In this document: positions 1 to 64,000 of the stretch, piece after piece | Position numbering within the stretch: the first letter of the stretch is position 1 | Layout of the letters: every line of letters begins with the position of its first letter | Assembly (NCBI RefSeq): GCF_001953175.1 | Contig: NZ_CP018258.1 | Coordinates: 1,702,210-1,766,209 of the forward strand | Direction: 5' to 3' | DNA length: 64,000 nucleotides | From: Dehalogenimonas formicexedens | GTDB taxonomy: Bacteria > Chloroflexota > Dehalococcoidia > Dehalococcoidales > Dehalococcoidaceae | Made by a program: the position numbers and the translations under genes | The notes under the pieces: generated by a model | What the model saw: only the letters and a program-made list of their open reading frames with translations | What the model was told of the DNA's origin: nothing | Database searches by the model: none

Positions 1-1850
1 TCGATCTGGTAGACGTCGCCGACGAGTACGAGCAACTTAAAGGAGGTCTTCTCCAGAACTTTGATTAGGTCTGCGTTGCTCACAGTACTACACTCGTCAA
101 TGATTAGGAGGTCGTAATCTGGATCGGTGGCACTCCTGTAGATGTGGCTGCTGATCGTGCGGAAAACCGAGTTCTGCGCGGTTACCTTGCGCTTGAGGTT
201 GTCGATCGCTGGGTTAGTGTGCGCAAGGAAGAGCTTCTCTTTGTCATTAAAATAGTGCGCAATGTGATCCACCATCGTTGACTTGCCAGTGCCGGCCGCC
301 CCGTAGATCAGGGCGACGCGAGACTGGCTGAACAACTGCTTGAGCGCATCTTCCTTCGCGTGGTCATCGATGCCTCGAGATGTCTCATCGAGCCAGCGCT
401 CAACGGCTTGTGTGTAGCCGGCAATCCCAGATAATGCGTACCCTTGGAGTGTCTTGACGATGGAGACGGTGTCGTCCTCATGCCCACTGATAAAGACATG
501 GTCCTTGTCGAGCACGAGTCGACGATGCGTATGCTTGTAATAGAGCTTATCGTTGTAAGTAGAGATCAAATCATTGACCTCTCCGAACTCCTCAAGATCA
601 ACCACGGGAGTGTAGAGAATTCCGTGACGCTCTACGTTGTTCTTCACGCGTCGAGCGAGCAGTTCGTGGTTCCGCCCGGTTACATCAATGCTCTCGACGA
701 GGTCCCAGTACCGTGGGTTGTGCTCAGGCAGCGAGGTGCAGAACGGCATATTGTCGAAGGGGATGCAGCCGTACAGGAGATCCAGATCGGAAAGGCGGGT
801 ACAGCGGTCCGGGTGATACTGCGGTTTGAGGATCTGGTTGTGCATCCGCAGCATGAGATAGCGGAGTACGTTGTGACCCGAAGCGGCTGATCTCACTATG
901 CGGCGTACTTCATCCAGAACAGGGAAGATCTGCGGCTTGTCCACACCAGCCGTACCCGCCGCCCTCACTACCGCGTACTTGTCATCGGGTATGTCAATCA
1001 AGTCGAGCAGGCTGCTTGAGCCGGCCGTCAGCCCCCACATCAGGTAGCGATACTCCTCCGACTTGGTCCGAACTTTCGTGGAGATGCCCAGCAAGCGCGC
1101 GAAGTTATCAAATTCGCACGGGCGAATCGAGACCTCCCACTCGCGGATGATCGTGATTGGCATCGTATGGGTGAGCACTTCTATCGAGTCCCGCCGGAGC
1201 GTCAACATAGCTGCGTACTCTTCAGTGATGTCGATATCAGTGAAGGCGATGGTGCGGTCGAATTTACTCACTTTGTTCATAGCGCGGTAGAGTGTAACTT
1301 CGTAGTAGAGTCGCCCGTCGATGAAGAACGGACGCGTTTTGTGGATATAGTACCGATCCCTGGTGCTGCTATCCAGCGGAATTGAACGGCCTGCCTCAAT
1401 CCTAGCAGCAATCTTCTCGTGGTACTCACGCAGTGATGGATCGAGGTCGACCGGGAAGGCCTCGAGGTTCGCCAGCACTGCGTCTCCACAGGTGCCTTGA
1501 AGTAAGCTGCGGATGCGGTGAAGGTACTCGTAGTACTTGAGCATCAAGCGTTCAGAAGCGTCCCCGTCCAAGGTGTAGTGGGAAACACTTTCCTGAATCA
1601 GTTTGTGGAACTTACCAAGGAAGTTGAACCTTCCTTTGCTCTTGACGAAGGCCAACCCTGGTTCAACTGCGGCGTAGTTGAATTCGGCATCGGGTGCGCC
1701 AGTGTGGAGCCGAACCGCAACTCCCTCGACCAGATTCCGGAGGTGTGAGAGGATATTTTGCGAGAGCAATGCCCGCTGGTCAGCGAGCGATTCGATATTC
1801 CGACAAATCGCCTCGTCTGCGCTCCGGATTTGCGCGCTGACGGTGGCCAT
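1..1850 (-). CDS. SF1-type DNA/RNA helicase or ATPase, C-terminus cut by window edge
   Basis: An uninterrupted minus-strand frame starts at the ATG at 1848-1850 and runs off the left edge with no stop, giving about 616 residues. The last 110 residues carry superfamily-1 helicase motifs: Walker A GAAGTGKST (about residues 516-524), a motif Ia-like LAHTNPAIDNLKRK, Walker B LLIIDECST (about 582-590) and a motif III-like LVLVGDVYQ at the very edge. The first about 500 residues match no domain I can name, so this is a long unknown N-terminal region joined to an SF1 motor. A GGGAG sequence lies about 13 bases upstream of the start. The gene is divergent from the HEPN-like gene at 2236. Helicases of this build occur in defence and mobile-element loci, but that role is inferred. 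The helicase call is strong; the function is unknown. Confidence 0.8.
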   Translation of the reverse strand, partial: MATVSAQIRSADEAICRNIESLADQRALLSQNILSHLRNLVEGVAVRLHTGAPDAEFNYAAVEPGLAFVKSKGRFNFLGKFHKLIQESVSHYTLDGDASERLMLKYYEYLHRIRSLLQGTCGDAVLANLEAFPVDLDPSLREYHEKIAARIEAGRSIPLDSSTRDRYYIHKTRPFFIDGRLYYEVTLYRAMNKVSKFDRTIAFTDIDITEEYAAMLTLRRDSIEVLTHTMPITIIREWEVSIRPCEFDNFARLLGISTKVRTKSEEYRYLMWGLTAGSSSLLDLIDIPDDKYAVVRAAGTAGVDKPQIFPVLDEVRRIVRSAASGHNVLRYLMLRMHNQILKPQYHPDRCTRLSDLDLLYGCIPFDNMPFCTSLPEHNPRYWDLVESIDVTGRNHELLARRVKNNVERHGILYTPVVDLEEFGEVNDLISTYNDKLYYKHTHRRLVLDKDHVFISGHEDDTVSIVKTLQGYALSGIAGYTQAVERWLDETSRGIDDHAKEDALKQLFSQSRVALIYGAAGTGKSTMVDHIAHYFNDKEKLFLAHTNPAIDNLKRKVTAQNSVFRTISSHIYRSATDPDYDLLIIDECSTVSNADLIKVLEKTSFKLLVLVGDVYQI

Positions 1851-2235
1851 TATCTATCAAGCTCCCTTTGGTTAATGAAACTCACGAGCGTACTTTTCTT
1901 ATGCCATTTTTCTATTACTACCTAGCAGTATTCTTTGAACCCCGAGTTTCATTGATTAGTACCCTCTGAGGGATTCAGCCCTACGAACAACACCAGCTAC
2001 CGCAACTAGGTTGCACCAAAGTATGTTCGCAGCCGACTATGCACCGTGTCAACCATCGCAGCGGCTGTCACGGCCTGTCAAACCTGCCAGGACGGTGTGC
2101 ATTCTACCACGACCCCGTTAAAATATCCGCCCCTCATGTTCAAGGTTAATGGTAACATATTAGACATCGAATTTTGTGAAAGCGAAAGTTCTCCCTTTGT
2201 TGGTTGTTCATAGAGGCTCCATAAGATGTAAAATA
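1851..2235. other. Divergent intergenic region
   Basis: This stretch separates the helicase gene (minus) from the HEPN-like gene (plus). It is AT-rich and must hold both promoters. I see no convincing paired -35/-10 boxes, no RNA gene and no repeat. The first possible start of the plus-strand gene is a GTG at 2176, which has no ribosome-binding site. Confidence 0.4.
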
Positions 2236-3570
2236 ATGCCCATGGAGATGGCAAGCAGTTGGCAGGAATTGAGGATTGCCTTGGCGGGTTTCGTTCAAGA
2301 GATCTGCCAACAACTACATGATTACCAGATTCCTGAAAGATCGTGGACCAGAATTGTACGTGAGACGGCAGAGGCCATCTCATTTCCTCAGGAAAAACGG
2401 GAAGACATAGATGGTTCTATAGAATTGCTTGCAGATTCTCTCCGAATAAATCCCCCAGATGGGCTATTGCGGCTTTTTAAGGTTATACGACGAGATCCGA
2501 TATTAGCCGGTGCTCTCTTAGCTGATGCGGCCGGGGACCCAATCGTTGAAGATAGGCCCAAAGATTGGGCTCTTAACACGGCTGTTGGTTCATTTCTCCG
2601 TGCTTATCTACGACGAACAAAGCGTTTTCTTTTTAACCGAGAGGTGTTTGACCAACTGTACGAACAGTTTGTATCTGAAATCTTATCCGATACAAACGCG
2701 GTAACCGAGGTCAATACTTTGGTGAATGTCCAATTGGACGTTCAAAAGATTAATCTTGCGCCTGGCATGGTTTTGAGAAAGCTCGAAGCCAATGAGCTTG
2801 AAGAGTGGCTCAATGATTATATCAAAGATCCATTTCCTATTATGCGCAGACCACCAATCGACCCCTTTGAGGTTGATTGCGCAATAGAAATTACTTACGA
2901 AAAAGGCCGGCGAGAAGCGTGGGGAGCTCGACAAGACATTCGGGACAAAGTATCTGATTTTGTTACTTCGATATGTTTATTGACCGATAAGAACGTCCAC
3001 ATCGGATTCATTGAAGATCGGTCTTCAAATATTCTCCACCCTGGGGGTGGGACTAGTTACAGCAACATACCTAAACGATCTGGGGCCCGCGCACGACTCA
3101 ATGTGTCTTCGGGAACTCAGGCGGTAGATATCTGGAATCGCATTCGAGAATTGCCGCCAAACAGCGCCATCCGATTTGCTCTTCGAAGATGGGATATCGT
3201 CTCTGAGCGGTTCAACGAGGATGATACTCTGATCGACTATTGGATAGCTTTTGAATCACTATTTACACCCGATTCAAGTCAAGAGGTGAGATATAGGGCT
3301 TCCATACGTATCGCAGCGTTCGTTGGAAACTCACCTGAAGAACGAACTTCCATTTTCAAACAATTGAAAGAGTCTTACGATCTGAGATCAAAAATCGTAC
3401 ATGGGGGTGTCCAAAAAATTTCTAATAAATCCGGTGTGATTTCGAATACGCGTTCATATCTGAGAAGGGCTCTTCTTATGCTTGTCTTAGATCAAAAAAC
3501 TTTTGATCCTATTTCTATCGAGACCGATCTTCTTAAAAACCCTAGATGGCAAGATACTTCACTTAGTTGA
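2236..3570 (+). CDS. HEPN-domain protein (Apea-type HEPN), possible defence factor
   Basis: This soluble protein has about 444 residues from the ATG at 2236; a GTG at 2176 would add 20. The C-terminal 130 residues look like an Apea-type HEPN domain: LIDYWIAFESLF, then a region rich in R and A, then the motif RSKIVHG, which fits the R-x4-H signature of HEPN ribonucleases. The N-terminal two-thirds are acidic/helical and unrecognised. Many HEPN proteins cut RNA in toxin-antitoxin and anti-phage systems, but the Apea-type group is poorly characterised, so RNase activity is inference. It sits back-to-back with an SF1 helicase gene and ends 46 bases before a convergent membrane-protein gene. The start is uncertain because no clear Shine-Dalgarno site precedes any candidate. 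Confidence 0.65.
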   Translation: MPMEMASSWQELRIALAGFVQEICQQLHDYQIPERSWTRIVRETAEAISFPQEKREDIDGSIELLADSLRINPPDGLLRLFKVIRRDPILAGALLADAAGDPIVEDRPKDWALNTAVGSFLRAYLRRTKRFLFNREVFDQLYEQFVSEILSDTNAVTEVNTLVNVQLDVQKINLAPGMVLRKLEANELEEWLNDYIKDPFPIMRRPPIDPFEVDCAIEITYEKGRREAWGARQDIRDKVSDFVTSICLLTDKNVHIGFIEDRSSNILHPGGGTSYSNIPKRSGARARLNVSSGTQAVDIWNRIRELPPNSAIRFALRRWDIVSERFNEDDTLIDYWIAFESLFTPDSSQEVRYRASIRIAAFVGNSPEERTSIFKQLKESYDLRSKIVHGGVQKISNKSGVISNTRSYLRRALLMLVLDQKTFDPISIETDLLKNPRWQDTSLS

Positions 3571-3615
3571 TGCGGTCCCTGTGTAACAAATGACGGATTG
3601 TGTCCGCTTGTTTTC

Positions 3616-4260
3616 CTAAATTGGAGGAAGGTCTCCTAATATCGCCTCACCTTTTACGAGCCAGGATACACCAAATGCCACAATGGCAATTGATTCCAAC
3701 CAGAAAGTCGGATGCAGTGCATCGATTGAATGGTTTGGTAACAATCCACCCAGGAACATTATGAGTATGCATCCGAGAATGACGAACCCGCAGACTCTAT
3801 AGACAGAGTTCCGTTGCAATTTGCGAGGAGTGGGGGTTTTAGTAGGGTCTGTCTTGGTAAACAAAAACAAAGAAAAATATGCCAGTGTCAGGAACATGCT
3901 AGCCGCAAATAGGAGGTGCAAGGTGCCGATCACCCCAGCCGAGGCGCTACTTTCCGGCGCGGTGGGGAAAAGCGCCACTCCTATCGAAAATATACTTGCA
4001 AGAATACCTGTAGGTCCGTCACTTTTGTATCCTCGGTACGAAAAGAGAAAAACACCGATGGCGCACAAGCTTCCGACGAAGATATTGCGCACCCCGGTGT
4101 AATAATAGGCACTGATGGAATTTTGGATCCCTGGACTCTCGAATAGCCATTTTCCGAATACCAGGACAAATGGCAATGAGATACCGATGATGCCGACAGA
4201 TTTACGAAGAGTTAGGTAAGAGCGAACGAGAGAGACGTCTGTACCGCTTTGTTGACTCAT
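3616..4260 (-). CDS. Six-helix membrane protein, DUF998/Frag1-like
   Basis: This is a 214-residue integral membrane protein with about six hydrophobic helices. The signature SISAYYYTGVRNIFVG between helices 1 and 2 is typical of small DUF998/Frag1-like membrane proteins, whose role is unknown. The N-terminus (MSQQSGTDVSLVRSYLTLRK) is cytoplasmic-looking and there is no signal peptide. The gene is transcribed toward the HEPN-like gene and does not share an operon with it. The family assignment is tentative; the membrane topology is clear. Confidence 0.6.
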   Translation of the reverse strand: MSQQSGTDVSLVRSYLTLRKSVGIIGISLPFVLVFGKWLFESPGIQNSISAYYYTGVRNIFVGSLCAIGVFLFSYRGYKSDGPTGILASIFSIGVALFPTAPESSASAGVIGTLHLLFAASMFLTLAYFSLFLFTKTDPTKTPTPRKLQRNSVYRVCGFVILGCILIMFLGGLLPNHSIDALHPTFWLESIAIVAFGVSWLVKGEAILGDLPPI

Positions 4261-4581
4261 CGACGGAATTATAGCACCGACCCAAAGTTAGGCTTCAACT
4301 GCACTATCTAACAAATAGTTGTCATCGACAACGCGACAAGTATGTTAACATTATATTTTATTAAATAAAATGTGGGGGATTGGGTAGTTAAAGTAATGTT
4401 TGGATATCTTGACCCAACCAGCTGCGTCATATAATATCTAAATTTTCAGGAAAGCGATTACCCGTCGCCCCGTAACTGGTCACTTGGACGACGGTTAGCA
4501 ATGACCTATCGTCAAATGAAATTAAGCCTGCCTGAGGGTAAGGAAAAATTCAGGTTCCGAAAGAATTGAAATATAACAATA
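4261..4581 (+). promoter_or_regulatory. Leader of the PilZ glycosyltransferase operon with candidate promoter and hairpin
   Basis: This 321-base AT-rich region precedes the synthase gene. A candidate promoter has TTGACC at 4409-4414 and TAATAT at 4432-4437 (17-base spacer), overlapping TATAAT at 4430-4435 (15-base spacer). The predicted leader of about 135 bases contains the stem CCGTCG (4462-4467) / CGACGG (4489-4494). The leader does not match the c-di-GMP riboswitch consensus as I know it, although such control would make sense for this operon. Confidence 0.35.
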
Positions 4582-6540
4582 ATGAACATGAGCCTTATTT
4601 TAACCACATTCCTTTCTATTGTTCTTACGGGCACTGCGGTATTCTTATTTTTCGCTTTCGAAAAATGGAGCTGGCAACATTGGGTTAAGCGGACGTTCGT
4701 TGGGCGATTCCAACCCAAAGCTTTTCCTGAATGGTTTATCCGATTAATCGCAATCATCGCCATCGGATACACTTCCTACTATCTTATTTGGCGCTGGTCA
4801 ACGTTCAATCACCAGGCGCTATGGTTCTCTCTGCTCCTTTGGGCTGCGGAATTGTATGGCTTCATCGCTCTATTGATGTATGTCTTTATGACCTGGTCGC
4901 TAAAGCATGAAAAGCCTGTTGCCGCCCCGAAGGGGAAATCGGTGGTTATTCTCGTACCAACCAAGGGAGAACCCATCGATGTTCTCCGGGCAACCCTGAT
5001 TGGTTGCAATGCCGTAACCTACCCTCACCGGACGGTTCTGCTGGATGACAGCGGGCGTCCCGAGGTAAAGACCCTGACGGAATCATTGGGTTGTGAATAT
5101 CTAGCGCGGCTGACCCATGACCATGCCAAGGCAGGTAATGTCAACTATGGTTTAAACCAAACTGAGAGCGAATTTTTTGCAGTCCTCGACGCTGATAATG
5201 TACCGTTACCCGGATTATTAGACACTATGCTCGGGTTTTTCGACGACTCGAAAGTAGCTGTGGTTCAAGGTCCCCAACTGTTTTACAACGCCGATTCCAT
5301 CCAGTACGAACCGTCTAGGTGGCATGAACAGAGGTTGTTTTATGCCGTGATTATGCCGGGCAAGAACCGGAGTCGTGCCGCCTTCTGGTGCGGCAGTCCG
5401 GCCCTTCTCCGGCGATCGGCTATCGCCGAAGTCGGCGGCGTCGCCACCGAAACCGTTACCGAGGATCTGCATACAACTCTTAAACTGGCACAACGGGGCT
5501 ATCGCGTCTTGTACGTCGATAAGCCGGTCGCCGTCGGCTTGGCGCCGCTGACTCTGCTTTCTTATTTGAAACAGCGCCTGCGCTGGGGGCAAGGCGCTAT
5601 GCAAAGTTTGCGTAGTAAAGACAGCCCTTTTTGGGCGGGTGGACTGAGTTTCGGGCAGCGTATAAATTTTATCGCCTCGACGACCACCTACCTGGATGGA
5701 CTTCAACTGATCATCCTATTCATAATTCCCATATTTACATTGTTGAGCGGTGTGCTGCCGGTTCAATATAATGCCATTCCCTTTTTGTGGCATTTGGGCC
5801 CATATCTCGCTCTTATCTTTGCCACCCAGGTCCTCCTTGGGCGAGGTTACTATGACTTATGGCATACCGAACGTTACAGCATTCTCAGGTCTTTTGTTTT
5901 TACGCGTTCGCTGTTGACCCTGTTCTCCAACCGCACCGCCGGTTTCCAGGTGACACCCAAAGAAGAAACGATGTCTGATCGGCGGGAATGGGGGCTGATA
6001 GTGCCCCATCTGATTGGCGGCGTTCTGTGTGTTATCGTTCTAATCGTCGGCGTGGTCAATCTCCTTCATCCGTTGTGGTATCAGCTGAATAACTCTGCCT
6101 TATTGATTGTGTCGGCTTGGGTCGCGATCGACCTCGGATTCATAATTTTCAGCGCCAGTCGGATCTTGAGCGCCAGTAAACGTTCCACATACAGGCACCA
6201 AATGCAGGTCGATGTAGTGTGGCGGCCTTTAGGGCAAACCGAGTGGTTCAAGGGATTCTCCAACGACCTTTCCAGCCATGGCCTCAGCTTCGTTACTGGT
6301 GGGACTGGTCAATTGAAAGATGTGGTCGAGGTTAACCTTGAGATTGCGTCGGCTGTTGGGAATCGCATAAAATTGAAAGGCCGTGTTATCAATGTTCGGC
6401 CTGTTCGGGGTAGTGACAAAAACCGGATCGGTGTGATCATAGAAGGTTTTGAAACAGAGGATGATGCTAACCGCTACTTCTACTACCTCCATCAACCTGA
6501 AGAACTTCTCCGGCATGAACCCGTTCCGGACCAGGCGTAG
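4582..6540 (+). CDS. Family-2 processive glycosyltransferase with C-terminal PilZ domain (BcsA-like)
   Basis: This 652-residue membrane synthase polymerises an exopolysaccharide from a nucleotide sugar at the inner face of the membrane. The N-terminal helices (to about residue 110) are followed by a GT-A domain with DD at 155-156, the DAD metal motif at 203-205, TED at 293-295 and QRLRW at 331-335, the last being the mark of processive enzymes such as cellulose, curdlan or mannan synthases. Several transmembrane helices follow. The C-terminal PilZ domain has an intact c-di-GMP-binding signature: R534-x3-R538 and D562-x-S-x-x-G567. No BcsB-like partner follows; instead a GH26-type lipoprotein gene overlaps its 3' end by 26 bases. 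The polymer cannot be told from the sequence; a mannan-type product is possible given the neighbour. Confidence 0.88.
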   Translation: MNMSLILTTFLSIVLTGTAVFLFFAFEKWSWQHWVKRTFVGRFQPKAFPEWFIRLIAIIAIGYTSYYLIWRWSTFNHQALWFSLLLWAAELYGFIALLMYVFMTWSLKHEKPVAAPKGKSVVILVPTKGEPIDVLRATLIGCNAVTYPHRTVLLDDSGRPEVKTLTESLGCEYLARLTHDHAKAGNVNYGLNQTESEFFAVLDADNVPLPGLLDTMLGFFDDSKVAVVQGPQLFYNADSIQYEPSRWHEQRLFYAVIMPGKNRSRAAFWCGSPALLRRSAIAEVGGVATETVTEDLHTTLKLAQRGYRVLYVDKPVAVGLAPLTLLSYLKQRLRWGQGAMQSLRSKDSPFWAGGLSFGQRINFIASTTTYLDGLQLIILFIIPIFTLLSGVLPVQYNAIPFLWHLGPYLALIFATQVLLGRGYYDLWHTERYSILRSFVFTRSLLTLFSNRTAGFQVTPKEETMSDRREWGLIVPHLIGGVLCVIVLIVGVVNLLHPLWYQLNNSALLIVSAWVAIDLGFIIFSASRILSASKRSTYRHQMQVDVVWRPLGQTEWFKGFSNDLSSHGLSFVTGGTGQLKDVVEVNLEIASAVGNRIKLKGRVINVRPVRGSDKNRIGVIIEGFETEDDANRYFYYLHQPEELLRHEPVPDQA

Positions 6541-7690
6541 TCTGCTGAACCCCCTCGATGCATCGTTACGGCTATTGGTCCTCGTGGCGCTGTTTCTATT
6601 GCCGGGTTGCCACACCTCGTCAATACCGACCTTGACATCCTCCAAAGCCTTTGCGCCGCTAGAACCCGAGAAGGGGGTCTATTGGGGCGCCAACCTTGAT
6701 TGGGGGAATGACAGCGTTTCAGCTTTTACCGGACGGCTCGGTTTGGCGCCCGCCGTGCTGGTATATTTTGTTAATTTTCCCATACCGTCAAACGATCAAT
6801 CCGGACTTGACGCTTACTTTCAACAGGTTTCTCAGAGTGGCGCCATCGCATTGCTGACCCTCGAACCGTTCTCTGGCTTGCAGACAGTAACAGCCGATGA
6901 GGCGAACCGGCTGGCTGATTACGTTGCGGCCAAGAATAAAGCCGGTATCCGCATCATGCTGCGTTTCGCCCATGAAATGAACGGTTCCTGGTACCCCTGG
7001 TCGCAGCAGCCGACAGCCTGCAAAGTTGCCTTTCAGAGGATCGCCGACGCCGTCCATGCCAAAACACCTGATACCGCAATGATTTGGGCCCCCAATAATG
7101 GCGGCGGTTATCCGTTCACGGGAGGACAATACGAAGCTAAAACCGGAACCCCTGATTTTAAAACCCTTGATACCAACGGGGATGGCAAGCTTGATCAGCA
7201 GGATGATCCGTATGCGCCGTATTATCCGGGAGATAACTATGTGGACTGGGTGGGGATGTCGCTCTACCACTGGGGCAATGCGTACCCTTGGGGTGAAAAC
7301 GAAGTCCCGGAAAGCACCTCTTTCATCGATCGCCTCACGGGTAACTATAATGGCCTCAACGGGGATGAAAGAGCCGTCCCGGATTTCTATAACGATTATG
7401 CTGTGAATCACGGCAAACCTTTGGCGATAACCGAGACCTCAGCCCTCTACAGCCCCCAAGCCGGAGGCCCCGGAGAATTGGAAATCAAGCGAGCTTGGTG
7501 GAACCTGATTTTTTCCCAGGATGTATTTAACCGTTTTCCTCAGTTAAAGATGATCAACTGGTTCGAATGGCGGAAATACGAGACCGAAATATCGGATATT
7601 GTTGATTGGACAATCTCCCTCAACCCGGAAATTCGCTCGGCTTTTGTTAAAGATTTTCCAAAAAATAAATTCATCCTGGGCCGGGGTTGA
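6515..7690 (+). CDS. Secreted lipoprotein, GH26 (beta-mannanase-type) glycoside hydrolase
   Basis: I chose the ATG at 6515, inside the end of the synthase gene, because it gives a lipoprotein signal peptide ending in the lipobox LPGC; the longer frame from 6449 adds a polar head. The mature protein of about 365 residues has GH26 landmarks: LRFAHEMNGSWYPW with the acid/base E154, and AITETSA with the likely nucleophile E307. GH26 enzymes cleave beta-1,4-mannans or related glucans and xylans. Overlap with the PilZ synthase suggests cotranslation and action on the product of that synthase (trimming, release or length control), much as BcsZ acts in cellulose systems. The substrate is inference; the family call is strong. 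Confidence 0.85.
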   Translation: MNPFRTRRSLLNPLDASLRLLVLVALFLLPGCHTSSIPTLTSSKAFAPLEPEKGVYWGANLDWGNDSVSAFTGRLGLAPAVLVYFVNFPIPSNDQSGLDAYFQQVSQSGAIALLTLEPFSGLQTVTADEANRLADYVAAKNKAGIRIMLRFAHEMNGSWYPWSQQPTACKVAFQRIADAVHAKTPDTAMIWAPNNGGGYPFTGGQYEAKTGTPDFKTLDTNGDGKLDQQDDPYAPYYPGDNYVDWVGMSLYHWGNAYPWGENEVPESTSFIDRLTGNYNGLNGDERAVPDFYNDYAVNHGKPLAITETSALYSPQAGGPGELEIKRAWWNLIFSQDVFNRFPQLKMINWFEWRKYETEISDIVDWTISLNPEIRSAFVKDFPKNKFILGRG

Positions 7691-7909
7691 CGGAAATCAG
7701 CGGTACCTCGGTGATTAAATATAAGTAATAATCTTGAGAAGCTAGTAAAAGCTGCAACTCCAGACCATGTTTACGCCGCGAGTCTCATTCTCGTTTTATT
7801 TTTTATGAAGCGCGCATCAGAGTACCCGATATCACATCCTCTGCAAATGTTGTCTTGAATTCCTAAGTCCCTGGTTGTTGAAACCATTGGGGATTTCTTC
7901 CGCAAGAGA

Positions 7910-8962
7910 TCATGGGTTTCTCGGGTATTTCGGCCGAGCTCCGGGCTGCTCATGTGCTATGGTTTTTCTACTTCCGAGTATGTATTTCGTGCCCTTACCA
8001 TACCCTAAAGCGCTTAGCTGACCACCGACAATCGCTTTCTTTAGAGCCCTCCTGGTACTTTTGTCCGAGCAACTCAGTTCAGTCTTCAGCACTTCAGCCA
8101 GGACGGAACCGAAATCGCGTCCCTGTCCGAAAAAGCCGACTTCTAGCAATTTGTTGATGATCTTGTCGCACGGTGTTTCATTCTGGCGCGGCTTCGACAC
8201 AATCATCCTGTCTTTATGACGCCTCAAGTCCTCACGGTAAATCAAATTCGACGACAAGGAATTCTTGATTTCTGCAGGGTCTTTAAGCGCCAGCCTGATC
8301 TCTGCTGGCAATTTCCCGTACAAGAGGTTGACCTTCCTCCCCAATTTCTTGTACACCGCCCGTAAGTGAGCGAAGGATTTTCGAATTGGCAATCCGGAAT
8401 CTGTTGGCGTACTCCGATTTTCGCCTTTGGGTGCTTCTAGCGCGTCAATTGCCTTGGCTATAGTTTCATCTTTGAATGTTTGCAGCTCAATTGCGCTGGA
8501 AAGGAACAATCGGAATATCTTGGCGTATTCAATCATCAAATTGTCTTGAATTGATATTTCGGTGGAGTGCTGTGTTCCCTCAGTGTTGCGTCCGAGAACC
8601 ACAGCATCTCCGAAGCCGGTCCTGTTGGACGTCGAAAGGCCTGTAATAACCAGCCTCTCGTGTGTTTCTGTTTTTGAAGGTCTGCCCCGTCTCCGCTTAA
8701 CATCAGGACTATTGATAGCTTCCAATATTGCCGTGTCTAATTCCGGATCAAAACCGGTCGATTTTTCCATGGCTGCTTTGAGCCCCGCCACAGAAACCAG
8801 TATTCGTTTCCCACCTCCGTTACCGTGACGGGTATGGGATATATGACCTTCGTTGATCAGTCTGTACAATTTCGTCATGCCAAGCCTTAAGACCCTTGCA
8901 GCCTCTTTGGTAGTGATAAATGCCGGTAATTCCGAGAATGGGATGCCAGTCAATGCTTTCAC
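7910..8962 (-). CDS. Excisionase-type helix-turn-helix DNA-binding protein, function unknown
   Basis: This 350-residue protein starts with GTG at 8962, behind AGGAGG at a good spacing. Residues about 14-62 form an excisionase/MerR-like winged helix (FITTKEAARVLRLGMTKLYR). The rest is charged and unrecognised, with RRRGRPSK near residue 90 resembling an AT-hook and a C-terminal region rich in K and R. No integrase or recombinase gene is adjacent, so it is probably not a phage excisionase in function. It may be an orphan regulator or a relic of a mobile element. It is monocistronic, with 219 bases of gene-free AT-rich DNA downstream. Confidence 0.55.
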   Translation of the reverse strand: MKALTGIPFSELPAFITTKEAARVLRLGMTKLYRLINEGHISHTRHGNGGGKRILVSVAGLKAAMEKSTGFDPELDTAILEAINSPDVKRRRGRPSKTETHERLVITGLSTSNRTGFGDAVVLGRNTEGTQHSTEISIQDNLMIEYAKIFRLFLSSAIELQTFKDETIAKAIDALEAPKGENRSTPTDSGLPIRKSFAHLRAVYKKLGRKVNLLYGKLPAEIRLALKDPAEIKNSLSSNLIYREDLRRHKDRMIVSKPRQNETPCDKIINKLLEVGFFGQGRDFGSVLAEVLKTELSCSDKSTRRALKKAIVGGQLSALGYGKGTKYILGSRKTIAHEQPGARPKYPRNP

Positions 8963-9121
8963 CGTTTGCCTCCTAACCAGAAACAGAATCGATTCAAAAT
9001 CATCGAATTGACCTATTTCCGGACCAGCAATTCAAATACAATTACTCGTATGTAATCGATTATTTAGGGACCATCCAAGTCCCGGGGATCCTAAATCGCG
9101 CCCCTCACGGCTTTGTTGAAC

Positions 9122-9502
9122 TTACTTTGCCCCACCGGAAACACCCAACACTTGGTTAACTTTTAATCTTAAGATAGCCAATTGGATGGGTTTCATGAGA
9201 TAACCGACCGCCCCTAACGCCTCGGCAAATTTCACGTTAAGGTCCTGTGTCAATGCGGTGAGCATGACGACGTGTATATGGGTCAGGCTGGGATTTCTCT
9301 TGATTTCTGCGAGAGCGGTGTAACCGTCCTTACCAGGCATTAAAATATCCATGATAATAAGGTTCGGGTGATGGGTAGCTGCCAGCCTCACCGCCGATTC
9401 CCCGTCGCCGGCTTCATACACGTCGAACTTGTCGCAGAGGGCTCGGCGAACCGTGTCTCTGACCGATGGTTCATCGTCAGCGATCAGGATTTTTTGTTTC
9501 AT
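9122..9502 (-). CDS. Receiver-only response regulator (CheY-like), second in phosphorelay operon
   Basis: This 126-residue single REC domain has the acidic pair DDE near the N-terminus, the phospho-acceptor D52 in IIMDILMP, and the conserved K in YLMKPIQ. There is no output domain. It follows the other receiver gene by two bases and is the last gene of the unit. It probably takes phosphate from the hybrid-less kinase upstream and acts by protein-protein contact. Confidence 0.88.
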   Translation of the reverse strand: MKQKILIADDEPSVRDTVRRALCDKFDVYEAGDGESAVRLAATHHPNLIIMDILMPGKDGYTALAEIKRNPSLTHIHVVMLTALTQDLNVKFAEALGAVGYLMKPIQLAILRLKVNQVLGVSGGAK

Positions 9503-9504
9503 AT

Positions 9505-9912
9505 TCAGTTTTGCCCCTCAACAATCCGGGAATCCAATCCCAGAGCTTGTTTGACTTTGCATCTTAATTCGGCGGGAGAAAAGGGTTTTGATAAACAGAG
9601 GCAGCCGGAGGCTGCGACCGCATCGAGCGTGTCTCCGAAAACATCCCCGGTGGCAAAAATTACCCGGCGAGCCGCTTCGGGATTCTCATTGGTAAGCCGG
9701 TAATGCATTTCTATCCCGGTCATATTCGGCATTTTTACATCGACCAGAATCAGGTCATAGTCCTGTTCCGATATCAGGCGTAGGGCGATATGCCCGTCTG
9801 TTGCCAACGAGACATCGAAACCGTCTGCGGTAAGCGTCCTTTTACAGATCTCCGAGATGCTGTACTCATCTTCAACCACCAGTATCCTGAAGCCGGAAGC
9901 CTTTTCAGTCAT
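9505..9912 (-). CDS. Receiver-only response regulator, first in phosphorelay operon
   Basis: This 135-residue REC domain has the acidic residues EDE, phospho-acceptor D58 in LVDVKMP, and the conserved lysine in LSKPFSP. The start overlaps the end of the histidine kinase gene by 8 bases, which implies translational coupling. No DNA-binding domain is present, so the output must be another protein, possibly the second receiver or an unlinked target. Confidence 0.88.
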   Translation of the reverse strand: MTEKASGFRILVVEDEYSISEICKRTLTADGFDVSLATDGHIALRLISEQDYDLILVDVKMPNMTGIEMHYRLTNENPEAARRVIFATGDVFGDTLDAVAASGCLCLSKPFSPAELRCKVKQALGLDSRIVEGQN

Positions 9913-12838
9913 CGGTGTTCATTTCCCGTTTACAACCCACAGGTAATTCAATGATGAAAGTGGCCCCCTTGCCATACCCGCTTTCAGCCCGGATATCGCC
10001 TCCGTGGGCATTTACTATGCCGTGACAGATCGAGAGTCCTAATCCGGTGCCCTTACCTACCTCCTTAGTGGTGAAGAAGGGATTGAAAAGGCGCCCCAGG
10101 TTCTCGGGTGATATTCCCGGACCATCATCGGAGATTTTTATCAGGATATTTTCCCCATTCGATTCGGTTGTTGTGATGGTTAGAGTGCCTCCACCGTGGG
10201 CTTGCTTCATAAAATACTCGGCGTTGATGACGAGATTGAGAAACACTTGCTGCAATTGGAATGGATCCCCTTCGATATCAGGCAGAAGTGTTTCATAACA
10301 GGTGTTCACCCGTATGTTGTTCATCTCGTGCTCGTGGCTACGCAGCCGGAGCACATCGTCGATGACCTCGTGAATGGCGACCGGCTTTTTAATGGCTTTG
10401 TGCTGCCGGGCAAAGGCGAGCATGTTTTTAACGATCGTTGACGTCCGCATGGCTTCATGATGAATGACCTCCATATCTGCCTTGATATCTGAGGGGAGGG
10501 ACCTTTCGAGCAGTAGTTCAGAGAAGCCTATGACGCCGGTCAGGGGATTATTGATCTCGTGGGCTATCCCCGCTGCCATCTCGCCGATAGATGATAAGCG
10601 GTCTGCTACCACCAGCCTTTCCTGCATTTTAATTCGCTCTGTAATATCGCGGGTAATGGCCATAATCAACGCTCGACCGGCGTGATCAACTGTCTGGCAA
10701 CGGACTTCCACCGGCATAGTTGTTCCGTCTTTCCTGACGTGTACCGTTTCGAACATCGTCAAGCGCCCATCGAGGATTGCCTCAATTTGGGCCGGCAGCA
10801 GGGACGCCTCATACGATGTGCGTAATTCTTCGACGTGCATTTGCATCATTTCCGTAAGGGTGTAGCCTCTGGCCGTATGAGCCACTTCATTTACATAGAC
10901 CAGTTCGCCCTCAGGAGAATAAAGGAAAGTGGAGTCCATCGCCGCGTCCAGAAGCGCCGCTCGAAGTCTCAGTTCTTCCTCAATCCCAGCTTTCTCCAGG
11001 GCGCTGGCGATAATATTGGCTGCCATGCGCAGGATAGAAATATCTTCATCTGGCCAGGCCGTAGCAACGGCGATATTGTCTAAACCGATAAATCCCGAGA
11101 GTTCGTTGCCTATATTAATAGGTAACACCAGAACCGCCTTGATACCCTGGCTTTCAAGAATACTTTTTTCGGCGGCGGCTTCGGCGGGCATGGCGGAAAC
11201 ATCTTGAATATGGACGGTTTCATTTCGGCCTAACTGCCCCACCCACCAGGGAAATGCTTCGATGGGAAGATTTTGCAAATTGGCCTTTTGGGGAGAAACC
11301 CCGCCATCGCACCATTCATGGGTATTGTCCACGGCTTTCTCATCATCGCTAAACCGGAAGAGATAAGCTCGGTCCGCCTCGCATAGTTGTCCGATGTCCG
11401 CGAGCGAAGCATTGATAGCATCATCCAGGCTAACGATACCGACAAATCGGGCAGAGACACGAGAAATCGTCTCTTCCACCCTTAACCGGCGCTTGATGAT
11501 CTCTTCGGCTTTTTTTCGCTCGGTGATGTCCCGGGCAAACGAACAGGTATATTCTTTATCGCCATGCTTCAGGTAGTTGCGGCTAATTTCAACCGGAAAA
11601 ACATCGCCATTCTTAGTGCGATGTCGAGCTTCGATGATACTGGTACCAAGCCCCTTAATTTTGGGCCAGTTCTTTGACCACTGCTCCTTGGTCATACCAG
11701 GAGAAATATCCCAAACACTCATCGACCGCAACTCTTCGCTTGTGTAGCCTAGGATACGACACGCGGCTTCGTTAACGGCCATAAATTTCCCGCTGGGCTC
11801 TACCCAATAAATGCCGTCCGCGGCCCGCTCCACCGAGAATTGGGTCAGCTCAAGCGCACTTTCAACTTTTTCCCTCTCGGTGACATCCCTGTCCATCCCG
11901 TGATATCCTCTAAAAACCCCGTCGGAATCGAAGACAGGCACCGCGTTCGTCTCCAGGATAACCGATCGACCGTCGCGATGCCGGTTCACATTTATGAGGA
12001 GATTTATAGGCTTTCGCCGCTTGATTATGGGGTCGACCACTTTAGCGACACGGGCGGCCTCAACTGGGCCCATTAGGTCATAAGGGGTTTTGCCGATGAG
12101 TTCAGATGGTTCATAACCCAGTAAATTGCGCATGTGTGGGCTCACATATGTGTACTTTAAGTTTTCGTCGATCTCCCAGACGAGGTCGCTCGTCGTCTCA
12201 ACCAGATTGCGTAAGCGCTTTTCGCTGACCTGCAGCGCTGCCTCGGCATCCCGTTTACCGGCCTCCATTTCAATATTATTCAGGGCAAAGGCGATATCTT
12301 CGGCCATTTCGCCAAACAAGCCAAGTTCCTCATCGCTCACCACCGACTTGTCACTGAGCGCCGTGTTGAGTATACCCCAGAGCTTTTCGCCATATTTTAA
12401 GGGAGCCACCATCGCAGAGTGTTGGCCATGCCGCTCGTATACCGCACAGTGTCCGCAAAATTCTGAACCGACATCCACGATGACAGCCCGTCCCAATAGA
12501 ATCGCACGCCGTGCGCAGGCCGGCAGCCTGCCATCGGTTATTTTTTCAACCAGTTGGTCAAGTTCCTGCCCCATACCAGCCTGACTGGCAAAAAAAGGTT
12601 TACCATCGGCATCGATAAGGGCTATCCATGCCTGCATCAACCCTTGAGTTTCTACTAGAACATGGCACACACCATCCAAGAGGCCCTGTGCATCTTTATT
12701 GTCACGCGTGATCAGCCTATTGATACTTCGGAGGGCAAGCAGTGTTTGGTTCAGATGCCTGATACGGGATTCATCTATTTGCCTGCAGGACGCATTCTCA
12801 CACGCCGGCCCCGAATTAGTTGACCTGGCTATCGCCAT
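9905..12838 (-). CDS. Soluble multi-PAS/GAF sensor histidine kinase
   Basis: The 977-residue protein has no transmembrane helix. Order of domains: GAF (about 30-190, with a cysteine-rich CGHCAVYE stretch), PAS (about 205-325), PAS (about 330-450), GAF (about 455-615), PAS (about 620-745), HisKA with the phospho-accepting H760 in GIAHEINNPL, and HATPase with N box (NLVINAEY), G1 (DDGPGIS) and G2 (GKGTGLGLS). It autophosphorylates in response to a cytoplasmic cue, perhaps redox, gas or a ligand bound by PAS/GAF. The receiver genes downstream are its likely partners. Large PAS/GAF kinases of this sort are abundant in Dehalococcoidia; the signal cannot be read from the sequence. The start at 12838 is preceded by GTGAGGAAAG. 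Confidence 0.92.
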   Translation of the reverse strand: MAIARSTNSGPACENASCRQIDESRIRHLNQTLLALRSINRLITRDNKDAQGLLDGVCHVLVETQGLMQAWIALIDADGKPFFASQAGMGQELDQLVEKITDGRLPACARRAILLGRAVIVDVGSEFCGHCAVYERHGQHSAMVAPLKYGEKLWGILNTALSDKSVVSDEELGLFGEMAEDIAFALNNIEMEAGKRDAEAALQVSEKRLRNLVETTSDLVWEIDENLKYTYVSPHMRNLLGYEPSELIGKTPYDLMGPVEAARVAKVVDPIIKRRKPINLLINVNRHRDGRSVILETNAVPVFDSDGVFRGYHGMDRDVTEREKVESALELTQFSVERAADGIYWVEPSGKFMAVNEAACRILGYTSEELRSMSVWDISPGMTKEQWSKNWPKIKGLGTSIIEARHRTKNGDVFPVEISRNYLKHGDKEYTCSFARDITERKKAEEIIKRRLRVEETISRVSARFVGIVSLDDAINASLADIGQLCEADRAYLFRFSDDEKAVDNTHEWCDGGVSPQKANLQNLPIEAFPWWVGQLGRNETVHIQDVSAMPAEAAAEKSILESQGIKAVLVLPINIGNELSGFIGLDNIAVATAWPDEDISILRMAANIIASALEKAGIEEELRLRAALLDAAMDSTFLYSPEGELVYVNEVAHTARGYTLTEMMQMHVEELRTSYEASLLPAQIEAILDGRLTMFETVHVRKDGTTMPVEVRCQTVDHAGRALIMAITRDITERIKMQERLVVADRLSSIGEMAAGIAHEINNPLTGVIGFSELLLERSLPSDIKADMEVIHHEAMRTSTIVKNMLAFARQHKAIKKPVAIHEVIDDVLRLRSHEHEMNNIRVNTCYETLLPDIEGDPFQLQQVFLNLVINAEYFMKQAHGGGTLTITTTESNGENILIKISDDGPGISPENLGRLFNPFFTTKEVGKGTGLGLSICHGIVNAHGGDIRAESGYGKGATFIIELPVGCKREMNTDD

Positions 12839-13028
12839 GGGCTATCTTTCCTCACCGGTTATTATTATCAAACTTGGGTGCTTTGTCGTGATAAAAGGTG
12901 ATCCTGAATACTTAACGCCATCTTTCATACTTGATACTATTCGACACTACCTGAGTGTTATTATTAGTTACTCGGCATTAGAATAGCAATAGTACTATGG
13001 TTCATGCAACCTTTTAGGATGGGCTTGG

Positions 13029-13057
13029 TTGCTATTGCCGGGAAGAGCACATAGAAT
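13029..13057 (+). promoter_or_regulatory. Candidate promoter of uppS, almost leaderless
   Basis: TTGCTA (13029-13034) and TAGAAT (13052-13057) are separated by 17 bases. The uppS ATG lies at 13067, so the expected transcript would begin about 3 bases before the start codon. A GAGG at 13061-13064 would then hardly be transcribed. Confidence 0.4.
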
Positions 13058-13066
13058 ACCGAGGAT

Positions 13067-13756
13067 ATGACCCAAGAAACGGACGCCAAACTACCACGAC
13101 ATGTTGCGATTATCATGGACGGCAACGGGCGCTGGGCGACTAAACAAGGATTGGGCCGCATCGACGGACATCGCGCTGGTTTACGAACAGCCCGTGACAC
13201 CGTAGTAGCGCTCAGTAAAATGGGCATCCCTTTTGTCACTCTGTTCAGTTTCTCTACCGAAAACTGGAAACGCCCGGCCGACGAAATCTCGGGCTTGATG
13301 AAGCTGTTGGAGATCGGCCTGGACGACATAGCCCGGGACTTAAAACAGCACAACATCCGCTTAAAGCATTTAGGGCGCTTGGATAACCTGTCACCATTAG
13401 TCAGATTTCGAATCAACGACATCATTAATCGCACCCGCGACAACAACGGCACCGTGGCGAGTATGGCCTTTGATTACGGCGGCCGAAGTGAAATTGTCGA
13501 TGCGGTTAAACGGATGCTCAAAAGCGGGACGCCCCTTGATCAGGTCAACGAGCACCAGTTCGAGCGATACCTATACGATCCAGATTTACCGGAGGTCGAT
13601 CTCCTTATAAGAACTAGCGGCGAGCAACGGATTAGCAATTTTTTATTATGGCAATCCGCTTTCGCCGAGCTGTATTTCACGGAGACCCTGTGGCCGGATT
13701 TTGATCAGATTGAAATTGACAAAGCCATAGAGGAATACGTCAGACGCTCCCGCTGA
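13067..13756 (+). CDS. uppS: Isoprenyl transferase (undecaprenyl diphosphate synthase)
   Basis: This cis-prenyltransferase condenses isopentenyl diphosphate units onto farnesyl diphosphate, making the lipid carrier for cell-surface glycans. All family signatures are present: HVAIIMDGNGRWA at the N-terminus with the catalytic Asp, FSFSTENWKR, and near the C-terminus RTSGEQRISNFLLWQ followed by SAFAELYFT. The length of 229 residues is normal to slightly short. The product carrier would serve the glycan locus at 26-49 kb. The next genes encode surface proteins and lie behind their own promoter. Confidence 0.95.
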   Translation: MTQETDAKLPRHVAIIMDGNGRWATKQGLGRIDGHRAGLRTARDTVVALSKMGIPFVTLFSFSTENWKRPADEISGLMKLLEIGLDDIARDLKQHNIRLKHLGRLDNLSPLVRFRINDIINRTRDNNGTVASMAFDYGGRSEIVDAVKRMLKSGTPLDQVNEHQFERYLYDPDLPEVDLLIRTSGEQRISNFLLWQSAFAELYFTETLWPDFDQIEIDKAIEEYVRRSR

Positions 13757-13783
13757 AAGCATATATTTTATATATTTATCACC

Positions 13784-13812
13784 TTGACACCCAATACCCC
13801 CCATGATAGTCT
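13784..13812 (+). promoter_or_regulatory. Candidate promoter for the surface-protein genes
   Basis: A perfect TTGACA (13784-13789) is followed after 17 bases by TAGTCT (13807-13812), a weak -10. It lies 49 bases before the GTG start at 13861, which has a GGAG ribosome-binding site at about 13850. Confidence 0.45.
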
Positions 13813-13860
13813 GTCCAAGTCCATAATCCCCCGGATTCAACTAAAAACAGGAGTGTCTCC

Positions 13861-16800
13861 GTGCTAACGCTCCAAAGAGTTATGATCGCGTTTGCCCTTG
13901 CACTTATATCTTTTGCCTCTTTTCTACCTGAGTCAGCTATCGCCGTCCCCTTCGATCAGACGCCGGAGTCGGTATCGATCACGAATGGAGCCCAAGACGA
14001 AACATACGTTGTCGATAGTTGTATTGTTAAAAACGGACCGAACGACTATGAAATGTGGTACACACATATTAAAACCACATTGGACCTGTTCGGCATTCTG
14101 GACGGATTGAAGCCACTCATCACCCAGGAACTGATAAACAACCTGACCGGAGTAAACCTTCTTGGGCTGATGGCCGATCTGGCCGGCGTCGCCAGTGGTC
14201 CTGAGTATGATGCTCTGTGGTCCGTAATCGGCAACAGCACCCCAGTAGTGGGCTATGCCACTTCAACCGATGGCAAGAGTTGGAACGTGGTCAACGATGA
14301 AGTCTTCAGCTTGGGCAGCGGCCTTTGGAATCTTCCAGCGGCACCTCGGATCATCAAGAACAGTTCTACGAGCTACCAAATGTGGTACAGTCACGCCAAG
14401 ACCAACCTTACCAAGGTCGCCCTACAGAATTTACTGCTTGATCTCAATAACAGCGCCACACGAAAATCGGCCATTATGACCCTGTTGGATGGCACCAGTA
14501 ATGTTGTCGGTTATGCCACCTCAACCGATGGCCGCGTCTGGACAAACGTAGCCGATGATATCGTAGCACCTAATGGCACCGGCATCTGGGCAAGCGCCAT
14601 CGCCGGCAGTGTCATTAAAAACGGGGCTTCCGATTATCAGATGTGGTTCAGTCTCGCAGCCACAGCGATGACCGAGGCTAACCTGGATGCTATCCTGGCT
14701 GTTCCGGCGGCATTTGATTTTAGTGACTTGAAACAAATTGCCAACGATATCTCCACAGTCATTGGATATGCCACATCTTCCGACGGTCAAACTTGGTCAG
14801 TGGTCAACCCATCTGTACTTTCGGGAGGAGTCGGGCTCTGGAACAGCGTGGCTTCCCCAAGAGTCATAAAGGTCGGCTCCAAGTACAAAATGTGGTTCAC
14901 CAAGTTAGAAACTAACCTGACCTCTGATAATCTCCAGACAATTTTCGATGCCGTTACCGCCCTCAAACCCGAATTGGTCAATCTCTGGACGGTTTACAAT
15001 ACAGGCGACTTCACTGCCTTCGTTAATGCCATTGAGGACTTTTTAGCTAATAAAATCACCGACTTACGAACCGTTTTGTCGAACACGAGCACGGTCATCG
15101 CCTATGCCACCTCTACCGACGGCCAGAATTGGCAGGAAGCTACCGATCCTACGCTGTCCGGGCCAAACACCTCGCCGTGGGGCAGCGTTGGCGTCTCGAG
15201 TGTCGTACTGAACGCCGGCGTCTACGAGATGTGGTATATTCGCGGATCGAATATTCTTGACGCCCAATTTCTGGTTGATGTGCTCCAAGGCACATTTAAT
15301 CCGCTAACCTATGAACGCTCAACCTCCAAAACCCTGACGGTCAGCGGTATCACGGCGTCAAATAAGGTCTATGACGGCAATAATTCTGCGATCATCAACA
15401 CCAGCGGTGCCATACTGACTGGCTTTGACACCGGAGATGACGTTGTATTGAACTTTACCGCAGCTAACGGTACCTTCGCTGATAAAAACGTGGAGGCCGG
15501 TAAGATGGTAACGATCTCGGGTATAAGCCTGAGCGGTGCGGATGCATCTTTTTACGTTGTAAGTCAACCAACTACCGCAGCTGATATCGCCCCTGCCTCG
15601 CTTGTACCCACTGTTACCGTCGCCGACAAAGTCTACGACGGCAATACCTCAGCGACCATCCTGACCAGGACTCTGACCGGCGTCAAGGGGAACGACTCAG
15701 TGACACTGACCGGCGGTACGGCCACCTTTGACACCGCCGCCATTGGCACCGGCAAGACGGTCACCGTCATCGGACTAACCGTTGGCGGTGCGGATGCAGG
15801 TAATTACACCCTATCCTCGACCTCCGCGACGACTACGGCTAATATTACCCAGGCGACAGGCGGTGGTGGAGGCGGCGGCGGCGGCTTCGGCTCGCAACTT
15901 GTCGGTATAGGATTGTCCGGCACGTCCCCCTTCATGGACGGCAACGGCCGCGCGATCACCGCCGGTCTGATCAGGACACCCGATGGCAGCCTCAGCCTGT
16001 CAGTGCCTATCGGCACATATATCTGGAACGCCGCCGGCGCTGCCCAATCCTTCCTTTCGGCCGCCCCTCTGGCCGATCCGCCCGCGCCTCCCGCTCAGAA
16101 TTCCCTGATTCTGGCTTTCGAGATGGGACCCACCGGCGTCACCTTCAACCCGGCCATTTCCATGACCATAAGCTACACCGATGGCCAAGTACCGGCCGGC
16201 ACCAATGAAGCCGACCTGTATATCGCCTGGTGGGACGGCGCCAAATGGGCTAAACTCACCGGCACTGTCAATGCGGCGGCTAATACCGTTACTGTCTCGG
16301 TCAGTCATTTCACCATCTTCGCCCTCCTGGCCCCGGCCGCGCCTCCGCCCCCGCCGGCACCCACGCTTAAGATCAACTCCCCGGCGGCAGGTGCCTCATT
16401 CGACCCCGGCAGCGTCAGCCTGTCGATAGCTGTCGGCAACCTGAAACTGGTCCACGGCGATAACCTGCCCAAGGTCCCGGGTGAAGGCCGCATCATCTAC
16501 TACCTCGACGTGACCATCCCCATTGCGGCAGGGCAATCCGCCCTGTCGGCGGTGGGTACTTTCACCGAGTCCATCGCCACATCGAATGCCTGGGCCAACC
16601 TCGCCCCCGGCACCCACACGCTGGGCGTGCAACTGGTGCAGAACGACCATACGCCATTCAACCCGCCGGTCTTCGCCAATGTCAGCGTGACCATCAAGGA
16701 ATCGCCGCCGCAGACATCGGGCGCGCCGATACAAACGACTCCGCCAAACAGCGATAAACCCGACTTCAGCTGGCTGCTCATCGTTACTGGGGTGCTATCT

Positions 16801-16878
16801 GCGCTGGCCCTCGGAGTCTTCCTTTTCTGGAAATCGCGGAAACCGGCGGATAAGCTGGAATACACGAACAGGAAATAG
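13861..16878 (+). CDS. Large secreted surface protein with propeller-type and YDG repeats
   Basis: The 1005-residue protein has a signal peptide (cut near residue 29), then four repeats of about 110-120 residues built around YxMWY/F and GYATSTDGxxW, reminiscent of five-bladed propeller (GH43-like) or sialidase-type blades. Two YDG domains (VYDGNNSA, VYDGNTSA) follow, then a Gly9 linker, a C-terminal module of about 250 residues beginning FGSQLVGIGLSGTSPFMDG, a proline-rich spacer, and one transmembrane helix near residue 975 with a short basic tail. No LPXTG or PEP-CTERM sorting signal is present. The module is shared with the next gene and with a pseudogene at 49.7-50.6 kb. An adhesive or S-layer-associated role is inferred. 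Start GTG has a GGAG site. Confidence 0.8.
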   Translation: MLTLQRVMIAFALALISFASFLPESAIAVPFDQTPESVSITNGAQDETYVVDSCIVKNGPNDYEMWYTHIKTTLDLFGILDGLKPLITQELINNLTGVNLLGLMADLAGVASGPEYDALWSVIGNSTPVVGYATSTDGKSWNVVNDEVFSLGSGLWNLPAAPRIIKNSSTSYQMWYSHAKTNLTKVALQNLLLDLNNSATRKSAIMTLLDGTSNVVGYATSTDGRVWTNVADDIVAPNGTGIWASAIAGSVIKNGASDYQMWFSLAATAMTEANLDAILAVPAAFDFSDLKQIANDISTVIGYATSSDGQTWSVVNPSVLSGGVGLWNSVASPRVIKVGSKYKMWFTKLETNLTSDNLQTIFDAVTALKPELVNLWTVYNTGDFTAFVNAIEDFLANKITDLRTVLSNTSTVIAYATSTDGQNWQEATDPTLSGPNTSPWGSVGVSSVVLNAGVYEMWYIRGSNILDAQFLVDVLQGTFNPLTYERSTSKTLTVSGITASNKVYDGNNSAIINTSGAILTGFDTGDDVVLNFTAANGTFADKNVEAGKMVTISGISLSGADASFYVVSQPTTAADIAPASLVPTVTVADKVYDGNTSATILTRTLTGVKGNDSVTLTGGTATFDTAAIGTGKTVTVIGLTVGGADAGNYTLSSTSATTTANITQATGGGGGGGGGFGSQLVGIGLSGTSPFMDGNGRAITAGLIRTPDGSLSLSVPIGTYIWNAAGAAQSFLSAAPLADPPAPPAQNSLILAFEMGPTGVTFNPAISMTISYTDGQVPAGTNEADLYIAWWDGAKWAKLTGTVNAAANTVTVSVSHFTIFALLAPAAPPPPPAPTLKINSPAAGASFDPGSVSLSIAVGNLKLVHGDNLPKVPGEGRIIYYLDVTIPIAAGQSALSAVGTFTESIATSNAWANLAPGTHTLGVQLVQNDHTPFNPPVFANVSVTIKESPPQTSGAPIQTTPPNSDKPDFSWLLIVTGVLSALALGVFLFWKSRKPADKLEYTNRK

Positions 16879-16916
16879 ATTAAGAGAATTCTGCAGTCTC
16901 CAAAACACAACAGATA

Positions 16917-18416
16917 ATGAAAAGATCACTTTTTGGGTTTGTATCAGGGATCTTCGCCTTGGGTTTGTTGCTACTCGGCGGTCCATCGCCGCACCAAGTT
17001 GCAGCTTTAGACCCTTTCGAATATTTTAGCGTCAGTTATGGCTCCACCATTTCCCCAAGCGAGGTTTCACCCGGTCAAAGTTTTAACATCACGATAACTG
17101 GTACGGCAGTCTGCACAAAAAACCTGCCATTCGCTCCTGGTAATGCCGTTGTAACCGGTCGAATTATCGCCCAGAACGAGGGCGGTACTCAAATAATCCT
17201 GTCAAATAGTTACACCGTTAATATGGGTGGTTTCCCTACCAAAGCTGGTCAGTCAATGAATGCTTCAGAGACGGTCAGTGTTTCCTTACCACCGGGTAGT
17301 CCCACGGGTCGGTACACCCTGCGGGGCGAATTAATCGAGGCTAAAGTTCAGATCGTGATATGGTTTGATGTAAGTTCGTATCTACCGTCCAGCGAAGATT
17401 TTGGATCGATATTGCTTGTTAGTCCACCAACATCAGGGGGTGGCGGCGGCGGTTTCGGCTCTCAGCTTGTCGGCATCGGCCTGTCCGGCACTTCACCATT
17501 CATGGACGGCAACGGCAAGGCCATGACCGCCGGAGATATCCACACAGTCGATAACATCGTGAGCCTTGGTATCCCGGTTGGTACAACCGTCTGGAACGCC
17601 GCCGGCGCCGCCCAGCCGTTCCTATCGGCGGTCATCCAATCCGAACCGCCCCAGGCTCCGCCGCAGCACGCACTAGTACTCGCTTTTGAGATGGGGCCAT
17701 CGGGCGTCACCTTCAATCCGGCGGCTTCTCTTACTATGACCTACACCGAAGATCAGGTACCGCCGGGTACCAAAGAAGCCGAACTCTATATCGCGTGGTG
17801 GAACGGCAGCCAGTGGGTTAAACTTGAAGGCAACGTCGATGCGGTGGCCAATACGGTCTCTGTCAAGATCTCCCACTTCACCACCTTCGCCCTAATAGCT
17901 CCCCCAGCGCCGCCTCCCCCTCCGCCGACGTTAAAGATAAGCACCCCGGCTTCTGGCGCTGAATTCGATCTGAACAACATTACGCTTTCCATCAACGTGG
18001 AGAGTCTCAAGCTGGTGGCCGCCGGCCGACCCAATACCTATGGTGAGGGCCGGATCGTCTACTACCTCGACGTCACCATCCCCACCGCCGCTGGGAAATC
18101 GGCCCTTTCTACACCGGGCTCTTACAAAGAATCTCAATCCACCTCCAACACCTGGAGCGACTTGGCGTACGGAACTCATACGTTAGGGGTACAACTCGTT
18201 CAGAACGACGGTACTCCTTTCAGTTCGGCGGTCTTCGCCACGGTCAGCGTAACCATAAAAGATCCGGCCGAGTTGCAAACACCCGCAATACCGGCGCCAA
18301 CACCTCTCCCTCCTTCCGTTGAGACCAGGACCAACTGGATTGTCATTATCACCCTGATGATCGCGCTTGCTCTCGGTGTCGTACTCTATTGGCGAGCTCG
18401 GAAACCGAGGGATTAA
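16917..18416 (+). CDS. Secreted surface protein, paralogue of the preceding gene's C-terminal half
   Basis: This 499-residue protein has a signal peptide ending near VAALD, a different N-terminal beta-rich domain of about 140 residues, then a short Gly5 linker and the same module as its neighbour (FGSQLVGIGLSGTSPFMDG), a proline-rich spacer, and a terminal transmembrane helix followed by RARKPRD. It lies 38 bases after the larger paralogue, so both are probably co-transcribed. The conservation is in the membrane-proximal module while the outer domains differ, as expected for surface displays on a common stalk. I do not know a named family for the shared module. Confidence 0.78.
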   Translation: MKRSLFGFVSGIFALGLLLLGGPSPHQVAALDPFEYFSVSYGSTISPSEVSPGQSFNITITGTAVCTKNLPFAPGNAVVTGRIIAQNEGGTQIILSNSYTVNMGGFPTKAGQSMNASETVSVSLPPGSPTGRYTLRGELIEAKVQIVIWFDVSSYLPSSEDFGSILLVSPPTSGGGGGGFGSQLVGIGLSGTSPFMDGNGKAMTAGDIHTVDNIVSLGIPVGTTVWNAAGAAQPFLSAVIQSEPPQAPPQHALVLAFEMGPSGVTFNPAASLTMTYTEDQVPPGTKEAELYIAWWNGSQWVKLEGNVDAVANTVSVKISHFTTFALIAPPAPPPPPPTLKISTPASGAEFDLNNITLSINVESLKLVAAGRPNTYGEGRIVYYLDVTIPTAAGKSALSTPGSYKESQSTSNTWSDLAYGTHTLGVQLVQNDGTPFSSAVFATVSVTIKDPAELQTPAIPAPTPLPPSVETRTNWIVIITLMIALALGVVLYWRARKPRD

Positions 18417-18518
18417 TATACAATAGGGTTGACTTAATCTTCGCAGCCAATACGGTATCCTCTTCGTAGCCCTTTTGGCTATAATATCAACTTAAACTTT
18501 TGTACACGTCAAGGAGTA

Positions 18519-19265
18519 ATGTTGAAGCAAGGAGATAATCCATATACTTGGGCTGGTTGCGGGCTGTTCGTCTCTGGAGCACTCGTCGCAACCAGTTCTT
18601 TGTTCATATTGGGTGTTGCGTGGTTTACTGCCTTGGGTTTGGCAATGATCATTATCGCCATTATCCTGCTTGCTTTGGCCAGAAGCGTCCCCAAGTTATC
18701 CCCCGAATTCAGTCGAGTTCTTTTCGAAACCGGAACCGAAAACCTCGCAGTCCTGCTTGAAGAGCTCGCGGTTTCGACACGGGCGATATACTTGCCACCA
18801 AGATTATCGAACGGCAAATCCCGGGCGCTGATACCCCTTGCTGGTACGCTGAAAGCTGAGATGCTGAAAGAAGCCCTGCCTAACCGGCTGATTGTGCGCT
18901 ACGGCGCCGGAGCGCAGGATATCGGACTATTGATCACCACTCCGGGTTCGGCAGCAGCGCAGCTAGTCAGTGACAAAACCGAGACTGACACCGAGTTACT
19001 AAGTGCCACGTTGACAGCTTTTTTCAGCGGCACACTGGGCTTGGCTGATGCCGTAAATGTCACCAACGAGAACGGTTCTATACGGGTGGCCTTCTCCCAA
19101 TTGCGCCATGAACGCGTTAACGACCGGACTGACCGGGTACTCGGCAGCGCACCCGCTTCTGTGGCCACTGCCGTAGCCGCCAAGATGTGGGACTATCCGA
19201 TGATCATCTCAAGCGAGGGCGGTAACTCACGGAAATACATCGTCGTCATCGAGCGTCTCAAATGA
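18519..19265 (+). CDS. Membrane-anchored protein of the MoxR/DUF58 cluster, DUF7982-like
   Basis: The 248-residue protein has two N-terminal transmembrane helices (about residues 10-60) and a cytoplasmic alpha/beta domain of about 180 residues, with RALIPLAG and LLITTPGSAA. The layout resembles DUF7982 proteins, which are mostly archaeal and neighbour MoxR/DUF58 genes; this family call is from memory and tentative. Its stop overlaps the next start (ATGA at 19262), so it is the head of the tightly packed run to 26.2 kb. A TATAAT at 18480-18485 is a possible -10 without a good -35. Confidence 0.55.
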   Translation: MLKQGDNPYTWAGCGLFVSGALVATSSLFILGVAWFTALGLAMIIIAIILLALARSVPKLSPEFSRVLFETGTENLAVLLEELAVSTRAIYLPPRLSNGKSRALIPLAGTLKAEMLKEALPNRLIVRYGAGAQDIGLLITTPGSAAAQLVSDKTETDTELLSATLTAFFSGTLGLADAVNVTNENGSIRVAFSQLRHERVNDRTDRVLGSAPASVATAVAAKMWDYPMIISSEGGNSRKYIVVIERLK

Positions 19266-19513
19266 GGATCTTCAACAACTATGTCTTGAGTGTATCCACC
19301 GCTTTGCTTGCCACGGTGGTTATCCTGGCGGGATTTGGGCAACAGAGCCTGGACGTCTACTATACTTTGTTCATCATCGAAGCCCTGATAATCACCGAGC
19401 TTTATGTTTACCTCAATAACAAGGCCCGACGCGCCTTGAATTTAGTCAGCGTCCTTCTCTTTGCCGGGTTTTTGGTGATCGTCCTGCAAAAGGTAGCCGC
19501 GATCCTGATATGA
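19262..19513 (+). CDS. Small three-helix membrane protein
   Basis: This 83-residue protein is mostly hydrophobic, with about three helices separated by a charged NNKARR loop. The start overlaps the previous stop (ATGA). No family is recognised. Its position inside the envelope cluster suggests it is a subunit or accessory of that machinery. Confidence 0.6.
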   Translation: MRIFNNYVLSVSTALLATVVILAGFGQQSLDVYYTLFIIEALIITELYVYLNNKARRALNLVSVLLFAGFLVIVLQKVAAILI

Positions 19514-19531
19514 GCCTGATTTAGTCGGTAG

Positions 19532-21469
19532 ATGAAAAAATTCTTCATCGGGTTATTAAGCACGGTGCTACTCGCGGCGATATTTGCCGGCTGCGTCGCT
19601 CCCGGATCAGGACCGCGCCAACTGCCGCATCAGGACCCGGCCAGTGCCGCGCTGGAATTTGATCTGGTGGATCTCGTCTCGGCATATGGTGGCATTCTAG
19701 AGTACCTGTCGTCCGGCTTATATGCGGAGGTCGATGGCATTTTGGCCGACCTCGAATCGGCCAACGCCAGCGCTGAGATCCTCGCCCTATTCGAGCGCTT
19801 CAGCGAACTCAGCCGAGAACTTGCCGAAAACCTCAGCCAGGTCGAAGGACTCCTGGATAATGCGGCCATAGTCATCGAACAAAACGACCTGGCCGCTGCC
19901 AAAAGCCGTCTCGATGCGGCAGCCGAGCGGCTCGAGCAGATCGTCATCGTGCCCGCCGAAGTCCGGTCCATCCATGACTCACTGGGCATCGTCCTCGGCA
20001 TCGCTTCTCTTCCCGGCACTGATCGTCTCAGGCTGGCATTTCAGGAAATGCTCACCTCCCTCGACCGCCTGCAGCAGGCTATCGACCGGCTGGCGGCGTT
20101 AGGGCTTCAGTTGGAACAACAACGGGTGCAGACGCAAGCGGTATTGGCGCTGACCGAACTCAGTCTGTCGATGTCAGCATCCGAGGGCTTCGTCGGCGAC
20201 GAAATCGTCGTTAGCGGGCGTCTCAGTGCCGATGGCGCGGGGCTGGTTGGGCGCGAGTTGGACCTCGTAATCGGCGGAATAGTCTCCACCGCCGTGACCG
20301 ATTCGGATGGTCGCTATAGTGCTACCGTCGAAATTCCTTTCCGATACGTAAATCATCTTGGCGTTCAAGCCCGCTACACGCCAAGGGCGCAGGACCTTGA
20401 CCTCTATCAGGCCGCGGCCAGTCAGGTGCGGGAACTAACAATAAACTATTATGTCACCTTGTTGGACACCGAGTTGCCTACGGAGTTGCATCCAGGACTT
20501 ACAGTTACCATTGAGGGCACGATCTCAACCGATGGTCCCCCGCAATCCCGGACCATCAGTGCGTTTCTCGACAATCAACCGCTCGGCCTTACCACCACCG
20601 TCAGCGCATTCTCCCTTAATATCACTCCACCTCCGGGAGCCTCGTCCCCCGGTGCCCGGCTGACGCTGCAGGTTGCATCTGACGCTCGTTATGCTGGTTA
20701 CTCGGACAGCGTCACGGTGCCAGTTGCTCAGATAGCTACCAGCGTGATTCTTGACTCGACCGGATTTGCCCTGATTCCGGGGGATCTGCTCGTTTCCGGG
20801 AGAGTTACCGGCGACAGCGCCCCCCTCCCCGGAGCAATGGTTGAGCTTTCATACGCCAGCTGGAACACGAGCGTCGTCACCGATGCCAATGGGATGTTTA
20901 ACGCCCGACTCGACCTTCCTGTGAGTTTCTTCTTGTTCGGCGCTCATCCACTAGTTGCTAAGGTGAAGCCGGCGGAAGGGTGGTTCGCCGAGGTAGAAAC
21001 TACCAAACAAATCACGATCATCAGCCCCATCGGTATCGGGCTCCTGCTCGCGATGATTGTCGGACTTATACTCGCAGGCCGTGCCCGCTCAACCAACCGC
21101 CTAAATATACAACGGGACGCCGGGTCCGCTTATCCTGGAAAACCCTACCCGGCACCGGAAGTACCTTTGCCGGACCAGGCGCCCTCCCTTGGGGGCGGCG
21201 CCAAGGGCGGGATCATCCGCGCCTACCTCTCAGCCCGTACCCTGGTACAAGCTTTAAGTGGAGTCTTCATTCGCCCAAGGGACACCGTCCGCGAATACCT
21301 CTCGCGCGCCTCCAAGCGGATACCGATCCTCTCGGGTGCTTTTTCAGAACTCACCCTTTTAGCGGAGAGAATCCTGTATTCACGCGTCGAGCCCGGAGAA
21401 CCTGCCCTTTTAAGGGCGGAATCCCTATTTAGATCAATGCGAGAGGACCAGAAGATTGGGACTCCGTAG
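19532..21469 (+). CDS. Lipoprotein with coiled-coil, Ig-like repeats, membrane helix and DUF4129-like tail
   Basis: The 645-residue protein begins with a lipoprotein signal (lipobox FAGC). An alpha-helical, coiled-coil-like stretch (about 40-200) is followed by two or three transthyretin/Ig-like repeats with the pattern GDEIVVSGRLSADG ... VTDSDGRYSATV (about 210-490). One transmembrane helix (about 495-520) leads to a cytoplasmic tail whose end (REYLSRASK ... LTLLAERILYSR) resembles DUF4129. DUF4129 domains are standard companions of MoxR, DUF58 and transglutaminase-like proteins. It would thus link an extracytoplasmic array to cytoplasmic partners. A lipid-anchored N-terminus plus a later transmembrane helix is unusual. 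Confidence 0.7.
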   Translation: MKKFFIGLLSTVLLAAIFAGCVAPGSGPRQLPHQDPASAALEFDLVDLVSAYGGILEYLSSGLYAEVDGILADLESANASAEILALFERFSELSRELAENLSQVEGLLDNAAIVIEQNDLAAAKSRLDAAAERLEQIVIVPAEVRSIHDSLGIVLGIASLPGTDRLRLAFQEMLTSLDRLQQAIDRLAALGLQLEQQRVQTQAVLALTELSLSMSASEGFVGDEIVVSGRLSADGAGLVGRELDLVIGGIVSTAVTDSDGRYSATVEIPFRYVNHLGVQARYTPRAQDLDLYQAAASQVRELTINYYVTLLDTELPTELHPGLTVTIEGTISTDGPPQSRTISAFLDNQPLGLTTTVSAFSLNITPPPGASSPGARLTLQVASDARYAGYSDSVTVPVAQIATSVILDSTGFALIPGDLLVSGRVTGDSAPLPGAMVELSYASWNTSVVTDANGMFNARLDLPVSFFLFGAHPLVAKVKPAEGWFAEVETTKQITIISPIGIGLLLAMIVGLILAGRARSTNRLNIQRDAGSAYPGKPYPAPEVPLPDQAPSLGGGAKGGIIRAYLSARTLVQALSGVFIRPRDTVREYLSRASKRIPILSGAFSELTLLAERILYSRVEPGEPALLRAESLFRSMREDQKIGTP

Positions 21470-22367
21470 ATACCTTGCGATCCTTACCGTGCTGGTGGTG
21501 GTTATTCTGGCTGTGATCACGTACGTAATACCGCCAGGTGGCGACTTCCGTTCCGAAAATCCCTCGTGGAACGGCCTTGCCGACACCGCTGCCCCAGTCG
21601 GAGTGACGCCTGTCGGCTCGGTCGCAGAAATACCAGAACCCTTTACAGGCAAAGGACTCATCGTTGTACCCTACCTAGAGTTGCCCCCCGAAACGCTGCA
21701 GCAGCTCGGCGAGTTTGTGAACGGGGGCGGTGTTTTGATCCTCGCCGACGACTACGGCTTCGGCAATACCATTTTAAACTATCTTGACGTCGGGGCACGT
21801 TTCTCCAATAAAACGTTGCTTGATCCAGTGGTCTGCTATAAGAACCGCTTCTTGCCCCTAATCGTCCGGTTCGATGCCGATCCAGTGACTTCAGGGATAA
21901 CCGAGATCGTTTTCAACCACCCCGGCGTCCTGATCGGACTCGATGAGGAAAACATCGTGGCTTGGTCGTCCTCCTTGAGCTTCGTCGATGACAACGGTAA
22001 TGGCGAGTGGAACGCTGGTGAGGTTTTCGGCCCGCATCCGGTTATCGCCCGCCTCGGTTATGGAGACGGCCAACTCATCCTTCTGAGCGACCCGAGTGTT
22101 TTCATTAATTCGAGCCAATCCCTTGGGGACAATGCCCAGTTGCTCCAAAACATTGCCGGACTGACCGAAAACGGACTCTTCTTCGTCGAGTCGACCTTGC
22201 CGCGAAGCGAACTGGATACCTCGAAAGATTTGCTGCATAATCTCAGGGATTTTATGTCCACGCCTCTGGGCATGATCCTGCTCATCACCGCCGTCATCGC
22301 CGCAGTTGTGATGCTTGCGGGATGGCCGCCACAAACACAAGGGCGGGGCGGCGGGACCGGCGCCTGA
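21456..22367 (+). CDS. DUF4350-domain membrane protein
   Basis: The 303-residue protein starts at TTG 21456, overlapping the previous gene by 14 bases, behind AGAGGA. It has an N-terminal transmembrane helix, an extracytoplasmic GATase-like fold (GKGLIVVPYLELPP, then GGGVLILADDYGFGN), and a C-terminal transmembrane helix followed by a Gly-rich end. DUF4350 proteins are regular members of MoxR/DUF58 operons and may bind ligands. The catalytic nucleophile of true glutamine amidotransferases is not evident, so a sensing role is more likely than catalysis. Confidence 0.78.
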   Translation: MGLRRYLAILTVLVVVILAVITYVIPPGGDFRSENPSWNGLADTAAPVGVTPVGSVAEIPEPFTGKGLIVVPYLELPPETLQQLGEFVNGGGVLILADDYGFGNTILNYLDVGARFSNKTLLDPVVCYKNRFLPLIVRFDADPVTSGITEIVFNHPGVLIGLDEENIVAWSSSLSFVDDNGNGEWNAGEVFGPHPVIARLGYGDGQLILLSDPSVFINSSQSLGDNAQLLQNIAGLTENGLFFVESTLPRSELDTSKDLLHNLRDFMSTPLGMILLITAVIAAVVMLAGWPPQTQGRGGGTGA

Positions 22368-22461
22368 AAAACCATTCGAGGTGATATCTGGTGACTGACC
22401 AGATTCATCACCCCTTGAAATCGATAATAGTTCGGGATACTACTCTGGAAAAGGAGCTTTA

Positions 22462-23397
22462 ATGTCGAGAGAATCCACCGAGATCATCAGGAGAATCAAC
22501 GGCGGTTTAGACCAGTTGGTGCTCTACCGCAATGATATCAAGCGGTTGCTCATTATCGCCCTCATCAGCCGGGGCCATCTGTTGATTGAGGGCCTTCCCG
22601 GAACCGCTAAGACGCTTTTGGCACATACCTTCGCCCACCTGCTGGGCGGCGATTTCAAACGCATCCAGGCCACTTCGGACATGCTGCCGGCTGATATCAC
22701 TGGTTTCTATCTCTACCACCCCGGCAAAGAGGAGGAATTCAAGCCCGGACCGATCTTTGCCAACGTGGTTATGGTAGACGAGCTCAATCGCCTATCGCCC
22801 CGGACCCAGTCGGCGCTACTTGAAGCGATGCAGGAACACCAGGTCACTGTTGAAGGCCATACTCATCCATTGCCTGCCCCATTTACCGTCGTCGCCTCCC
22901 AAGTACCTTATGGTGGACCCGGTACTACCGCCCTGCCCGATGTGCAGGCCGACCGTTTCCTTTTACGGGCTTGGAGCGGCTACCCTGATGCCGCCGAGGA
23001 GGACGAAGTCCTTAAAAACATCGACCGCATCTCCGAAAGCCATGCCCGACCGGTGGTTAATAACGATGAGGTGCTGTCGCTGCATCGAGAGATGACCGGG
23101 GTCACGGTATCCGACGCGGTCCGGGGTTACATCATCGACATCATTGGCCGGGTGCGTCGCCATGGCGATGTCCAGACCGCTCCTTCCACCCGCGGCAGCA
23201 TCGCCCTGATGCACGCCTGCCGATCGCTGGCCCTCATGTCCGAGCGGGATTATGTCATTCCGGATGACATCAAGGAACTCGCGATACCGGCGCTGCATCA
23301 TAGGATTCACCTCAAGCCTGAAGCCGAGGCTGACGGCCAAACTCCTGAGCGCATCATCCGGGAAATTTTGGATGAAACACCGGTGCCAAGAGTCTAG
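22462..23397 (+). CDS. MoxR-family AAA+ ATPase
   Basis: This 311-residue cytoplasmic ATPase has Walker A GLPGTAKT, Walker B VVMVDELNR, the MoxR hallmark LLEAMQEHQVTVEG, sensor 1 VASQ and a lid domain with APSTRGSIAL. MoxR ATPases act as chaperones that insert cofactors or mature complexes, together with DUF58/VWA partners. Here the DUF58 gene follows directly. The ribosome-binding site AAGGAGCTTTA precedes the ATG. Confidence 0.95.
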   Translation: MSRESTEIIRRINGGLDQLVLYRNDIKRLLIIALISRGHLLIEGLPGTAKTLLAHTFAHLLGGDFKRIQATSDMLPADITGFYLYHPGKEEEFKPGPIFANVVMVDELNRLSPRTQSALLEAMQEHQVTVEGHTHPLPAPFTVVASQVPYGGPGTTALPDVQADRFLLRAWSGYPDAAEEDEVLKNIDRISESHARPVVNNDEVLSLHREMTGVTVSDAVRGYIIDIIGRVRRHGDVQTAPSTRGSIALMHACRSLALMSERDYVIPDDIKELAIPALHHRIHLKPEAEADGQTPERIIREILDETPVPRV

Positions 23398-23415
23398 TAT
23401 GGCGTTGGAGATTTA

Positions 23416-25053
23416 ATGCTGGCGAGATCAAGCCGGCTCTGGCTGCTTGGGATGCTCGGCCTCGCCGTCATAACGGCGCCGCTGGAATATGCCGCCTCCG
23501 CCTTGGCGCTCATCGCTGCTCAGTGGGCAAAGCGTTTCGTCGCCGGGCGGGCTGAATTGTTGATCTTCATCGGGCTGGTGACCGTTTTCCTGGTACCGCT
23601 CTGCCTGGCGCCCGTGTTTACAGTGGCACTAGCAGACGGCGGGACCGGTGTGCTGGCATTGCCCTTTATGAGCCGGGAGCTTGATCTTGGCGGCTTGCTG
23701 GCGGTGGCCTCCGCTCTGCCGGCCGTATTCCTTCTGGCGCGTGACCTGGAGGATTTGAACATTTCCCGGCCGCTGCGGGGCGGGCGGAACGGTCTCCATT
23801 TCAGCCGGACCGCGGTGGTGCTCGGGGCAGCGGCAGCGGGGAACTTCCCGGCGGCGATGATCGCGGATAGTCCGGTGCTTTTTACCGGCGCGGCGGTTTT
23901 TAGTCTCGCCTTCCTCACCATGCTTCTCCGGGGCCTCGCCGCCGTCGGCCGCTTTCCGGTGGAACCGGCAGAAGTCTCCACCCGGCTGGTGGCCGGCGGA
24001 GATTTAAGCGTCAATCTTGAACTGCGTAAACTGACTGCGGCGGCAGTTTATGGTTGCCTTCGTCCCGCTGCCCGTTGGCTTGTTGTCAGGCCGGGGTGTT
24101 TCACTATGAGCGGGAAGATGCTCGTTCTAAACCTGGGGATCAACGGGCCTCCGCTGTCAGGTCCTCAGTGGCCGGTCTTCGAGGCCGTCATGTCCGACAT
24201 GTTCGGGTTGGTTCGGCACCATCGGGAGGTCCGGCCGCTTAAGTTGGAAATCGTACCACGGGCGCGCTACATCCGGCACCTGGCGGAAAAATATCTGGCC
24301 GGGGGAGCGAGCACGGGCCCGGTAGGCCTTTGGTCTTCGTCCATCACCGCTCATCCCGGTCGCGGCATCGATTTTCTGGGCTCCCGCCCCTACCAGCCTG
24401 GCGACCGGCTCAAGGATATCGACTGGAAACATAGTGCCAAGCTCGGCGACATTTTCGCCAAGGAATACGCCAGGGCTGTTGGTCAGTCGGCGGTCATCCT
24501 CTCCAGTCTCGATACGCCGGACGAGGAAGCGGCCGATAAACTCGTCTATAACTTGATCTCCTCGGCGCTGACTCTGGCGCAGGAGGCGGTGCCCACTGCC
24601 CTGGCCATATTCAACCGGGACGGTGTGATCAAGGTCACCGCCCCGGAAAACCCGGATCTCGCGCTGCGCCAGTTGCTAGGACTTATTAAAGACGTTCGAA
24701 TTATTCCGGCGGAGCAGCGCCGCCTCCAGCCGGCCGAGATCACCCAGTTGCGCCACACCATTACTCTGCTGGAACGATTTGCCACACCCGAATCCAGCGG
24801 GCTGCTGGCGGTGCTCGATTTCGAAAAGAACGCCATCAGATCATCGTCCGCATCGCATCCGGCCGAAGCGGTCTTCGCATCGCTTGCCGGACGCCTTTCG
24901 CCGCCGGCAACGATCATTGTCGTTTCCGAGCCCATTGATGAGGCCGAGACTTTCTACTGGTCTCTCGACGAATGGCGCCGCAAGGGGTACGAGATCTCAA
25001 CCTTGAGCAAGTCGGTGAACCGCGCTTCCTCGGCCGTGGCTAGCCCTCGATGA
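23416..25053 (+). CDS. DUF58-domain membrane protein, partner of MoxR
   Basis: The 545-residue protein has about five N-terminal transmembrane helices and a central DUF58 motif at GRGIDFLGSRPYQPGDRLKD followed by IDWKHSAK, then a VWA-like C-terminal domain. DUF58 proteins pair with MoxR ATPases and dock substrates. It follows moxR by 18 bases, with a GGAG site, and its stop overlaps the next start (ATGA). The length is greater than the usual 300-450 residues because of the N-terminal membrane region. Confidence 0.92.
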   Translation: MLARSSRLWLLGMLGLAVITAPLEYAASALALIAAQWAKRFVAGRAELLIFIGLVTVFLVPLCLAPVFTVALADGGTGVLALPFMSRELDLGGLLAVASALPAVFLLARDLEDLNISRPLRGGRNGLHFSRTAVVLGAAAAGNFPAAMIADSPVLFTGAAVFSLAFLTMLLRGLAAVGRFPVEPAEVSTRLVAGGDLSVNLELRKLTAAAVYGCLRPAARWLVVRPGCFTMSGKMLVLNLGINGPPLSGPQWPVFEAVMSDMFGLVRHHREVRPLKLEIVPRARYIRHLAEKYLAGGASTGPVGLWSSSITAHPGRGIDFLGSRPYQPGDRLKDIDWKHSAKLGDIFAKEYARAVGQSAVILSSLDTPDEEAADKLVYNLISSALTLAQEAVPTALAIFNRDGVIKVTAPENPDLALRQLLGLIKDVRIIPAEQRRLQPAEITQLRHTITLLERFATPESSGLLAVLDFEKNAIRSSSASHPAEAVFASLAGRLSPPATIIVVSEPIDEAETFYWSLDEWRRKGYEISTLSKSVNRASSAVASPR

Positions 25054-26198
25054 GCGAGACCGACGCAGACATCATCGTCATCGGCGCCGGGCCGGCCGGC
25101 AGCCGCGTAGCCCGGCAACTCGCGCTACAAGGCCATGACGTCATTTTGCTTGAGAAACGCCAGACGCTCGGCGAACCGGTGTGTTGCACCGGGATCGTCA
25201 GCACGCAGTGTGTCGCCGAATTCTCGATCGACCCCGATCTCATAATGCACCGGTTCAGCGGTGCGCTTATACATTCTCCCTCGGGTGAGATCGTTCCAAT
25301 CAGGCGTTCCACCATCCAGGCGGTGGCCATTGACCGGGCTGCCTTCGACCGGAGGATGACCGAAAAAGCCCAAGCCGCCGGCGCCCGGCTTATGCTGGGG
25401 ACAACAGCAAATTACCTAGATATCCAGCCCGACCGCGTAGTCGTAGCGGTATTCAGGAACCAGGAGCAGCGACATCTCACCGCGCGGGCGGTGGTCGTCG
25501 CCGCCGGGCTTACCCAGAAACTCACACCGCAACTTGGGCTGGTGACGATTAAAGACTTCGCCGTCGGGGTCCAGCTTGATGTCGAAGGGGCGGATGTTTC
25601 CGAGATCGAAATCTTCTCGGGAAAATCTCTGGCTCCGGGTTTCTTCGCGTGGTTGGTGCCGACTTCACCCGGTCATGCCAAGCTTGGCATGATAGTACGC
25701 CACCAACCAATGGCTTCAATACTACGGCTGATCTCGTTATTAGCCACCAAACGTAGAGGCTTTGTTCCCGCCGGCAAACCCGTTTGCCGCCCCATTCCAT
25801 TGAACCACCTGAGAAAAAGCTACACCGACCGGTTGCTAGTGGTGGGTGATGCGGCCGGCCAAGTAAAAACCACCACTGGGGGCGGGCTGTACTACGGGCT
25901 TTTATGTGCCGATATTGCCGCATCCACTTTGCATCAAGGCCTACTCGGTGACAGATTGCGGAGTACGGACCTCAAATGTTATGAGCGGGCGTGGCTTGAC
26001 CGATTAGGCCGCGAGATGCTCGTGGGTCGACTGGCCAGGAATGTGTTTCGACATCTCGGGGATCACCAATTGGATGGCCTGATGAGAAGAACACAAGAGA
26101 GTGGCTTAATGGCCAAACTGCTTGTAGATGACCGGTTATCGTTCGACTGGCACAGTCCGGCTATTTTACGATTGGTTACCGGATTGTTTCGCAGATAA
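25050..26198 (+). CDS. FAD-dependent oxidoreductase, geranylgeranyl-reductase family
   Basis: The 382-residue flavoprotein has an N-terminal GAGPAGSRVA dinucleotide-binding motif and the second FAD motif VVGDAAGQVK followed by GGGLYYG, which marks the geranylgeranyl-reductase family. These enzymes reduce isoprenoid double bonds in archaeal lipids, chlorophyll side chains or polyprenols. It ends the MoxR/DUF58 run (ATGA overlap) and abuts glmM tail to tail with no gap. A polyprenol or quinone side chain as substrate is inferred, with uppS at 13 kb as a thematic neighbour. Confidence 0.85.
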   Translation: MSETDADIIVIGAGPAGSRVARQLALQGHDVILLEKRQTLGEPVCCTGIVSTQCVAEFSIDPDLIMHRFSGALIHSPSGEIVPIRRSTIQAVAIDRAAFDRRMTEKAQAAGARLMLGTTANYLDIQPDRVVVAVFRNQEQRHLTARAVVVAAGLTQKLTPQLGLVTIKDFAVGVQLDVEGADVSEIEIFSGKSLAPGFFAWLVPTSPGHAKLGMIVRHQPMASILRLISLLATKRRGFVPAGKPVCRPIPLNHLRKSYTDRLLVVGDAAGQVKTTTGGGLYYGLLCADIAASTLHQGLLGDRLRSTDLKCYERAWLDRLGREMLVGRLARNVFRHLGDHQLDGLMRRTQESGLMAKLLVDDRLSFDWHSPAILRLVTGLFRR

Positions 26199-27506
26199 CT
26201 AGCCGCAGGGCATTACCGCTTTAATCGACTGCTTTGCCTTTTCGAAGATCTCCACGGCTCCATTCCAACTGTCAGCCTCTACGGTGAGTCTTAGTTTCGG
26301 CTCAGTGCCGGAGAGCCTGATCAGCACCCACCCGTTTTTCAACCTGAGTCTTAGCCCGTCGATTCTCTCAATGTCAACGTGGTCAAGCGCCAACAGACCT
26401 GGCTCGAGATCATCGATATGCGGAGGTGTTTCAAATGATAAACTTCCGCGGATCATCGGATAGGAAGGGATTTCGCCAGCCAACTTCGCCAGACTGCCCT
26501 CGGCGGCCAATGTCGATACCAGGGCTGCGGCGTATATTCCATCAGGGCAATACGAGACCTTCGGGAAAATCCAAGCACCGCATGGTTCTCCACCGAACTG
26601 GGCGCCTGTCCGTTTAAGCTCGGCAGAAACAGCGCTATCACCGACCCGGGTACGTCTGGCGATCAACCCTGACTCCTCGATCACCATGGAAGCATCGACG
26701 GTCGTAACCACTTCTTTCGCGTTCAGACGGTGTGCCAATATCACCATCAGTTTGTCACCGGAAATTACTTGACCGTTTTCGTTGACAACGACCAATCGAT
26801 CAGCGTCACCGTCATGAGCCAATCCCACCTGAGCACCCGATTCAACTACTTTTCGTTTTAGTTCGGCCAGATTCTCGTCTGTCGGTTCACTTGCCCTAGG
26901 AAAAACACCGCTCGGCCGACAATAAACTAAAATTGGATCTATCCCCAATTGTTTCATCAGCTTTGGTGTCGTGACTGAAGCGGCTCCACCGCCACAGTCC
27001 ACCACAACCTTGAGTCCTCTTAGGCTGCCGGGGAAGTCCCTAAGGATACGATCGATGTGCTCGTCAATCGCACCACCACATTGTGGAGCGGTAGCACTAT
27101 CATGACCAACATCTGCCGGGATATCAGTTGATTCGATCGAGGCTTCAACCTGTCGTTCCTGCGTGTCGTCGAACGCTGCCCCATCCGGATTCCAGAACTT
27201 GATCCCGTTGTATTCTGGAGGGTTATGCGAAGCAGTGACCATGAGTCCGGCGTTAAAATGTCGCGCGACGTACGCCAACGTGGGAGTGGGTAATAGTCCA
27301 GCGTCTTGGCAAATGTTGCCAGAAGCTTGAATGCCGCTGAACAGAGCCGCCTTGATGATGTCAGTTGAAGTCCGCGTGTCGCCACCGATGACTACGTTCC
27401 GATATCGCGCGCCAACTGCCAAGCCGGCTTCAAACGCTATCTTAACCAGCTGATCATCGGCTATTCTTCGGATCCCAGAGCTCCCAAAAAGTCGGGTTTT
27501 CAACAC
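26199..27506 (-). CDS. glmM: Phosphoglucosamine mutase
   Basis: The 435-residue phosphohexomutase interconverts glucosamine-6-P and glucosamine-1-P. It shows the phosphoserine loop TASHNPPEYNGIKFW, the metal-binding loop HDGDADR, the sugar-binding GGEPCGA, and the phosphate-binding RLSGTEPKLR near the C-terminus. The start is TTG at 27506. The gene is divergent from the GlmU-like gene and glmS, and with them completes UDP-GlcNAc supply. Phosphomannomutase activity cannot be excluded, but the genetic neighbourhood favours GlmM. Confidence 0.88.
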   Translation of the reverse strand: MLKTRLFGSSGIRRIADDQLVKIAFEAGLAVGARYRNVVIGGDTRTSTDIIKAALFSGIQASGNICQDAGLLPTPTLAYVARHFNAGLMVTASHNPPEYNGIKFWNPDGAAFDDTQERQVEASIESTDIPADVGHDSATAPQCGGAIDEHIDRILRDFPGSLRGLKVVVDCGGGAASVTTPKLMKQLGIDPILVYCRPSGVFPRASEPTDENLAELKRKVVESGAQVGLAHDGDADRLVVVNENGQVISGDKLMVILAHRLNAKEVVTTVDASMVIEESGLIARRTRVGDSAVSAELKRTGAQFGGEPCGAWIFPKVSYCPDGIYAAALVSTLAAEGSLAKLAGEIPSYPMIRGSLSFETPPHIDDLEPGLLALDHVDIERIDGLRLRLKNGWVLIRLSGTEPKLRLTVEADSWNGAVEIFEKAKQSIKAVMPCG

Positions 27507-27693
27507 ACTGTCCAGTTCTAGATATTATTCGCTGTCCACGGGACAAACACTTTGATATTTGGTTGGCTTGGAACTTCGACACTGCACGGCCAAAAAACTA
27601 TAAGCCAACTGCCGGATTCTAAAGGAGCCAGATAAAAATCGCAAACTAATCAATTCTTAACAATTCCTACGATGACAAGACGTTTTTATTATC

Positions 27694-27722
27694 TTGAATA
27701 TTTGGTGAATTATCGTTATAAT
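27694..27722 (+). promoter_or_regulatory. Leaderless promoter of the GlmU-like gene
   Basis: TTGAAT (27694-27699) and a perfect TATAAT (27717-27722) are 17 bases apart. The ATG is at 27729, seven bases after the -10, so transcription would start at the A of the start codon. There is no room for a Shine-Dalgarno site. Confidence 0.6.
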
Positions 27723-27728
27723 CGCGGC

Positions 27729-28913
27729 ATGACGCAAGCGGTTATCCTGGCGGCGGGTGAAGGGCAGAGACTTCGCCCTTTCACCAATACCCGACCAAAA
27801 GTCATGCTGCCCATCGCAGGGAAGCCTATACTCCAATACGTCATCGAAGCCCTCGCTTCTTTTAATATTCGTGACATAGTTATCGTTGTCGGTTACCGTA
27901 AGGAACAGATATTCGACTCACTCGGTTCAGGTGAATCGCTCAAAGTAAGAATCCAGTATGTCGAACAGCAGCCCCAATTGGGCACTGCTCACGCACTTCA
28001 GCTTGCCGAGCCTTTAATCCAGGACGAATTCTTCTTACTTCCGGGTGATAATCTTATCGCGCGAGAGACTATTCAGGACTTCATTTCGTGCCCTCCTTGG
28101 TCAGTTCTTCTAAAAAGCGTGCCTGAGGTCAGCACCGTCCGCTATGGGGTGGCCATGGTGAATGAGGACGACGATATCCAAGCCATAATTGAGAAACCGA
28201 AACAACCCTGCGACGGGGTAGTAAGCACGAGCATTTATCATCTCAAGCATGAAATATTCGAATACATCGGAGATGACACGAGCATTCCCGTTGTAATCAA
28301 CCGGATGATCAACAACGGTATCAACTTCAAAGCCGTGAAAACGACGGGTCCCTGGCTGGATGCGGTTTATCCCTGGGACTTGCTACACCTGAATGATTTA
28401 GTTTTAAAAAGCCTGCGTCCGACCCTGAATGGCACCATCGAAAAGGGCGTATCTATTCGTCATTCCGTTTCTACAGGTGAAAATACGACGCTCCGCGCCG
28501 GTTGCTATGTCGATGGCCCGGTCCTCATTGGCAAGGGCTGCGACATCGGTCCCAACACCGTCATCAATGCGGCGAGCACCATAGGTGATAATGTCTCCAT
28601 TGGGCCTTTCTGTCTTATAGAAAACAGCATCATCGGCAACGACGTGACCATTGGTTCAGGCAGCACGTTACAGAACTCGATCATCGACAATGGCAACCGT
28701 ATCGCACCTCACTTCGTCGCGGCCAGTGAAAAAGCTGAAATCAGGATAGACCGTGAATTCCATGAAGTGCCGGTCGGTGTCATGATGGGCATGAACTGCA
28801 AGATAGACAGTCGGGTTAGCGCGGATGCGGGTACCATTCTCGGAAATGGATGTCAGGTTAAGGCGGGCAAGTCCATCTCGGGACGGATTCCTGATGGAAG
28901 CCGGTTAGTATAG
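27729..28913 (+). CDS. GlmU-like bifunctional sugar-1-phosphate nucleotidylyltransferase / acetyltransferase
   Basis: From the ATG at 27729 the protein has 394 residues. The N-terminal nucleotidyltransferase domain has AAGEGQRLRPFTNTRPK, and the C-terminal third is a left-handed beta-helix of hexapeptide repeats (from IRHSVSTGE onward). It probably makes UDP-GlcNAc from glucosamine-1-P, as archaeal-type GlmU/ST0452 enzymes do. The longer frame from 27672 is rejected because it would place the promoter inside the coding sequence. glmS follows one base later. A second homologue lies at 47.8-49.0 kb. Confidence 0.88.
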   Translation: MTQAVILAAGEGQRLRPFTNTRPKVMLPIAGKPILQYVIEALASFNIRDIVIVVGYRKEQIFDSLGSGESLKVRIQYVEQQPQLGTAHALQLAEPLIQDEFFLLPGDNLIARETIQDFISCPPWSVLLKSVPEVSTVRYGVAMVNEDDDIQAIIEKPKQPCDGVVSTSIYHLKHEIFEYIGDDTSIPVVINRMINNGINFKAVKTTGPWLDAVYPWDLLHLNDLVLKSLRPTLNGTIEKGVSIRHSVSTGENTTLRAGCYVDGPVLIGKGCDIGPNTVINAASTIGDNVSIGPFCLIENSIIGNDVTIGSGSTLQNSIIDNGNRIAPHFVAASEKAEIRIDREFHEVPVGVMMGMNCKIDSRVSADAGTILGNGCQVKAGKSISGRIPDGSRLV

Positions 28914-28914
28914 T

Positions 28915-30705
28915 ATGTGCGGAGTTGTAGGTTACATCGGTTATCGCCAGGCCCAAGAGACGCTACTCCAGTCACTGGTGCGGCTGGAATACCGAGGCTA
29001 CGATTCTTGCGGAATTGCCGTTGTCGACGGTGACCTTAAGGTCTTCAAGGACGCTGTGCGGGTAGCCGATCTCGCAGCAAAGGCTCAACCTCTTAATGGT
29101 ACTTTCGGCATCGGTCACACCCGATGGGCAACATGCGGTGAGCCAAATCAGGCCAACGCCCATCCTCATCAGGATTGCACCCATACCATCGCCGTGGTCC
29201 ACAACGGCACCATCAACAACCATGTGCCACTGAGGAGCCGACTTAAAAGCCAGGGACACGTTTTTACCTCTGATACCGATACCGAGGTGATCGCCCATCT
29301 TATCGAGAATCACTACCACGGCGATCTCGCATCCGCCGTGCGCTCCGCTCTCGCTGAAATCGAGGGCTCCTATGCCGTAGCCGTGGTACACCATCACGAA
29401 CAGGATAAACTCGTGGTTGCCAGGAAGGGTAGCCCTCTAATAATCGGTCTGGGCCAGGGCGAGAATTGGGTTGCTTCTGACGTGCCGGCCATCCTCGGTT
29501 ACACCAATCGTGTCGTATATATGGAAGAAAACGAACTCGCGGTAGTGACGCGGGATGGCATCAAGTTGTGGCATGGGGACAACGAAAAAATCCCTGAAAT
29601 CAAACATGTCGAATGGACAGCGGAGCAAGCACATAAGGGTGGCTACGACCACTTTATGATCAAGGAAATTCACGAACAACCACGGATTATCCGAGAGTCC
29701 AACAGCACCTCAATCCACTCCGGTGTTAAAGATGCAGAGCTTTCCGGCATCCTGTCTTTAGACCCGCCGCCTTCCATCCTGATCCTGGCCTGTGGCACCT
29801 CGTATCATGCCGGGCTTATTGCCAAGTATCTCGTCGAAGAACTACTAGGCTTATCGGTTAATGTCGAGCTCGCCTCGGAGTTCAATTATCACCGACATCG
29901 AACGCCAGAGGCGCTCGCTATCGTCATCACGCAATCCGGCGAGACAGCGGACGCCCTATTGGCTATGCGCCGGCTTCGTGAGCATGGCACAAAACTTTTA
30001 GCGATTACCAATGTCCCGGGTTGCACTGCAAGCCGCCTCGCGGATGAGACATGGTACACTGGGGCAGGTCCGGAAATCAGCGTCGCCGCCACCAAGAGCT
30101 TCACCGCCCAATTAAAAGTCATCTATCGGCTGTTGCTCTCCTGCTCCAGGCTGGAGAGGCGGGATTTCGACCGGCTGACACTGGCGCTAAGACTCCTGCC
30201 CAGCGCTATCCAGGGGGTGCTCGATAACCAATTAGAGATACGATCATGCGCTAAATACCTGGCTTCGTGCTCCGGGGTCATCTTCATTGGGCGAGGCCTC
30301 AACTACCCAATCGCCTTGGAGGGCGCACTTAAACTCAAAGAAGTCGCTTATATTCCCTCTCAGGGCTACGCTGCGGGGGAATTAAAACACGGACCGCTTG
30401 CCCTGGTTTCGAAAACGACCCCAGTGGTAGCGGTATTAGGCCGCGATACGACCCACGATGCCATGCTGACGACCCTCCGGGAGATCAAAGTGCGGGGTGC
30501 TCCGCTGATAGCCATTGCTCCTAAGGGAGATGACGGTCTCGATGGCTTAGCCGACTATATTATCCCCAGACCGGAAGTCGACAACTTAGTATCGCCAATG
30601 TTGAATGCGGTGGTGTTACAACTTCTGGCATATTACACCGCTTTGGAACTCGGCTGCCCTATCGACATGCCGCGCAACCTGGCCAAGAGCGTCACTGTTG
30701 AGTGA
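28915..30705 (+). CDS. glmS: Glutamine--fructose-6-phosphate aminotransferase (isomerizing)
   Basis: The 596-residue enzyme makes glucosamine-6-P from fructose-6-P and glutamine. The N-terminal nucleophile Cys2 (MCGVVGYIG) starts the class-II glutaminase domain, with GHTRWAT at about residue 63. Two SIS domains follow (ACGTSYHAG; ITQSGETAD), and the C-terminus ends PRNLAKSVTVE as in all GlmS. It lies one base behind the GlmU-like gene and must be translated from the same mRNA. No glmS ribozyme is present upstream. Confidence 0.97.
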   Translation: MCGVVGYIGYRQAQETLLQSLVRLEYRGYDSCGIAVVDGDLKVFKDAVRVADLAAKAQPLNGTFGIGHTRWATCGEPNQANAHPHQDCTHTIAVVHNGTINNHVPLRSRLKSQGHVFTSDTDTEVIAHLIENHYHGDLASAVRSALAEIEGSYAVAVVHHHEQDKLVVARKGSPLIIGLGQGENWVASDVPAILGYTNRVVYMEENELAVVTRDGIKLWHGDNEKIPEIKHVEWTAEQAHKGGYDHFMIKEIHEQPRIIRESNSTSIHSGVKDAELSGILSLDPPPSILILACGTSYHAGLIAKYLVEELLGLSVNVELASEFNYHRHRTPEALAIVITQSGETADALLAMRRLREHGTKLLAITNVPGCTASRLADETWYTGAGPEISVAATKSFTAQLKVIYRLLLSCSRLERRDFDRLTLALRLLPSAIQGVLDNQLEIRSCAKYLASCSGVIFIGRGLNYPIALEGALKLKEVAYIPSQGYAAGELKHGPLALVSKTTPVVAVLGRDTTHDAMLTTLREIKVRGAPLIAIAPKGDDGLDGLADYIIPRPEVDNLVSPMLNAVVLQLLAYYTALELGCPIDMPRNLAKSVTVE

Positions 30706-30739
30706 TATCGCCCGTCTGACAATAAATGGAGGGGGTGTT

Positions 30740-30835
30740 TTGAGGAGAGTTGATTTACAAGCGCCGAACTGCAGACCTCAGAACGCCGAGGGGTACGGTT
30801 CTTCAGAGTGGCCGTATATGAATCTGCCTGAGTAA
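30740..30835 (+). CDS. Possible 31-residue peptide
   Basis: A short frame starts at TTG 30740 behind the strong purine tract GGAGGGGG four bases away, and encodes about 31 mostly polar residues ending MNLPE. It sits alone in the 250-base gap between glmS and the aminotransferase gene. No homology is known to me; it could equally be chance. The rest of the gap holds the GGAG site of the aminotransferase at about 30946. Confidence 0.2.
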   Translation: MRRVDLQAPNCRPQNAEGYGSSEWPYMNLPE

Positions 30836-30955
30836 TTTATACTGAACGAGTTTCCTGTAGAACTAAATATATTCATTGAATAGTCGGCAGTCCAAAACGG
30901 GTAACCAAGTAAGGCGCGTATATTCCGCACCCAACATTGAAACCAGGAGTCTCTC

Positions 30956-32041
30956 ATGATACCTATTGCGCAACCGGTAATAGACCAAGCCGCAGTTAAT
31001 GCCATTTCGGCAGTGCTATCCAGCGGCAAATTGGCTCAAGGCGAACAGGTCAAGTCATTCGAGGGAATGTTTGCCTCGTATTGTGGTACGAAATATGCGG
31101 TGGCGACTTCCAACGGAACCAATGCTCTCCAACTAGCCCTACTTGCTTCTGAGATTGAACCTGGGGATGAAGTAATAACCACCCCATTTAGTTTCGTGGC
31201 ATCTGCCAACTCCATTCTATATTGCCAAGCAAAACCTATTTTTGCTGATATCGACCCGCTCACCTTCAATATCGACCCTAAGAATGTGGAGCGACTTATT
31301 GGCCCACGAACGCGCGCGATACTTGGGGTCCATCTTTACGGTCAGCCCTTCGATGTGAACGAGATACTCTCATTGTGTTCAAAACATAATTTGGCTTTTA
31401 TCGAGGATGCCTGTCAGGCACATGGGGCAGAGTACCATGGACAACGAGTTGGGTCGTTTGGTATCGGCTGTTTTTCCTTTTACCCAACGAAGAATATGAC
31501 TACTGGCGAGGGTGGCATGATGACCACCAATGATACCAGAATAGCCGAAAAGGCGAGTGTGCTCAGGAATCACGGTCAAAGGGAACGCTATAAACATGAA
31601 ATGCTTGGTTACAACTTCCGCATGACCGACATAGCTGCTGCCATTGGGATCACACAACTTGCTCGGCTCGATGAATTCAATGCCAAACGCATCCAAAATG
31701 CCAATTATTTGAGCCAAGCCATTCGTCGAATTAACGGTCTCATATCGCCTTTTGTGGCCAACGGCATCAAGCACGTATTCCATCAGTACACTATTCGCGT
31801 GACTTCAGACTACCCAATCTCCCGAGACGCCCTCAAGGAGCGATTGCAGGAAAAGGGTGTAAGCAGCGCGGTACATTACCCGATTCCTATTCATAAACAA
31901 CCCATGTACGAGCGACTCGGTTACAGCGTTACACTGCCTGAAGCGGAAAAAGCTGCCAGCCAGGTGCTCTCGCTCCCTATCCACCCGTCTCTAACCCAAA
32001 GTGATTTGGATACGATTATCGAAGCATTAATATATGAATAG
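30956..32041 (+). CDS. DegT/DnrJ/EryC1 PLP aminotransferase, WbpE-like
   Basis: This 361-residue sugar aminotransferase carries the PLP lysine in [15 protein letters not shown], plus GTNALQLAL and ACQAHGAEY. In the WbpE role it would transaminate UDP-3-keto-GlcNAcA at C3. The gene has a GGAG site eight bases before the ATG and overlaps the following acetyltransferase by 8 bases. It is the first gene of the run that holds the dehydrogenase, 3-dehydrogenase and 2-epimerase, which supports this role over that of a 4-aminotransferase. Confidence 0.88.
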
Positions 32042-32600
32042 TGGCGTTATCACCAGAGGTTTAGTTAACATCGGCGAAGGAGCCGACATCGATAATGGTG
32101 TTGTACTCGGTCATGAGGACAACGGAGTGTTACTCATTGGGTCCGGTGCTCGGATTCGTTCGGGAACCATCATCTATTCCGGTGTGACTATTGGAAACAA
32201 CCTCAAGACTGGACACAATGCACTTATTCGAGGGAATAGTGTCATCGGCGACAATGTTCTCGTTGGTACCGGTGTAGTTATCGATGGCTATTGTCAGGTG
32301 GGCGATAATGTGAGCCTGCAAACAAACGCATATGTGACCACCTATACAGTGCTTGAAGAAGATGTGTTCATGGGACCTTGTTCCGTAACCACCAACGATA
32401 AATACATGGTCAAAGGAGCGGCTCTCAAAGGTTCCGTGATAAAAAAAGGGGCTCGTATCGGCGCCAACGCTACAATACTTCCAGGCGTTGTTGTCGGGGA
32501 AGGCGCCGTCGTTGGGGCTGGATCTGTAGTTACAAAAGAGGTCGGCGCTGGGAAAACCGTGGTAGGCAACCCTGCAAGTGAACTCGGCAAAGAAACTTAA
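32034..32600 (+). CDS. Hexapeptide-repeat sugar N-acetyltransferase, WbpD-like
   Basis: The 188-residue protein is almost wholly a left-handed beta-helix of [LIV]-G-x4 repeats. An Asn/Asp-rich loop ([10 protein letters not shown]) interrupts the helix, as in WbpD/PglD-type amino-sugar acetyltransferases. The ATG overlaps the aminotransferase stop (ATGAATAG). The expected reaction is acetylation of the new 3-amino group from acetyl-CoA. The stop is directly followed by the next ATG. Confidence 0.85.
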
Positions 32601-33914
32601 ATGATATACAACCTCTCTGAAACGGAAATTAGATCAAGAATAGCAAACCGCGACGTCTCGATTGGCTTCATCGGCCTAGGGCGGGTTGGTCTCCCTTTGG
32701 CTGCAACTCTCGCAAATGAAGGTTTCCCCGTGCTAGGCATGGACATAAACAAGAATACTGTGGCAACCATCAATGCCGGCCGAACGCCGATCTCGGATGA
32801 GAACGGTCTAGGCGATCTCATTAGCAACGTTGTGGGAAAGGGAAAACTGACAGCGACTACAGCCATCGAGGATACTGCCGAGTGTGACGTCTACATCATC
32901 TCAGTGCCCACTTTGATCAAAGATCAAGACCCGGATATAGACGCCGTGGTGACGGTCTCCCATCGGTTGGCTAAAATATTGAAACCAGGCAAACTTGTTG
33001 TTCTTCAAAGTACGGTGCCACCTGGCACTACACAAAATACCCTCGCGGCCATCATTCAACGGGAAAGCGATCTGATCCCTGGTTTGGATTTCGGTTTAGC
33101 GTATTCCCCGGAACGAACACAAGCCCCTCAGGTACTACGTGATCTGAAATCATATGCTAAAATCGTCGGAGGCCTGGATAGCAAGAGCGCACTTATCTTG
33201 GGTGGACTCTATGGTGCTTTTGCTCCTAGCATTATAACCATGAGCAGTATCATTGCTGCCGAACTTGATAAAGTAGTTGAGAACACATATCGCGACGTCA
33301 ACATCGCATTCGCAAATGAATTAGCCCAGATATGCAACGTATATGGTGTCAATGTGGATGAACTCATTCACACCGCAAACTCACAACCATATTGCCATAT
33401 CTTAAAACCAGGCCTCGTAGGCGGACATTGTATACCCATGGACCCTTACTACATCATCAGTGATTTGATTCACCGTGGCTATTTCCCCCGGCTGATAAAA
33501 ACCGCTCGTGATCTTAATGAATCGGTTTTTAAGAATATAGCGGATATGCTGGATAGGGATACGCATCGTGTGGCCGTACTGGGTCTGAGTTTCAAGAAAG
33601 ACGTCAAATCTTTCGAGACGTCACACTCTTTGAAACTGATCAAATTGTTGGAGTCAGAAGGCAAAGATGTAGTGGTGCATGACCCGTTTATCAGTGATGA
33701 GACGTTTCCTTTCAAAGCCACGGCTAACATTGATACTGCATGCCAAAATGCCGACGCTATCATCGTTTCGACCGAACACTCGATATACGAAGCGCTAGAT
33801 CTCGCCCACCTTCGTTCTTGCATGAACGGTCGGCTAATCATCGATGTTCGAGGTATTCTTAGTCCTACCAAAGTCGCACAATATGGATTTGAGTATCGCG
33901 GGCTCGGAAGGTAA
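32601..33914 (+). CDS. UDP-N-acetyl sugar 6-dehydrogenase, WbpA/WecC-like
   Basis: The 437-residue NAD enzyme oxidises C6 of UDP-HexNAc to the uronic acid. Seen: IGFIGLGRVGLPLA (Rossmann), VPTLIKDQDPD, KVVENTYRDVNIAFANELA, the catalytic Cys region VGGHCIPMDPYY, and a C-terminal UDP-binding domain with LGLSFKKDVKSFETS. The length is typical. It begins immediately after the acetyltransferase stop. With the neighbours it fits WbpA (UDP-GlcNAc) better than WecC (UDP-ManNAc). Confidence 0.92.
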   Translation: MIYNLSETEIRSRIANRDVSIGFIGLGRVGLPLAATLANEGFPVLGMDINKNTVATINAGRTPISDENGLGDLISNVVGKGKLTATTAIEDTAECDVYIISVPTLIKDQDPDIDAVVTVSHRLAKILKPGKLVVLQSTVPPGTTQNTLAAIIQRESDLIPGLDFGLAYSPERTQAPQVLRDLKSYAKIVGGLDSKSALILGGLYGAFAPSIITMSSIIAAELDKVVENTYRDVNIAFANELAQICNVYGVNVDELIHTANSQPYCHILKPGLVGGHCIPMDPYYIISDLIHRGYFPRLIKTARDLNESVFKNIADMLDRDTHRVAVLGLSFKKDVKSFETSHSLKLIKLLESEGKDVVVHDPFISDETFPFKATANIDTACQNADAIIVSTEHSIYEALDLAHLRSCMNGRLIIDVRGILSPTKVAQYGFEYRGLGR

Positions 33915-33918
33915 TTAC

Positions 33919-34836
33919 ATGTTGAAGGTGGCGATCATCGGTTTAGGTACAATGGGGCAGCATCATGTGAGGGTGTATTCGGAGTTAGGTTGCGATATAG
34001 TCGGTTTGGTAGACACTGATGAAGCCCGCGGCAAAGAATTTGCTCAAAAGTACGGTAGCCGTTGGTTTTCTGACTATCATGATATTCTTGACAAAGCCGA
34101 AGCTGTGAGCATTGCAGTCCCTACTAGTCTGCACAGTCTAGTCGCTATTGACTGCCTCAACAAAGGCATTCACTGCCTAGTAGAAAAACCCATTGCTTCT
34201 ACGGTGGACGAAGCCAGGTCAATGATTGAAGCCGCCCAGAAGCACGCAGCCAAACTAATGATTGGTCATATTGAACGCTTCAATCCCGCTGTCCTAAAAT
34301 TAAAATCCTTACTCGATGAAGGTATCTTGGGAAAGTTGATGATCGTTTCTACCCGCCGGGTTGGGCCATTTGCCCCCAGAATAAGAGACGTGGGTATCAT
34401 AATTGACTCTGCCACCCATGATATTGATGTTATTCGTTTTTTGATGAATCGCGATCCGGTACATGTGTACGCCAAATCCGGGAGTTTCCGGCATGAAAAA
34501 GAAGACCATTCTGTAATAGTCTGCGACTTCGGTGATGCAGTGGGATCAATAGAAGTGAATTGGTTCACTCCACATAAAGTAAGAACTCTTGTGGCCACCG
34601 GTAGTGAAGGGATCGCCTATCTGGATTATATTCAACAAGATCTAAGGGTGTTCAATTCCGTAGTGAACCATGATATCGTCATAGAAAAGGGAGAGCCACT
34701 AAAACTGGAACTGGCTCATTTCCTTGACTGCATCATCACCGGGAAAACTCCTCTGACTGATGGAGAGTCTTCAACTAAAGTACTTGAGATAGCTTTAGAG
34801 GCAACACAACCAAGAGGTACCCGAGTATATGTATAA
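33919..34836 (+). CDS. Gfo/Idh/MocA oxidoreductase, UDP-GlcNAc(A) 3-dehydrogenase (WbpB-like)
   Basis: From the ATG at 33919, with GGAAGG eight bases upstream, the protein has 305 residues. It shows the Rossmann motif AIIGLGTMGQHH, the family motif EKPIAST, and GHIERFNPAV and DSATHDIDV near the active site. It would oxidise the C3 hydroxyl to the ketone, making the substrate for the aminotransferase. The longer frame from 33844 overlaps the dehydrogenase gene and is unlikely. The end overlaps the next start by 8 bases. Confidence 0.88.
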   Translation: MLKVAIIGLGTMGQHHVRVYSELGCDIVGLVDTDEARGKEFAQKYGSRWFSDYHDILDKAEAVSIAVPTSLHSLVAIDCLNKGIHCLVEKPIASTVDEARSMIEAAQKHAAKLMIGHIERFNPAVLKLKSLLDEGILGKLMIVSTRRVGPFAPRIRDVGIIIDSATHDIDVIRFLMNRDPVHVYAKSGSFRHEKEDHSVIVCDFGDAVGSIEVNWFTPHKVRTLVATGSEGIAYLDYIQQDLRVFNSVVNHDIVIEKGEPLKLELAHFLDCIITGKTPLTDGESSTKVLEIALEATQPRGTRVYV

Positions 34837-35608
34837 AGGCAAATCCATAGGTGTAGTGGTCCCTGCCTATAATGAACATCGCCATATTACCCTCACGATA
34901 AACGGAATACCGGATTTCGTAGATCGGGTATATGTAGTCGACGATAATAGTAAAGACAATACCTATGGCATAGCTTGTGCTTTAGCCCATCGCGAGTCTC
35001 GGATATGCGTAATTCACCGTTCCATCAATGGGGGGGTGGGCGCAGCAATTATCACCGGCCACAAGGAAGCGATAAAGGAAAGGATGGATGTGGTCGCGGT
35101 GATGGCCGGGGACAACCAGATGGATCCAGCAATTCTTCATAAAATCATCGACCCTGTCGTTGAAGGGTATGCTGATTATTCTAAAGGAAACCGCCTCTCG
35201 AATCCGGTTCACATTCGGGAAATGCCTCGTTTTAGGCGCTTTGGCAACTACCTACTGACAGTGCTAAACCGTATCGCCTCAGGTTATTGGCATATTAGCG
35301 ACCCTCAAAATGGCTATACTGCGATTTCACGGGACGCTCTGATAAAACTTGATCTCGAAAAAATCTATGTGGGATTTGCTTTCGAAAATGACATGCTTGT
35401 CAGACTTAAGCTTGTCGGAGCCAAAGTCATGGATGTTCCGCATTCGGCAATCTATAGGGATGAAAAGTCTAAAATCAAATACCCGATTTTCATTTTAAAA
35501 ACGAGTTGGATGCTGCTATTTAGCTTTATCAGGCGTGTCTTGAACCCTATCACTCGCTCCTCGGTCAAGCATATCGCACCAAACCGTGAGCCAAGTACGT
35601 ATGCTTAA
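34829..35608 (+). CDS. Family-2 glycosyltransferase (DPM1/DPG-synthase-like)
   Basis: The 259-residue GT2 protein has VVPAYNEHRHI, VDDNSKDNT and the DNQMDP metal motif, then a C-terminal hydrophobic stretch (IFILKTSWMLLFSFI). This form resembles enzymes that load a sugar on polyprenyl phosphate, such as dolichol-phosphate mannose synthase, or add the first sugar of a glycan. The start overlaps the previous stop. Donor and acceptor are unknown. Confidence 0.85.
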   Translation: MYKGKSIGVVVPAYNEHRHITLTINGIPDFVDRVYVVDDNSKDNTYGIACALAHRESRICVIHRSINGGVGAAIITGHKEAIKERMDVVAVMAGDNQMDPAILHKIIDPVVEGYADYSKGNRLSNPVHIREMPRFRRFGNYLLTVLNRIASGYWHISDPQNGYTAISRDALIKLDLEKIYVGFAFENDMLVRLKLVGAKVMDVPHSAIYRDEKSKIKYPIFILKTSWMLLFSFIRRVLNPITRSSVKHIAPNREPSTYA

Positions 35609-36416
35609 TCGAGTGATCAGTAATTTGGATTTCTCTATCTCTAAATACCAAGTTCTATGCAAAGCTATCTCCAAATCTGGCTACACAAGCATTACCCTTG
35701 CTGACTATCTAAAGTTAGATTCCGATCATAAGATGCGTCCATATCTCATCATGCGCCACGATATCGATAGAAATCCAGAGAGGACTCTCGATATAGCTAG
35801 ACTCGAGTATGATAACGGGATTAAAGCGACATACTATTTCCGTACATCAACCGCTTCAAAGGGGATTATGGACAAGGTGGCGTCCTATGGCCATGAAATA
35901 GGCTTTCATTATGAGACAATTGACAAAATGAAGGGTGATGTTAAGTCTGCGATTGATTTATTTAAGAATGAACTTGCGCAATTTCGAGTCTATCACCCAA
36001 TTGTCACAGCATGTGCGCACGGCAATCCTTTAACGAAGCACGATAACAAACACATTTGGAAGCATTGCAGATTGTCTGAATTCAAACTAATCGGAGAAGC
36101 TTTCCTTTCATTAGATTTTGCACGGTTCGCCTATTTTTCTGATAGTGGTAGAACCTGGCGAAAAAGTAGGAGCCAGAAAATGCATGGTAAAGATGACGTC
36201 GGCTCCATCTACGACTATTTGCAGCCGAAAGACACAGATGAGTTGGTTGGTATTATCAATGCTGGTACGCCCGGCAATATATGCGTGCTGACCCATCCTG
36301 AGCGATGGTGTAGTAAGCCAACTGACTACATAAAAAGATACGTGCTTGATCTGATATTTAGTGCTGGTAAAACAGGAATTCATCTATTTCGCACGGTTTC
36401 CCGGAATAACATATGA
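35601..36416 (+). CDS. Polysaccharide-deacetylase-like protein
   Basis: The protein of about 271 residues has NodB-like features: RHDIDRNPERT (metal-binding Asp pair) and GHEIGFHYETID, with a later ACAHGNPLTKHD. I chose the ATG at 35601 because it overlaps the previous stop; a GTG at 35586 is also open. It may remove N-acetyl or O-acyl groups from a glycan intermediate. It lacks a signal peptide, so it acts in the cytoplasm. It overlaps the FemAB-like gene by ATGA. Confidence 0.75.
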   Translation: MLNRVISNLDFSISKYQVLCKAISKSGYTSITLADYLKLDSDHKMRPYLIMRHDIDRNPERTLDIARLEYDNGIKATYYFRTSTASKGIMDKVASYGHEIGFHYETIDKMKGDVKSAIDLFKNELAQFRVYHPIVTACAHGNPLTKHDNKHIWKHCRLSEFKLIGEAFLSLDFARFAYFSDSGRTWRKSRSQKMHGKDDVGSIYDYLQPKDTDELVGIINAGTPGNICVLTHPERWCSKPTDYIKRYVLDLIFSAGKTGIHLFRTVSRNNI

Positions 36417-37474
36417 CAATTTCTAACTTAGATGTAATTACAACGGACAGCGCGAATGACTTGGAATGGGACCATTTCGTTCGCATCCATACTGAAGGTA
36501 CGATATTCCACAGCCGACAATGGCGTGACATTCTTTGTAATAATTTCGGCTATAAGCCAGTTCATCTATTCGCATATAATGAATCGAGTAAATTGTGTGG
36601 CGTATTACCCTTATTTGTAGTGAAAAGTCCGTTGACAGGGCAACGGATTGTGTCTGCCCCATTTTCTTACATCTGCGGACCGATAGCTGATTCCGATTCT
36701 GTTTCATCGCAGCTTGTTAAGCGCGCAAGAGAGGTCTTGGTCGACCTACGACTTAAGCATCTTGAAATCCGAATGTTCCCGTCCGATGAAGGGGCTTTTC
36801 CGCCCGGATCCGAATTCACACAAGACAATCGTTACTCCACCTACATATTGGGGCTTAAAGAACCGATGGAGCTTTGGAAATCTCTCGACTCCGGAAGCAT
36901 CCGCTGGGGTATAAGAAAGGCAATCAAGGACGGGGTAAAGATAAGATCCAGTATCTCCAAGGATGACCTCAATTCGTTCTATCGGCTTAACTTAGCAACA
37001 AAGCAGCGCCTAGGAGTTCCTGGGCACCCAAAGGCCTTTCTTGCGGCCATACTCAACGACTTTGGCGAAAACGCAAGACTCTACCTGGCTGAGTACAATA
37101 ATAGGATTATTGCAGGTATCATTACCATTGCACATGGAAAAACTGTCCTATATGCCTATGGCGCTGCTGATAATGCTTTTCTGATACATCAACCTTACAA
37201 CTTACTCCTATGGACGGCCATCGAGGATGCTTCTAAGCATGGTTTTCTTCAATTCGATTTCGGAAGGGTATCACCATCAGAGCCTGGTTTAGCAGCCTTT
37301 AAACGAAGGTGGGGTGCGACCGAAAAGAGGCTTGTATACTACTATTACCCCTCAGGAAAAGGGAGCTTCAGTCAGGACCAACGAGGACTCCAGATGGCTT
37401 CTAAGTTGTGGAAATTAATCCCTCCCCAGGTTGTTGGGCCACTGAGTAATATTTTGTTTAGGCACATAGGATAA
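36413..37474 (+). CDS. FemAB/GNAT-fold acyltransferase-like protein
   Basis: The 353-residue protein has the double-GNAT outline of FemAB-like proteins: FHSRQWRDIL at the N-terminus, a coiled central KAIKDGVKIRSS region, and AGIITIAHGKT ... YNLLLWTAIEDASKHG ... FDFGRV ... FKRRWGA, typical of the group found in exosortase and EPS loci. Classic FemX/FemAB enzymes add amino acids to lipid II, but this subgroup acts in surface polysaccharide loci, perhaps transferring an amino acid or acyl group. It sits mid-operon between a deacetylase-like and a DUF354 gene. Confidence 0.78.
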   Translation: MTISNLDVITTDSANDLEWDHFVRIHTEGTIFHSRQWRDILCNNFGYKPVHLFAYNESSKLCGVLPLFVVKSPLTGQRIVSAPFSYICGPIADSDSVSSQLVKRAREVLVDLRLKHLEIRMFPSDEGAFPPGSEFTQDNRYSTYILGLKEPMELWKSLDSGSIRWGIRKAIKDGVKIRSSISKDDLNSFYRLNLATKQRLGVPGHPKAFLAAILNDFGENARLYLAEYNNRIIAGIITIAHGKTVLYAYGAADNAFLIHQPYNLLLWTAIEDASKHGFLQFDFGRVSPSEPGLAAFKRRWGATEKRLVYYYYPSGKGSFSQDQRGLQMASKLWKLIPPQVVGPLSNILFRHIG

Positions 37475-37477
37475 ATT

Positions 37478-38551
37478 ATGCATATTGTATTTATGATTCA
37501 TACGCCGGCCCAGGTCCATTTATGGCAAGCGGTTGCTACCGAACTCGAATCGCGTGGCCATCATGTCGTGTTTATTAGTCGAATGGAATCCATTATACAG
37601 CGGCTGCTGGCATCATATAATCGAAAGAGTGAATGTTATGGCAGAGTTGGAAGGACTCCTATAACCAGAATCACGAGTTTGCCAATAACTGTGATCAAAT
37701 CATTACAGCAGACTTTACGGAATAAGCCGGATATTATCATTGGTACTGGGATACTTGAGTCAGTGGCTGGTTTTTTTACGCGAAAGCCAAGCATTATTTT
37801 CGAGGACTCGGAACCGACCCCAAGGCTCGAACGGCTATTATGGTATCGCCTGTGTTCTGTTGTAATTACTCCCTCCTGTTTCCGCATTAATCTGGGAAGA
37901 AAACAAGTACGTGTACCTAGTTATAAAGAACTTGCATACCTATACCCCTCACGCTTTCAACCTGATCCGGCAATTTACGATAAGCTAGGCATTGCCAAGA
38001 ATGAAAAATATGTGATTCTTCGTTTCAATGCATTTGACGCTGTGCATGATATCGGTCGTAAGGGTTTTACATTGCTTGATAAGTATACCTTAGTGTCCGA
38101 GCTTGAGAAGTTCGCCCATGTTTTTATCTCCTCAGAGACTACCCTTCCCCCGGACCTTTTGAAATATCAATTACCGGTACCGGCTTATCAAGTCCATCAA
38201 GCCTTATACCACGCCCAATTACTGGTTTCAGATACCCAGACTTTAACTACCGAAGCCGCCGTTCTTGGTGTCCCAGCTATTCGGTGCAACAGTTTTGTTG
38301 GACTTCACGATATGGGTAATTTTGTTGAGTTAGAATCGAAGTATGGTCTGCTCTTTTCGTTTAACCAACCAGGCAAGGCGATCAATCGAGCAATCGAGTT
38401 GATCACCCAGTCAGACCTGCGGGAGGAATGGCAGGCTAAACGAAAGGTGATGCTCGAAGAAAAGATAGATTTAACTGATTATATGGCGGACTCCATTGTA
38501 AATTGGCCAGAAAGTGCCTGGAAATTCAGAGCTTCTCAGGATAAGATATGA
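37478..38551 (+). CDS. DUF354 protein (GT-B-like)
   Basis: The 357-residue protein begins MHIVFMIHTPAQVHLW and has the DUF354 hallmarks IIGTGILESV, FEDSEPTP, and near the end LVSDTQTLTTEAAVLGVPAIR. DUF354 proteins have a GT-B fold related to UDP-GlcNAc 2-epimerases and are common in archaeal and bacterial glycan loci. No reaction has been firmly assigned. It overlaps the following epimerase gene by ATGA. Confidence 0.85.
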   Translation: MHIVFMIHTPAQVHLWQAVATELESRGHHVVFISRMESIIQRLLASYNRKSECYGRVGRTPITRITSLPITVIKSLQQTLRNKPDIIIGTGILESVAGFFTRKPSIIFEDSEPTPRLERLLWYRLCSVVITPSCFRINLGRKQVRVPSYKELAYLYPSRFQPDPAIYDKLGIAKNEKYVILRFNAFDAVHDIGRKGFTLLDKYTLVSELEKFAHVFISSETTLPPDLLKYQLPVPAYQVHQALYHAQLLVSDTQTLTTEAAVLGVPAIRCNSFVGLHDMGNFVELESKYGLLFSFNQPGKAINRAIELITQSDLREEWQAKRKVMLEEKIDLTDYMADSIVNWPESAWKFRASQDKI

Positions 38552-39597
38552 AAATCGTGTCAGTCATAGGTGTTAGACCTCAGTTCATCAAGTGTGCTTC
38601 CCTTTCACGAGAACTTAGAATCCATCATAGAGAGATACTTGTTCATACTGGACAACACTATGATTACCTGATGAATAAAGTGTTCTTCGATGAACTCGAT
38701 ATCCCCAGCCCGGACTACAACCTGGAAGTGGGGTCTTCGAGCCATGGTCTACAAACCGGGGAAATGCTTAAAAGAATTGAGGAAGTGCTTCTAATTGAGA
38801 AACCGGATCTAGTCCTGGTTTACGGAGATACCAATTCCACGTTGGCAGGTGCCCTAGCCGCAACCAAAATGCATATAAAAGTAGCCCATGTTGAGGCAGG
38901 TCTCAGAAGCCATGATCGGACAATGCCTGAGGAGATAAATCGTATACTGACGGACCATTGCTCCGACCTTTTATTTTGTCCTACTCAAACCGCTACGACA
39001 ACTCTAGCAGATGAAGGAATCAATCGTGGCGTCTATCTAACTGGTGATGTGATGGTGGATGCTATCCTATTTGCTAAAAACAGATCTGAGAACTCAAACA
39101 TTTTGGAAATCCTGGGCCTTACCAGCAAGGAATACCTAATGGTGACTATTCATCGCGCAAGCAACACAGACACGAAAGCAAATTTAGATAGCTTAGTAAA
39201 CGCCCTAATTCAGCTGAAACAACCAGTCGTATTTCCACTGCATCCCAGGACAGAAAAACAGTTAAAGCATTTCGGTCTATTTGACATACTCTCATCCCGC
39301 GTAAAATTGATTAAACCACTCGGATATTTAGAGTTTACCAAACTTCTTGGTCATTCTCAAAAGGTTCTTACTGATTCCGGCGGCGTCCAGAAAGAAGCCT
39401 ATTTATTGCAAGTACCATGTGTTACGCTACGGGATAATACCGAATGGCAAGAAACAGTGCAAGCAGGTTGGAACGTATTAGTAGGTACAAATGAGGAAAT
39501 GATCGTAAATGCCGCCCACAATTTTCAGCCAGTGTCAATACCAAAGACTCTTTTCCCCGAAGGCGCGTGTAGAAATATTTGTGATATCCTAAACTAA
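38548..39597 (+). CDS. UDP-N-acetylglucosamine 2-epimerase, WecB/WbpI-like
   Basis: The 349-residue non-hydrolysing epimerase has VIGVRPQFIKCA, HTGQHYDYLMN, YGDTNSTLAG, HVEAGLRSHDRTMPEE and LTDSGGVQKEA, all family signatures. Given the WbpA/B/D/E set upstream, it probably epimerises UDP-2,3-diacetamido-glucuronic acid at C2, as WbpI does; conversion of UDP-GlcNAc to UDP-ManNAc (WecB) is the alternative. The start overlaps the DUF354 stop. Confidence 0.92.
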   Translation: MKIVSVIGVRPQFIKCASLSRELRIHHREILVHTGQHYDYLMNKVFFDELDIPSPDYNLEVGSSSHGLQTGEMLKRIEEVLLIEKPDLVLVYGDTNSTLAGALAATKMHIKVAHVEAGLRSHDRTMPEEINRILTDHCSDLLFCPTQTATTTLADEGINRGVYLTGDVMVDAILFAKNRSENSNILEILGLTSKEYLMVTIHRASNTDTKANLDSLVNALIQLKQPVVFPLHPRTEKQLKHFGLFDILSSRVKLIKPLGYLEFTKLLGHSQKVLTDSGGVQKEAYLLQVPCVTLRDNTEWQETVQAGWNVLVGTNEEMIVNAAHNFQPVSIPKTLFPEGACRNICDILN

Positions 39598-39603
39598 ATT
39601 AAA

Positions 39604-40707
39604 ATGCGTATCTGTTTGATCGGCGACGGAAGCAGCGAGCACATCATGAGGTTATCATCTTACCTGGTGGATCAAGGCAATGACGTTCACTTGATCACTT
39701 GGAAGACTAGGCCGGGTTTTCCGTCAAGGGTCAAACTACATATACTGACCAATCACCGCATCCCGTTATTCAGAGAACTGGGTTGGATACTCGGGGCAAG
39801 GCGCTGTGTGAAATCCGTCAAACCGAATATTATTGATGCCCATTACGTAACCATCTATGGTTTCTTAGCAGCATTAACCAATTTCCATCCTCTTGTTGTG
39901 ACCGGTTGGGGGTCAGATATACTTGTGCAACCATATCGGAACCTATTGTGGCGGTCGTTTGCGCGTTACACCTTGCATAACGCCGATCGGATCAACCTGC
40001 TCTTCACGAAGCAGGTAGCCTTCAAGCAGATGAAATTGTTAGGAATCGACCAGTCTAAGATACAAGAAGTGCTACTTGGCGTCGATACGAGGATGTTCAA
40101 GAGGGAGCCTGATGGTAAGCGCACAGCATCGTTTTTCGGGTTGGATCCCGAACGTCCAATTATTGCGAACGTACGAGGTCTAGCTCCAATTTATGATGTT
40201 CAAACGTACTTTCGCGCCGCTGCAATAGTACTAAAGACGTGTCCCGATGCCCAATTCGTCACCCTGCATCGACCGGGGCAACGAGTCGAGGCAGAGGCTC
40301 TCTCGGATAAGCATGACCTCAACGGTCATATGACTTTATTAGACTGGCTGCCACATGATCAAATGCCCAAATTCTTGTCCACTGCCGATATATATGTATC
40401 CACTTCGTTATCTGACGGTGCTTCCAATTCCCTTCTTGAGGCCATGTCTTGCGAGAAGGCATCTGTTGTAACAGATATCCCTGCCAACCGCCAATGGATT
40501 GCCGATGGGGACAACGGCTATCTGTTTCCACCGGGTGATGCACAATCCTTGGCTAAAAAAATAATAAGTCTCATTAATGACCCTAACCGAAGATTGTTGT
40601 TTGGTCGTAGGTCTCGTGACATCGCCCAGAGTAGGGCAGAGTGCCAGGGGCAGATGGAGCAGATTGTTGCCGGCTATTGTGAAGTAATTCGCGAATATCA
40701 ACATTGA
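39604..40707 (+). CDS. GT-B glycosyltransferase, family 4-like
   Basis: The 367-residue GT-B protein starts MRICLIGDGSSEH and has a C-terminal donor-binding segment STSLSDGASNSLLEAMSCEK with the conserved E, and FPPGDAQSLA. It lies six bases after the epimerase and probably transfers the modified sugar or a next residue to the lipid-linked glycan. Confidence 0.85.
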   Translation: MRICLIGDGSSEHIMRLSSYLVDQGNDVHLITWKTRPGFPSRVKLHILTNHRIPLFRELGWILGARRCVKSVKPNIIDAHYVTIYGFLAALTNFHPLVVTGWGSDILVQPYRNLLWRSFARYTLHNADRINLLFTKQVAFKQMKLLGIDQSKIQEVLLGVDTRMFKREPDGKRTASFFGLDPERPIIANVRGLAPIYDVQTYFRAAAIVLKTCPDAQFVTLHRPGQRVEAEALSDKHDLNGHMTLLDWLPHDQMPKFLSTADIYVSTSLSDGASNSLLEAMSCEKASVVTDIPANRQWIADGDNGYLFPPGDAQSLAKKIISLINDPNRRLLFGRRSRDIAQSRAECQGQMEQIVAGYCEVIREYQH

Positions 40708-40750
40708 GAAGCAAGGTGACTAGACCATCATAACAAAATTCCTTACACTG

Positions 40751-42487
40751 ATGGGGTTCGCTGCGTTGACTGCCGCTACTTTGTTGGCATGGAATCACCC
40801 GGCGACTGGGTACGAGTTGGGTATTTTCGCCGCAACTCCAACGTTTTCTTGGGTACTAATTGGGCTCGCCATGGCCTGTGGAATGAGTATTATTGTTCGC
40901 CAAGCCATTTTGCTAAAAGACCCTGATTCAAGCTGGCTCTGGGGTTTGTTGCTTCTGATTGTATCTCGCCTGACAATATTATTCCTCCCGTTTATTCGAG
41001 GTTATGTAACTTGGCATGGCGATAATGTGAGCCACTTGGGTTTCCTCAAAGAAATCCTTCAGACTGGCCATTATGCTGCTGACAACTCGTATCCGATTAC
41101 TCACACTTTCCTCGCGGAGATCATCCAAACTACAGGGCTTTCTGTTGAACTTGTTGCTAATCTTAGTACGGCTTTTTTCTCGGTATTTTTTATTCTATCT
41201 ACATATCTCCTAGCAACAGCGCTATTATCAGAGCGAACACATCAACTCATAGCTACAACTCTTGCTGGGATGGTGTTTATCGGTGGTGGATACAACGTAC
41301 TCCTTATGCCTAATGGCTGGTCCATTTTTCTATTACCTCTTCTCTTTTACCTCTTTTTCAAACGATTGTTTCATCCCATATATTCGGTTCCATTCCTCTT
41401 GTTATCAGTATTATATCCGTTCTTTCATCCGCTATCAGCTCTGATCATTATCATTTCGATGTTAGTGATGACCCTTGCGTTCCAGTTTTTATGGAAGAAC
41501 CAATCTAGAGGTCTGACTAACTCATCGCACCCGCGTAGTGCAGCGCTCAAACCAATGCTGATTGAACTAATGATATTATTACCCTGGATATTGTCTTTTA
41601 ATTCCTTCGAACCTAACATTCGTCTTATTTGGATTCAAATTACGTCTGGCGGCCCAGATGTATTAGGTTTTATGAGTGATACTCTTTCCAAGATCAACGT
41701 TCACGGTGTCGATGCTGTTATGTTGTTCTTTAAACTATACGGAGTAGAGGCGATATTAATTATTGTTTCGTCGGTTGGGCTTGTTATCACCTGGCTAAGG
41801 GTCCGCCGGTCCACAAATGAAGTAATCGGACGATTATTCCTTGGATTGGGCGCATTATTCTTGGCGCTCGGCTTCATGTACCTATTGTATCTTTTGGGTA
41901 TGCCTGGGATGTCAAGTATTGGCGGGCAACGGCTCCTATCCTATGCCGGGATTCTCACTCCGATTTTAGCTGCCGTGACATTGGCCACTGCAATTCAGCG
42001 GATTCGGTTTAAGCCACTCACAACCATGATAATAGCAATTTTACTAGTTGTGCCCGCTGGGCTAAGCCTCATGTATATTTACCCTTCACCTTATGTCATC
42101 CAGCGTAACTTGCAAGTAACCCGGAGTGAGTTGAACGGCATCAATTGGTTGATGAACCTAAAAGGTACCCATATCGCCCTGATTTCGTCTTCCACAAATG
42201 AATTGTTACGCTTCACGGGGTTCACCGCTGCACCTAGGCCTATGGGTGCAAACGTCTCCCTGCCCGACCACTTCTCCTACGAGACCCTTGATCATTTTGG
42301 ACAGGCTTTCAGCAAACCCGGGTACCTGCCATTGTCCATAGCCGAAAAGCAAACTTACCTGACTATCTGGCAGGTGGTAGGCCGCTTCACGGCGTCAGAC
42401 TATGCAACTCTGGAGGATGACCAAACCGTAAGTAAGGTCTACGATAATGGTGAGTATCAAGTGTATCTCGTTGTGCCTTATTCATGA
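40751..42487 (+). CDS. Large polytopic membrane protein of the glycan locus
   Basis: The 578-residue protein has about 12-13 transmembrane helices and a C-terminal soluble tail of about 110 residues. An acidic loop after the third helix (GYVTWHGDNVSHLGFLKE) recalls the first loop of GT-C enzymes (PMT or oligosaccharyltransferase type). It could be a polymerase, a GT-C transferase or a ligase for the glycan. No named family is certain. It is the last plus-strand gene; its stop overlaps the stop of the convergent GT by 10 bases. Confidence 0.6.
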   Translation: MGFAALTAATLLAWNHPATGYELGIFAATPTFSWVLIGLAMACGMSIIVRQAILLKDPDSSWLWGLLLLIVSRLTILFLPFIRGYVTWHGDNVSHLGFLKEILQTGHYAADNSYPITHTFLAEIIQTTGLSVELVANLSTAFFSVFFILSTYLLATALLSERTHQLIATTLAGMVFIGGGYNVLLMPNGWSIFLLPLLFYLFFKRLFHPIYSVPFLLLSVLYPFFHPLSALIIIISMLVMTLAFQFLWKNQSRGLTNSSHPRSAALKPMLIELMILLPWILSFNSFEPNIRLIWIQITSGGPDVLGFMSDTLSKINVHGVDAVMLFFKLYGVEAILIIVSSVGLVITWLRVRRSTNEVIGRLFLGLGALFLALGFMYLLYLLGMPGMSSIGGQRLLSYAGILTPILAAVTLATAIQRIRFKPLTTMIIAILLVVPAGLSLMYIYPSPYVIQRNLQVTRSELNGINWLMNLKGTHIALISSSTNELLRFTGFTAAPRPMGANVSLPDHFSYETLDHFGQAFSKPGYLPLSIAEKQTYLTIWQVVGRFTASDYATLEDDQTVSKVYDNGEYQVYLVVPYS

Positions 42488-43848
42488 TTGCGCTGATTTT
42501 GATGAATAATAGTATTTCCTGTGACCGATTTATAGCGTTGTAATACCTTGCTTAGGTTAAGGGCCTGGCTAGCCCATGAATACGATTCAATTATATCCTG
42601 TTTCGGATTATAATACGAACGTATAACACCATCATCAAAGAACTCGTGTAACCAAACAGATAAGATCTTAAATATCTCATCGACTTCATTTGCGATAATT
42701 CCGCAGCCCGTATCGACCAACAGTCTCTGGATACTACCTTGAGGAAATATTGAACATGCCAAGATTGGGCGGCCAGCCCCTAAATATTCAAACACTTTGC
42801 CAGAGTAAGTTCCGGCGTCGGAGGGATTATTCCAGCTAAGAAGTAGCAGGACTGTGGACTCGCTTTGTGCGCTAATGCTTTCTGCGTAGCTAATCATTTC
42901 ATGGAATGATACCATTTTTTCAATCTGATAGCTTTTCAGTAAATTTTTTACATAGCTTAGAGACTCATTACCAATAAACCGGATTTCGAAACTGTTAGGG
43001 TCGATTTGTCCTTCTTGATAAAGCTTATGTACAGCCTGAAACAAAGCTGTTGGATCTCTTTTCCCCTTGTATACCGAGCCGGTATAGGTAATAATAAATT
43101 TATTTGATTTCCGCTTATGTAATGGATAGTCCTCAGGATCGAATCCGCTTGTGACAACGGATACGTTTTTTTTATGCAATACTTGAAGGTCACGAGCCAT
43201 CGGTTCAGAAATAGCTACGATCTGATCACAATTACGAATAATCCTTTGTTCCCATTTTTTTTCCAAATACGTAAATGGTTGTGCTTTTCTGACGTACGGA
43301 TTCTGAGACCATAAATCTCTGTATTCAGCAACCCAATAGACCCCTTTACTCTTCAGCCGTGAAGCCACCAAGTGACTCGCGGCAGGCCCATAGCTACTGA
43401 ATACTATTTGCGCGCCAGTATTTTTCAATAAACTCATAGCGCGTTTTAAGGCTCCGAAATACCAAAACGGTTCTTCGGCTACTGTCCTAATCAGCGGTAA
43501 TGACACCACAGATGCGATAAATGATTTCCCAATTGTAACCATTTTCCCGATTAGCGATCGACCACTAGCGCTAATTCGCCTTGCCTTTGTAGGACCCTTT
43601 TTTTCTCGATTAGTCACACGTAATTGGTGGTATTTGATTTTATATACGTTCGGCTCCAAGTGCTCCGACTCTCGGGGATCATTATCGGCGGTAATCACAA
43701 TCGGTTGCCATCCTAAGCGCGACAGGTACTTGCATAATTTACTCAGTCGAGTCGCAGCAATACTCTGACTTGGTCGATAATGGTAACTGATCACTATTAT
43801 TATATTATCACTCGTGTTATGCATATCCACTAATCTTAATTTATTCAA
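42478..43848 (-). CDS. GT-B glycosyltransferase, family 4-like
   Basis: The 456-residue protein has the GT4 outline: ISYHYRPSQSIAATRLSKL at the N-terminus, YWVAEYRDLWSQNPY, ISEPMARDLQ, and the donor site YSGKVFEYLGAGRPILA. It is the last gene of a four-gene minus-strand unit (epimerase, flippase, acetyltransferase, this gene). The acceptor and donor are unknown. Confidence 0.85.
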   Translation of the reverse strand: MNKLRLVDMHNTSDNIIIVISYHYRPSQSIAATRLSKLCKYLSRLGWQPIVITADNDPRESEHLEPNVYKIKYHQLRVTNREKKGPTKARRISASGRSLIGKMVTIGKSFIASVVSLPLIRTVAEEPFWYFGALKRAMSLLKNTGAQIVFSSYGPAASHLVASRLKSKGVYWVAEYRDLWSQNPYVRKAQPFTYLEKKWEQRIIRNCDQIVAISEPMARDLQVLHKKNVSVVTSGFDPEDYPLHKRKSNKFIITYTGSVYKGKRDPTALFQAVHKLYQEGQIDPNSFEIRFIGNESLSYVKNLLKSYQIEKMVSFHEMISYAESISAQSESTVLLLLSWNNPSDAGTYSGKVFEYLGAGRPILACSIFPQGSIQRLLVDTGCGIIANEVDEIFKILSVWLHEFFDDGVIRSYYNPKQDIIESYSWASQALNLSKVLQRYKSVTGNTIIHQNQRNHE

Positions 43849-43853
43849 TTACT

Positions 43854-44420
43854 TTACTCTCGCTCCAACCCTGTTCCCACGTTTTTCACAACCTGAGCCG
43901 GGTTTCCCGCCACAACAGCACCTGCTGGTACGTCCTTAGTCACAACAGAACCCATGCCAATCACGCTCCTGGCCCCTATTGAGACTCCTGGTATTATCTT
44001 GACATTAGCGCCAATCCAAACTTCATTTCCAATAACCACCGGTTTCGCGATATATTTAGGTTCGGATACAATGTTCACAACGGAATAATCGTGGTTAATA
44101 GTCCAAATGTAACATCCAGGACCAATAAGAATATTGTTGCCTAGCTTGAGACCACCAGCTCCATTGATTATCGTGTTGCGCCCAATAAATACGTTGTCAC
44201 CGCATGCGATGCCATGGGCACCATATATTATTACACCTTCATCAAACCTACCACCGTTACCTAATTGTTTGAATGAATTCTTATAATAACTCTTCCGGAT
44301 TATGGAGCCCCCGCATTGCCACGGAATGTTCCTTATAATAAGCTCAGTCATCACCCTAGGCATCGAAACCAATGCCGAGGCAACCGTTTTCCATCCGGGA
44401 TCGCTTTTATTTCTATCCAC
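43854..44420 (-). CDS. Hexapeptide-repeat O-acetyltransferase (WcaF/maltose-acetyltransferase type)
   Basis: The 188-residue left-handed beta-helix protein has INGAGGLKLGNNILIGPG, the catalytic His in WTINHDYS, and VWIGANVKIIPGVSIGA. Such enzymes acetylate sugar hydroxyls in capsule or O-antigen units. It overlaps the flippase gene by 8 bases upstream and lies 5 bases before the GT gene. Confidence 0.88.
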   Translation of the reverse strand: MDRNKSDPGWKTVASALVSMPRVMTELIIRNIPWQCGGSIIRKSYYKNSFKQLGNGGRFDEGVIIYGAHGIACGDNVFIGRNTIINGAGGLKLGNNILIGPGCYIWTINHDYSVVNIVSEPKYIAKPVVIGNEVWIGANVKIIPGVSIGARSVIGMGSVVTKDVPAGAVVAGNPAQVVKNVGTGLERE

Positions 44421-45756
44421 GTCTATTTTTCTTTCGAAGTGTAGTTATCAAATGTTTATACATACGGAGGTCATTTGCATCAATGAATACGCAGGCTCTC
44501 ATGGCTAAACCCGTATTTTTGGAGAATATCACTAATGCGACAAATCCGATTAAGATATAAGCAACAGTGGTAGCTATAGCTGCGCCCTCTATGCCTAATC
44601 GCGGAATAAGCAACAGGTTCAGGATAATATTGATACTGAGCCCAAGTAAAGACGCCTTCACCAGCAACCCCGGTTTACCGCGTCCTGCCATCTCGTTACC
44701 TAGAACCTTATAGATGCTCATAGCGACTGCCCCGGGTAATAAAAGCCACAACGGCATTACTGCCGGTAGAAACTCCTCACCAAAGAGAATCTCTACTGCA
44801 ATGTGAGCAAATATTAATAGGAAGAGCGCAGACACCAGACTTATCACCAGAGTATTCCGACATATTATAGGAGTGGACGAATTTGCTTGTTCAACGCTTA
44901 TACCTGGCGTCCTCGCCAATACCACGGTACCGACTGCCCCTGGCAAATAGAAGAGCACTTCGGCGCCTGCTACCGCCACTGAATAATACCCTATTGAAGC
45001 TGCATCCAAGAAAAACGCAATCATCAATAAATCCAGTCTGTAATTCAGAAACTGAACCAGATTGCCAATATAGCCTCTGATACCATACCCTAACAAATTA
45101 GAAAATACCGCGAAATCGAAACCAAACCGAATATGCACATGACTGCGCAGCATTAATAAAGTGATGATCATACCCGTGAGCTCGATTAATACAAAAGCGT
45201 AAACCATGCCCCCTATACCGAGGTTAAACACTATCAATGCAGCAGCGGTTAGGATTACAGAGGCACTATTATAGATTAAACTTATTAGGTTATACGCCGA
45301 TAGCCGATATTGCCCCAATACGATACAACTTAAGTACACCGTAAACAGCTTCAGGGGTACGGTCAAACATGCCAGTATGATATAAACGGCTTCGACGCTT
45401 TCCAAGAACTTAGGTTGCAAAATAAAATAGTACGCAAGAAAGGCGGTCGTGACTACTGTGCCGATTGTTAGCGCTTGGGTTAAAGAATTAGCTGTTAGTT
45501 GCTCTATGCTATACCGTTTCGTGCGCCCATAATAGGTATTTGCGATGCCGAGGCCGAGGTCACCTGCCATCGCGAGTAGCGCGGGTATCAAAACGATCAA
45601 TGAATAAATGCCTTTACCCTCAGGTCCTAACCAGCGGGCAATAATAATCGTAGCCAGGGCGCCGCTAACGAGAATGAAGACCTTGGTAAGTAAGGTATAA
45701 AAGGTGTTTCTCGTGAATTCAGGCCATGAACTGAGGAACCGGTGCTGCTGGTTCAA
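44413..45756 (-). CDS. Oligosaccharide flippase (Wzx/MATE superfamily)
   Basis: The 447-residue protein has 12-14 transmembrane helices and the N-terminal signature TFYTLLTKVFILVSGALAT followed by RWLGPEGKGIYS, as in polysaccharide exporters of the MOP superfamily. It should flip the undecaprenyl-linked oligosaccharide to the outer face. The C-terminus is basic (TTLRKKNRRG). It is co-transcribed with the epimerase upstream. Confidence 0.92.
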   Translation of the reverse strand: MNQQHRFLSSWPEFTRNTFYTLLTKVFILVSGALATIIIARWLGPEGKGIYSLIVLIPALLAMAGDLGLGIANTYYGRTKRYSIEQLTANSLTQALTIGTVVTTAFLAYYFILQPKFLESVEAVYIILACLTVPLKLFTVYLSCIVLGQYRLSAYNLISLIYNSASVILTAAALIVFNLGIGGMVYAFVLIELTGMIITLLMLRSHVHIRFGFDFAVFSNLLGYGIRGYIGNLVQFLNYRLDLLMIAFFLDAASIGYYSVAVAGAEVLFYLPGAVGTVVLARTPGISVEQANSSTPIICRNTLVISLVSALFLLIFAHIAVEILFGEEFLPAVMPLWLLLPGAVAMSIYKVLGNEMAGRGKPGLLVKASLLGLSINIILNLLLIPRLGIEGAAIATTVAYILIGFVALVIFSKNTGLAMRACVFIDANDLRMYKHLITTLRKKNRRG

Positions 45757-45762
45757 ATTGCT

Positions 45763-46713
45763 CTAGCTCGCCGAACTTCTCTGATTTAATAGGCTAGCAA
45801 CCATTTGCTCAAGACCGCTTCTAAGCTCTACCACCGGCATGTAACCAATATTTCGGACTTTATTGATGTCTGCCACACTGTGGCGGATATCGCCAAGGCG
45901 CTCTGCCTCGTATACTGGCGAAAGGGAGTTCCCAGTGATATCCAATAACAGCCAGGTCAAATGGTTCAACGTAGCGGCTTCACCGCTTCCAACGTTAAAC
46001 ACTCCCCGGGCATTTTCACCCAGGGCTAAGATCGTGGCAGAAACAACGTCGTCCACATGCACAAAATCACGTGTCTGCTCGCCATCTCCAAAGATAATCG
46101 GTGGCTGACCGGAAGTGACGCGGTGGATAAATTTCGGTATTACAGAAGAGTATTCGGAGGTAGAATCCTGACCGGGGCCATAGACGTTAAAGAACCTTAA
46201 TATAACGGTGGGCATCCCCGCGAAATCGTTGAATAGTTGAGCATATTGCTCAGCGATAACCTTCGAGATGGCGTAAGGGGAGAGAGGATTGAGTGCAGTT
46301 TGCTCATTTACGGGCATAAGCTCGACATCGCCATACACCGCTGCGGATGATGCCAATACTACTTTTTTAAGTTCATATTTGGCAGCCAAGCGTAGAATCT
46401 CCAACGTTGCACTAGCATTTACGTCTAGAGTGGTCAGTGGTTCCACAATGCTTTTTGCCACGCTGATGGAAGCTGCTAGATGGTACAAGTAATCGGCTCC
46501 GGAAATGATTCGTTCAAGTATGGCTTTATCTCTTATATCGCCCTGTACGAAACGTGCTCCCGAGTGTTCCAACATTGGCTTAAGGCGATCCAGTTGACCA
46601 GTCGAGAGATTATCAAGGATTGTGACGCTATATCCGAGGTCACATAGTCTGAGACACAGCCTTGAACCAATGAAACCGGCTCCCCCTGTAACGACGATAG
46701 TTTCAGCAGACAT
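45763..46713 (-). CDS. NAD-dependent nucleotide-sugar epimerase/dehydratase (GalE/WbpP-like)
   Basis: The 316-residue short-chain dehydrogenase has TGGAGFIGSRL, LASSAAVYGD and the catalytic Y-x3-K in SPYAISKVIAEQY. The closest types are UDP-GlcNAc or UDP-glucose 4-epimerases; a 4,6-dehydratase is less likely because its NAD-site variants are not seen. It opens the minus-strand unit, behind a promoter whose -10 lies 12 bases from the ATG. Confidence 0.88.
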   Translation of the reverse strand: MSAETIVVTGGAGFIGSRLCLRLCDLGYSVTILDNLSTGQLDRLKPMLEHSGARFVQGDIRDKAILERIISGADYLYHLAASISVAKSIVEPLTTLDVNASATLEILRLAAKYELKKVVLASSAAVYGDVELMPVNEQTALNPLSPYAISKVIAEQYAQLFNDFAGMPTVILRFFNVYGPGQDSTSEYSSVIPKFIHRVTSGQPPIIFGDGEQTRDFVHVDDVVSATILALGENARGVFNVGSGEAATLNHLTWLLLDITGNSLSPVYEAERLGDIRHSVADINKVRNIGYMPVVELRSGLEQMVASLLNQRSSAS

Positions 46714-46725
46714 AATATTTGTGAT

Positions 46726-46753
46726 AGTATATCATACCCTTGGACAGGTTGAA
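46726..46753 (-). promoter_or_regulatory. Nearly leaderless promoter of the epimerase unit
   Basis: On the minus strand TTCAAC (46753-46748) and TATACT (46731-46726) have a 16-base spacer. The ATG is at 46713, so the leader would be about five bases and has no Shine-Dalgarno sequence. Confidence 0.45.
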
Positions 46754-46877
46754 TCCAGCCCGAATGTTTCAATGAGTGATATATACGGCTTATGATGTAC
46801 GCGAACCTATTAATGCCCCTAAATTGGAATCATCCATGTTGTAACCAGCCTGTTGATTTCAAGGGCAGGATGCTGAT

Positions 46878-47789
46878 TTGAAAATCAAGCTCGGTAACGG
46901 ATTGATTCCAATCAACCTGCTCGTTCTCGGATTGGTTGCTGTTAGCTTGTTTGTCGCCGCTTCTCCGATCCAGATGGTTCTGGGGCTGCTGTTCATTCTG
47001 CTTTTCCCCGGCTATGTCACCACTGCAGCGTTATTCCCCCGAGACACCGGCATACCTCTTGAGCGTCTCATACTTAGCCTGGGTATCAGTTTCATGGTTG
47101 CGGCGTTAATTGGTATGGGGTTGAACTACACGGACTGGGGAATTACTCTTAAATCTGTGTTATTTGGCGTTGGCGCCTACGTCATTATCGTTTCTGTTGT
47201 CGCTTGGCTTAGGCTCCTCCAATTGCCCCCAGCGGAACGTTTATCCCTTAGCATAGACTTGTCTAGCGATTTTTGGAATGGTAACATCTTCAGCCGCCTA
47301 GTTTCCGCTCTGGTGATAATCTCTATCATCGCCGCAGTGTCAACGCTCTTTTATACTGTCGCCAATCCTAAAATAGGTGAGAGATTTACTGAGTTGTACA
47401 TCCTTGGCGTGGAAGGCAAAGCGATGAATTATCCGAGTGAAATCGTTCTTGTCGATGGTCGAGTTAGTGAAGTTCAATACGACGGTATTACTGAGAGTAA
47501 GAATGAACCGTTCGCTAGACTCAAGATTGGCATCATCAATCATCAAAGCGCCAACACTGAATATCAACTACAGTTAGTACTTGATGAGGCGCCTATCAGG
47601 TTCGATGTGGAGGGGCAAACGGTCGACGGGTACTTAACCATCAACTTAGGTGACGGTGAAAAATGGGAAAAGGACATATCGTTTTCACCTACGACTACAG
47701 GAGCTAATCTGAAACTTAATATCATTTTGGCCGTGGCCGGGAGGCCTTTGTTTGAAGACCCACCGCATATATTTCTTAACATCAAGTGA
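46878..47789 (+). CDS. DUF1616-domain membrane protein
   Basis: The 303-residue protein starts at TTG 46878 (CAGGA nearby). It has four transmembrane helices in the first 110 residues with the DUF1616 motif LLFPGYVTTAALFPR, a fifth at about 140-160, and an extracytoplasmic beta-rich domain resembling a CARDB/NPCBM-like fold. DUF1616 is found mostly in archaea and some Chloroflexota, often in surface-glycan loci. Function unknown. Confidence 0.8.
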   Translation: MKIKLGNGLIPINLLVLGLVAVSLFVAASPIQMVLGLLFILLFPGYVTTAALFPRDTGIPLERLILSLGISFMVAALIGMGLNYTDWGITLKSVLFGVGAYVIIVSVVAWLRLLQLPPAERLSLSIDLSSDFWNGNIFSRLVSALVIISIIAAVSTLFYTVANPKIGERFTELYILGVEGKAMNYPSEIVLVDGRVSEVQYDGITESKNEPFARLKIGIINHQSANTEYQLQLVLDEAPIRFDVEGQTVDGYLTINLGDGEKWEKDISFSPTTTGANLKLNIILAVAGRPLFEDPPHIFLNIK

Positions 47790-47839
47790 TACTGCATAAC
47801 AGCCCAGATTCCCTGAATGTACCGAACACGCGTCTTTTA

Positions 47840-49042
47840 CTATAAAATTCTCGCCCCAGGCGCAATGACGCCGGAAACAAGTGCACCTGGTCCAATAATG
47901 GCACCACTTCCAATAAAAGTCCCTAGATTGATGCTTGCGTTAATGCCAGTAGATACATTGTCGCCGATAATGGCACCCATCTTTCTCCGCCCGGTGTCCT
48001 TGCCGTTGACCCTGGCGTTTGACCGGTCAAACCGTAAATTAGCCACCTGTGTACCGGCGCCTAAATTGCAATTCTCCCCAATAATACTGTCACCCACGTA
48101 GGTCAGGTGGGGGATTTTGGTGTTAGCCATTATGATTGAGTTTTTGATTTCGACACTGGCTCCGATGTGGCAGTTGTTGCCAATGGCCGTCCCGGGGCGG
48201 AGATAGCAGTTTGGCCCAATATCACAGTTCTGGCCGATGATTACCGGCCCAACGATATATGACCCTGCCCGAACGATACTACCCGACCCGATTTCCACCG
48301 CACCTTTGAGCACCGCGCCGTCTTCGACTTTTCCCTCGATTCTCGATTCGATACCGGACAGGAACTCTTCATTAGCGGATAGTAAGTCCCAGGGATAACC
48401 TAGATCGCGCCAGGTATTCAACATTCGAAAACCTACCGGCACCCCCGCGTCGATCATCAATTGGATGGTGTCGGTGATCTCGAACTCACCCCGGGGCGAG
48501 CGTGGCGTCTTCGCTAAGGCGGCAACAACATCCTGGGTAAAATAATAAACTCCGGCATTAGCCAGATGAGTCGGTGGGTTCAAAGTCTTTTCATGGATGA
48601 GAATTACGCACTCACCTTCTAGTTCGACCACACCCATGCCGGTAACGTCCGCCAGTTCCACCAAACTGAGCGTCGTCACCTTCATCCGAGATAGCGGCGC
48701 GATATCCGCCGCCCGTAGCATGATATCGCCGTTCAACATTATAAACGAAGTATTCAGGAGGGGCAGTGCCTGTCGTAGGGCATCGGCGGTGCCTGCCGGT
48801 TGGCGCTGCAACACGTAACGAATGCGCGCGCCCCAAGCCGATCCATCGCCAAAATAACCCCGCACCTTTTCGTCATGGTAACCGACAATAAGAACGAAAT
48901 CGGTCAATCCAGCTTTACGGCATTCAATAAGCAGGTGCTCCACCATCGGTTTGCCGGCGACCGGTTGCATGACCTTGGGCCGCGCCGCGGTCAGCGGCCG
49001 CATCCGGGATCCTTCTCCGGCCGCGAGGATGACGCATGACAT
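47840..49042 (-). CDS. Second GlmU-like sugar-1-phosphate nucleotidylyltransferase/acetyltransferase
   Basis: From the ATG at 49042, preceded by AGGTGA at 6 bases, the protein has 400 residues; a GTG at 49051 is also open. It shows AAGEGSRMRPLTAARPK and a C-terminal left-handed beta-helix ending in VVSGVIAPGARIL-like repeats. It resembles the enzyme at 27.7 kb in length and architecture. One of the pair may make UDP-GlcNAc and the other a different activated sugar (dTDP-glucose, GDP- or UDP-hexose). It is monocistronic. Confidence 0.88.
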   Translation of the reverse strand: MSCVILAAGEGSRMRPLTAARPKVMQPVAGKPMVEHLLIECRKAGLTDFVLIVGYHDEKVRGYFGDGSAWGARIRYVLQRQPAGTADALRQALPLLNTSFIMLNGDIMLRAADIAPLSRMKVTTLSLVELADVTGMGVVELEGECVILIHEKTLNPPTHLANAGVYYFTQDVVAALAKTPRSPRGEFEITDTIQLMIDAGVPVGFRMLNTWRDLGYPWDLLSANEEFLSGIESRIEGKVEDGAVLKGAVEIGSGSIVRAGSYIVGPVIIGQNCDIGPNCYLRPGTAIGNNCHIGASVEIKNSIIMANTKIPHLTYVGDSIIGENCNLGAGTQVANLRFDRSNARVNGKDTGRRKMGAIIGDNVSTGINASINLGTFIGSGAIIGPGALVSGVIAPGARIL

Positions 49043-49162
49043 TGAACTCACCTAAACCACCCACCGCGGAGAAATCGAGCCATTCTGAACCTGTCCCCCC
49101 CATTCTCCCCCGCCATTGTAATGGAATCCATTCGAGAATGGCCAAATTTTATTGGTTGAGGT

Positions 49163-49192
49163 ATTTTACATCAAAGAACATTATGTAATCAA
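49163..49192 (-). promoter_or_regulatory. Candidate promoter for the second GlmU-like gene
   Basis: On the minus strand TTGATT (49192-49187) and TAAAAT (49168-49163) are separated by 18 bases. The leader would be about 115 bases. Between 49193 and 49452 I see no gene, repeat or RNA. Confidence 0.35.
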
Positions 49193-49452
49193 CCACGGAT
49201 AGAACGGACCACCTCCGGGTTAAGAGCTCCCCAAGGTCATCAGAAAGTATTGACTAGGATGCTACAATTAGTCGTCACCAGACGCCCCCGCCCACTCACA
49301 ACCAGCTTTCCAACTGCCATTGATCGAGATGATAGGTTTTCGATCCCACGATTAAGGTAAGAGCGGCTCTAAATATTCACAATGGTCATCACCGTCAGCC
49401 TCCAACGACACACTGAATAACTCCGTGATCTGCAACAATTATTCTTGCCGCT

Positions 49453-49672
49453 CTACTCCATTCTTTTTAAGGTTGTTTTCACTCTGCCGCTGCTCCGCGG
49501 CGCTGGTCCGGTAGCTGGGGACACTAACTCCAGGATTCCAGAGTGGTGGACGATGCGGTTAATGGGCGCAGCCGTGGCCTCTGGGTTTTGGAAAATACGA
49601 TCCCACTCGGAAAAGACCAGATTCGAACTGATGCCTAACGAGCGCCCGTTCAGATCGATCCGCCATCAAATG
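49453..49672 (-). mobile_element. istB: Frameshifted remnant of an IS21-family IstB ATPase gene
   Basis: Minus-strand translation gives a recognisable IstB C-terminal segment: ADRSER, then after a one-base frame change GRSLGISSNLVFSEWDRIF, followed by a TAAPINRIVHHSGILEL block matching the conserved TAAxxDRxxHHxxxLEF pattern, and a stop at 49453. About 70 of the usual 250 residues remain. No IstA or terminal repeats are visible. It lies just upstream of a broken surface-protein gene, so an IS21-type insertion or deletion probably caused that damage. Confidence 0.7.
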
Positions 49673-49745
49673 TGAAAATAACTTCAGATTCCTCGGTGCC
49701 CTGAGGAAGATATCCAACTATTTATTCCCGCTCGACGAGGCACCA

Positions 49746-50625
49746 ATGACTATCGCCGATATCACCAAAGCGACGGCAATAGTAACGCTGGGTGGCTTGA
49801 GCCATACCTATGAAGGCGCGGTAATGACAGACAAAACCACTCCGGCCAGCCTGATGGTGACTTTCACCTACAATAGGCTACGTGGAGGCGCCGTCCGCCG
49901 TCGGCAGCTGTACCGTAGTCGCCACTGTCGATGACGTGAACTACCAAGGCGGCGCCGCCGGCACGATGGTGATCTTCGCTCAGTTGCCGCCCAACTTCGG
50001 TGGCCGGGGGGTATGTACTTCGGTTCGCCGCTCCCTGGGATCAACCTGGCCGCCACTTCGCCCTGGATGGAAACGGCAAGGTGATTACCCCGGCCTTTTC
50101 AAGGCCGACGACGGCGAGTGTGTTTTGACCTTTGAGAGCGGCAGCGTCGTCAGGAATGCCGGCGCGGCGGTTTATGCCGTGTCGGCCATGACGTAGAAAC
50201 GCCGTACGCCGCCCCGCCGCAGGGCGCGATAATCTTCGCCTATCAGATGGACCCAGCGGCTTCACCTTTAACCCGGCCTCACCATGACCCTGTGCTACAC
50301 CGACGCCCAGATTCCAGCAGGTATGCTTGAGAGTTCTCTCTACATCGCCGTCTAGGACGGCTCTAACTGGGTCAAGCTCCGGAGTTCCGTCGATTCGGTG
50401 AACAACAAGGTGACGGCCCAGGTGGAACATTTCAGCACCTTCTGCGTCTTGGCCCATGTGCCGACGACGGCATCTCCGGCGACATCCACGGCCAGGCTGC
50501 GGACCACCACGACATGGTCGGATGAACCCTCCGACAACAATCTCATCGTCCCGATTAGCCTGGTTGCTGTAGCCGCCCTTCCGCTGGGTATCGTTCTCTA
50601 CCAGAGAAACAGAAAAACCAGGTAA
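49746..50625 (+). pseudogene. Decayed surface-protein gene (MBG/YDG-type domain plus shared C-terminal module)
   Basis: Pieces in different frames follow the order of the intact surface proteins at 13.9-18.4 kb: an MBG-type repeat (ITKATAIVTLGGLSHTYEG, continuing in another frame as APSAVGSCTVVATVDDVNY), a degraded form of the FGSQLVGIGLSGTSPFMDG segment (YFGSPLPGINLAATSPWM), then TLCYTDAQIPAG, LYIAV with an in-frame TAG, DGSNWVKL and VEHFSTFCVLAHV, and finally a transmembrane helix (VAVAALPLGIVLYQRNRKTR). At least three frameshifts and one stop are present, so it is not functional. The start of the gene is missing next to the IstB remnant. Confidence 0.8.
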
Positions 50626-50649
50626 GTCTCGATTCGCGGTAAACCAAAG

Positions 50650-50681
50650 GGGCGGGCTCATCAGAGATCCCGCCCTTTTTT
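50650..50681 (+). terminator. Rho-independent terminator of the decayed surface-protein gene
   Basis: GGGCGGG (50650-50656) pairs with CCCGCCC (50669-50675) and is followed by TTTTTT (50676-50681). It lies 25 bases after the pseudogene's stop and appears intact. Confidence 0.85.
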
Positions 50682-50859
50682 GGCTGGCTAATTGGGGATT
50701 TGCCTTTGTTGCAAGAGCCAACAACCCCATCACCCAACAACATCTGCTTATGTGACCAACTAGTGTGTTAGAATGTTTGACTCGGTCTGAAACTCGAACG
50801 ATTTCTGGATGAAGATATTGTTCAGGGGCGTGGCTAAAACTGGCCAGGCTATTGACACG

Positions 50860-51342
50860 TTAGAGTAGTAAGGCGGCGACTTCTTCGTCAGCCCACTTGA
50901 AGAACGACGCGACAATTGGGGCTAGCTGTAAAACCACCATCGCCACGTCCCAGCATTTATTCTCATCCGGGGCCCAACCATCCGAAGAAGTCTGGATGTT
51001 AAACGCGGTGAGTAATTCAGGGAGAGTGGATGACCGATAGAACATCGCAAACGGGTTCTGCCAATATTCTCTGAGGTAATCGCTGTCTGGCTCGAGGGCC
51101 GTAAGCTTTTCTTTGTAAAACCACTGCCAAAGATCACGGAATCGCTCTTCGTGACTAGTGAGCCATTCACGGAGCAGTTCGTACGTGGCGGCGTCACTAG
51201 CTGAAAAAGGTATCTGGTTTTCGGAGGGGCTTCTGTCAGTACGCAGAACGTCGAACAATAGGTCCCCGAGCTGGAACCACCGGTCTGCCCATTCGCCAAC
51301 GAAATCACCACAACTGAGTTTGGCTTCGTTAGAATTATCCAT
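50860..51342 (-). CDS. Hypothetical protein, last gene of the phosphatase unit
   Basis: From the ATG at 51342 the protein has 160 residues, rich in W, D and E, soluble and mainly helical (DFVGEWADRWFQLGDLLFD at the start). I chose this start because it follows the previous stop by one base and has GGAGGG upstream; 51363 would overlap. No family is recognised. It is the third gene of a unit headed by a low-molecular-weight phosphatase. Confidence 0.6.
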   Translation of the reverse strand: MDNSNEAKLSCGDFVGEWADRWFQLGDLLFDVLRTDRSPSENQIPFSASDAATYELLREWLTSHEERFRDLWQWFYKEKLTALEPDSDYLREYWQNPFAMFYRSSTLPELLTAFNIQTSSDGWAPDENKCWDVAMVVLQLAPIVASFFKWADEEVAALLL

Positions 51343-51343
51343 A

Positions 51344-51634
51344 TCAGATCGATCCCTCCGCATGCTGTTTCAAAGAGCGGTCGATCATTGACAAGAGCGC
51401 CAAAAAGCTAAAGTGTAACTCTCGGGAGAGTCTTTGGTGAAACTCCGGGAACTCTGATTCCAGATCGGGAGCCGCTGCTTGAAAGACATTATCTTCAAAC
51501 GCCAGGATAGTGTTGGCTAGCACTTCGTTCGATTGGTTAAGCCGCGCGAATTCAAAGTCGAGGGTGGCACGGTCGAGTTCAAGCATAGTGAGGACGGAGT
51601 CTACCAATTCAACTTTAGGAATATACTCAAACAC
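51344..51634 (-). CDS. Hypothetical helical protein, translationally coupled to the phosphatase gene
   Basis: From GTG 51634 the protein has 96 residues, acidic and helical, with no recognised domain. The start lies in the overlap GTGTTTGA with the phosphatase stop and has GAGGTG five bases upstream, so coupled translation is likely. A start at 51673 is possible but would give a 47-base overlap. Confidence 0.55.
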   Translation of the reverse strand: MFEYIPKVELVDSVLTMLELDRATLDFEFARLNQSNEVLANTILAFEDNVFQAAAPDLESEFPEFHQRLSRELHFSFLALLSMIDRSLKQHAEGSI

Positions 51635-52124
51635 TGGCCACCTCTGTGGTAAACCGCCCATTTTCGATGTCATTCAACCGACTGGCAACCAGTTTAGTCA
51701 TGTCATCCAGTTGCTTGGCGCACCGCTGGTAATCTGCATCGGTGCCGCCAACCGGATCCGGCACCTGGTCGCCGGATCCGACAAATTCGCCGATGGTGAA
51801 TACCTTATAGGCTTCCTCCGGGGCAAAGCGTCTTACAGAATGAGACCTGCCGATATCTGTTGTAAGCACCAGGTCAGCCCATTTCAGCAATGGGTGATTC
51901 AAGGCTTGAGACTTGTGATTTCTCAGACTAAGCGGTCGGCCAGAATTGTCCTGGTATCGAGCGATCGCCTTGACCGATCCAGGGCTGGCTGGACAGCCGT
52001 CCTCGGCACCGGTGCCGCAAGACTGTACTTCATCCTGCCGCCTACCCATGTTGGCTTTGTACAGCACCTCGGCCATTGGGCTGCGGCACATATTGGCATA
52101 GCAGACAAAAAGGATTTTATTCAA
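51627..52124 (-). CDS. Low-molecular-weight protein tyrosine phosphatase-family protein
   Basis: The protein of about 165 residues has the C-x5-R phosphate loop as VCYANMCRSPMAE near the N-terminus and the general-acid loop VPDPVGG near residue 120. The canonical Gly of CxGN is Ala here. I prefer TTG 52124 because GGAGG lies ten bases upstream; a GTG at 52133 would touch the Shine-Dalgarno site. It may be a Wzb-type tyrosine phosphatase of the glycan region, or arsenate-reductase-like; no tyrosine kinase gene is in the window. Confidence 0.8.
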   Translation of the reverse strand: MNKILFVCYANMCRSPMAEVLYKANMGRRQDEVQSCGTGAEDGCPASPGSVKAIARYQDNSGRPLSLRNHKSQALNHPLLKWADLVLTTDIGRSHSVRRFAPEEAYKVFTIGEFVGSGDQVPDPVGGTDADYQRCAKQLDDMTKLVASRLNDIENGRFTTEVASV

Positions 52125-52231
52125 AGACTTCACCCCTCCCAGATAAGAATCGGACCTAAGCTATTTCACGCACAAAGTCGCTAATCCGTCAAATTTTCAG
52201 GGTAAAATAGCGACGTTCCAAAGAGCCCTCC

Positions 52232-52966
52232 CTACTTGGCGCCTTGCCACTGGTAAGGCAGGGTTTCGCCCCGGTTCATTTTGGCGATCTCTGCCTCAAG
52301 ACGCAGCCCACTAGCACCGGGAATCATGCGGCCGTCGGGGTAAACCGTCCAGTCAGCTTCCTGCCAGGGAACGCATACGTACCTGTATTGCCACCCAATA
52401 TTCACCCTGCCTTGCTGGGAGTTGCCGGAAATGTCGTACCAGTTGACGCCTTTCCAATAGGTAGCGACGTAGTTCATGGCTGCTGGGGAGGTGGCCAGCG
52501 AAACGAGCCGGGCGTACACGAACTGCGTCCCCTTAAAAGAATAAAACACCTGCCAGTCAGTCGCGATGTTAGACGGCAGCGAATCACCGCTCTCACCCCT
52601 GGCGTAAACTCGATAGAAATAAGTGGTGACCGGATGATCGAGGGCGGCGGCTACCAAGTTAAATGCCGGTTCGGTCAGGTCTGTAAAATTGAAGGTTAGA
52701 TTGGTGACAACTACGTCCTTAGTGAAATTGAGATCGGTGGAACGTTCCAACCGGAAGCCAATCTCATTGACCGAGTTATCAGCCCAACGAATATTGATCT
52801 TGTTTGGGTCGATGATCTTCACCACCAGATCGGATGGCGCAGCCGGGATTGGTTCCGGCGGAGAGGTCGTTACGGCGGGTGGGGTGACCTGGGCCCCGCA
52901 AGATACCGCTGTAAGAATGAGAACCATTGAAAGCACCGGATAAAGCCACCGTTTGATATGAGCCAT
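52232..52966 (-). CDS. Lipoprotein with fibronectin type III domain
   Basis: From the ATG at 52966, with the strong site GAGGAGGAAAT, the protein has 244 residues. The lipoprotein signal ends in the lipobox TAVSC. A Pro/Thr-rich linker and an FN3 domain (about 45-140: INIRWADNSVNEIGFRLERS) follow, then about 100 residues with an aromatic-rich motif (YWKGVNWYDISGN) resembling a KTSC-like domain. It is surface-exposed; the substrate or partner is unknown. Confidence 0.78.
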   Translation of the reverse strand: MAHIKRWLYPVLSMVLILTAVSCGAQVTPPAVTTSPPEPIPAAPSDLVVKIIDPNKINIRWADNSVNEIGFRLERSTDLNFTKDVVVTNLTFNFTDLTEPAFNLVAAALDHPVTTYFYRVYARGESGDSLPSNIATDWQVFYSFKGTQFVYARLVSLATSPAAMNYVATYWKGVNWYDISGNSQQGRVNIGWQYRYVCVPWQEADWTVYPDGRMIPGASGLRLEAEIAKMNRGETLPYQWQGAK

Positions 52967-53030
52967 ATTTCCTCCTCGTGTTTTTATTAAATAGGAGGGG
53001 GGTTGTTCCCTCTCCCTGACCACTCATGAA

Positions 53031-53510
53031 TCACTTCACCTTACGGATACGGCGCTTGAATAGTGGGAGGCCAGCGCTCCGGCGGAGTTCGTCGGTTTCT
53101 TGAGCAGAGGTCTTGAAGCCGACCCCGGCAACCCTTTTGACGTACACCATGTGCTTTGTGTACCGGTCCACTTCATAGTGAAAGGAATATTCTTCGCCGT
53201 TCGGGGCAACACAACTGGTCAAAGCATCAATAGCGGTGCGCCTGCCGGTGTAGCGTATCTCCGGGTCATGGTTCCAGCAGAACTCTTCTATCGATTTGCC
53301 CAGGACGACACCAAGCATATCGACCGGAGGCGGATGCTGGCGGGATGAGCTGGATGGAATAAATGTCCTTCCTTCCAGTTGAGCCGTGCGGGTGATCCGC
53401 CCATCGAGGACGGCGCTCATGTTTCTAAGTGTCACCCTATCCTGTGTTGAGGTATTGTGGTGGAGGTATTCAACCATTTTAGCTAACTGCAAATTATGCT
53501 CGGTGTCCAT
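53031..53510 (-). CDS. Unknown protein, paralogue of the gene at 53607
   Basis: The 159-residue basic protein has a C-terminal half (from HPPPVDMLGVVLGKS) that aligns with its neighbour, ending in the shared pattern VKRVAGVGF-K/R-T ... DELRRSAGLPLFKRR. The central part has SIEEFCWNH opposite PSEFARKH in the paralogue. There is no signal peptide or membrane helix. The basic end and internal helical segment suggest nucleic-acid binding, but no family is recognised. It lies downstream of its paralogue on the same strand, 96 bases apart. Confidence 0.6.
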   Translation of the reverse strand: MDTEHNLQLAKMVEYLHHNTSTQDRVTLRNMSAVLDGRITRTAQLEGRTFIPSSSSRQHPPPVDMLGVVLGKSIEEFCWNHDPEIRYTGRRTAIDALTSCVAPNGEEYSFHYEVDRYTKHMVYVKRVAGVGFKTSAQETDELRRSAGLPLFKRRIRKVK

Positions 53511-53606
53511 TTGAAAACTCCTTATCTCATATTCGATAACCCTGCTACTCTGCTGACTAAAGGGGAGACGCGATTCGAACTGCTCTGATACACCTCCTTT
53601 GCGTGC

Positions 53607-54203
53607 TTACTCAAACACCCTTTGAATCTTATGCTTCGGTCGCTTTATCGGCGGCAATCCTTCTTGCCTGCGCCACTCATCGACCTCATCGGAATAAGTG
53701 CGGTAGCCGCGACCGGCGGTCTTTCTGACGATGATGCCGTCTTTGTCGTACTTGATAACCTTGAAATGGTAGGGGAGATCATCCCCGGACAGGTCCCTTG
53801 CCGCGGTTAAGGAATCGATCCCGTTCAGCATGCCGCTGTACTTTAAGCCATGCTTTCGTGCGAACTCAGATGGGTTATTGGCCAGGATTTTGCCTTGCTC
53901 ATCCTTGACCGGCGGGTGAATACTCCGGCTGCGAAGGGAATAACCAGATTTCCTGCGCGGGGCCGGGGTGTCGCTGGTAAGGGATGTTTCGAGCACCTCC
54001 AGAACCGCACGATAGAGTTCCTTTTCGGCGCCTGTCATCAAAGGCAGTAACCCTTTCAGCTCTTCACCCGGAGGTAGAACCGGCGTACAATTGGCAGTTC
54101 CGTTCACCACGGCTCTGGCTGTCAGCCGAACGAACAATGTTTCACCGGCTGAAAGTTTGGTAAACCGTCTATTCAATTCTTGCAAGCGGGCGTCTAGGTT
54201 CAT
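53607..54203 (-). CDS. Unknown protein under XRE-type operator, paralogue of the gene at 53031
   Basis: From the ATG at 54203 the protein has 198 residues. I reject the longer start at 54287 because it lies inside the promoter. The N-terminal helical part (LNRRFTKLSAGETLF ... TGAEKELYRAVLEVLE) is unique; the C-terminal half has HPPVKDEQGKI, PSEFARKHGLKYSGML, DGIIVRKTAGRGYRT and DEWRRQEGLPPIKR, matching the paralogue. It contains a segment like a homeodomain-style or plant-AP2-like DNA-binding helix (SEFARKHGLKYSGMLNGI), seen in some phage HNH-associated proteins, which is tentative. Confidence 0.6.
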   Translation of the reverse strand: MNLDARLQELNRRFTKLSAGETLFVRLTARAVVNGTANCTPVLPPGEELKGLLPLMTGAEKELYRAVLEVLETSLTSDTPAPRRKSGYSLRSRSIHPPVKDEQGKILANNPSEFARKHGLKYSGMLNGIDSLTAARDLSGDDLPYHFKVIKYDKDGIIVRKTAGRGYRTYSDEVDEWRRQEGLPPIKRPKHKIQRVFE

Positions 54204-54267
54204 CTGGTGGCACTTCTTTTCGAGGTTCTCGTGGTTCTCTAGTATAGGCAATATGTTACCAGCGCAT

Positions 54268-54297
54268 ATCTTATGTGTACCACACATAATTTGTCAA
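54268..54297 (-). promoter_or_regulatory. Promoter with embedded operator palindrome
   Basis: On the minus strand a perfect TTGACA (54297-54292) and TAAGAT (54273-54268) are 18 bases apart. An exact 8-3-8 inverted repeat, TTATGTGT-ACC-ACACATAA (54271-54289), fills the spacer and touches the -10. A dimeric repressor here would block the promoter; the divergent XRE gene 33 bases away is the natural candidate. Confidence 0.7.
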
Positions 54298-54321
54298 GCT
54301 CTTTACCCTAAGATAATTCCC

Positions 54322-54561
54322 GTGGAAAATAGAAACTTGATTGGTGCCAGGATTCGGCAAGCCCGGCTGTCAGCCCGACCTCCCGTAACCCAAGAGGATT
54401 TAGTTGCCCGTTTACAAACTCAAGGTCTCAACATAGATCAGGCAATGATCTCCAGAATCGAGTGTGGTCAACGGCCAGTTTCGGATTTTGAAGTAGTGGC
54501 GTTTTCAAAGGCATTAAAGGTAAAGACCTCGTGGCTCCTCGAAGGAGACAACGGCGGGTAG
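54322..54561 (+). CDS. XRE-family transcriptional regulator
   Basis: From GTG 54322 the protein has 79 residues and is essentially one HTH_XRE domain: IGARIRQARLSARPPVTQED, then the recognition helix region IDQAMISRIECGQRPVSDFE, ending SWLLEGDNGG. A TAAGAT at 54309-54314 lies eight bases before the GTG, which would give a leaderless message. It is divergent from the paralogue unit and probably binds the palindrome between them. The longer open frame from 54091 runs through the other gene and is rejected. Confidence 0.82.
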   Translation: MENRNLIGARIRQARLSARPPVTQEDLVARLQTQGLNIDQAMISRIECGQRPVSDFEVVAFSKALKVKTSWLLEGDNGG

Positions 54562-54625
54562 ACATGGGATTTATTATTCCGATTATTGAGTAGTTGAATG
54601 TAGCCCAAGTGAGGTTAGGATAAGA

Positions 54626-54664
54626 CGAAGGTAGCGATAAAGGTTCTACCTTTTGATACCTTCG
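54626..54664. other. Strong imperfect hairpin next to a tRNA-like T-arm remnant
   Basis: CGAAGGTA (54626-54633) pairs with TACCTTCG (54657-54664), and inside it AAAGGT (54639-54644) with ACCTTT (54648-54653), loop TCT. Just beyond, the minus strand reads GGTTCGAATCC (about 54678-54688), as in a tRNA T-loop, but the flanking stem pairs poorly, so this may be a degraded tRNA. The 225-base interval 54562-54786 holds no gene I can support; it also has a small CTTCTC/GAGAAG hairpin near 54755. Confidence 0.45.
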
Positions 54665-54786
54665 CTCCAGCTGAGGGGATTCGAACCAACGAAATCCTGG
54701 GGTGTCTATACACCAGCGGTGAGGAGCTGTTGTAAGGCGGGAATAAGCGACTTCTTCTCGAAGAGAAGTTCGGAATGCATTCTAAT

Positions 54787-54860
54787 TGGCTGGGGATCCA
54801 GGATTCGAACCTGGCCAAGCAGATCCAGAGTCTGCTGTCCTACCGCTAGACGAATCCCCA
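54787..54860 (-). tRNA. tRNA-Gln (anticodon CTG)
   Basis: The minus strand folds as a standard tRNA: acceptor TGGGGAT / ATCCCCA, D-arm with TCTAGCGGTAGGACA, anticodon stem GCAGA / TCTGC with loop CTCTGGA (anticodon CTG, reading CAG), and T-arm CCAGG-TTCGAAT-CCTGG. The discriminator is G and the 3' CCA is encoded (54789-54787). The first pair is U-A, usual for tRNA-Gln. A TATAAT at 54889-54884 on the same strand is a likely -10. Confidence 0.95.
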
Positions 54861-54893
54861 GCGGCTTCAAAGAAGCAAAGGCAATTATATCTG

Positions 54894-54931
54894 AAAAAAG
54901 CGTAATGCCGCAACCGCAGAGCGGTCACGGC
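54894..54931 (-). terminator. Probable terminator between the small membrane ORF and tRNA-Gln
   Basis: GCCG-CA-ACCGC (54907-54917) pairs with GCGGT-CA-CGGC (54921-54931), loop AGA. On the minus strand it is followed by ATTACGC and a six-T run (54899-54894). Confidence 0.5.
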
Positions 54932-54958
54932 ACGCTTAGATCCGACCAGGAAGGGAAA

Positions 54959-55076
54959 TTAGGTTGGGTTGTGGGTCATGAAACCCCAGAACAGCACGTA
55001 GGAGATGCCGAAGGCGACGAAAGCCATCCCGGCGATGACGGCGATGGAAACCAGGTTGTCAATTAAGGTGCGCAAG
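54959..55076 (-). pseudogene. Small single-helix membrane protein ORF with a one-base frameshift
   Basis: From TTG 55076, with GGGGAGG eight bases upstream, the minus strand encodes RTLIDNLVSIAVIAGMAF. After a run of four T (AAAA at 55020-55023 on the plus strand) the sensible continuation is in another frame: VAFGISYVLFWGFMTHNPT and a stop at 54959. Joined, the two halves make a neat transmembrane protein of about 38 residues, followed by a terminator. Either the base is a sequencing or assembly indel or the gene is broken. Confidence 0.4.
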
Positions 55077-55169
55077 ATCAGCCTCCCCAAGGATGAATGC
55101 CTATATGATAACCAGTTTGGACCGCTACGTCAAGGGTTTTAACCCTAAAGAACTAGTACCAACCATAAA

Positions 55170-55198
55170 TTGACAACCGTAATGTCCATCCCTATTCT
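55170..55198 (+). promoter_or_regulatory. Leaderless promoter of rnc
   Basis: A perfect TTGACA (55170-55175) and TATTCT (55193-55198) are 17 bases apart. The rnc GTG is at 55206, where transcription should start. There is no Shine-Dalgarno sequence between. Confidence 0.5.
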
Positions 55199-55205
55199 TT
55201 AGAAC

Positions 55206-55907
55206 GTGGCAGACCTCGAAAAAATACAAACGGCGCTGGGTATCCATTTCAAAAATCAGGCGCTGCTGGAAACAGCCCTGGTTCACAGTTCTTATCTGAA
55301 CGAACGGTCCGGCCACGGGCTGATTTCCAACGAGCGGTTGGAATTCCTGGGCGACGCCGTCCTGGGCCTTTTCATCGCCGAGATGCTGTACCGCACCTTT
55401 GCCGGGGAAGATGAGGGAACTCTGACCCGCTACCGCTCCCTGCTGGTGCGCCGCGAGACCCTGTCCCGGCTTGGAGAGTCGCTCAAATTGGGAGATTACC
55501 TGTACCTGGGGCGGGGTGAGGACTCAAGCGGCGGGCGCGCCAAACCCGCCAATTTATCACGGGCGCTGGAAGCCCTTATCGCCGCGATATACCTCGACCA
55601 GGGGAGTGAGGCCGCGGGCCGCTTTATTCACCGGTTGTTTGCCGCCGACCTGGCCCGCCTCGAAGAGATGAGCGCCATCGCCGACTCCAAGAGCCGGCTG
55701 CAGGAGATAGTCCAAAGCCGGTTCCAAACAACGCCGCGTTACAACGAAACCGAGATCGGGAGCCAATCCGGCGAAATACTGTTCGCCGCCACGGTGTCCG
55801 TAAGAGAGGATATCCTAGGACGCGGCGAAGGCCGGACCAAAAAAGAAGCCCAGTCACGAGCCGCGCAACAAGCCATCGATGAATTGGGAAGACACTTTAC
55901 ACCCTGA
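55206..55907 (+). CDS. rnc: Ribonuclease III
   Basis: The 233-residue endonuclease cleaves double-stranded RNA in rRNA processing. The signature NERLEFLGDAVLGL lies at about residues 39-52, and the second acidic cluster (ALEALIAAIYLDQG) at about 118-131. The C-terminal dsRNA-binding domain ends with GRTKKEAQSRAAQQAIDELG. The start is GTG. It heads the group with the small basic ORF and acylphosphatase. Confidence 0.97.
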   Translation: MADLEKIQTALGIHFKNQALLETALVHSSYLNERSGHGLISNERLEFLGDAVLGLFIAEMLYRTFAGEDEGTLTRYRSLLVRRETLSRLGESLKLGDYLYLGRGEDSSGGRAKPANLSRALEALIAAIYLDQGSEAAGRFIHRLFAADLARLEEMSAIADSKSRLQEIVQSRFQTTPRYNETEIGSQSGEILFAATVSVREDILGRGEGRTKKEAQSRAAQQAIDELGRHFTP

Positions 55908-55958
55908 TGACGCTTTGTTAAACTTGAATTCCAAAGTATTCTGAAACGAGGTACGGTT

Positions 55959-56099
55959 ATGGGACAGCGAGATCTCGGGGGCCGAGAACAGAAAAAAACC
56001 AAAAAAGACGCCAAGAAACCAGTCATCTCCACTTCTTTCGCCCCGCCGCCCCCTCCGGTCGAGGTCATCAAAAAAGGCAAGAAACTAAAGGGCGAGTAG
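55959..56099 (+). CDS. Small basic, lysine/proline-rich protein
   Basis: The 46-residue protein starts at ATG 55959 with ACGAGG eight bases upstream. It begins MGQRDLGGREQKKTKK and has a Pro5 run, with 12 Lys. It falls between rnc and acyP on the same strand. Similar short basic proteins occur beside rnc in related genomes as far as I recall, but I cannot verify it. It might bind RNA or the ribosome; unknown. Confidence 0.55.
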   Translation: MGQRDLGGREQKKTKKDAKKPVISTSFAPPPPPVEVIKKGKKLKGE

Positions 56100-56112
56100 C
56101 GGCCAGCCGCTG

Positions 56113-56397
56113 ATGATGTCAAAGGCCGCGGCGGTGCGCCTGTCATTCGGCGGGAGGGTGCAGGGAGTGGGCTTCAGGGAATTCACCCGTCGCCAAGCCG
56201 CCGATTTCAACCTGGCCGGTTACGTTAAGAACATGCCCGACGGCAGCCTGCAGGTTGTGGCTGAGGGACAGAGGCCGGATATTCTCCATTTCATCGAGAA
56301 CCTGATGTCGGGTCCTCCCGGCGCCATCGTTAAAACAGTCGATACCCAATGGATCGAACCCGCCGGCGGATACGCCGATTTCCAGATCGCTTATTGA
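56113..56397 (+). CDS. acyP: Acylphosphatase
   Basis: The 94-residue enzyme hydrolyses acyl phosphates. It has the catalytic Arg in GRVQGVGFREFTRR and the catalytic Asn in GYVKNMPDGS, and the usual length. Two adjacent ATGs (56113, 56116) are possible. It lies 13 bases after the small basic ORF. Confidence 0.93.
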   Translation: MMSKAAAVRLSFGGRVQGVGFREFTRRQAADFNLAGYVKNMPDGSLQVVAEGQRPDILHFIENLMSGPPGAIVKTVDTQWIEPAGGYADFQIAY

Positions 56398-56464
56398 GCT
56401 TCTCCAACCACCCCCTTCAGCTTTGTTTGGTTAACCGGGAATTTAGAGGATATAATCTGACACC

Positions 56465-57109
56465 ATGAAGTTCGCCTGGTACTACCGGCTGGTGCGCCTG
56501 TCCGCAAGAATCGTATTCATATTCACCCGGGTCAAGGTTATCGGCAAGGAGAACGTGCCCAGCACCGGCCCGATGCTGGTTTGCAGCAACCACATACATC
56601 TTGCCGATCCACCCCTTTTGGGACTCAACCTTCCAAGATACCCGGTATATTTCCTGGCCAAGAAGGAACTCTTCGGCAACAAGTTTGTCGGTTTTATTTT
56701 CAGGGGATCCGGCACTATCCCGGTAAACCGCACCGGAGTTTCCGGTGAAGGCATCAAGCTATCCCAGTCCGCCTTCAAAAAGGGCGGCGCGATCATCATT
56801 TTCCCGGAGGGCAAGCGCAACCCGGCGGCAACGCTGTGCCAGGCTCTGCCGGGGGCGGCTTACCTGGCGGCCACCTTCGGGGTGCCGGTAGTCCCGACAG
56901 CCATCCTCGGCACCGAGAACATCAAGGGGAAGTGGTGGTTCTTAAAACCACGGACGGTCACCATCCAATTCGGTAAACCATTCAACCTGGAGGCTTGCCC
57001 GGATAAGAACGACCGCGAGGCGCTCGCCGCCCAGGGCGACCGCATAATGAAAGCCATCGCCGAACTTTTGCCGGTGCCGAACCGGGGCGTCTACGGAGAA
57101 AAAGCTTGA
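56465..57109 (+). CDS. plsC: 1-acyl-sn-glycerol-3-phosphate acyltransferase
   Basis: The 214-residue membrane-associated enzyme makes phosphatidic acid. Motif I is NHIHLADP (H-x4-D), motif III is IFPEGKRN, and an N-terminal hydrophobic segment precedes them. The stop overlaps the ispH start (TTGA), indicating coupling. Confidence 0.93.
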   Translation: MKFAWYYRLVRLSARIVFIFTRVKVIGKENVPSTGPMLVCSNHIHLADPPLLGLNLPRYPVYFLAKKELFGNKFVGFIFRGSGTIPVNRTGVSGEGIKLSQSAFKKGGAIIIFPEGKRNPAATLCQALPGAAYLAATFGVPVVPTAILGTENIKGKWWFLKPRTVTIQFGKPFNLEACPDKNDREALAAQGDRIMKAIAELLPVPNRGVYGEKA

Positions 57110-57954
57110 AGATCGAGCGGGCCGCCGACCTGGGCTTCTGTTTCGGGGTCAGGCGCGCCCTCGGCATCCTGGAAGAGACGGCGAGGCAAAGAGGCGGCGT
57201 CGAAACCCTCGGCGCCCTGGTGCACAATCGCCAGGTGATGTCACGGCTGAACAGCCTGGGCGTCAGGACGGTAAAGGGCGTTTCCGAAATCACCGGCCGG
57301 ACGGTGGTCGTCAGCTCACACGGCGTCGGCCCGAAGGTTCTCCAGGAAATCAGGGACCGCGGCATCGAGATCGTCGATACCACCTGCCCGTTCGTCCAGC
57401 GCGCCCAAACCGCGGCACGCCGTCTTTCCGAGGCGGGCTTTTTCACCGTCATATACGGCGACGTCAATCATCCGGAGGTCAAGGGCATCCTGGGATGGGC
57501 GGACGGCAACGGTATCGCCACACTTTCCACCGACGACCTCGATAAGATCGAACTGCCCCGCCACATAGGTCTGCTCTCACAGACGACCCAGGTGCCCGCC
57601 CGGTTCATAGATTTTGCCAAGCAGGTCACTGATAAAGCCATGATCAAAGATGCCGAACTCCGGCTGGTGGATACGGTGTGCCACGACATCCGGAAGCGCC
57701 AGGCGGCGGCGCTGGAACTGGCCGGACGGGCGGACCTGATGCTGGTGATCGGGGGACACCACAGCGCCAATACACGGCACCTTGTGGATTTATGCGCCGC
57801 CAGGACGGAGACCCACCTGGTTGAAACCGAGACCGAGATCGACCCGGCCTGGCTTACCGGCAAAACCCTGGTGGGTGTCACCGCCGGGGCTTCCACTTCG
57901 CCGGAGACCATCGATGAGGTGGTGCGGCGGCTGAAAGACCTGGCCGCCGCCTAG
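57106..57954 (+). CDS. ispH: 4-hydroxy-3-methylbut-2-enyl diphosphate reductase
   Basis: The 282-residue [4Fe-4S] enzyme makes IPP and DMAPP in the last MEP step. The three cluster ligands are present: C12 (GFCFGVRR), C94 (DTTCPFVQ) and C192 (DTVCHDIRK), as well as HHSANT and GASTSPETIDEVV. The start is TTG 57106, overlapping the plsC stop. Its product feeds uppS at 13 kb. Confidence 0.96.
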   Translation: MKIERAADLGFCFGVRRALGILEETARQRGGVETLGALVHNRQVMSRLNSLGVRTVKGVSEITGRTVVVSSHGVGPKVLQEIRDRGIEIVDTTCPFVQRAQTAARRLSEAGFFTVIYGDVNHPEVKGILGWADGNGIATLSTDDLDKIELPRHIGLLSQTTQVPARFIDFAKQVTDKAMIKDAELRLVDTVCHDIRKRQAAALELAGRADLMLVIGGHHSANTRHLVDLCAARTETHLVETETEIDPAWLTGKTLVGVTAGASTSPETIDEVVRRLKDLAAA

Positions 57955-58019
57955 TGCGGCCTGGCTATCGTCAGGCAGCCGCAGGACACGGCGGTAATCC
58001 GGTTACCCCGTAAATAAAG

Positions 58020-58058
58020 GTGGGAAAACAAGGAATAAACCATTCCCCGTTTTCCCAC
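58020..58058. repeat. Long inverted repeat between convergent genes
   Basis: GTGGGAAAAC (58020-58029) pairs with GTTTTCCCAC (58049-58058), and inside GGAAT (58032-58036) pairs with ATTCC (58042-58046). It sits between ispH (plus) and the flavodoxin gene (minus). No T-run follows, so it is not a canonical terminator. Confidence 0.75.
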
Positions 58059-58114
58059 ACCGGCGATAGGCGCGATTATCGCGTCACTACTGCTGTAATA
58101 GAAAGAAAGCCCGT

Positions 58115-58552
58115 TCAGCCGCCCTGGGCGACGGCGATGCCGAGCTTCCGCACGGCTTCCTTACCCGCCTCGGCTTCCTTGGGCGACACTTCAACCCAGG
58201 AGCCGAACTTCTTCCAGCCGAAGTACTTGGCGAACATGTCGAGATTGGCCTCGGTGGAGGCGGCGTCATTGACGTGGCAGATCACCGCGGCAAACTGCAG
58301 GCCGCTCTCTATTTTTTCGCGCTGACCCCACAGGCGTTCAAAAAAGGTCTTGGTTTCCCCGGCGAGCGACTGGAAGGGCTGGGTGGTCACCAGGATGAAG
58401 GCCTGCCGCCCGGCGAAGTCCGCGGACGAGGTTTCCGCTACGTTTTTTACTTCGGCCTGGCCGCCGGCCTCGGAGACGCCTTTGGCCGCCGCTTCAGCCA
58501 GAGCTTTGCAACTGCCGGTGAAAGACTGGTACGAAATCAGGACCTTGTTCAT
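58115..58552 (-). CDS. Flavodoxin-family protein
   Basis: The 145-residue protein starts MNKVLISYQSFTGSCKALAE; the SFTGSCK loop is the FMN phosphate site. TTQPFQSLAGETKTFFERLW and the C-terminal half fit a short flavodoxin, or an FMN-binding NADPH reductase fragment. It follows the MerR gene by 28 bases with AAAGGAGGAAAAC, so they form one operon. An electron-transfer role is inferred. Confidence 0.85.
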   Translation of the reverse strand: MNKVLISYQSFTGSCKALAEAAAKGVSEAGGQAEVKNVAETSSADFAGRQAFILVTTQPFQSLAGETKTFFERLWGQREKIESGLQFAAVICHVNDAASTEANLDMFAKYFGWKKFGSWVEVSPKEAEAGKEAVRKLGIAVAQGG

Positions 58553-58580
58553 TGTTTTCCTCCTTTATTTTTTCCCTTGT

Positions 58581-59006
58581 TTAGATGATGTGGTTCCTGG
58601 GCGGACAATCGACCGGGCATGTTTCAGCGGCGCACTCCCGGCAGCGGGATACCAGTTCGATGATTTCTTCACGCTCCAGGCTTTGCGCCGCGAGTTGCGC
58701 CATCCTCTCACGGCTGCGCTCCGCCTCGAGGTTCAGCACCGAAAGAGTATGCGCCACGCGATCCTGGCGGACTTTTGAACCGGGAGAGGTATCCAACAGG
58801 TGCCGGATATCCTCCAACTCCAGGCCGGTGTTCTGCAGGCGGCGTATGAGCCTGACCCTTTTCACGTCACTTTCGTCATACAGCCGCATGCCCCCGGAAG
58901 TCCGGGAAGCCGCACTCAACAGCCCTTTTTCCTCGTAAAATCGGGCAGCCCTGGTCGAAATCGAGGCGCGCCGGGCCAGATCTCCGATTTGATAATACTC
59001 GGTCAT
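58581..59006 (-). CDS. MerR-family regulator with a C-terminal four-cysteine tail
   Basis: From ATG 59006 (GGGAG upstream; a start at 59051 would lie in the promoter) the protein has 141 residues. The N-terminal MerR winged helix (YQIGDLARRASISTRAARFY) is followed by a long dimerisation helix and the tail CRECAAETCPVDCPPRNH. The four Cys (C-x2-C-x4-C-x3-C) resemble a metal or Fe-S site, as SoxR uses for redox sensing, but the spacing differs. It is first in the operon with the flavodoxin gene. Confidence 0.88.
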   Translation of the reverse strand: MTEYYQIGDLARRASISTRAARFYEEKGLLSAASRTSGGMRLYDESDVKRVRLIRRLQNTGLELEDIRHLLDTSPGSKVRQDRVAHTLSVLNLEAERSRERMAQLAAQSLEREEIIELVSRCRECAAETCPVDCPPRNHII

Positions 59007-59022
59007 ACTCCCACCCGGCGAA

Positions 59023-59051
59023 AGTTTAACCCATATTAACGTTAGTGTCAA
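59023..59051 (-). promoter_or_regulatory. Promoter of the merR-flavodoxin operon
   Basis: On the minus strand TTGACA (59051-59046) and TAAACT (59028-59023) have a 17-base spacer. The spacer contains the half-site CTAACGTTAA. The merR ATG follows 17 bases after the -10. Confidence 0.6.
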
Positions 59052-59161
59052 TACCTTCCGTTACGTTATATTTCGTTATCTGATTACGGCGGTCAGCGCG
59101 CCTCGCCACGGCAAACAACCTTATGTTAAAATGCTTTTTCGATAAAGGAGTCTCGTTTCAG

Positions 59162-60136
59162 ATGAAAAAGCGCGTATTTTCCGGCATCAGGCCGACCGGC
59201 CGCATCCACCTGGGCAATTACCTGGGCGCGGTGCAGAACTATGTGGCCATGCAGGACGAGTTCGAATGCATCTATTGCGTTGTCGATATTCACGCCCTGA
59301 CCACCCTTGAAGACACCCACTTGCTCAAGGAAAACGTGCGGGAAATGATCACCGACCTGCTGGCGGCGGGGCTCGACCCGGAGAAATGCGCCCTGTTCGT
59401 CCAGTCTCACGTCCCTGAGGTGACCGAGTTGTTCACCCTGCTGGGCATGGTAACGCCGCTTTCCTGGCTGCTCCGGGTGCCGACCTTCAAGGAGAAGGTC
59501 AAGCAGCAGCCACAGAACGTCAACTACGGGCTGGTCGGCTACCCGGTGCTGATGACAGCGGATATCGTCCTGTACAAAGCCGAAGTTGTTCCGGTCGGCG
59601 AGGACCAGTTGCCCCACCTGGAACTGGCGCGCGAGATCGTCCGGCGGTTCAACGACCATTTCGGCGAAACTTTCCCCGAACCCAAGGCGCGCATGACCAC
59701 CTTCCCCATGGTGGTGGGTCTCGACGGCAGGGAAAAGATGAGCAAGTCTCTGAACAACCACATCGAACTGGCGGCCACGCCTGAAGAGACGATGAAAAAG
59801 GTGATGGGCGCCGTTACCGACCCTGCCCGCATGCGCCGCGCTGATCCGGGTCACCCGGAGGTCTGCAATATCTACAAGCTGCAGCAGAACTTCAATCCGC
59901 AAGTCATCGACGAGATCGCCGAGGGCTGCCGATCCGCGTCGCGCGGCTGCGTGGAGTGCAAAAAGCAACTGGGCGCCTCCATCAACGAATTCCTGGCGCC
60001 CATCCGCGTCCGCCGCATCGAGATCGCCAAGGACCAGGCGTACATCGACCGGGTGATGAAGGAGGGAGCCGAAAAGGCCAGGGCGCTGGCCAGGGTAACC
60101 ATCACCGAAGTGAAGCAGCGGATGGGACTCCTGTAA
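59162..60136 (+). CDS. trpS: Tryptophanyl-tRNA synthetase
   Basis: The 324-residue class-I synthetase begins MKKRVFSGIRPTGRIHLGNY, with the HIGH equivalent in RIHLGN, and carries KMSKSLNN. The start at 59162 has AAAGGAG upstream at about 11 bases; the earlier frame from 59123 overlaps it. The length is standard for a compact TrpRS. Confidence 0.96.
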   Translation: MKKRVFSGIRPTGRIHLGNYLGAVQNYVAMQDEFECIYCVVDIHALTTLEDTHLLKENVREMITDLLAAGLDPEKCALFVQSHVPEVTELFTLLGMVTPLSWLLRVPTFKEKVKQQPQNVNYGLVGYPVLMTADIVLYKAEVVPVGEDQLPHLELAREIVRRFNDHFGETFPEPKARMTTFPMVVGLDGREKMSKSLNNHIELAATPEETMKKVMGAVTDPARMRRADPGHPEVCNIYKLQQNFNPQVIDEIAEGCRSASRGCVECKKQLGASINEFLAPIRVRRIEIAKDQAYIDRVMKEGAEKARALARVTITEVKQRMGLL

Positions 60137-60181
60137 GGGCACGGCGCGCCGTGCCCTTACGACCAGCCCTACGGACAAAAC

Positions 60182-61036
<855 letters not shown>

Positions 61037-61041
61037 GAAAA

Positions 61042-61080
61042 AGCCCGTCCATGGTTCGACAAGCTCACCACGAACGGGCT
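61042..61080. terminator. Bidirectional terminator built from a REP-like palindrome
   Basis: AGCCCGT (61042-61048) pairs with ACGGGCT (61074-61080). On the minus strand the hairpin is followed by five T (from AAAAA at 61037-61041), so it best serves the VOC gene; purU ends just before. The loop contains CATGGTTCGACAAGCTCACC, a sequence of a widespread short palindromic repeat. Confidence 0.75.
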
Positions 61081-61092
61081 TTAGAACTTGCC

Positions 61093-61989
61093 TTACTTTC
61101 CTTCGAAAGCCTTCATAAGGGCAGCGAGGTCGATCTTCTTCATCTTGAGGAAGACCTTCATCATCCTCTCGACTTTAACTTTATCGGGGTCTTTCATCAT
61201 ATCGGCCAGGGCAGCCGGCGTGACCTGCCATGACACGCCGTATTTGTCCTTGAGCCAGCCGCAGACGCTCTCCTCGCCGCCTTCGGTCAACTTCTCCCAG
61301 TAGTAATCGATCTCCTTCTGGTCCTTGCAGGTGACCTGGAACGAGACCGCCTCGTTGAAATTGAACTTGTGCTCCAGGGCGCTGTCCATGGCGACGAATT
61401 TCTGCCCGGCCAGAGTGAACACGCCGTGATTGATGGTCCCCGGTTTGTCAGCCCCACCTTCTCCGTATCTCGACAACATCACGACCGCTGAATCCGGGAA
61501 GATCGATACATAACGGTTGATGGCTTCCTCGGCGTTGCCAGCCTGCTTGCCGACATACATAAGGCACGCCTGGATCTTCTGAGTAGGCTTTTCTGCCAGC
61601 ATCACCTGCCAAGAAAGACCGAATTTGTCATTCAACCAGCCGAATTTTTTGGCGAAAGGGTACTGCTGGTATTCCATGAGTATCGAGCCGCCCGGGCTCA
61701 AGCCCGCCCACATCCTGTCGGCCTCCTCGGCGGTCTGGCACATGATGAAGAATGACACCGACGGATTGAATTTGAAAACCGGTCCGCCGTTGAGAGCGAT
61801 AAAATCGTACCCTTCAAGCTGAAACTCGACGGTCAGGACTGAACCTTCAGGCATCCCGGAAACCTTGGCCCCCTCGGCGCCGTAACGGGCCACAAAGCCT
61901 TTGCGGGAATTTTTGAAAAGTGATGTGTAGAGGGCTACTGCTTCCTCAGCGTTATTGTCGAACCACAGGTTGGGCGTGATCTTCTGCAT
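61093..61989 (-). CDS. Two-domain VOC/PhnB-like protein
   Basis: From ATG 61989 (AGGAGACAAT upstream) the protein has 298 residues with two PhnB-type glyoxalase-fold domains: QKITPNLWFDNNAEEAVALY at the start, repeated in variant form near residue 158 (KIQACLMYVGKQAGNAEEAI). The type is 3-demethylubiquinone-9-methyltransferase-like PhnB. The ligand is unknown. Confidence 0.85.
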   Translation of the reverse strand: MQKITPNLWFDNNAEEAVALYTSLFKNSRKGFVARYGAEGAKVSGMPEGSVLTVEFQLEGYDFIALNGGPVFKFNPSVSFFIMCQTAEEADRMWAGLSPGGSILMEYQQYPFAKKFGWLNDKFGLSWQVMLAEKPTQKIQACLMYVGKQAGNAEEAINRYVSIFPDSAVVMLSRYGEGGADKPGTINHGVFTLAGQKFVAMDSALEHKFNFNEAVSFQVTCKDQKEIDYYWEKLTEGGEESVCGWLKDKYGVSWQVTPAALADMMKDPDKVKVERMMKVFLKMKKIDLAALMKAFEGK

Positions 61990-62037
61990 ATTGTCTCCTG
62001 CTGTAAATTTGTCCAATCCATTATTACGAGGGTTAAC

Positions 62038-62059
62038 CGTTCATGGTTCGATAGGCTCT
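62038..62059. repeat. REP-like short repeat
   Basis: CCGTTCATGGTTCGATAGGC (from 62038) nearly matches the core at 61045-61066 (CCGTCCATGGTTCGACAAGC). It lies between two VOC-fold genes and is followed by CCCGACAGAAATCGGGG, a further hairpin. Confidence 0.6.
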
Positions 62060-62101
62060 CCCGACAGAAATCGGGGCAATCTCCGTGAACAGAACCTAAC
62101 A

Positions 62102-62512
62102 CTACATATCGCTCTGGCCGAACTGGAGCATCCAAATGAAACCAAACTTATCTATCACCTGGGCGTAAGTGCCGAAAAATTCTTCCTTTAGCGGTTGCTT
62201 CACCTTGCCGCCTTCCACCAGCCTGGAGTACAGGGCATTGATCTCTTCCTTGCTCTGGCAAACCAGGGTCAACGCCACGGTATTCCCGGGAATGCGCTGC
62301 TCAGGGACCAGCCAATCAGAAGCCATGATGACGACGCCGTCGCTGCGAAGGATGGAGTGGAGAATCTTGTCCTTGACCTCGGGACGCTGCGCGGCCATCG
62401 GCGATTGTGCCACGGTCATCACTTTCAATTCGCCGCCGAAGATCTGCTTATAAAAATCCATCCCCTGTTTGCAATCGCCATTGAAATGTAAATAGACGTT
62501 GAGAACGGCCAT
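62102..62512 (-). CDS. Single-domain VOC/PhnB-like protein
   Basis: The 136-residue protein starts MAVLNVYLHFNGDCKQGMDF behind CAGGAGGGGG, and resembles PhnB (EEINALYSRLVEGGKVKQPL; TYAQVIDKFGFIWML). The function of most PhnB proteins is unknown. Confidence 0.87.
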   Translation of the reverse strand: MAVLNVYLHFNGDCKQGMDFYKQIFGGELKVMTVAQSPMAAQRPEVKDKILHSILRSDGVVIMASDWLVPEQRIPGNTVALTLVCQSKEEINALYSRLVEGGKVKQPLKEEFFGTYAQVIDKFGFIWMLQFGQSDM

Positions 62513-62546
62513 GCCCCCTCCTGAATAAATGTTCCGGTTTAAGATT

Positions 62547-62915
62547 TTACAGATCTACGATAGCTTTGAAACCGCCGAAAGCAGTCCGCTTGACATCGAA
62601 AGGCATCGGCTGGACGGTGCCGTTCATGAACGGATCCTTCATCACCTTGGCATTGACTTCGTCGCGATGCTCACGCGATTTGTAGACGATAAACGAAAAG
62701 GCGACTGTCTCGCCAGGTTTGGCCCCCGCAATTTCGGGGAATGTTACCCCTTTCATTTCGCCAGGCATTTCCGGATTCAGGTCATCGCCAATGCACTCGA
62801 CATACTCAAGCGCCCCGTATTTTTTCCAGATCCGGCCGGATTCCTCCGCCAGCTTGCGGTAAGCCTCCACGTTCCCTTCAGGGACTACAATGACAAACCC
62901 GTCAACGTACCTCAT
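62547..62915 (-). CDS. DUF1428-family protein
   Basis: From ATG 62915 (AAGGAG at nine bases) the protein has 122 residues with the DUF1428 signature MRYVDGFVIVVPEGNVEAYR and KKYGALEYVECIGDDL. It is a dimeric ABM-fold protein of unknown role, commonly beside PhnB genes, as here. Confidence 0.88.
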   Translation of the reverse strand: MRYVDGFVIVVPEGNVEAYRKLAEESGRIWKKYGALEYVECIGDDLNPEMPGEMKGVTFPEIAGAKPGETVAFSFIVYKSREHRDEVNAKVMKDPFMNGTVQPMPFDVKRTAFGGFKAIVDL

Positions 62916-62942
62916 CTCCGAGGCTCCTTCCTCGCAAGTCAA

Positions 62943-63339
62943 CTCTTTCCGGGCGCAAAGACACGGGCAAAATATCGGTGAATTCGCCTGAGAAAAAACA
63001 GGACCGTTACCGGGATCCGAGATAGCAATGCCAGTCTAAGGCCGGTTCACCCTCCACCTCCGGGCGTCCTCCCGAGAGGCCGGGGAGGGGCATCTGGAAC
63101 CCGCCGACAATGGGGGGAGCGGGGCAATTGTTTTGGTTTATAAGCGGCAATCGGCGCTCCGGCGGAATCGAGGCAACCGGTAATAATGCCACCTTCTGAA
63201 TTTCCTGTCCGGTCTGATTAGAGATCATGGCACCGTACTTATACACCATATATGGCACGGTGGGAATAGGTAGTTTTACCTAATTTTTAGCGAGATGCCA
63301 GGTATTTATTGAGCGGCGCGAATAAAAAGGCGAGACAGT
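62943..63339. other. Gene-poor interval
   Basis: This 397-base stretch has only a weak minus-strand frame (63007-63258, 83 residues, rich in P and G) with no homology or ribosome-binding site that I can see. Nothing convincing is present. Confidence 0.4.
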
Positions 63340-63726
63340 CTACAATTTCGCCTTGCCAACAGGCTGGAACCGCATGGCCGACCAGGTATCGTCAATAGCA
63401 ATCATGGCGACGCCGGCCATGCCAAATTTGGCCATTTCCGCCCACAAAATATACCGGTTCACGTCAGCGGGAATTTTAGAATTATCCGACGAATAAGAAA
63501 CCCATAAATAACCGCCGGGCTTCAATGCCCTCAGGATTTTCGGTAACTGAAGCAGGAATTCCAGCTTCCCGGTGACAAACACCTGGATAAAATCAAGGCT
63601 TGCCCTGATCGAAATATCATCCATAACCGGGATCCCTATCCGATCCAGGTAATCCGGCGGGGCGTTCAGAATGGCGGCTTGATACTCCCTTTTGAAGAGC
63701 AGTTTTTTAATTAATTCTTCGTCCAC
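63340..63726 (-). CDS. DUF3052-like protein
   Basis: The 128-residue protein starts with GTG 63726. It has ILNAPPDYLDRIG and then LKPGGYLWVSYSSDNS and VAMIAIDDTWSAMRF, matching the DUF3052-like pattern (ILRALKPGG as in methyltransferase-type folds). No function is assigned. Confidence 0.75.
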   Translation of the reverse strand: MDEELIKKLLFKREYQAAILNAPPDYLDRIGIPVMDDISIRASLDFIQVFVTGKLEFLLQLPKILRALKPGGYLWVSYSSDNSKIPADVNRYILWAEMAKFGMAGVAMIAIDDTWSAMRFQPVGKAKL

Positions 63727-63786
63727 TGAGCCAGCATATTACGCCGCGCTTTTTGAGTCAACGAAAAAGAGGAGTAAATTGAAATT

Positions 63787-64000
63787 GTGACGATAAACAT
63801 CAAGAGGGCTTACGAAACGTCCGAAAAATCAGACGGTTACCGCGTCTTGGTGGACCGGTTGTGGCCGTGCGGGATCTCCAAAGAAAAGGCCGGAATCGAC
63901 CTCTGGCTCAAAGAGGTGGCGCCAAGTACTGAACTCAGGAAATGGTTCGGACACGATCCGGAGCGCTGGCCGGAGTTCCAGTCCAAATACCGGACTGAAC
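63787..64000 (+). CDS. DUF488-family (YeaO-like) protein, 3' end cut by window edge
   Basis: From GTG 63787 the frame stays open to the right edge (71 codons). It reads [20 protein letters not shown] and [15 protein letters not shown], the canonical start of DUF488 proteins. The usual length is about 115-120 residues. It is divergent from the DUF3052-like gene. Confidence 0.9.

Follow-up and report, generated by a model that had tools for sequence, protein, structure and literature searches.

The window, by which we mean the whole 64,000-nucleotide stretch of Dehalogenimonas formicexedens DNA that was analysed, contains a small XRE regulator gene that faces an operon beginning with two paralogous genes, and the promoter of this operon is filled by an exact palindrome. 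Our main reading of the locus, to which we give a probability of roughly 0.6, is that a C-protein/ImmR-like XRE protein, probably made from a leaderless mRNA, acts as a repressor of the divergent operon and probably as an activator of its own gene, at the end of a serine-recombinase genomic island. The regulator is of an ordinary class and the switch of a known general type; of interest are its setting and the two orphan proteins.

Gene organization of the locus

The XRE gene (54322..54561, plus strand) has a GTG start without a Shine-Dalgarno sequence and encodes the divergent 79-residue XRE protein that was originally predicted. Its product matches HTH_31/HTH_3 (E 4e-5 to 2e-4, slightly under the curated cut-offs) and the PADLOC model Control_protein, which has no curated cut-off (E 4e-5). 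As a single-domain HTH protein of 79 aa, it falls within the size range of C proteins (about 75-100 aa).

On the minus strand, paralogue 1 (53607..54203, 198 aa) consists of a helical N-terminal part and a C-terminal module, and paralogue 2 (53031..53510, 159 aa) of a predicted helical hairpin followed by the C-terminal module of paralogue 1. By open reading frame rules, paralogue 1 would start at the ATG at 54287 and have 226 aa, and the next in-frame ATG, at 54203, gives 198 aa; since the upstream start falls inside the promoter, 54203 is most likely the true start. The operon runs past 53031 through four further co-directional genes to 50860. These encode a lipoprotein-like protein of 244 aa (52232..52966, minus strand; weak fn3 match below the cut-off, E 0.0045), a low-molecular-weight protein tyrosine phosphatase-like protein of 168 aa with a CX5R(S) motif (51627..52133, minus strand; LMWPc match, E 9e-20), a conserved hypothetical protein of 109 aa whose gene overlaps the phosphatase gene (51344..51673, minus strand), and, as the final operon gene of the window copy, a conserved hypothetical protein of at most 167 aa (50860..51363, minus strand). 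In an intact island elsewhere in the genome, the operon gains an HTH_17 gene 13 bp beyond the last shared gene (L009, 2097-2471; HTH_17 E 1e-12). Gene order, direction and the short gaps or overlaps suggest that 54203 to 50860 is a single operon of six genes (seven in the intact island), with the paralogues first.

When the window copy was compared with the other copy in the same genome, synonymous divergence in the genes was about 0.3 per site. The dN/dS ratio was 0.018 for the XRE gene, 0.165 and 0.178 for paralogues 1 and 2, 0.169 for the lipoprotein, 0.172 for the phosphatase, 0.165 for the 109-aa hypothetical protein and 0.288 for the last hypothetical protein. Judged by these ratios, every gene of the locus is under purifying selection and thus behaves as a functional gene.

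A palindrome fills the operon promoter

The putative operator dyad, TTATGTGT-ACC-ACACATAA, is exact at 54271..54289, and its centre lies some 42 bp upstream of the XRE start codon. As the original prediction had it, the dyad fills the 18-bp spacer of a predicted leftward promoter (54268..54297, minus strand) with the boxes TTGACA (54297-54292) and TAAGAT (54273-54268). This TTGACA-18-TAAGAT arrangement is the top promoter-like site of the region 50800-54900, scoring 10/12. In the other direction, the XRE gene is preceded by one or more -10-like elements (54309..54317, plus strand; TAAGAT/GATAAT), 4-7 bp before the start codon.

With up to three mismatches allowed, 0.15 occurrences of TTATGTGT-ACC-ACACATAA are expected per window. 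The 2.09-Mb genome contains two perfect copies, one at each copy of the locus. Conservation of the palindrome in related genomes had been named in advance as a test, and indeed the operator is identical in all three known copies of the locus, where it lies within a 40-bp invariant block comprising the dyad and the -35 box. A chance palindrome was considered and rejected in view of this invariance, of the occurrence of the genome copies at the locus only, and of the positional conservation in relatives described below.

The window locus has one clear dyad only, at -42, and no second full dyad. A possible third half-site lies upstream of the dyad in L009 (CACATA-TC-TTATGTG) and L050 (CGAATA...TATTCG), about 50-65 bp before the XRE start, which suggests two overlapping dyads in these loci; it is weaker in the window copy.

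Relatives of the XRE regulator

Relatives of the XRE protein were gathered from the genus, the class and the phylum. Outside the three locus copies, none of them has the paralogues opposite; they face lipoprotein-like, HEAT-repeat, zinc-ribbon or unassigned genes instead. In L050, the lipoprotein-like gene opposite the XRE relative has weak similarity (E 8e-5) to the window operon's third gene, and the promoter, TTGACA-17-TATAGT, again overlaps with a dyad, which is its own and lies in the spacer. In L076 (293-2456), from another genome of the phylum, the relative is flanked by an N6/N4 methyltransferase on one side and a BglII-type nuclease on the other. Two relatives lie 3.5-4 kb from serine recombinases beside tRNA-Val (G004:C1:1205036 with 1208767, and G005:C1:596414 with 600665), so that the controller is also seen close to recombinases whose target is a different tRNA.

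The dyad centre (-42 ± 2.5) was fixed from the window locus and then scored on the 11 other XRE loci. Their mean score was 5.18, a value reached by none of 1000 dinucleotide shuffles (mean 2.97, maximum 4.23). The arms themselves differ between loci, as in TATTCGAT-a-ATCGAATA, AATATTCT-cctac-AGAATATT, ATATGTA-tcacg-TACATAT and the 11-7-11 dyad of L065; the position is therefore conserved and the sequence is not. Low scores at the fixed centre were obtained for four of the 12 loci (L062, L063, L064 and L076). One of them, L062, has a 7-3-7 dyad displaced by a few bases, and L076, the relative with restriction-modification (R-M) neighbours, has no clear dyad at the fixed centre.

In 8/12 loci, the end of a -10-like hexamer falls 4-8 bp ahead of the XRE start (shuffles: mean 0.6, maximum 4). 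The hexamer 17 bp upstream of this box is not -35-like in the family, and a Shine-Dalgarno match is absent in all but one locus. Because the -10-like box stands directly before the start and the Shine-Dalgarno sequence is absent, the XRE mRNA is probably leaderless.

The family is thus common without the paralogues and opposite unrelated genes, from which it follows that the unit is a general controller with cargo rather than a closed switch. The original prediction of a self-contained switch is borne out in part: the palindrome is conserved, and the paralogues never occur without the XRE gene (in three copies only), whereas the XRE family is widespread without them. The genome search for the module beside XRE genes that had been proposed as a test gave the same mixed picture, in that all three copies have the XRE gene, two of them being 99.97% identical, while the XRE gene is common without the module.

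Proposed mechanism and comparison with known systems

The original prediction that the XRE protein acts on the palindrome in the divergent promoter is well supported, as the operator is identical in all copies and the dyad distance is kept in the 11 relatives as a set. On this comparative evidence, the palindrome is very probably the site at which the XRE protein turns transcription on and off. In the mechanism we propose, the dyad, centred some 42 bp ahead of the XRE start, would be bound by an XRE dimer. As this site fills the spacer of the leftward TTGACA/TAAGAT promoter, its occupancy would block that promoter and shut off the operon with the paralogues, which is the safest part of the proposal. 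If the XRE mRNA is leaderless, the dyad is at the classical (class II) position for activating a promoter without a good -35 box, and this geometry, together with the analogy to C proteins, suggests that the XRE protein would switch itself on. By analogy to C proteins only, entry of the island into a new cell may lead to expression of the operon first, followed by its silencing as the XRE protein accumulates.

The C proteins of type II R-M systems (AhdI and EcoRV type; PMC5333194) are likewise single-HTH proteins of about 80 aa with a dyad just upstream of their own promoter. The AhdI C protein is leaderless and self-activating, from a promoter with two operators (PMC5333194). C proteins typically have tandem operators in front of their own gene, a distal one for activation and a proximal one for repression, and thus first activate and later repress themselves. 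The probable leaderless mRNA resembles that of the AhdI C protein and the divergent promoter overlap resembles EcoRV (PMC5333194), and the relative in the BglII-type R-M locus L076 is found in a C-protein setting. In contrast to the AhdI promoter with its two operators (PMC5333194), there is a single clear dyad here. Moreover, the XRE gene neighbours the paralogues, a lipoprotein and a phosphatase, with no REase or MTase genes, and the divergent gene encodes an orphan protein, not a methyltransferase. ImmR of ICEBs1 (PMC8960796) is also an XRE-type regulator of an integrated element that is counter-transcribed to the operon it controls. Unlike ImmR, the XRE protein described here has room for the HTH domain only in its 79 aa, is not accompanied by an ImmA-like peptidase, and has one dyad as opposed to six sites.

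The two paralogues

Both predicted paralogues are present as open reading frames, and their C-terminal modules share 36-38% identity over about 110 aligned columns (tblastn E about 1e-16 to 1e-18), with AGxG[YF]xT...DExRRxxG[LF]PxxKR common to both. The duplication part of the proposed duplication with diversification is supported. The N-terminal half of one had been thought unique and lacking in the other; this stands partly, since paralogue 2 has a helical N-terminal segment of its own, of about 52 aa (AF2 prediction, modest confidence).

The paralogues had been placed outside known families, and in agreement with this they have no family match in Pfam, PHROGs, NCBIfam or PADLOC. Paralogue 1 has no match among 50,697 phage records, and no relatives of the paralogues were found in collections of genome contigs, viral contigs, phages and plasmids from which near records may be left out. 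A search of the genome itself gave the second copy, and one of 60 relatives gave the third, in one sister species. A profile search of 393 genomes of the class gave marginal matches only, all in one genus. One of these (L055, in G118), situated in arginine-rich antisense-type reading frames of GC-rich DNA, is regarded as spurious, and three others have internal stop codons. A degenerate-motif scan over genome contigs gave six stretches, by eye all unrelated. Within the libraries searched, the paralogues are thus orphan proteins without a family.

AF2 models of paralogues 1 and 2 are of low confidence (pLDDT 54.5 and 62.4), and the shared module is predicted, likewise at low confidence, as a beta-hairpin, two short helices, a beta-hairpin and a helix. 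Fold searches with these models gave no match with E <0.1 or Z >=8, and the matches returned resemble helical-hairpin or noise matches. A likeness of the module to NUMOD-type DNA-binding repeats was considered and is supported by no search. The most likely role of the paralogues is that of accessory proteins encoded by the island. They possibly bind nucleic acids, which is a guess; the models give it no structural backing because of their low confidence.

Island boundaries and copies

Comparison of the copies shows that the locus forms the right-hand terminus of a serine-recombinase genomic island; in this lineage, islands of this type use the 3' end of tRNA-Ala as insertion site. Over 50865-54669 (3.8 kb), the window copy and the other copies align at 89.5%. 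The second copy lies in the same genome (G000:C1, 464.7-465.9 kb) and the third in one sister species; these two are 99.98% identical over 22.4 kb (443.93-466.30 kb), so the three copies amount to effectively two independent sequences. Identity among all three stops exactly at the end of GTTCTACCTTTTGATACCTTCGCTCCA (54643..54669), and that between the second and third copies ends at the same base as in the window copy. Abutting this island end is an 18-nt fragment of the tRNA-Ala 3' end (54670..54687, minus strand), which reads GGTTCGAATCCCCTCAGC on the minus strand and is identical to a string in the tRNA-Ala at the left end of the intact island.

The intact island extends from tRNA-Ala at about 434.4 kb of G000:C1 to 466302, about 32 kb. 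At its left end, a 539-aa serine recombinase with Resolvase, Recombinase and Zn-ribbon domains lies at tRNA-Ala. Inverted motifs that match each other stand at the two island ends (...CTATCAATAGGTAGAAC / GTTCTACCTTTTGATACC...), and GCTCCACCAAA, from the 3' end of the tRNA, recurs at the right end of this copy. In the sister species, the island sits at a different tRNA-Ala gene. A stretch of about 22 kb with 99.98% identity in two species indicates, by sequence, a recent transfer of the island between them.

The intact copy (G000:434.4-466.3 kb) shows the features of a tRNA-Ala serine-recombinase island, a large serine recombinase next to one end and the tRNA-Ala 3' end at the boundary, while the window copy has the right end and the tRNA-Ala fragment only. 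The window copy is truncated or rearranged, and the island genes further left are missing. Its site is tRNA-Gln, the gene at which homology begins in the sister genomes (query position 115-118); Rfam at the locus gave tRNA-Gln only. Adjoining the truncated copy, the window contains a decayed coding region (49740-50640) that resembles a repeat-containing surface protein split over several frames. A second serine recombinase (L115; G000:C1:1672760-1674271), 76% identical to that of the island, has the left-end motif and no intact tRNA-Ala. It lies outside the window, 84 kb left of the right end of the window copy, and could be the opposite end of an island that is larger or has been rearranged, or an inversion remnant.

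The left 10 kb of the intact island (L023-L024, G000:C1:434392-443930) is found in the sister in pieces, with altered order and orientation, which suggests repeated rearrangement. Genes in this part encode, as judged by eye, homoserine acetyltransferase-like and sulfhydrylase-like proteins, and there is also a tyrosine recombinase. Further along the island (L024 5100-8381 and 10252-14734, i.e. G000:C1:445100-454734) are the genes of a type IIG R-M enzyme and of a STAND NTPase-like protein of 1262 aa, which has a HEPN_Swt1 protein beside it; the latter two may be a defence pair. No phage structural genes were recognised among the island ORFs read.

Islands of this general kind are known from Dehalococcoides, where tRNA-Ala islands have repeated tRNA-Ala 3' fragments (PMC2764846) and ssrA islands have a 540-residue serine recombinase (PMC3146451). 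A large serine recombinase of about 540 aa by one att end, tRNA-Ala as integration site and tRNA-Ala 3' fragments at the boundaries are features shared with them (PMC3146451, PMC2764846). Unlike the ssrA islands, integration here is at tRNA-Ala, and no reductive dehalogenase gene was noticed among the ORFs read. In an unsystematic look, the ParB/RecF/Mom integration module of Dehalococcoides islands was not noticed either. A dcpA island at ssrA is common to the strains D. formicexedens NSZ-14 and D. alkenigignens IP3-3 (PMC13390414), and is similar in being a near-identical island in two species of the genus. The island described here differs from it in its tRNA-Ala site, and the passages of PMC13390414 consulted make no mention of it.

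Discussion

We considered several other explanations of the locus. With an ICE-type repressor switch, an ImmR-like XRE protein would keep the island quiescent and repress an operon ending in an excisionase-like HTH_17 gene, and the paralogues would be early mobilisation functions. The terminal position of the locus on the island would fit, as would the counter-transcribed layout, which is as for ImmR/Pxis (PMC8960796), the HTH_17 gene with which the operon of the intact copy goes on, 13 bp beyond the shared genes, and the two relatives in the genus 3.5-4 kb from serine recombinases. However, HTH_17 is a broad family, there is no anti-repressor peptidase gene beside the XRE gene, the large serine recombinase is 30 kb off at the opposite island end, and for some of the further XRE relatives the stretch read contains no recombinase. 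The window copy moreover does not have the HTH_17 gene, yet its remaining genes are under purifying selection, and we regard such a switch as unlikely, if worth keeping in mind. It is improbable, in our view, that the operon is a so far undescribed defence system against phages or plasmids, with its timing set by a C-protein-like controller. The match of the XRE protein to Control_protein, the relative in the BglII-type R-M locus, and the type IIG R-M enzyme, STAND NTPase and HEPN protein of the intact island would all agree with a defence role, but neither the paralogues nor the phosphatase nor the two hypothetical proteins have a PADLOC match, two of the cargo genes look related to the envelope or to signalling, and repression by the controller would keep the operon off at steady state, which is unusual for defence.

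The locus had been compared to a phage-like or toxin/antitoxin-type switch, and neither description is supported for this end of a serine-recombinase island. A phage CI/Cro-type immunity region was rejected, as the paralogues match no PHROG or phage record, a serine recombinase is found at tRNA-Ala, and phage structural genes were unrecognised among the ORFs read. Small adjacent genes, an XRE protein and a palindromic operator in the promoter are what a toxin-antitoxin module would show, with one paralogue as toxin and the other, or the XRE protein, as antitoxin and autorepressor. Such a module is nevertheless very improbable: the XRE gene is divergent and not in the operon, its relatives stand opposite unrelated genes (lipoprotein-like, HEAT-repeat, methyltransferase), no toxin family match was obtained in Pfam, NCBIfam or PADLOC, and a toxin-antitoxin pair would not usually consist of two paralogues that have a module in common and head an operon of six genes.

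The C-protein/ImmR-like controller at an island end is thus our preferred explanation. A bolder extension of it, which we consider speculative and rather doubtful, would be that the paralogues are a new family found only on Dehalogenimonas islands that serves establishment or the silencing of a host response, with a burst of expression on entry that the leaderless XRE controller ends, and that this type of controller, leaderless and with its dyad at -42, serves throughout Chloroflexota as a portable timing device for cargo ranging from R-M systems to envelope proteins.

For tiny unannotated XRE regulators, the present data provide a rule for finding the operator, namely a dyad some 42 bp upstream of the start codon together with a -10 box a few bases before the start. 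Genomic islands spread dehalogenase genes among organohalide-respiring bacteria, and the locus described here indicates that the ends of islands in these bacteria carry compact controllers of their own as well as a family of orphan proteins.
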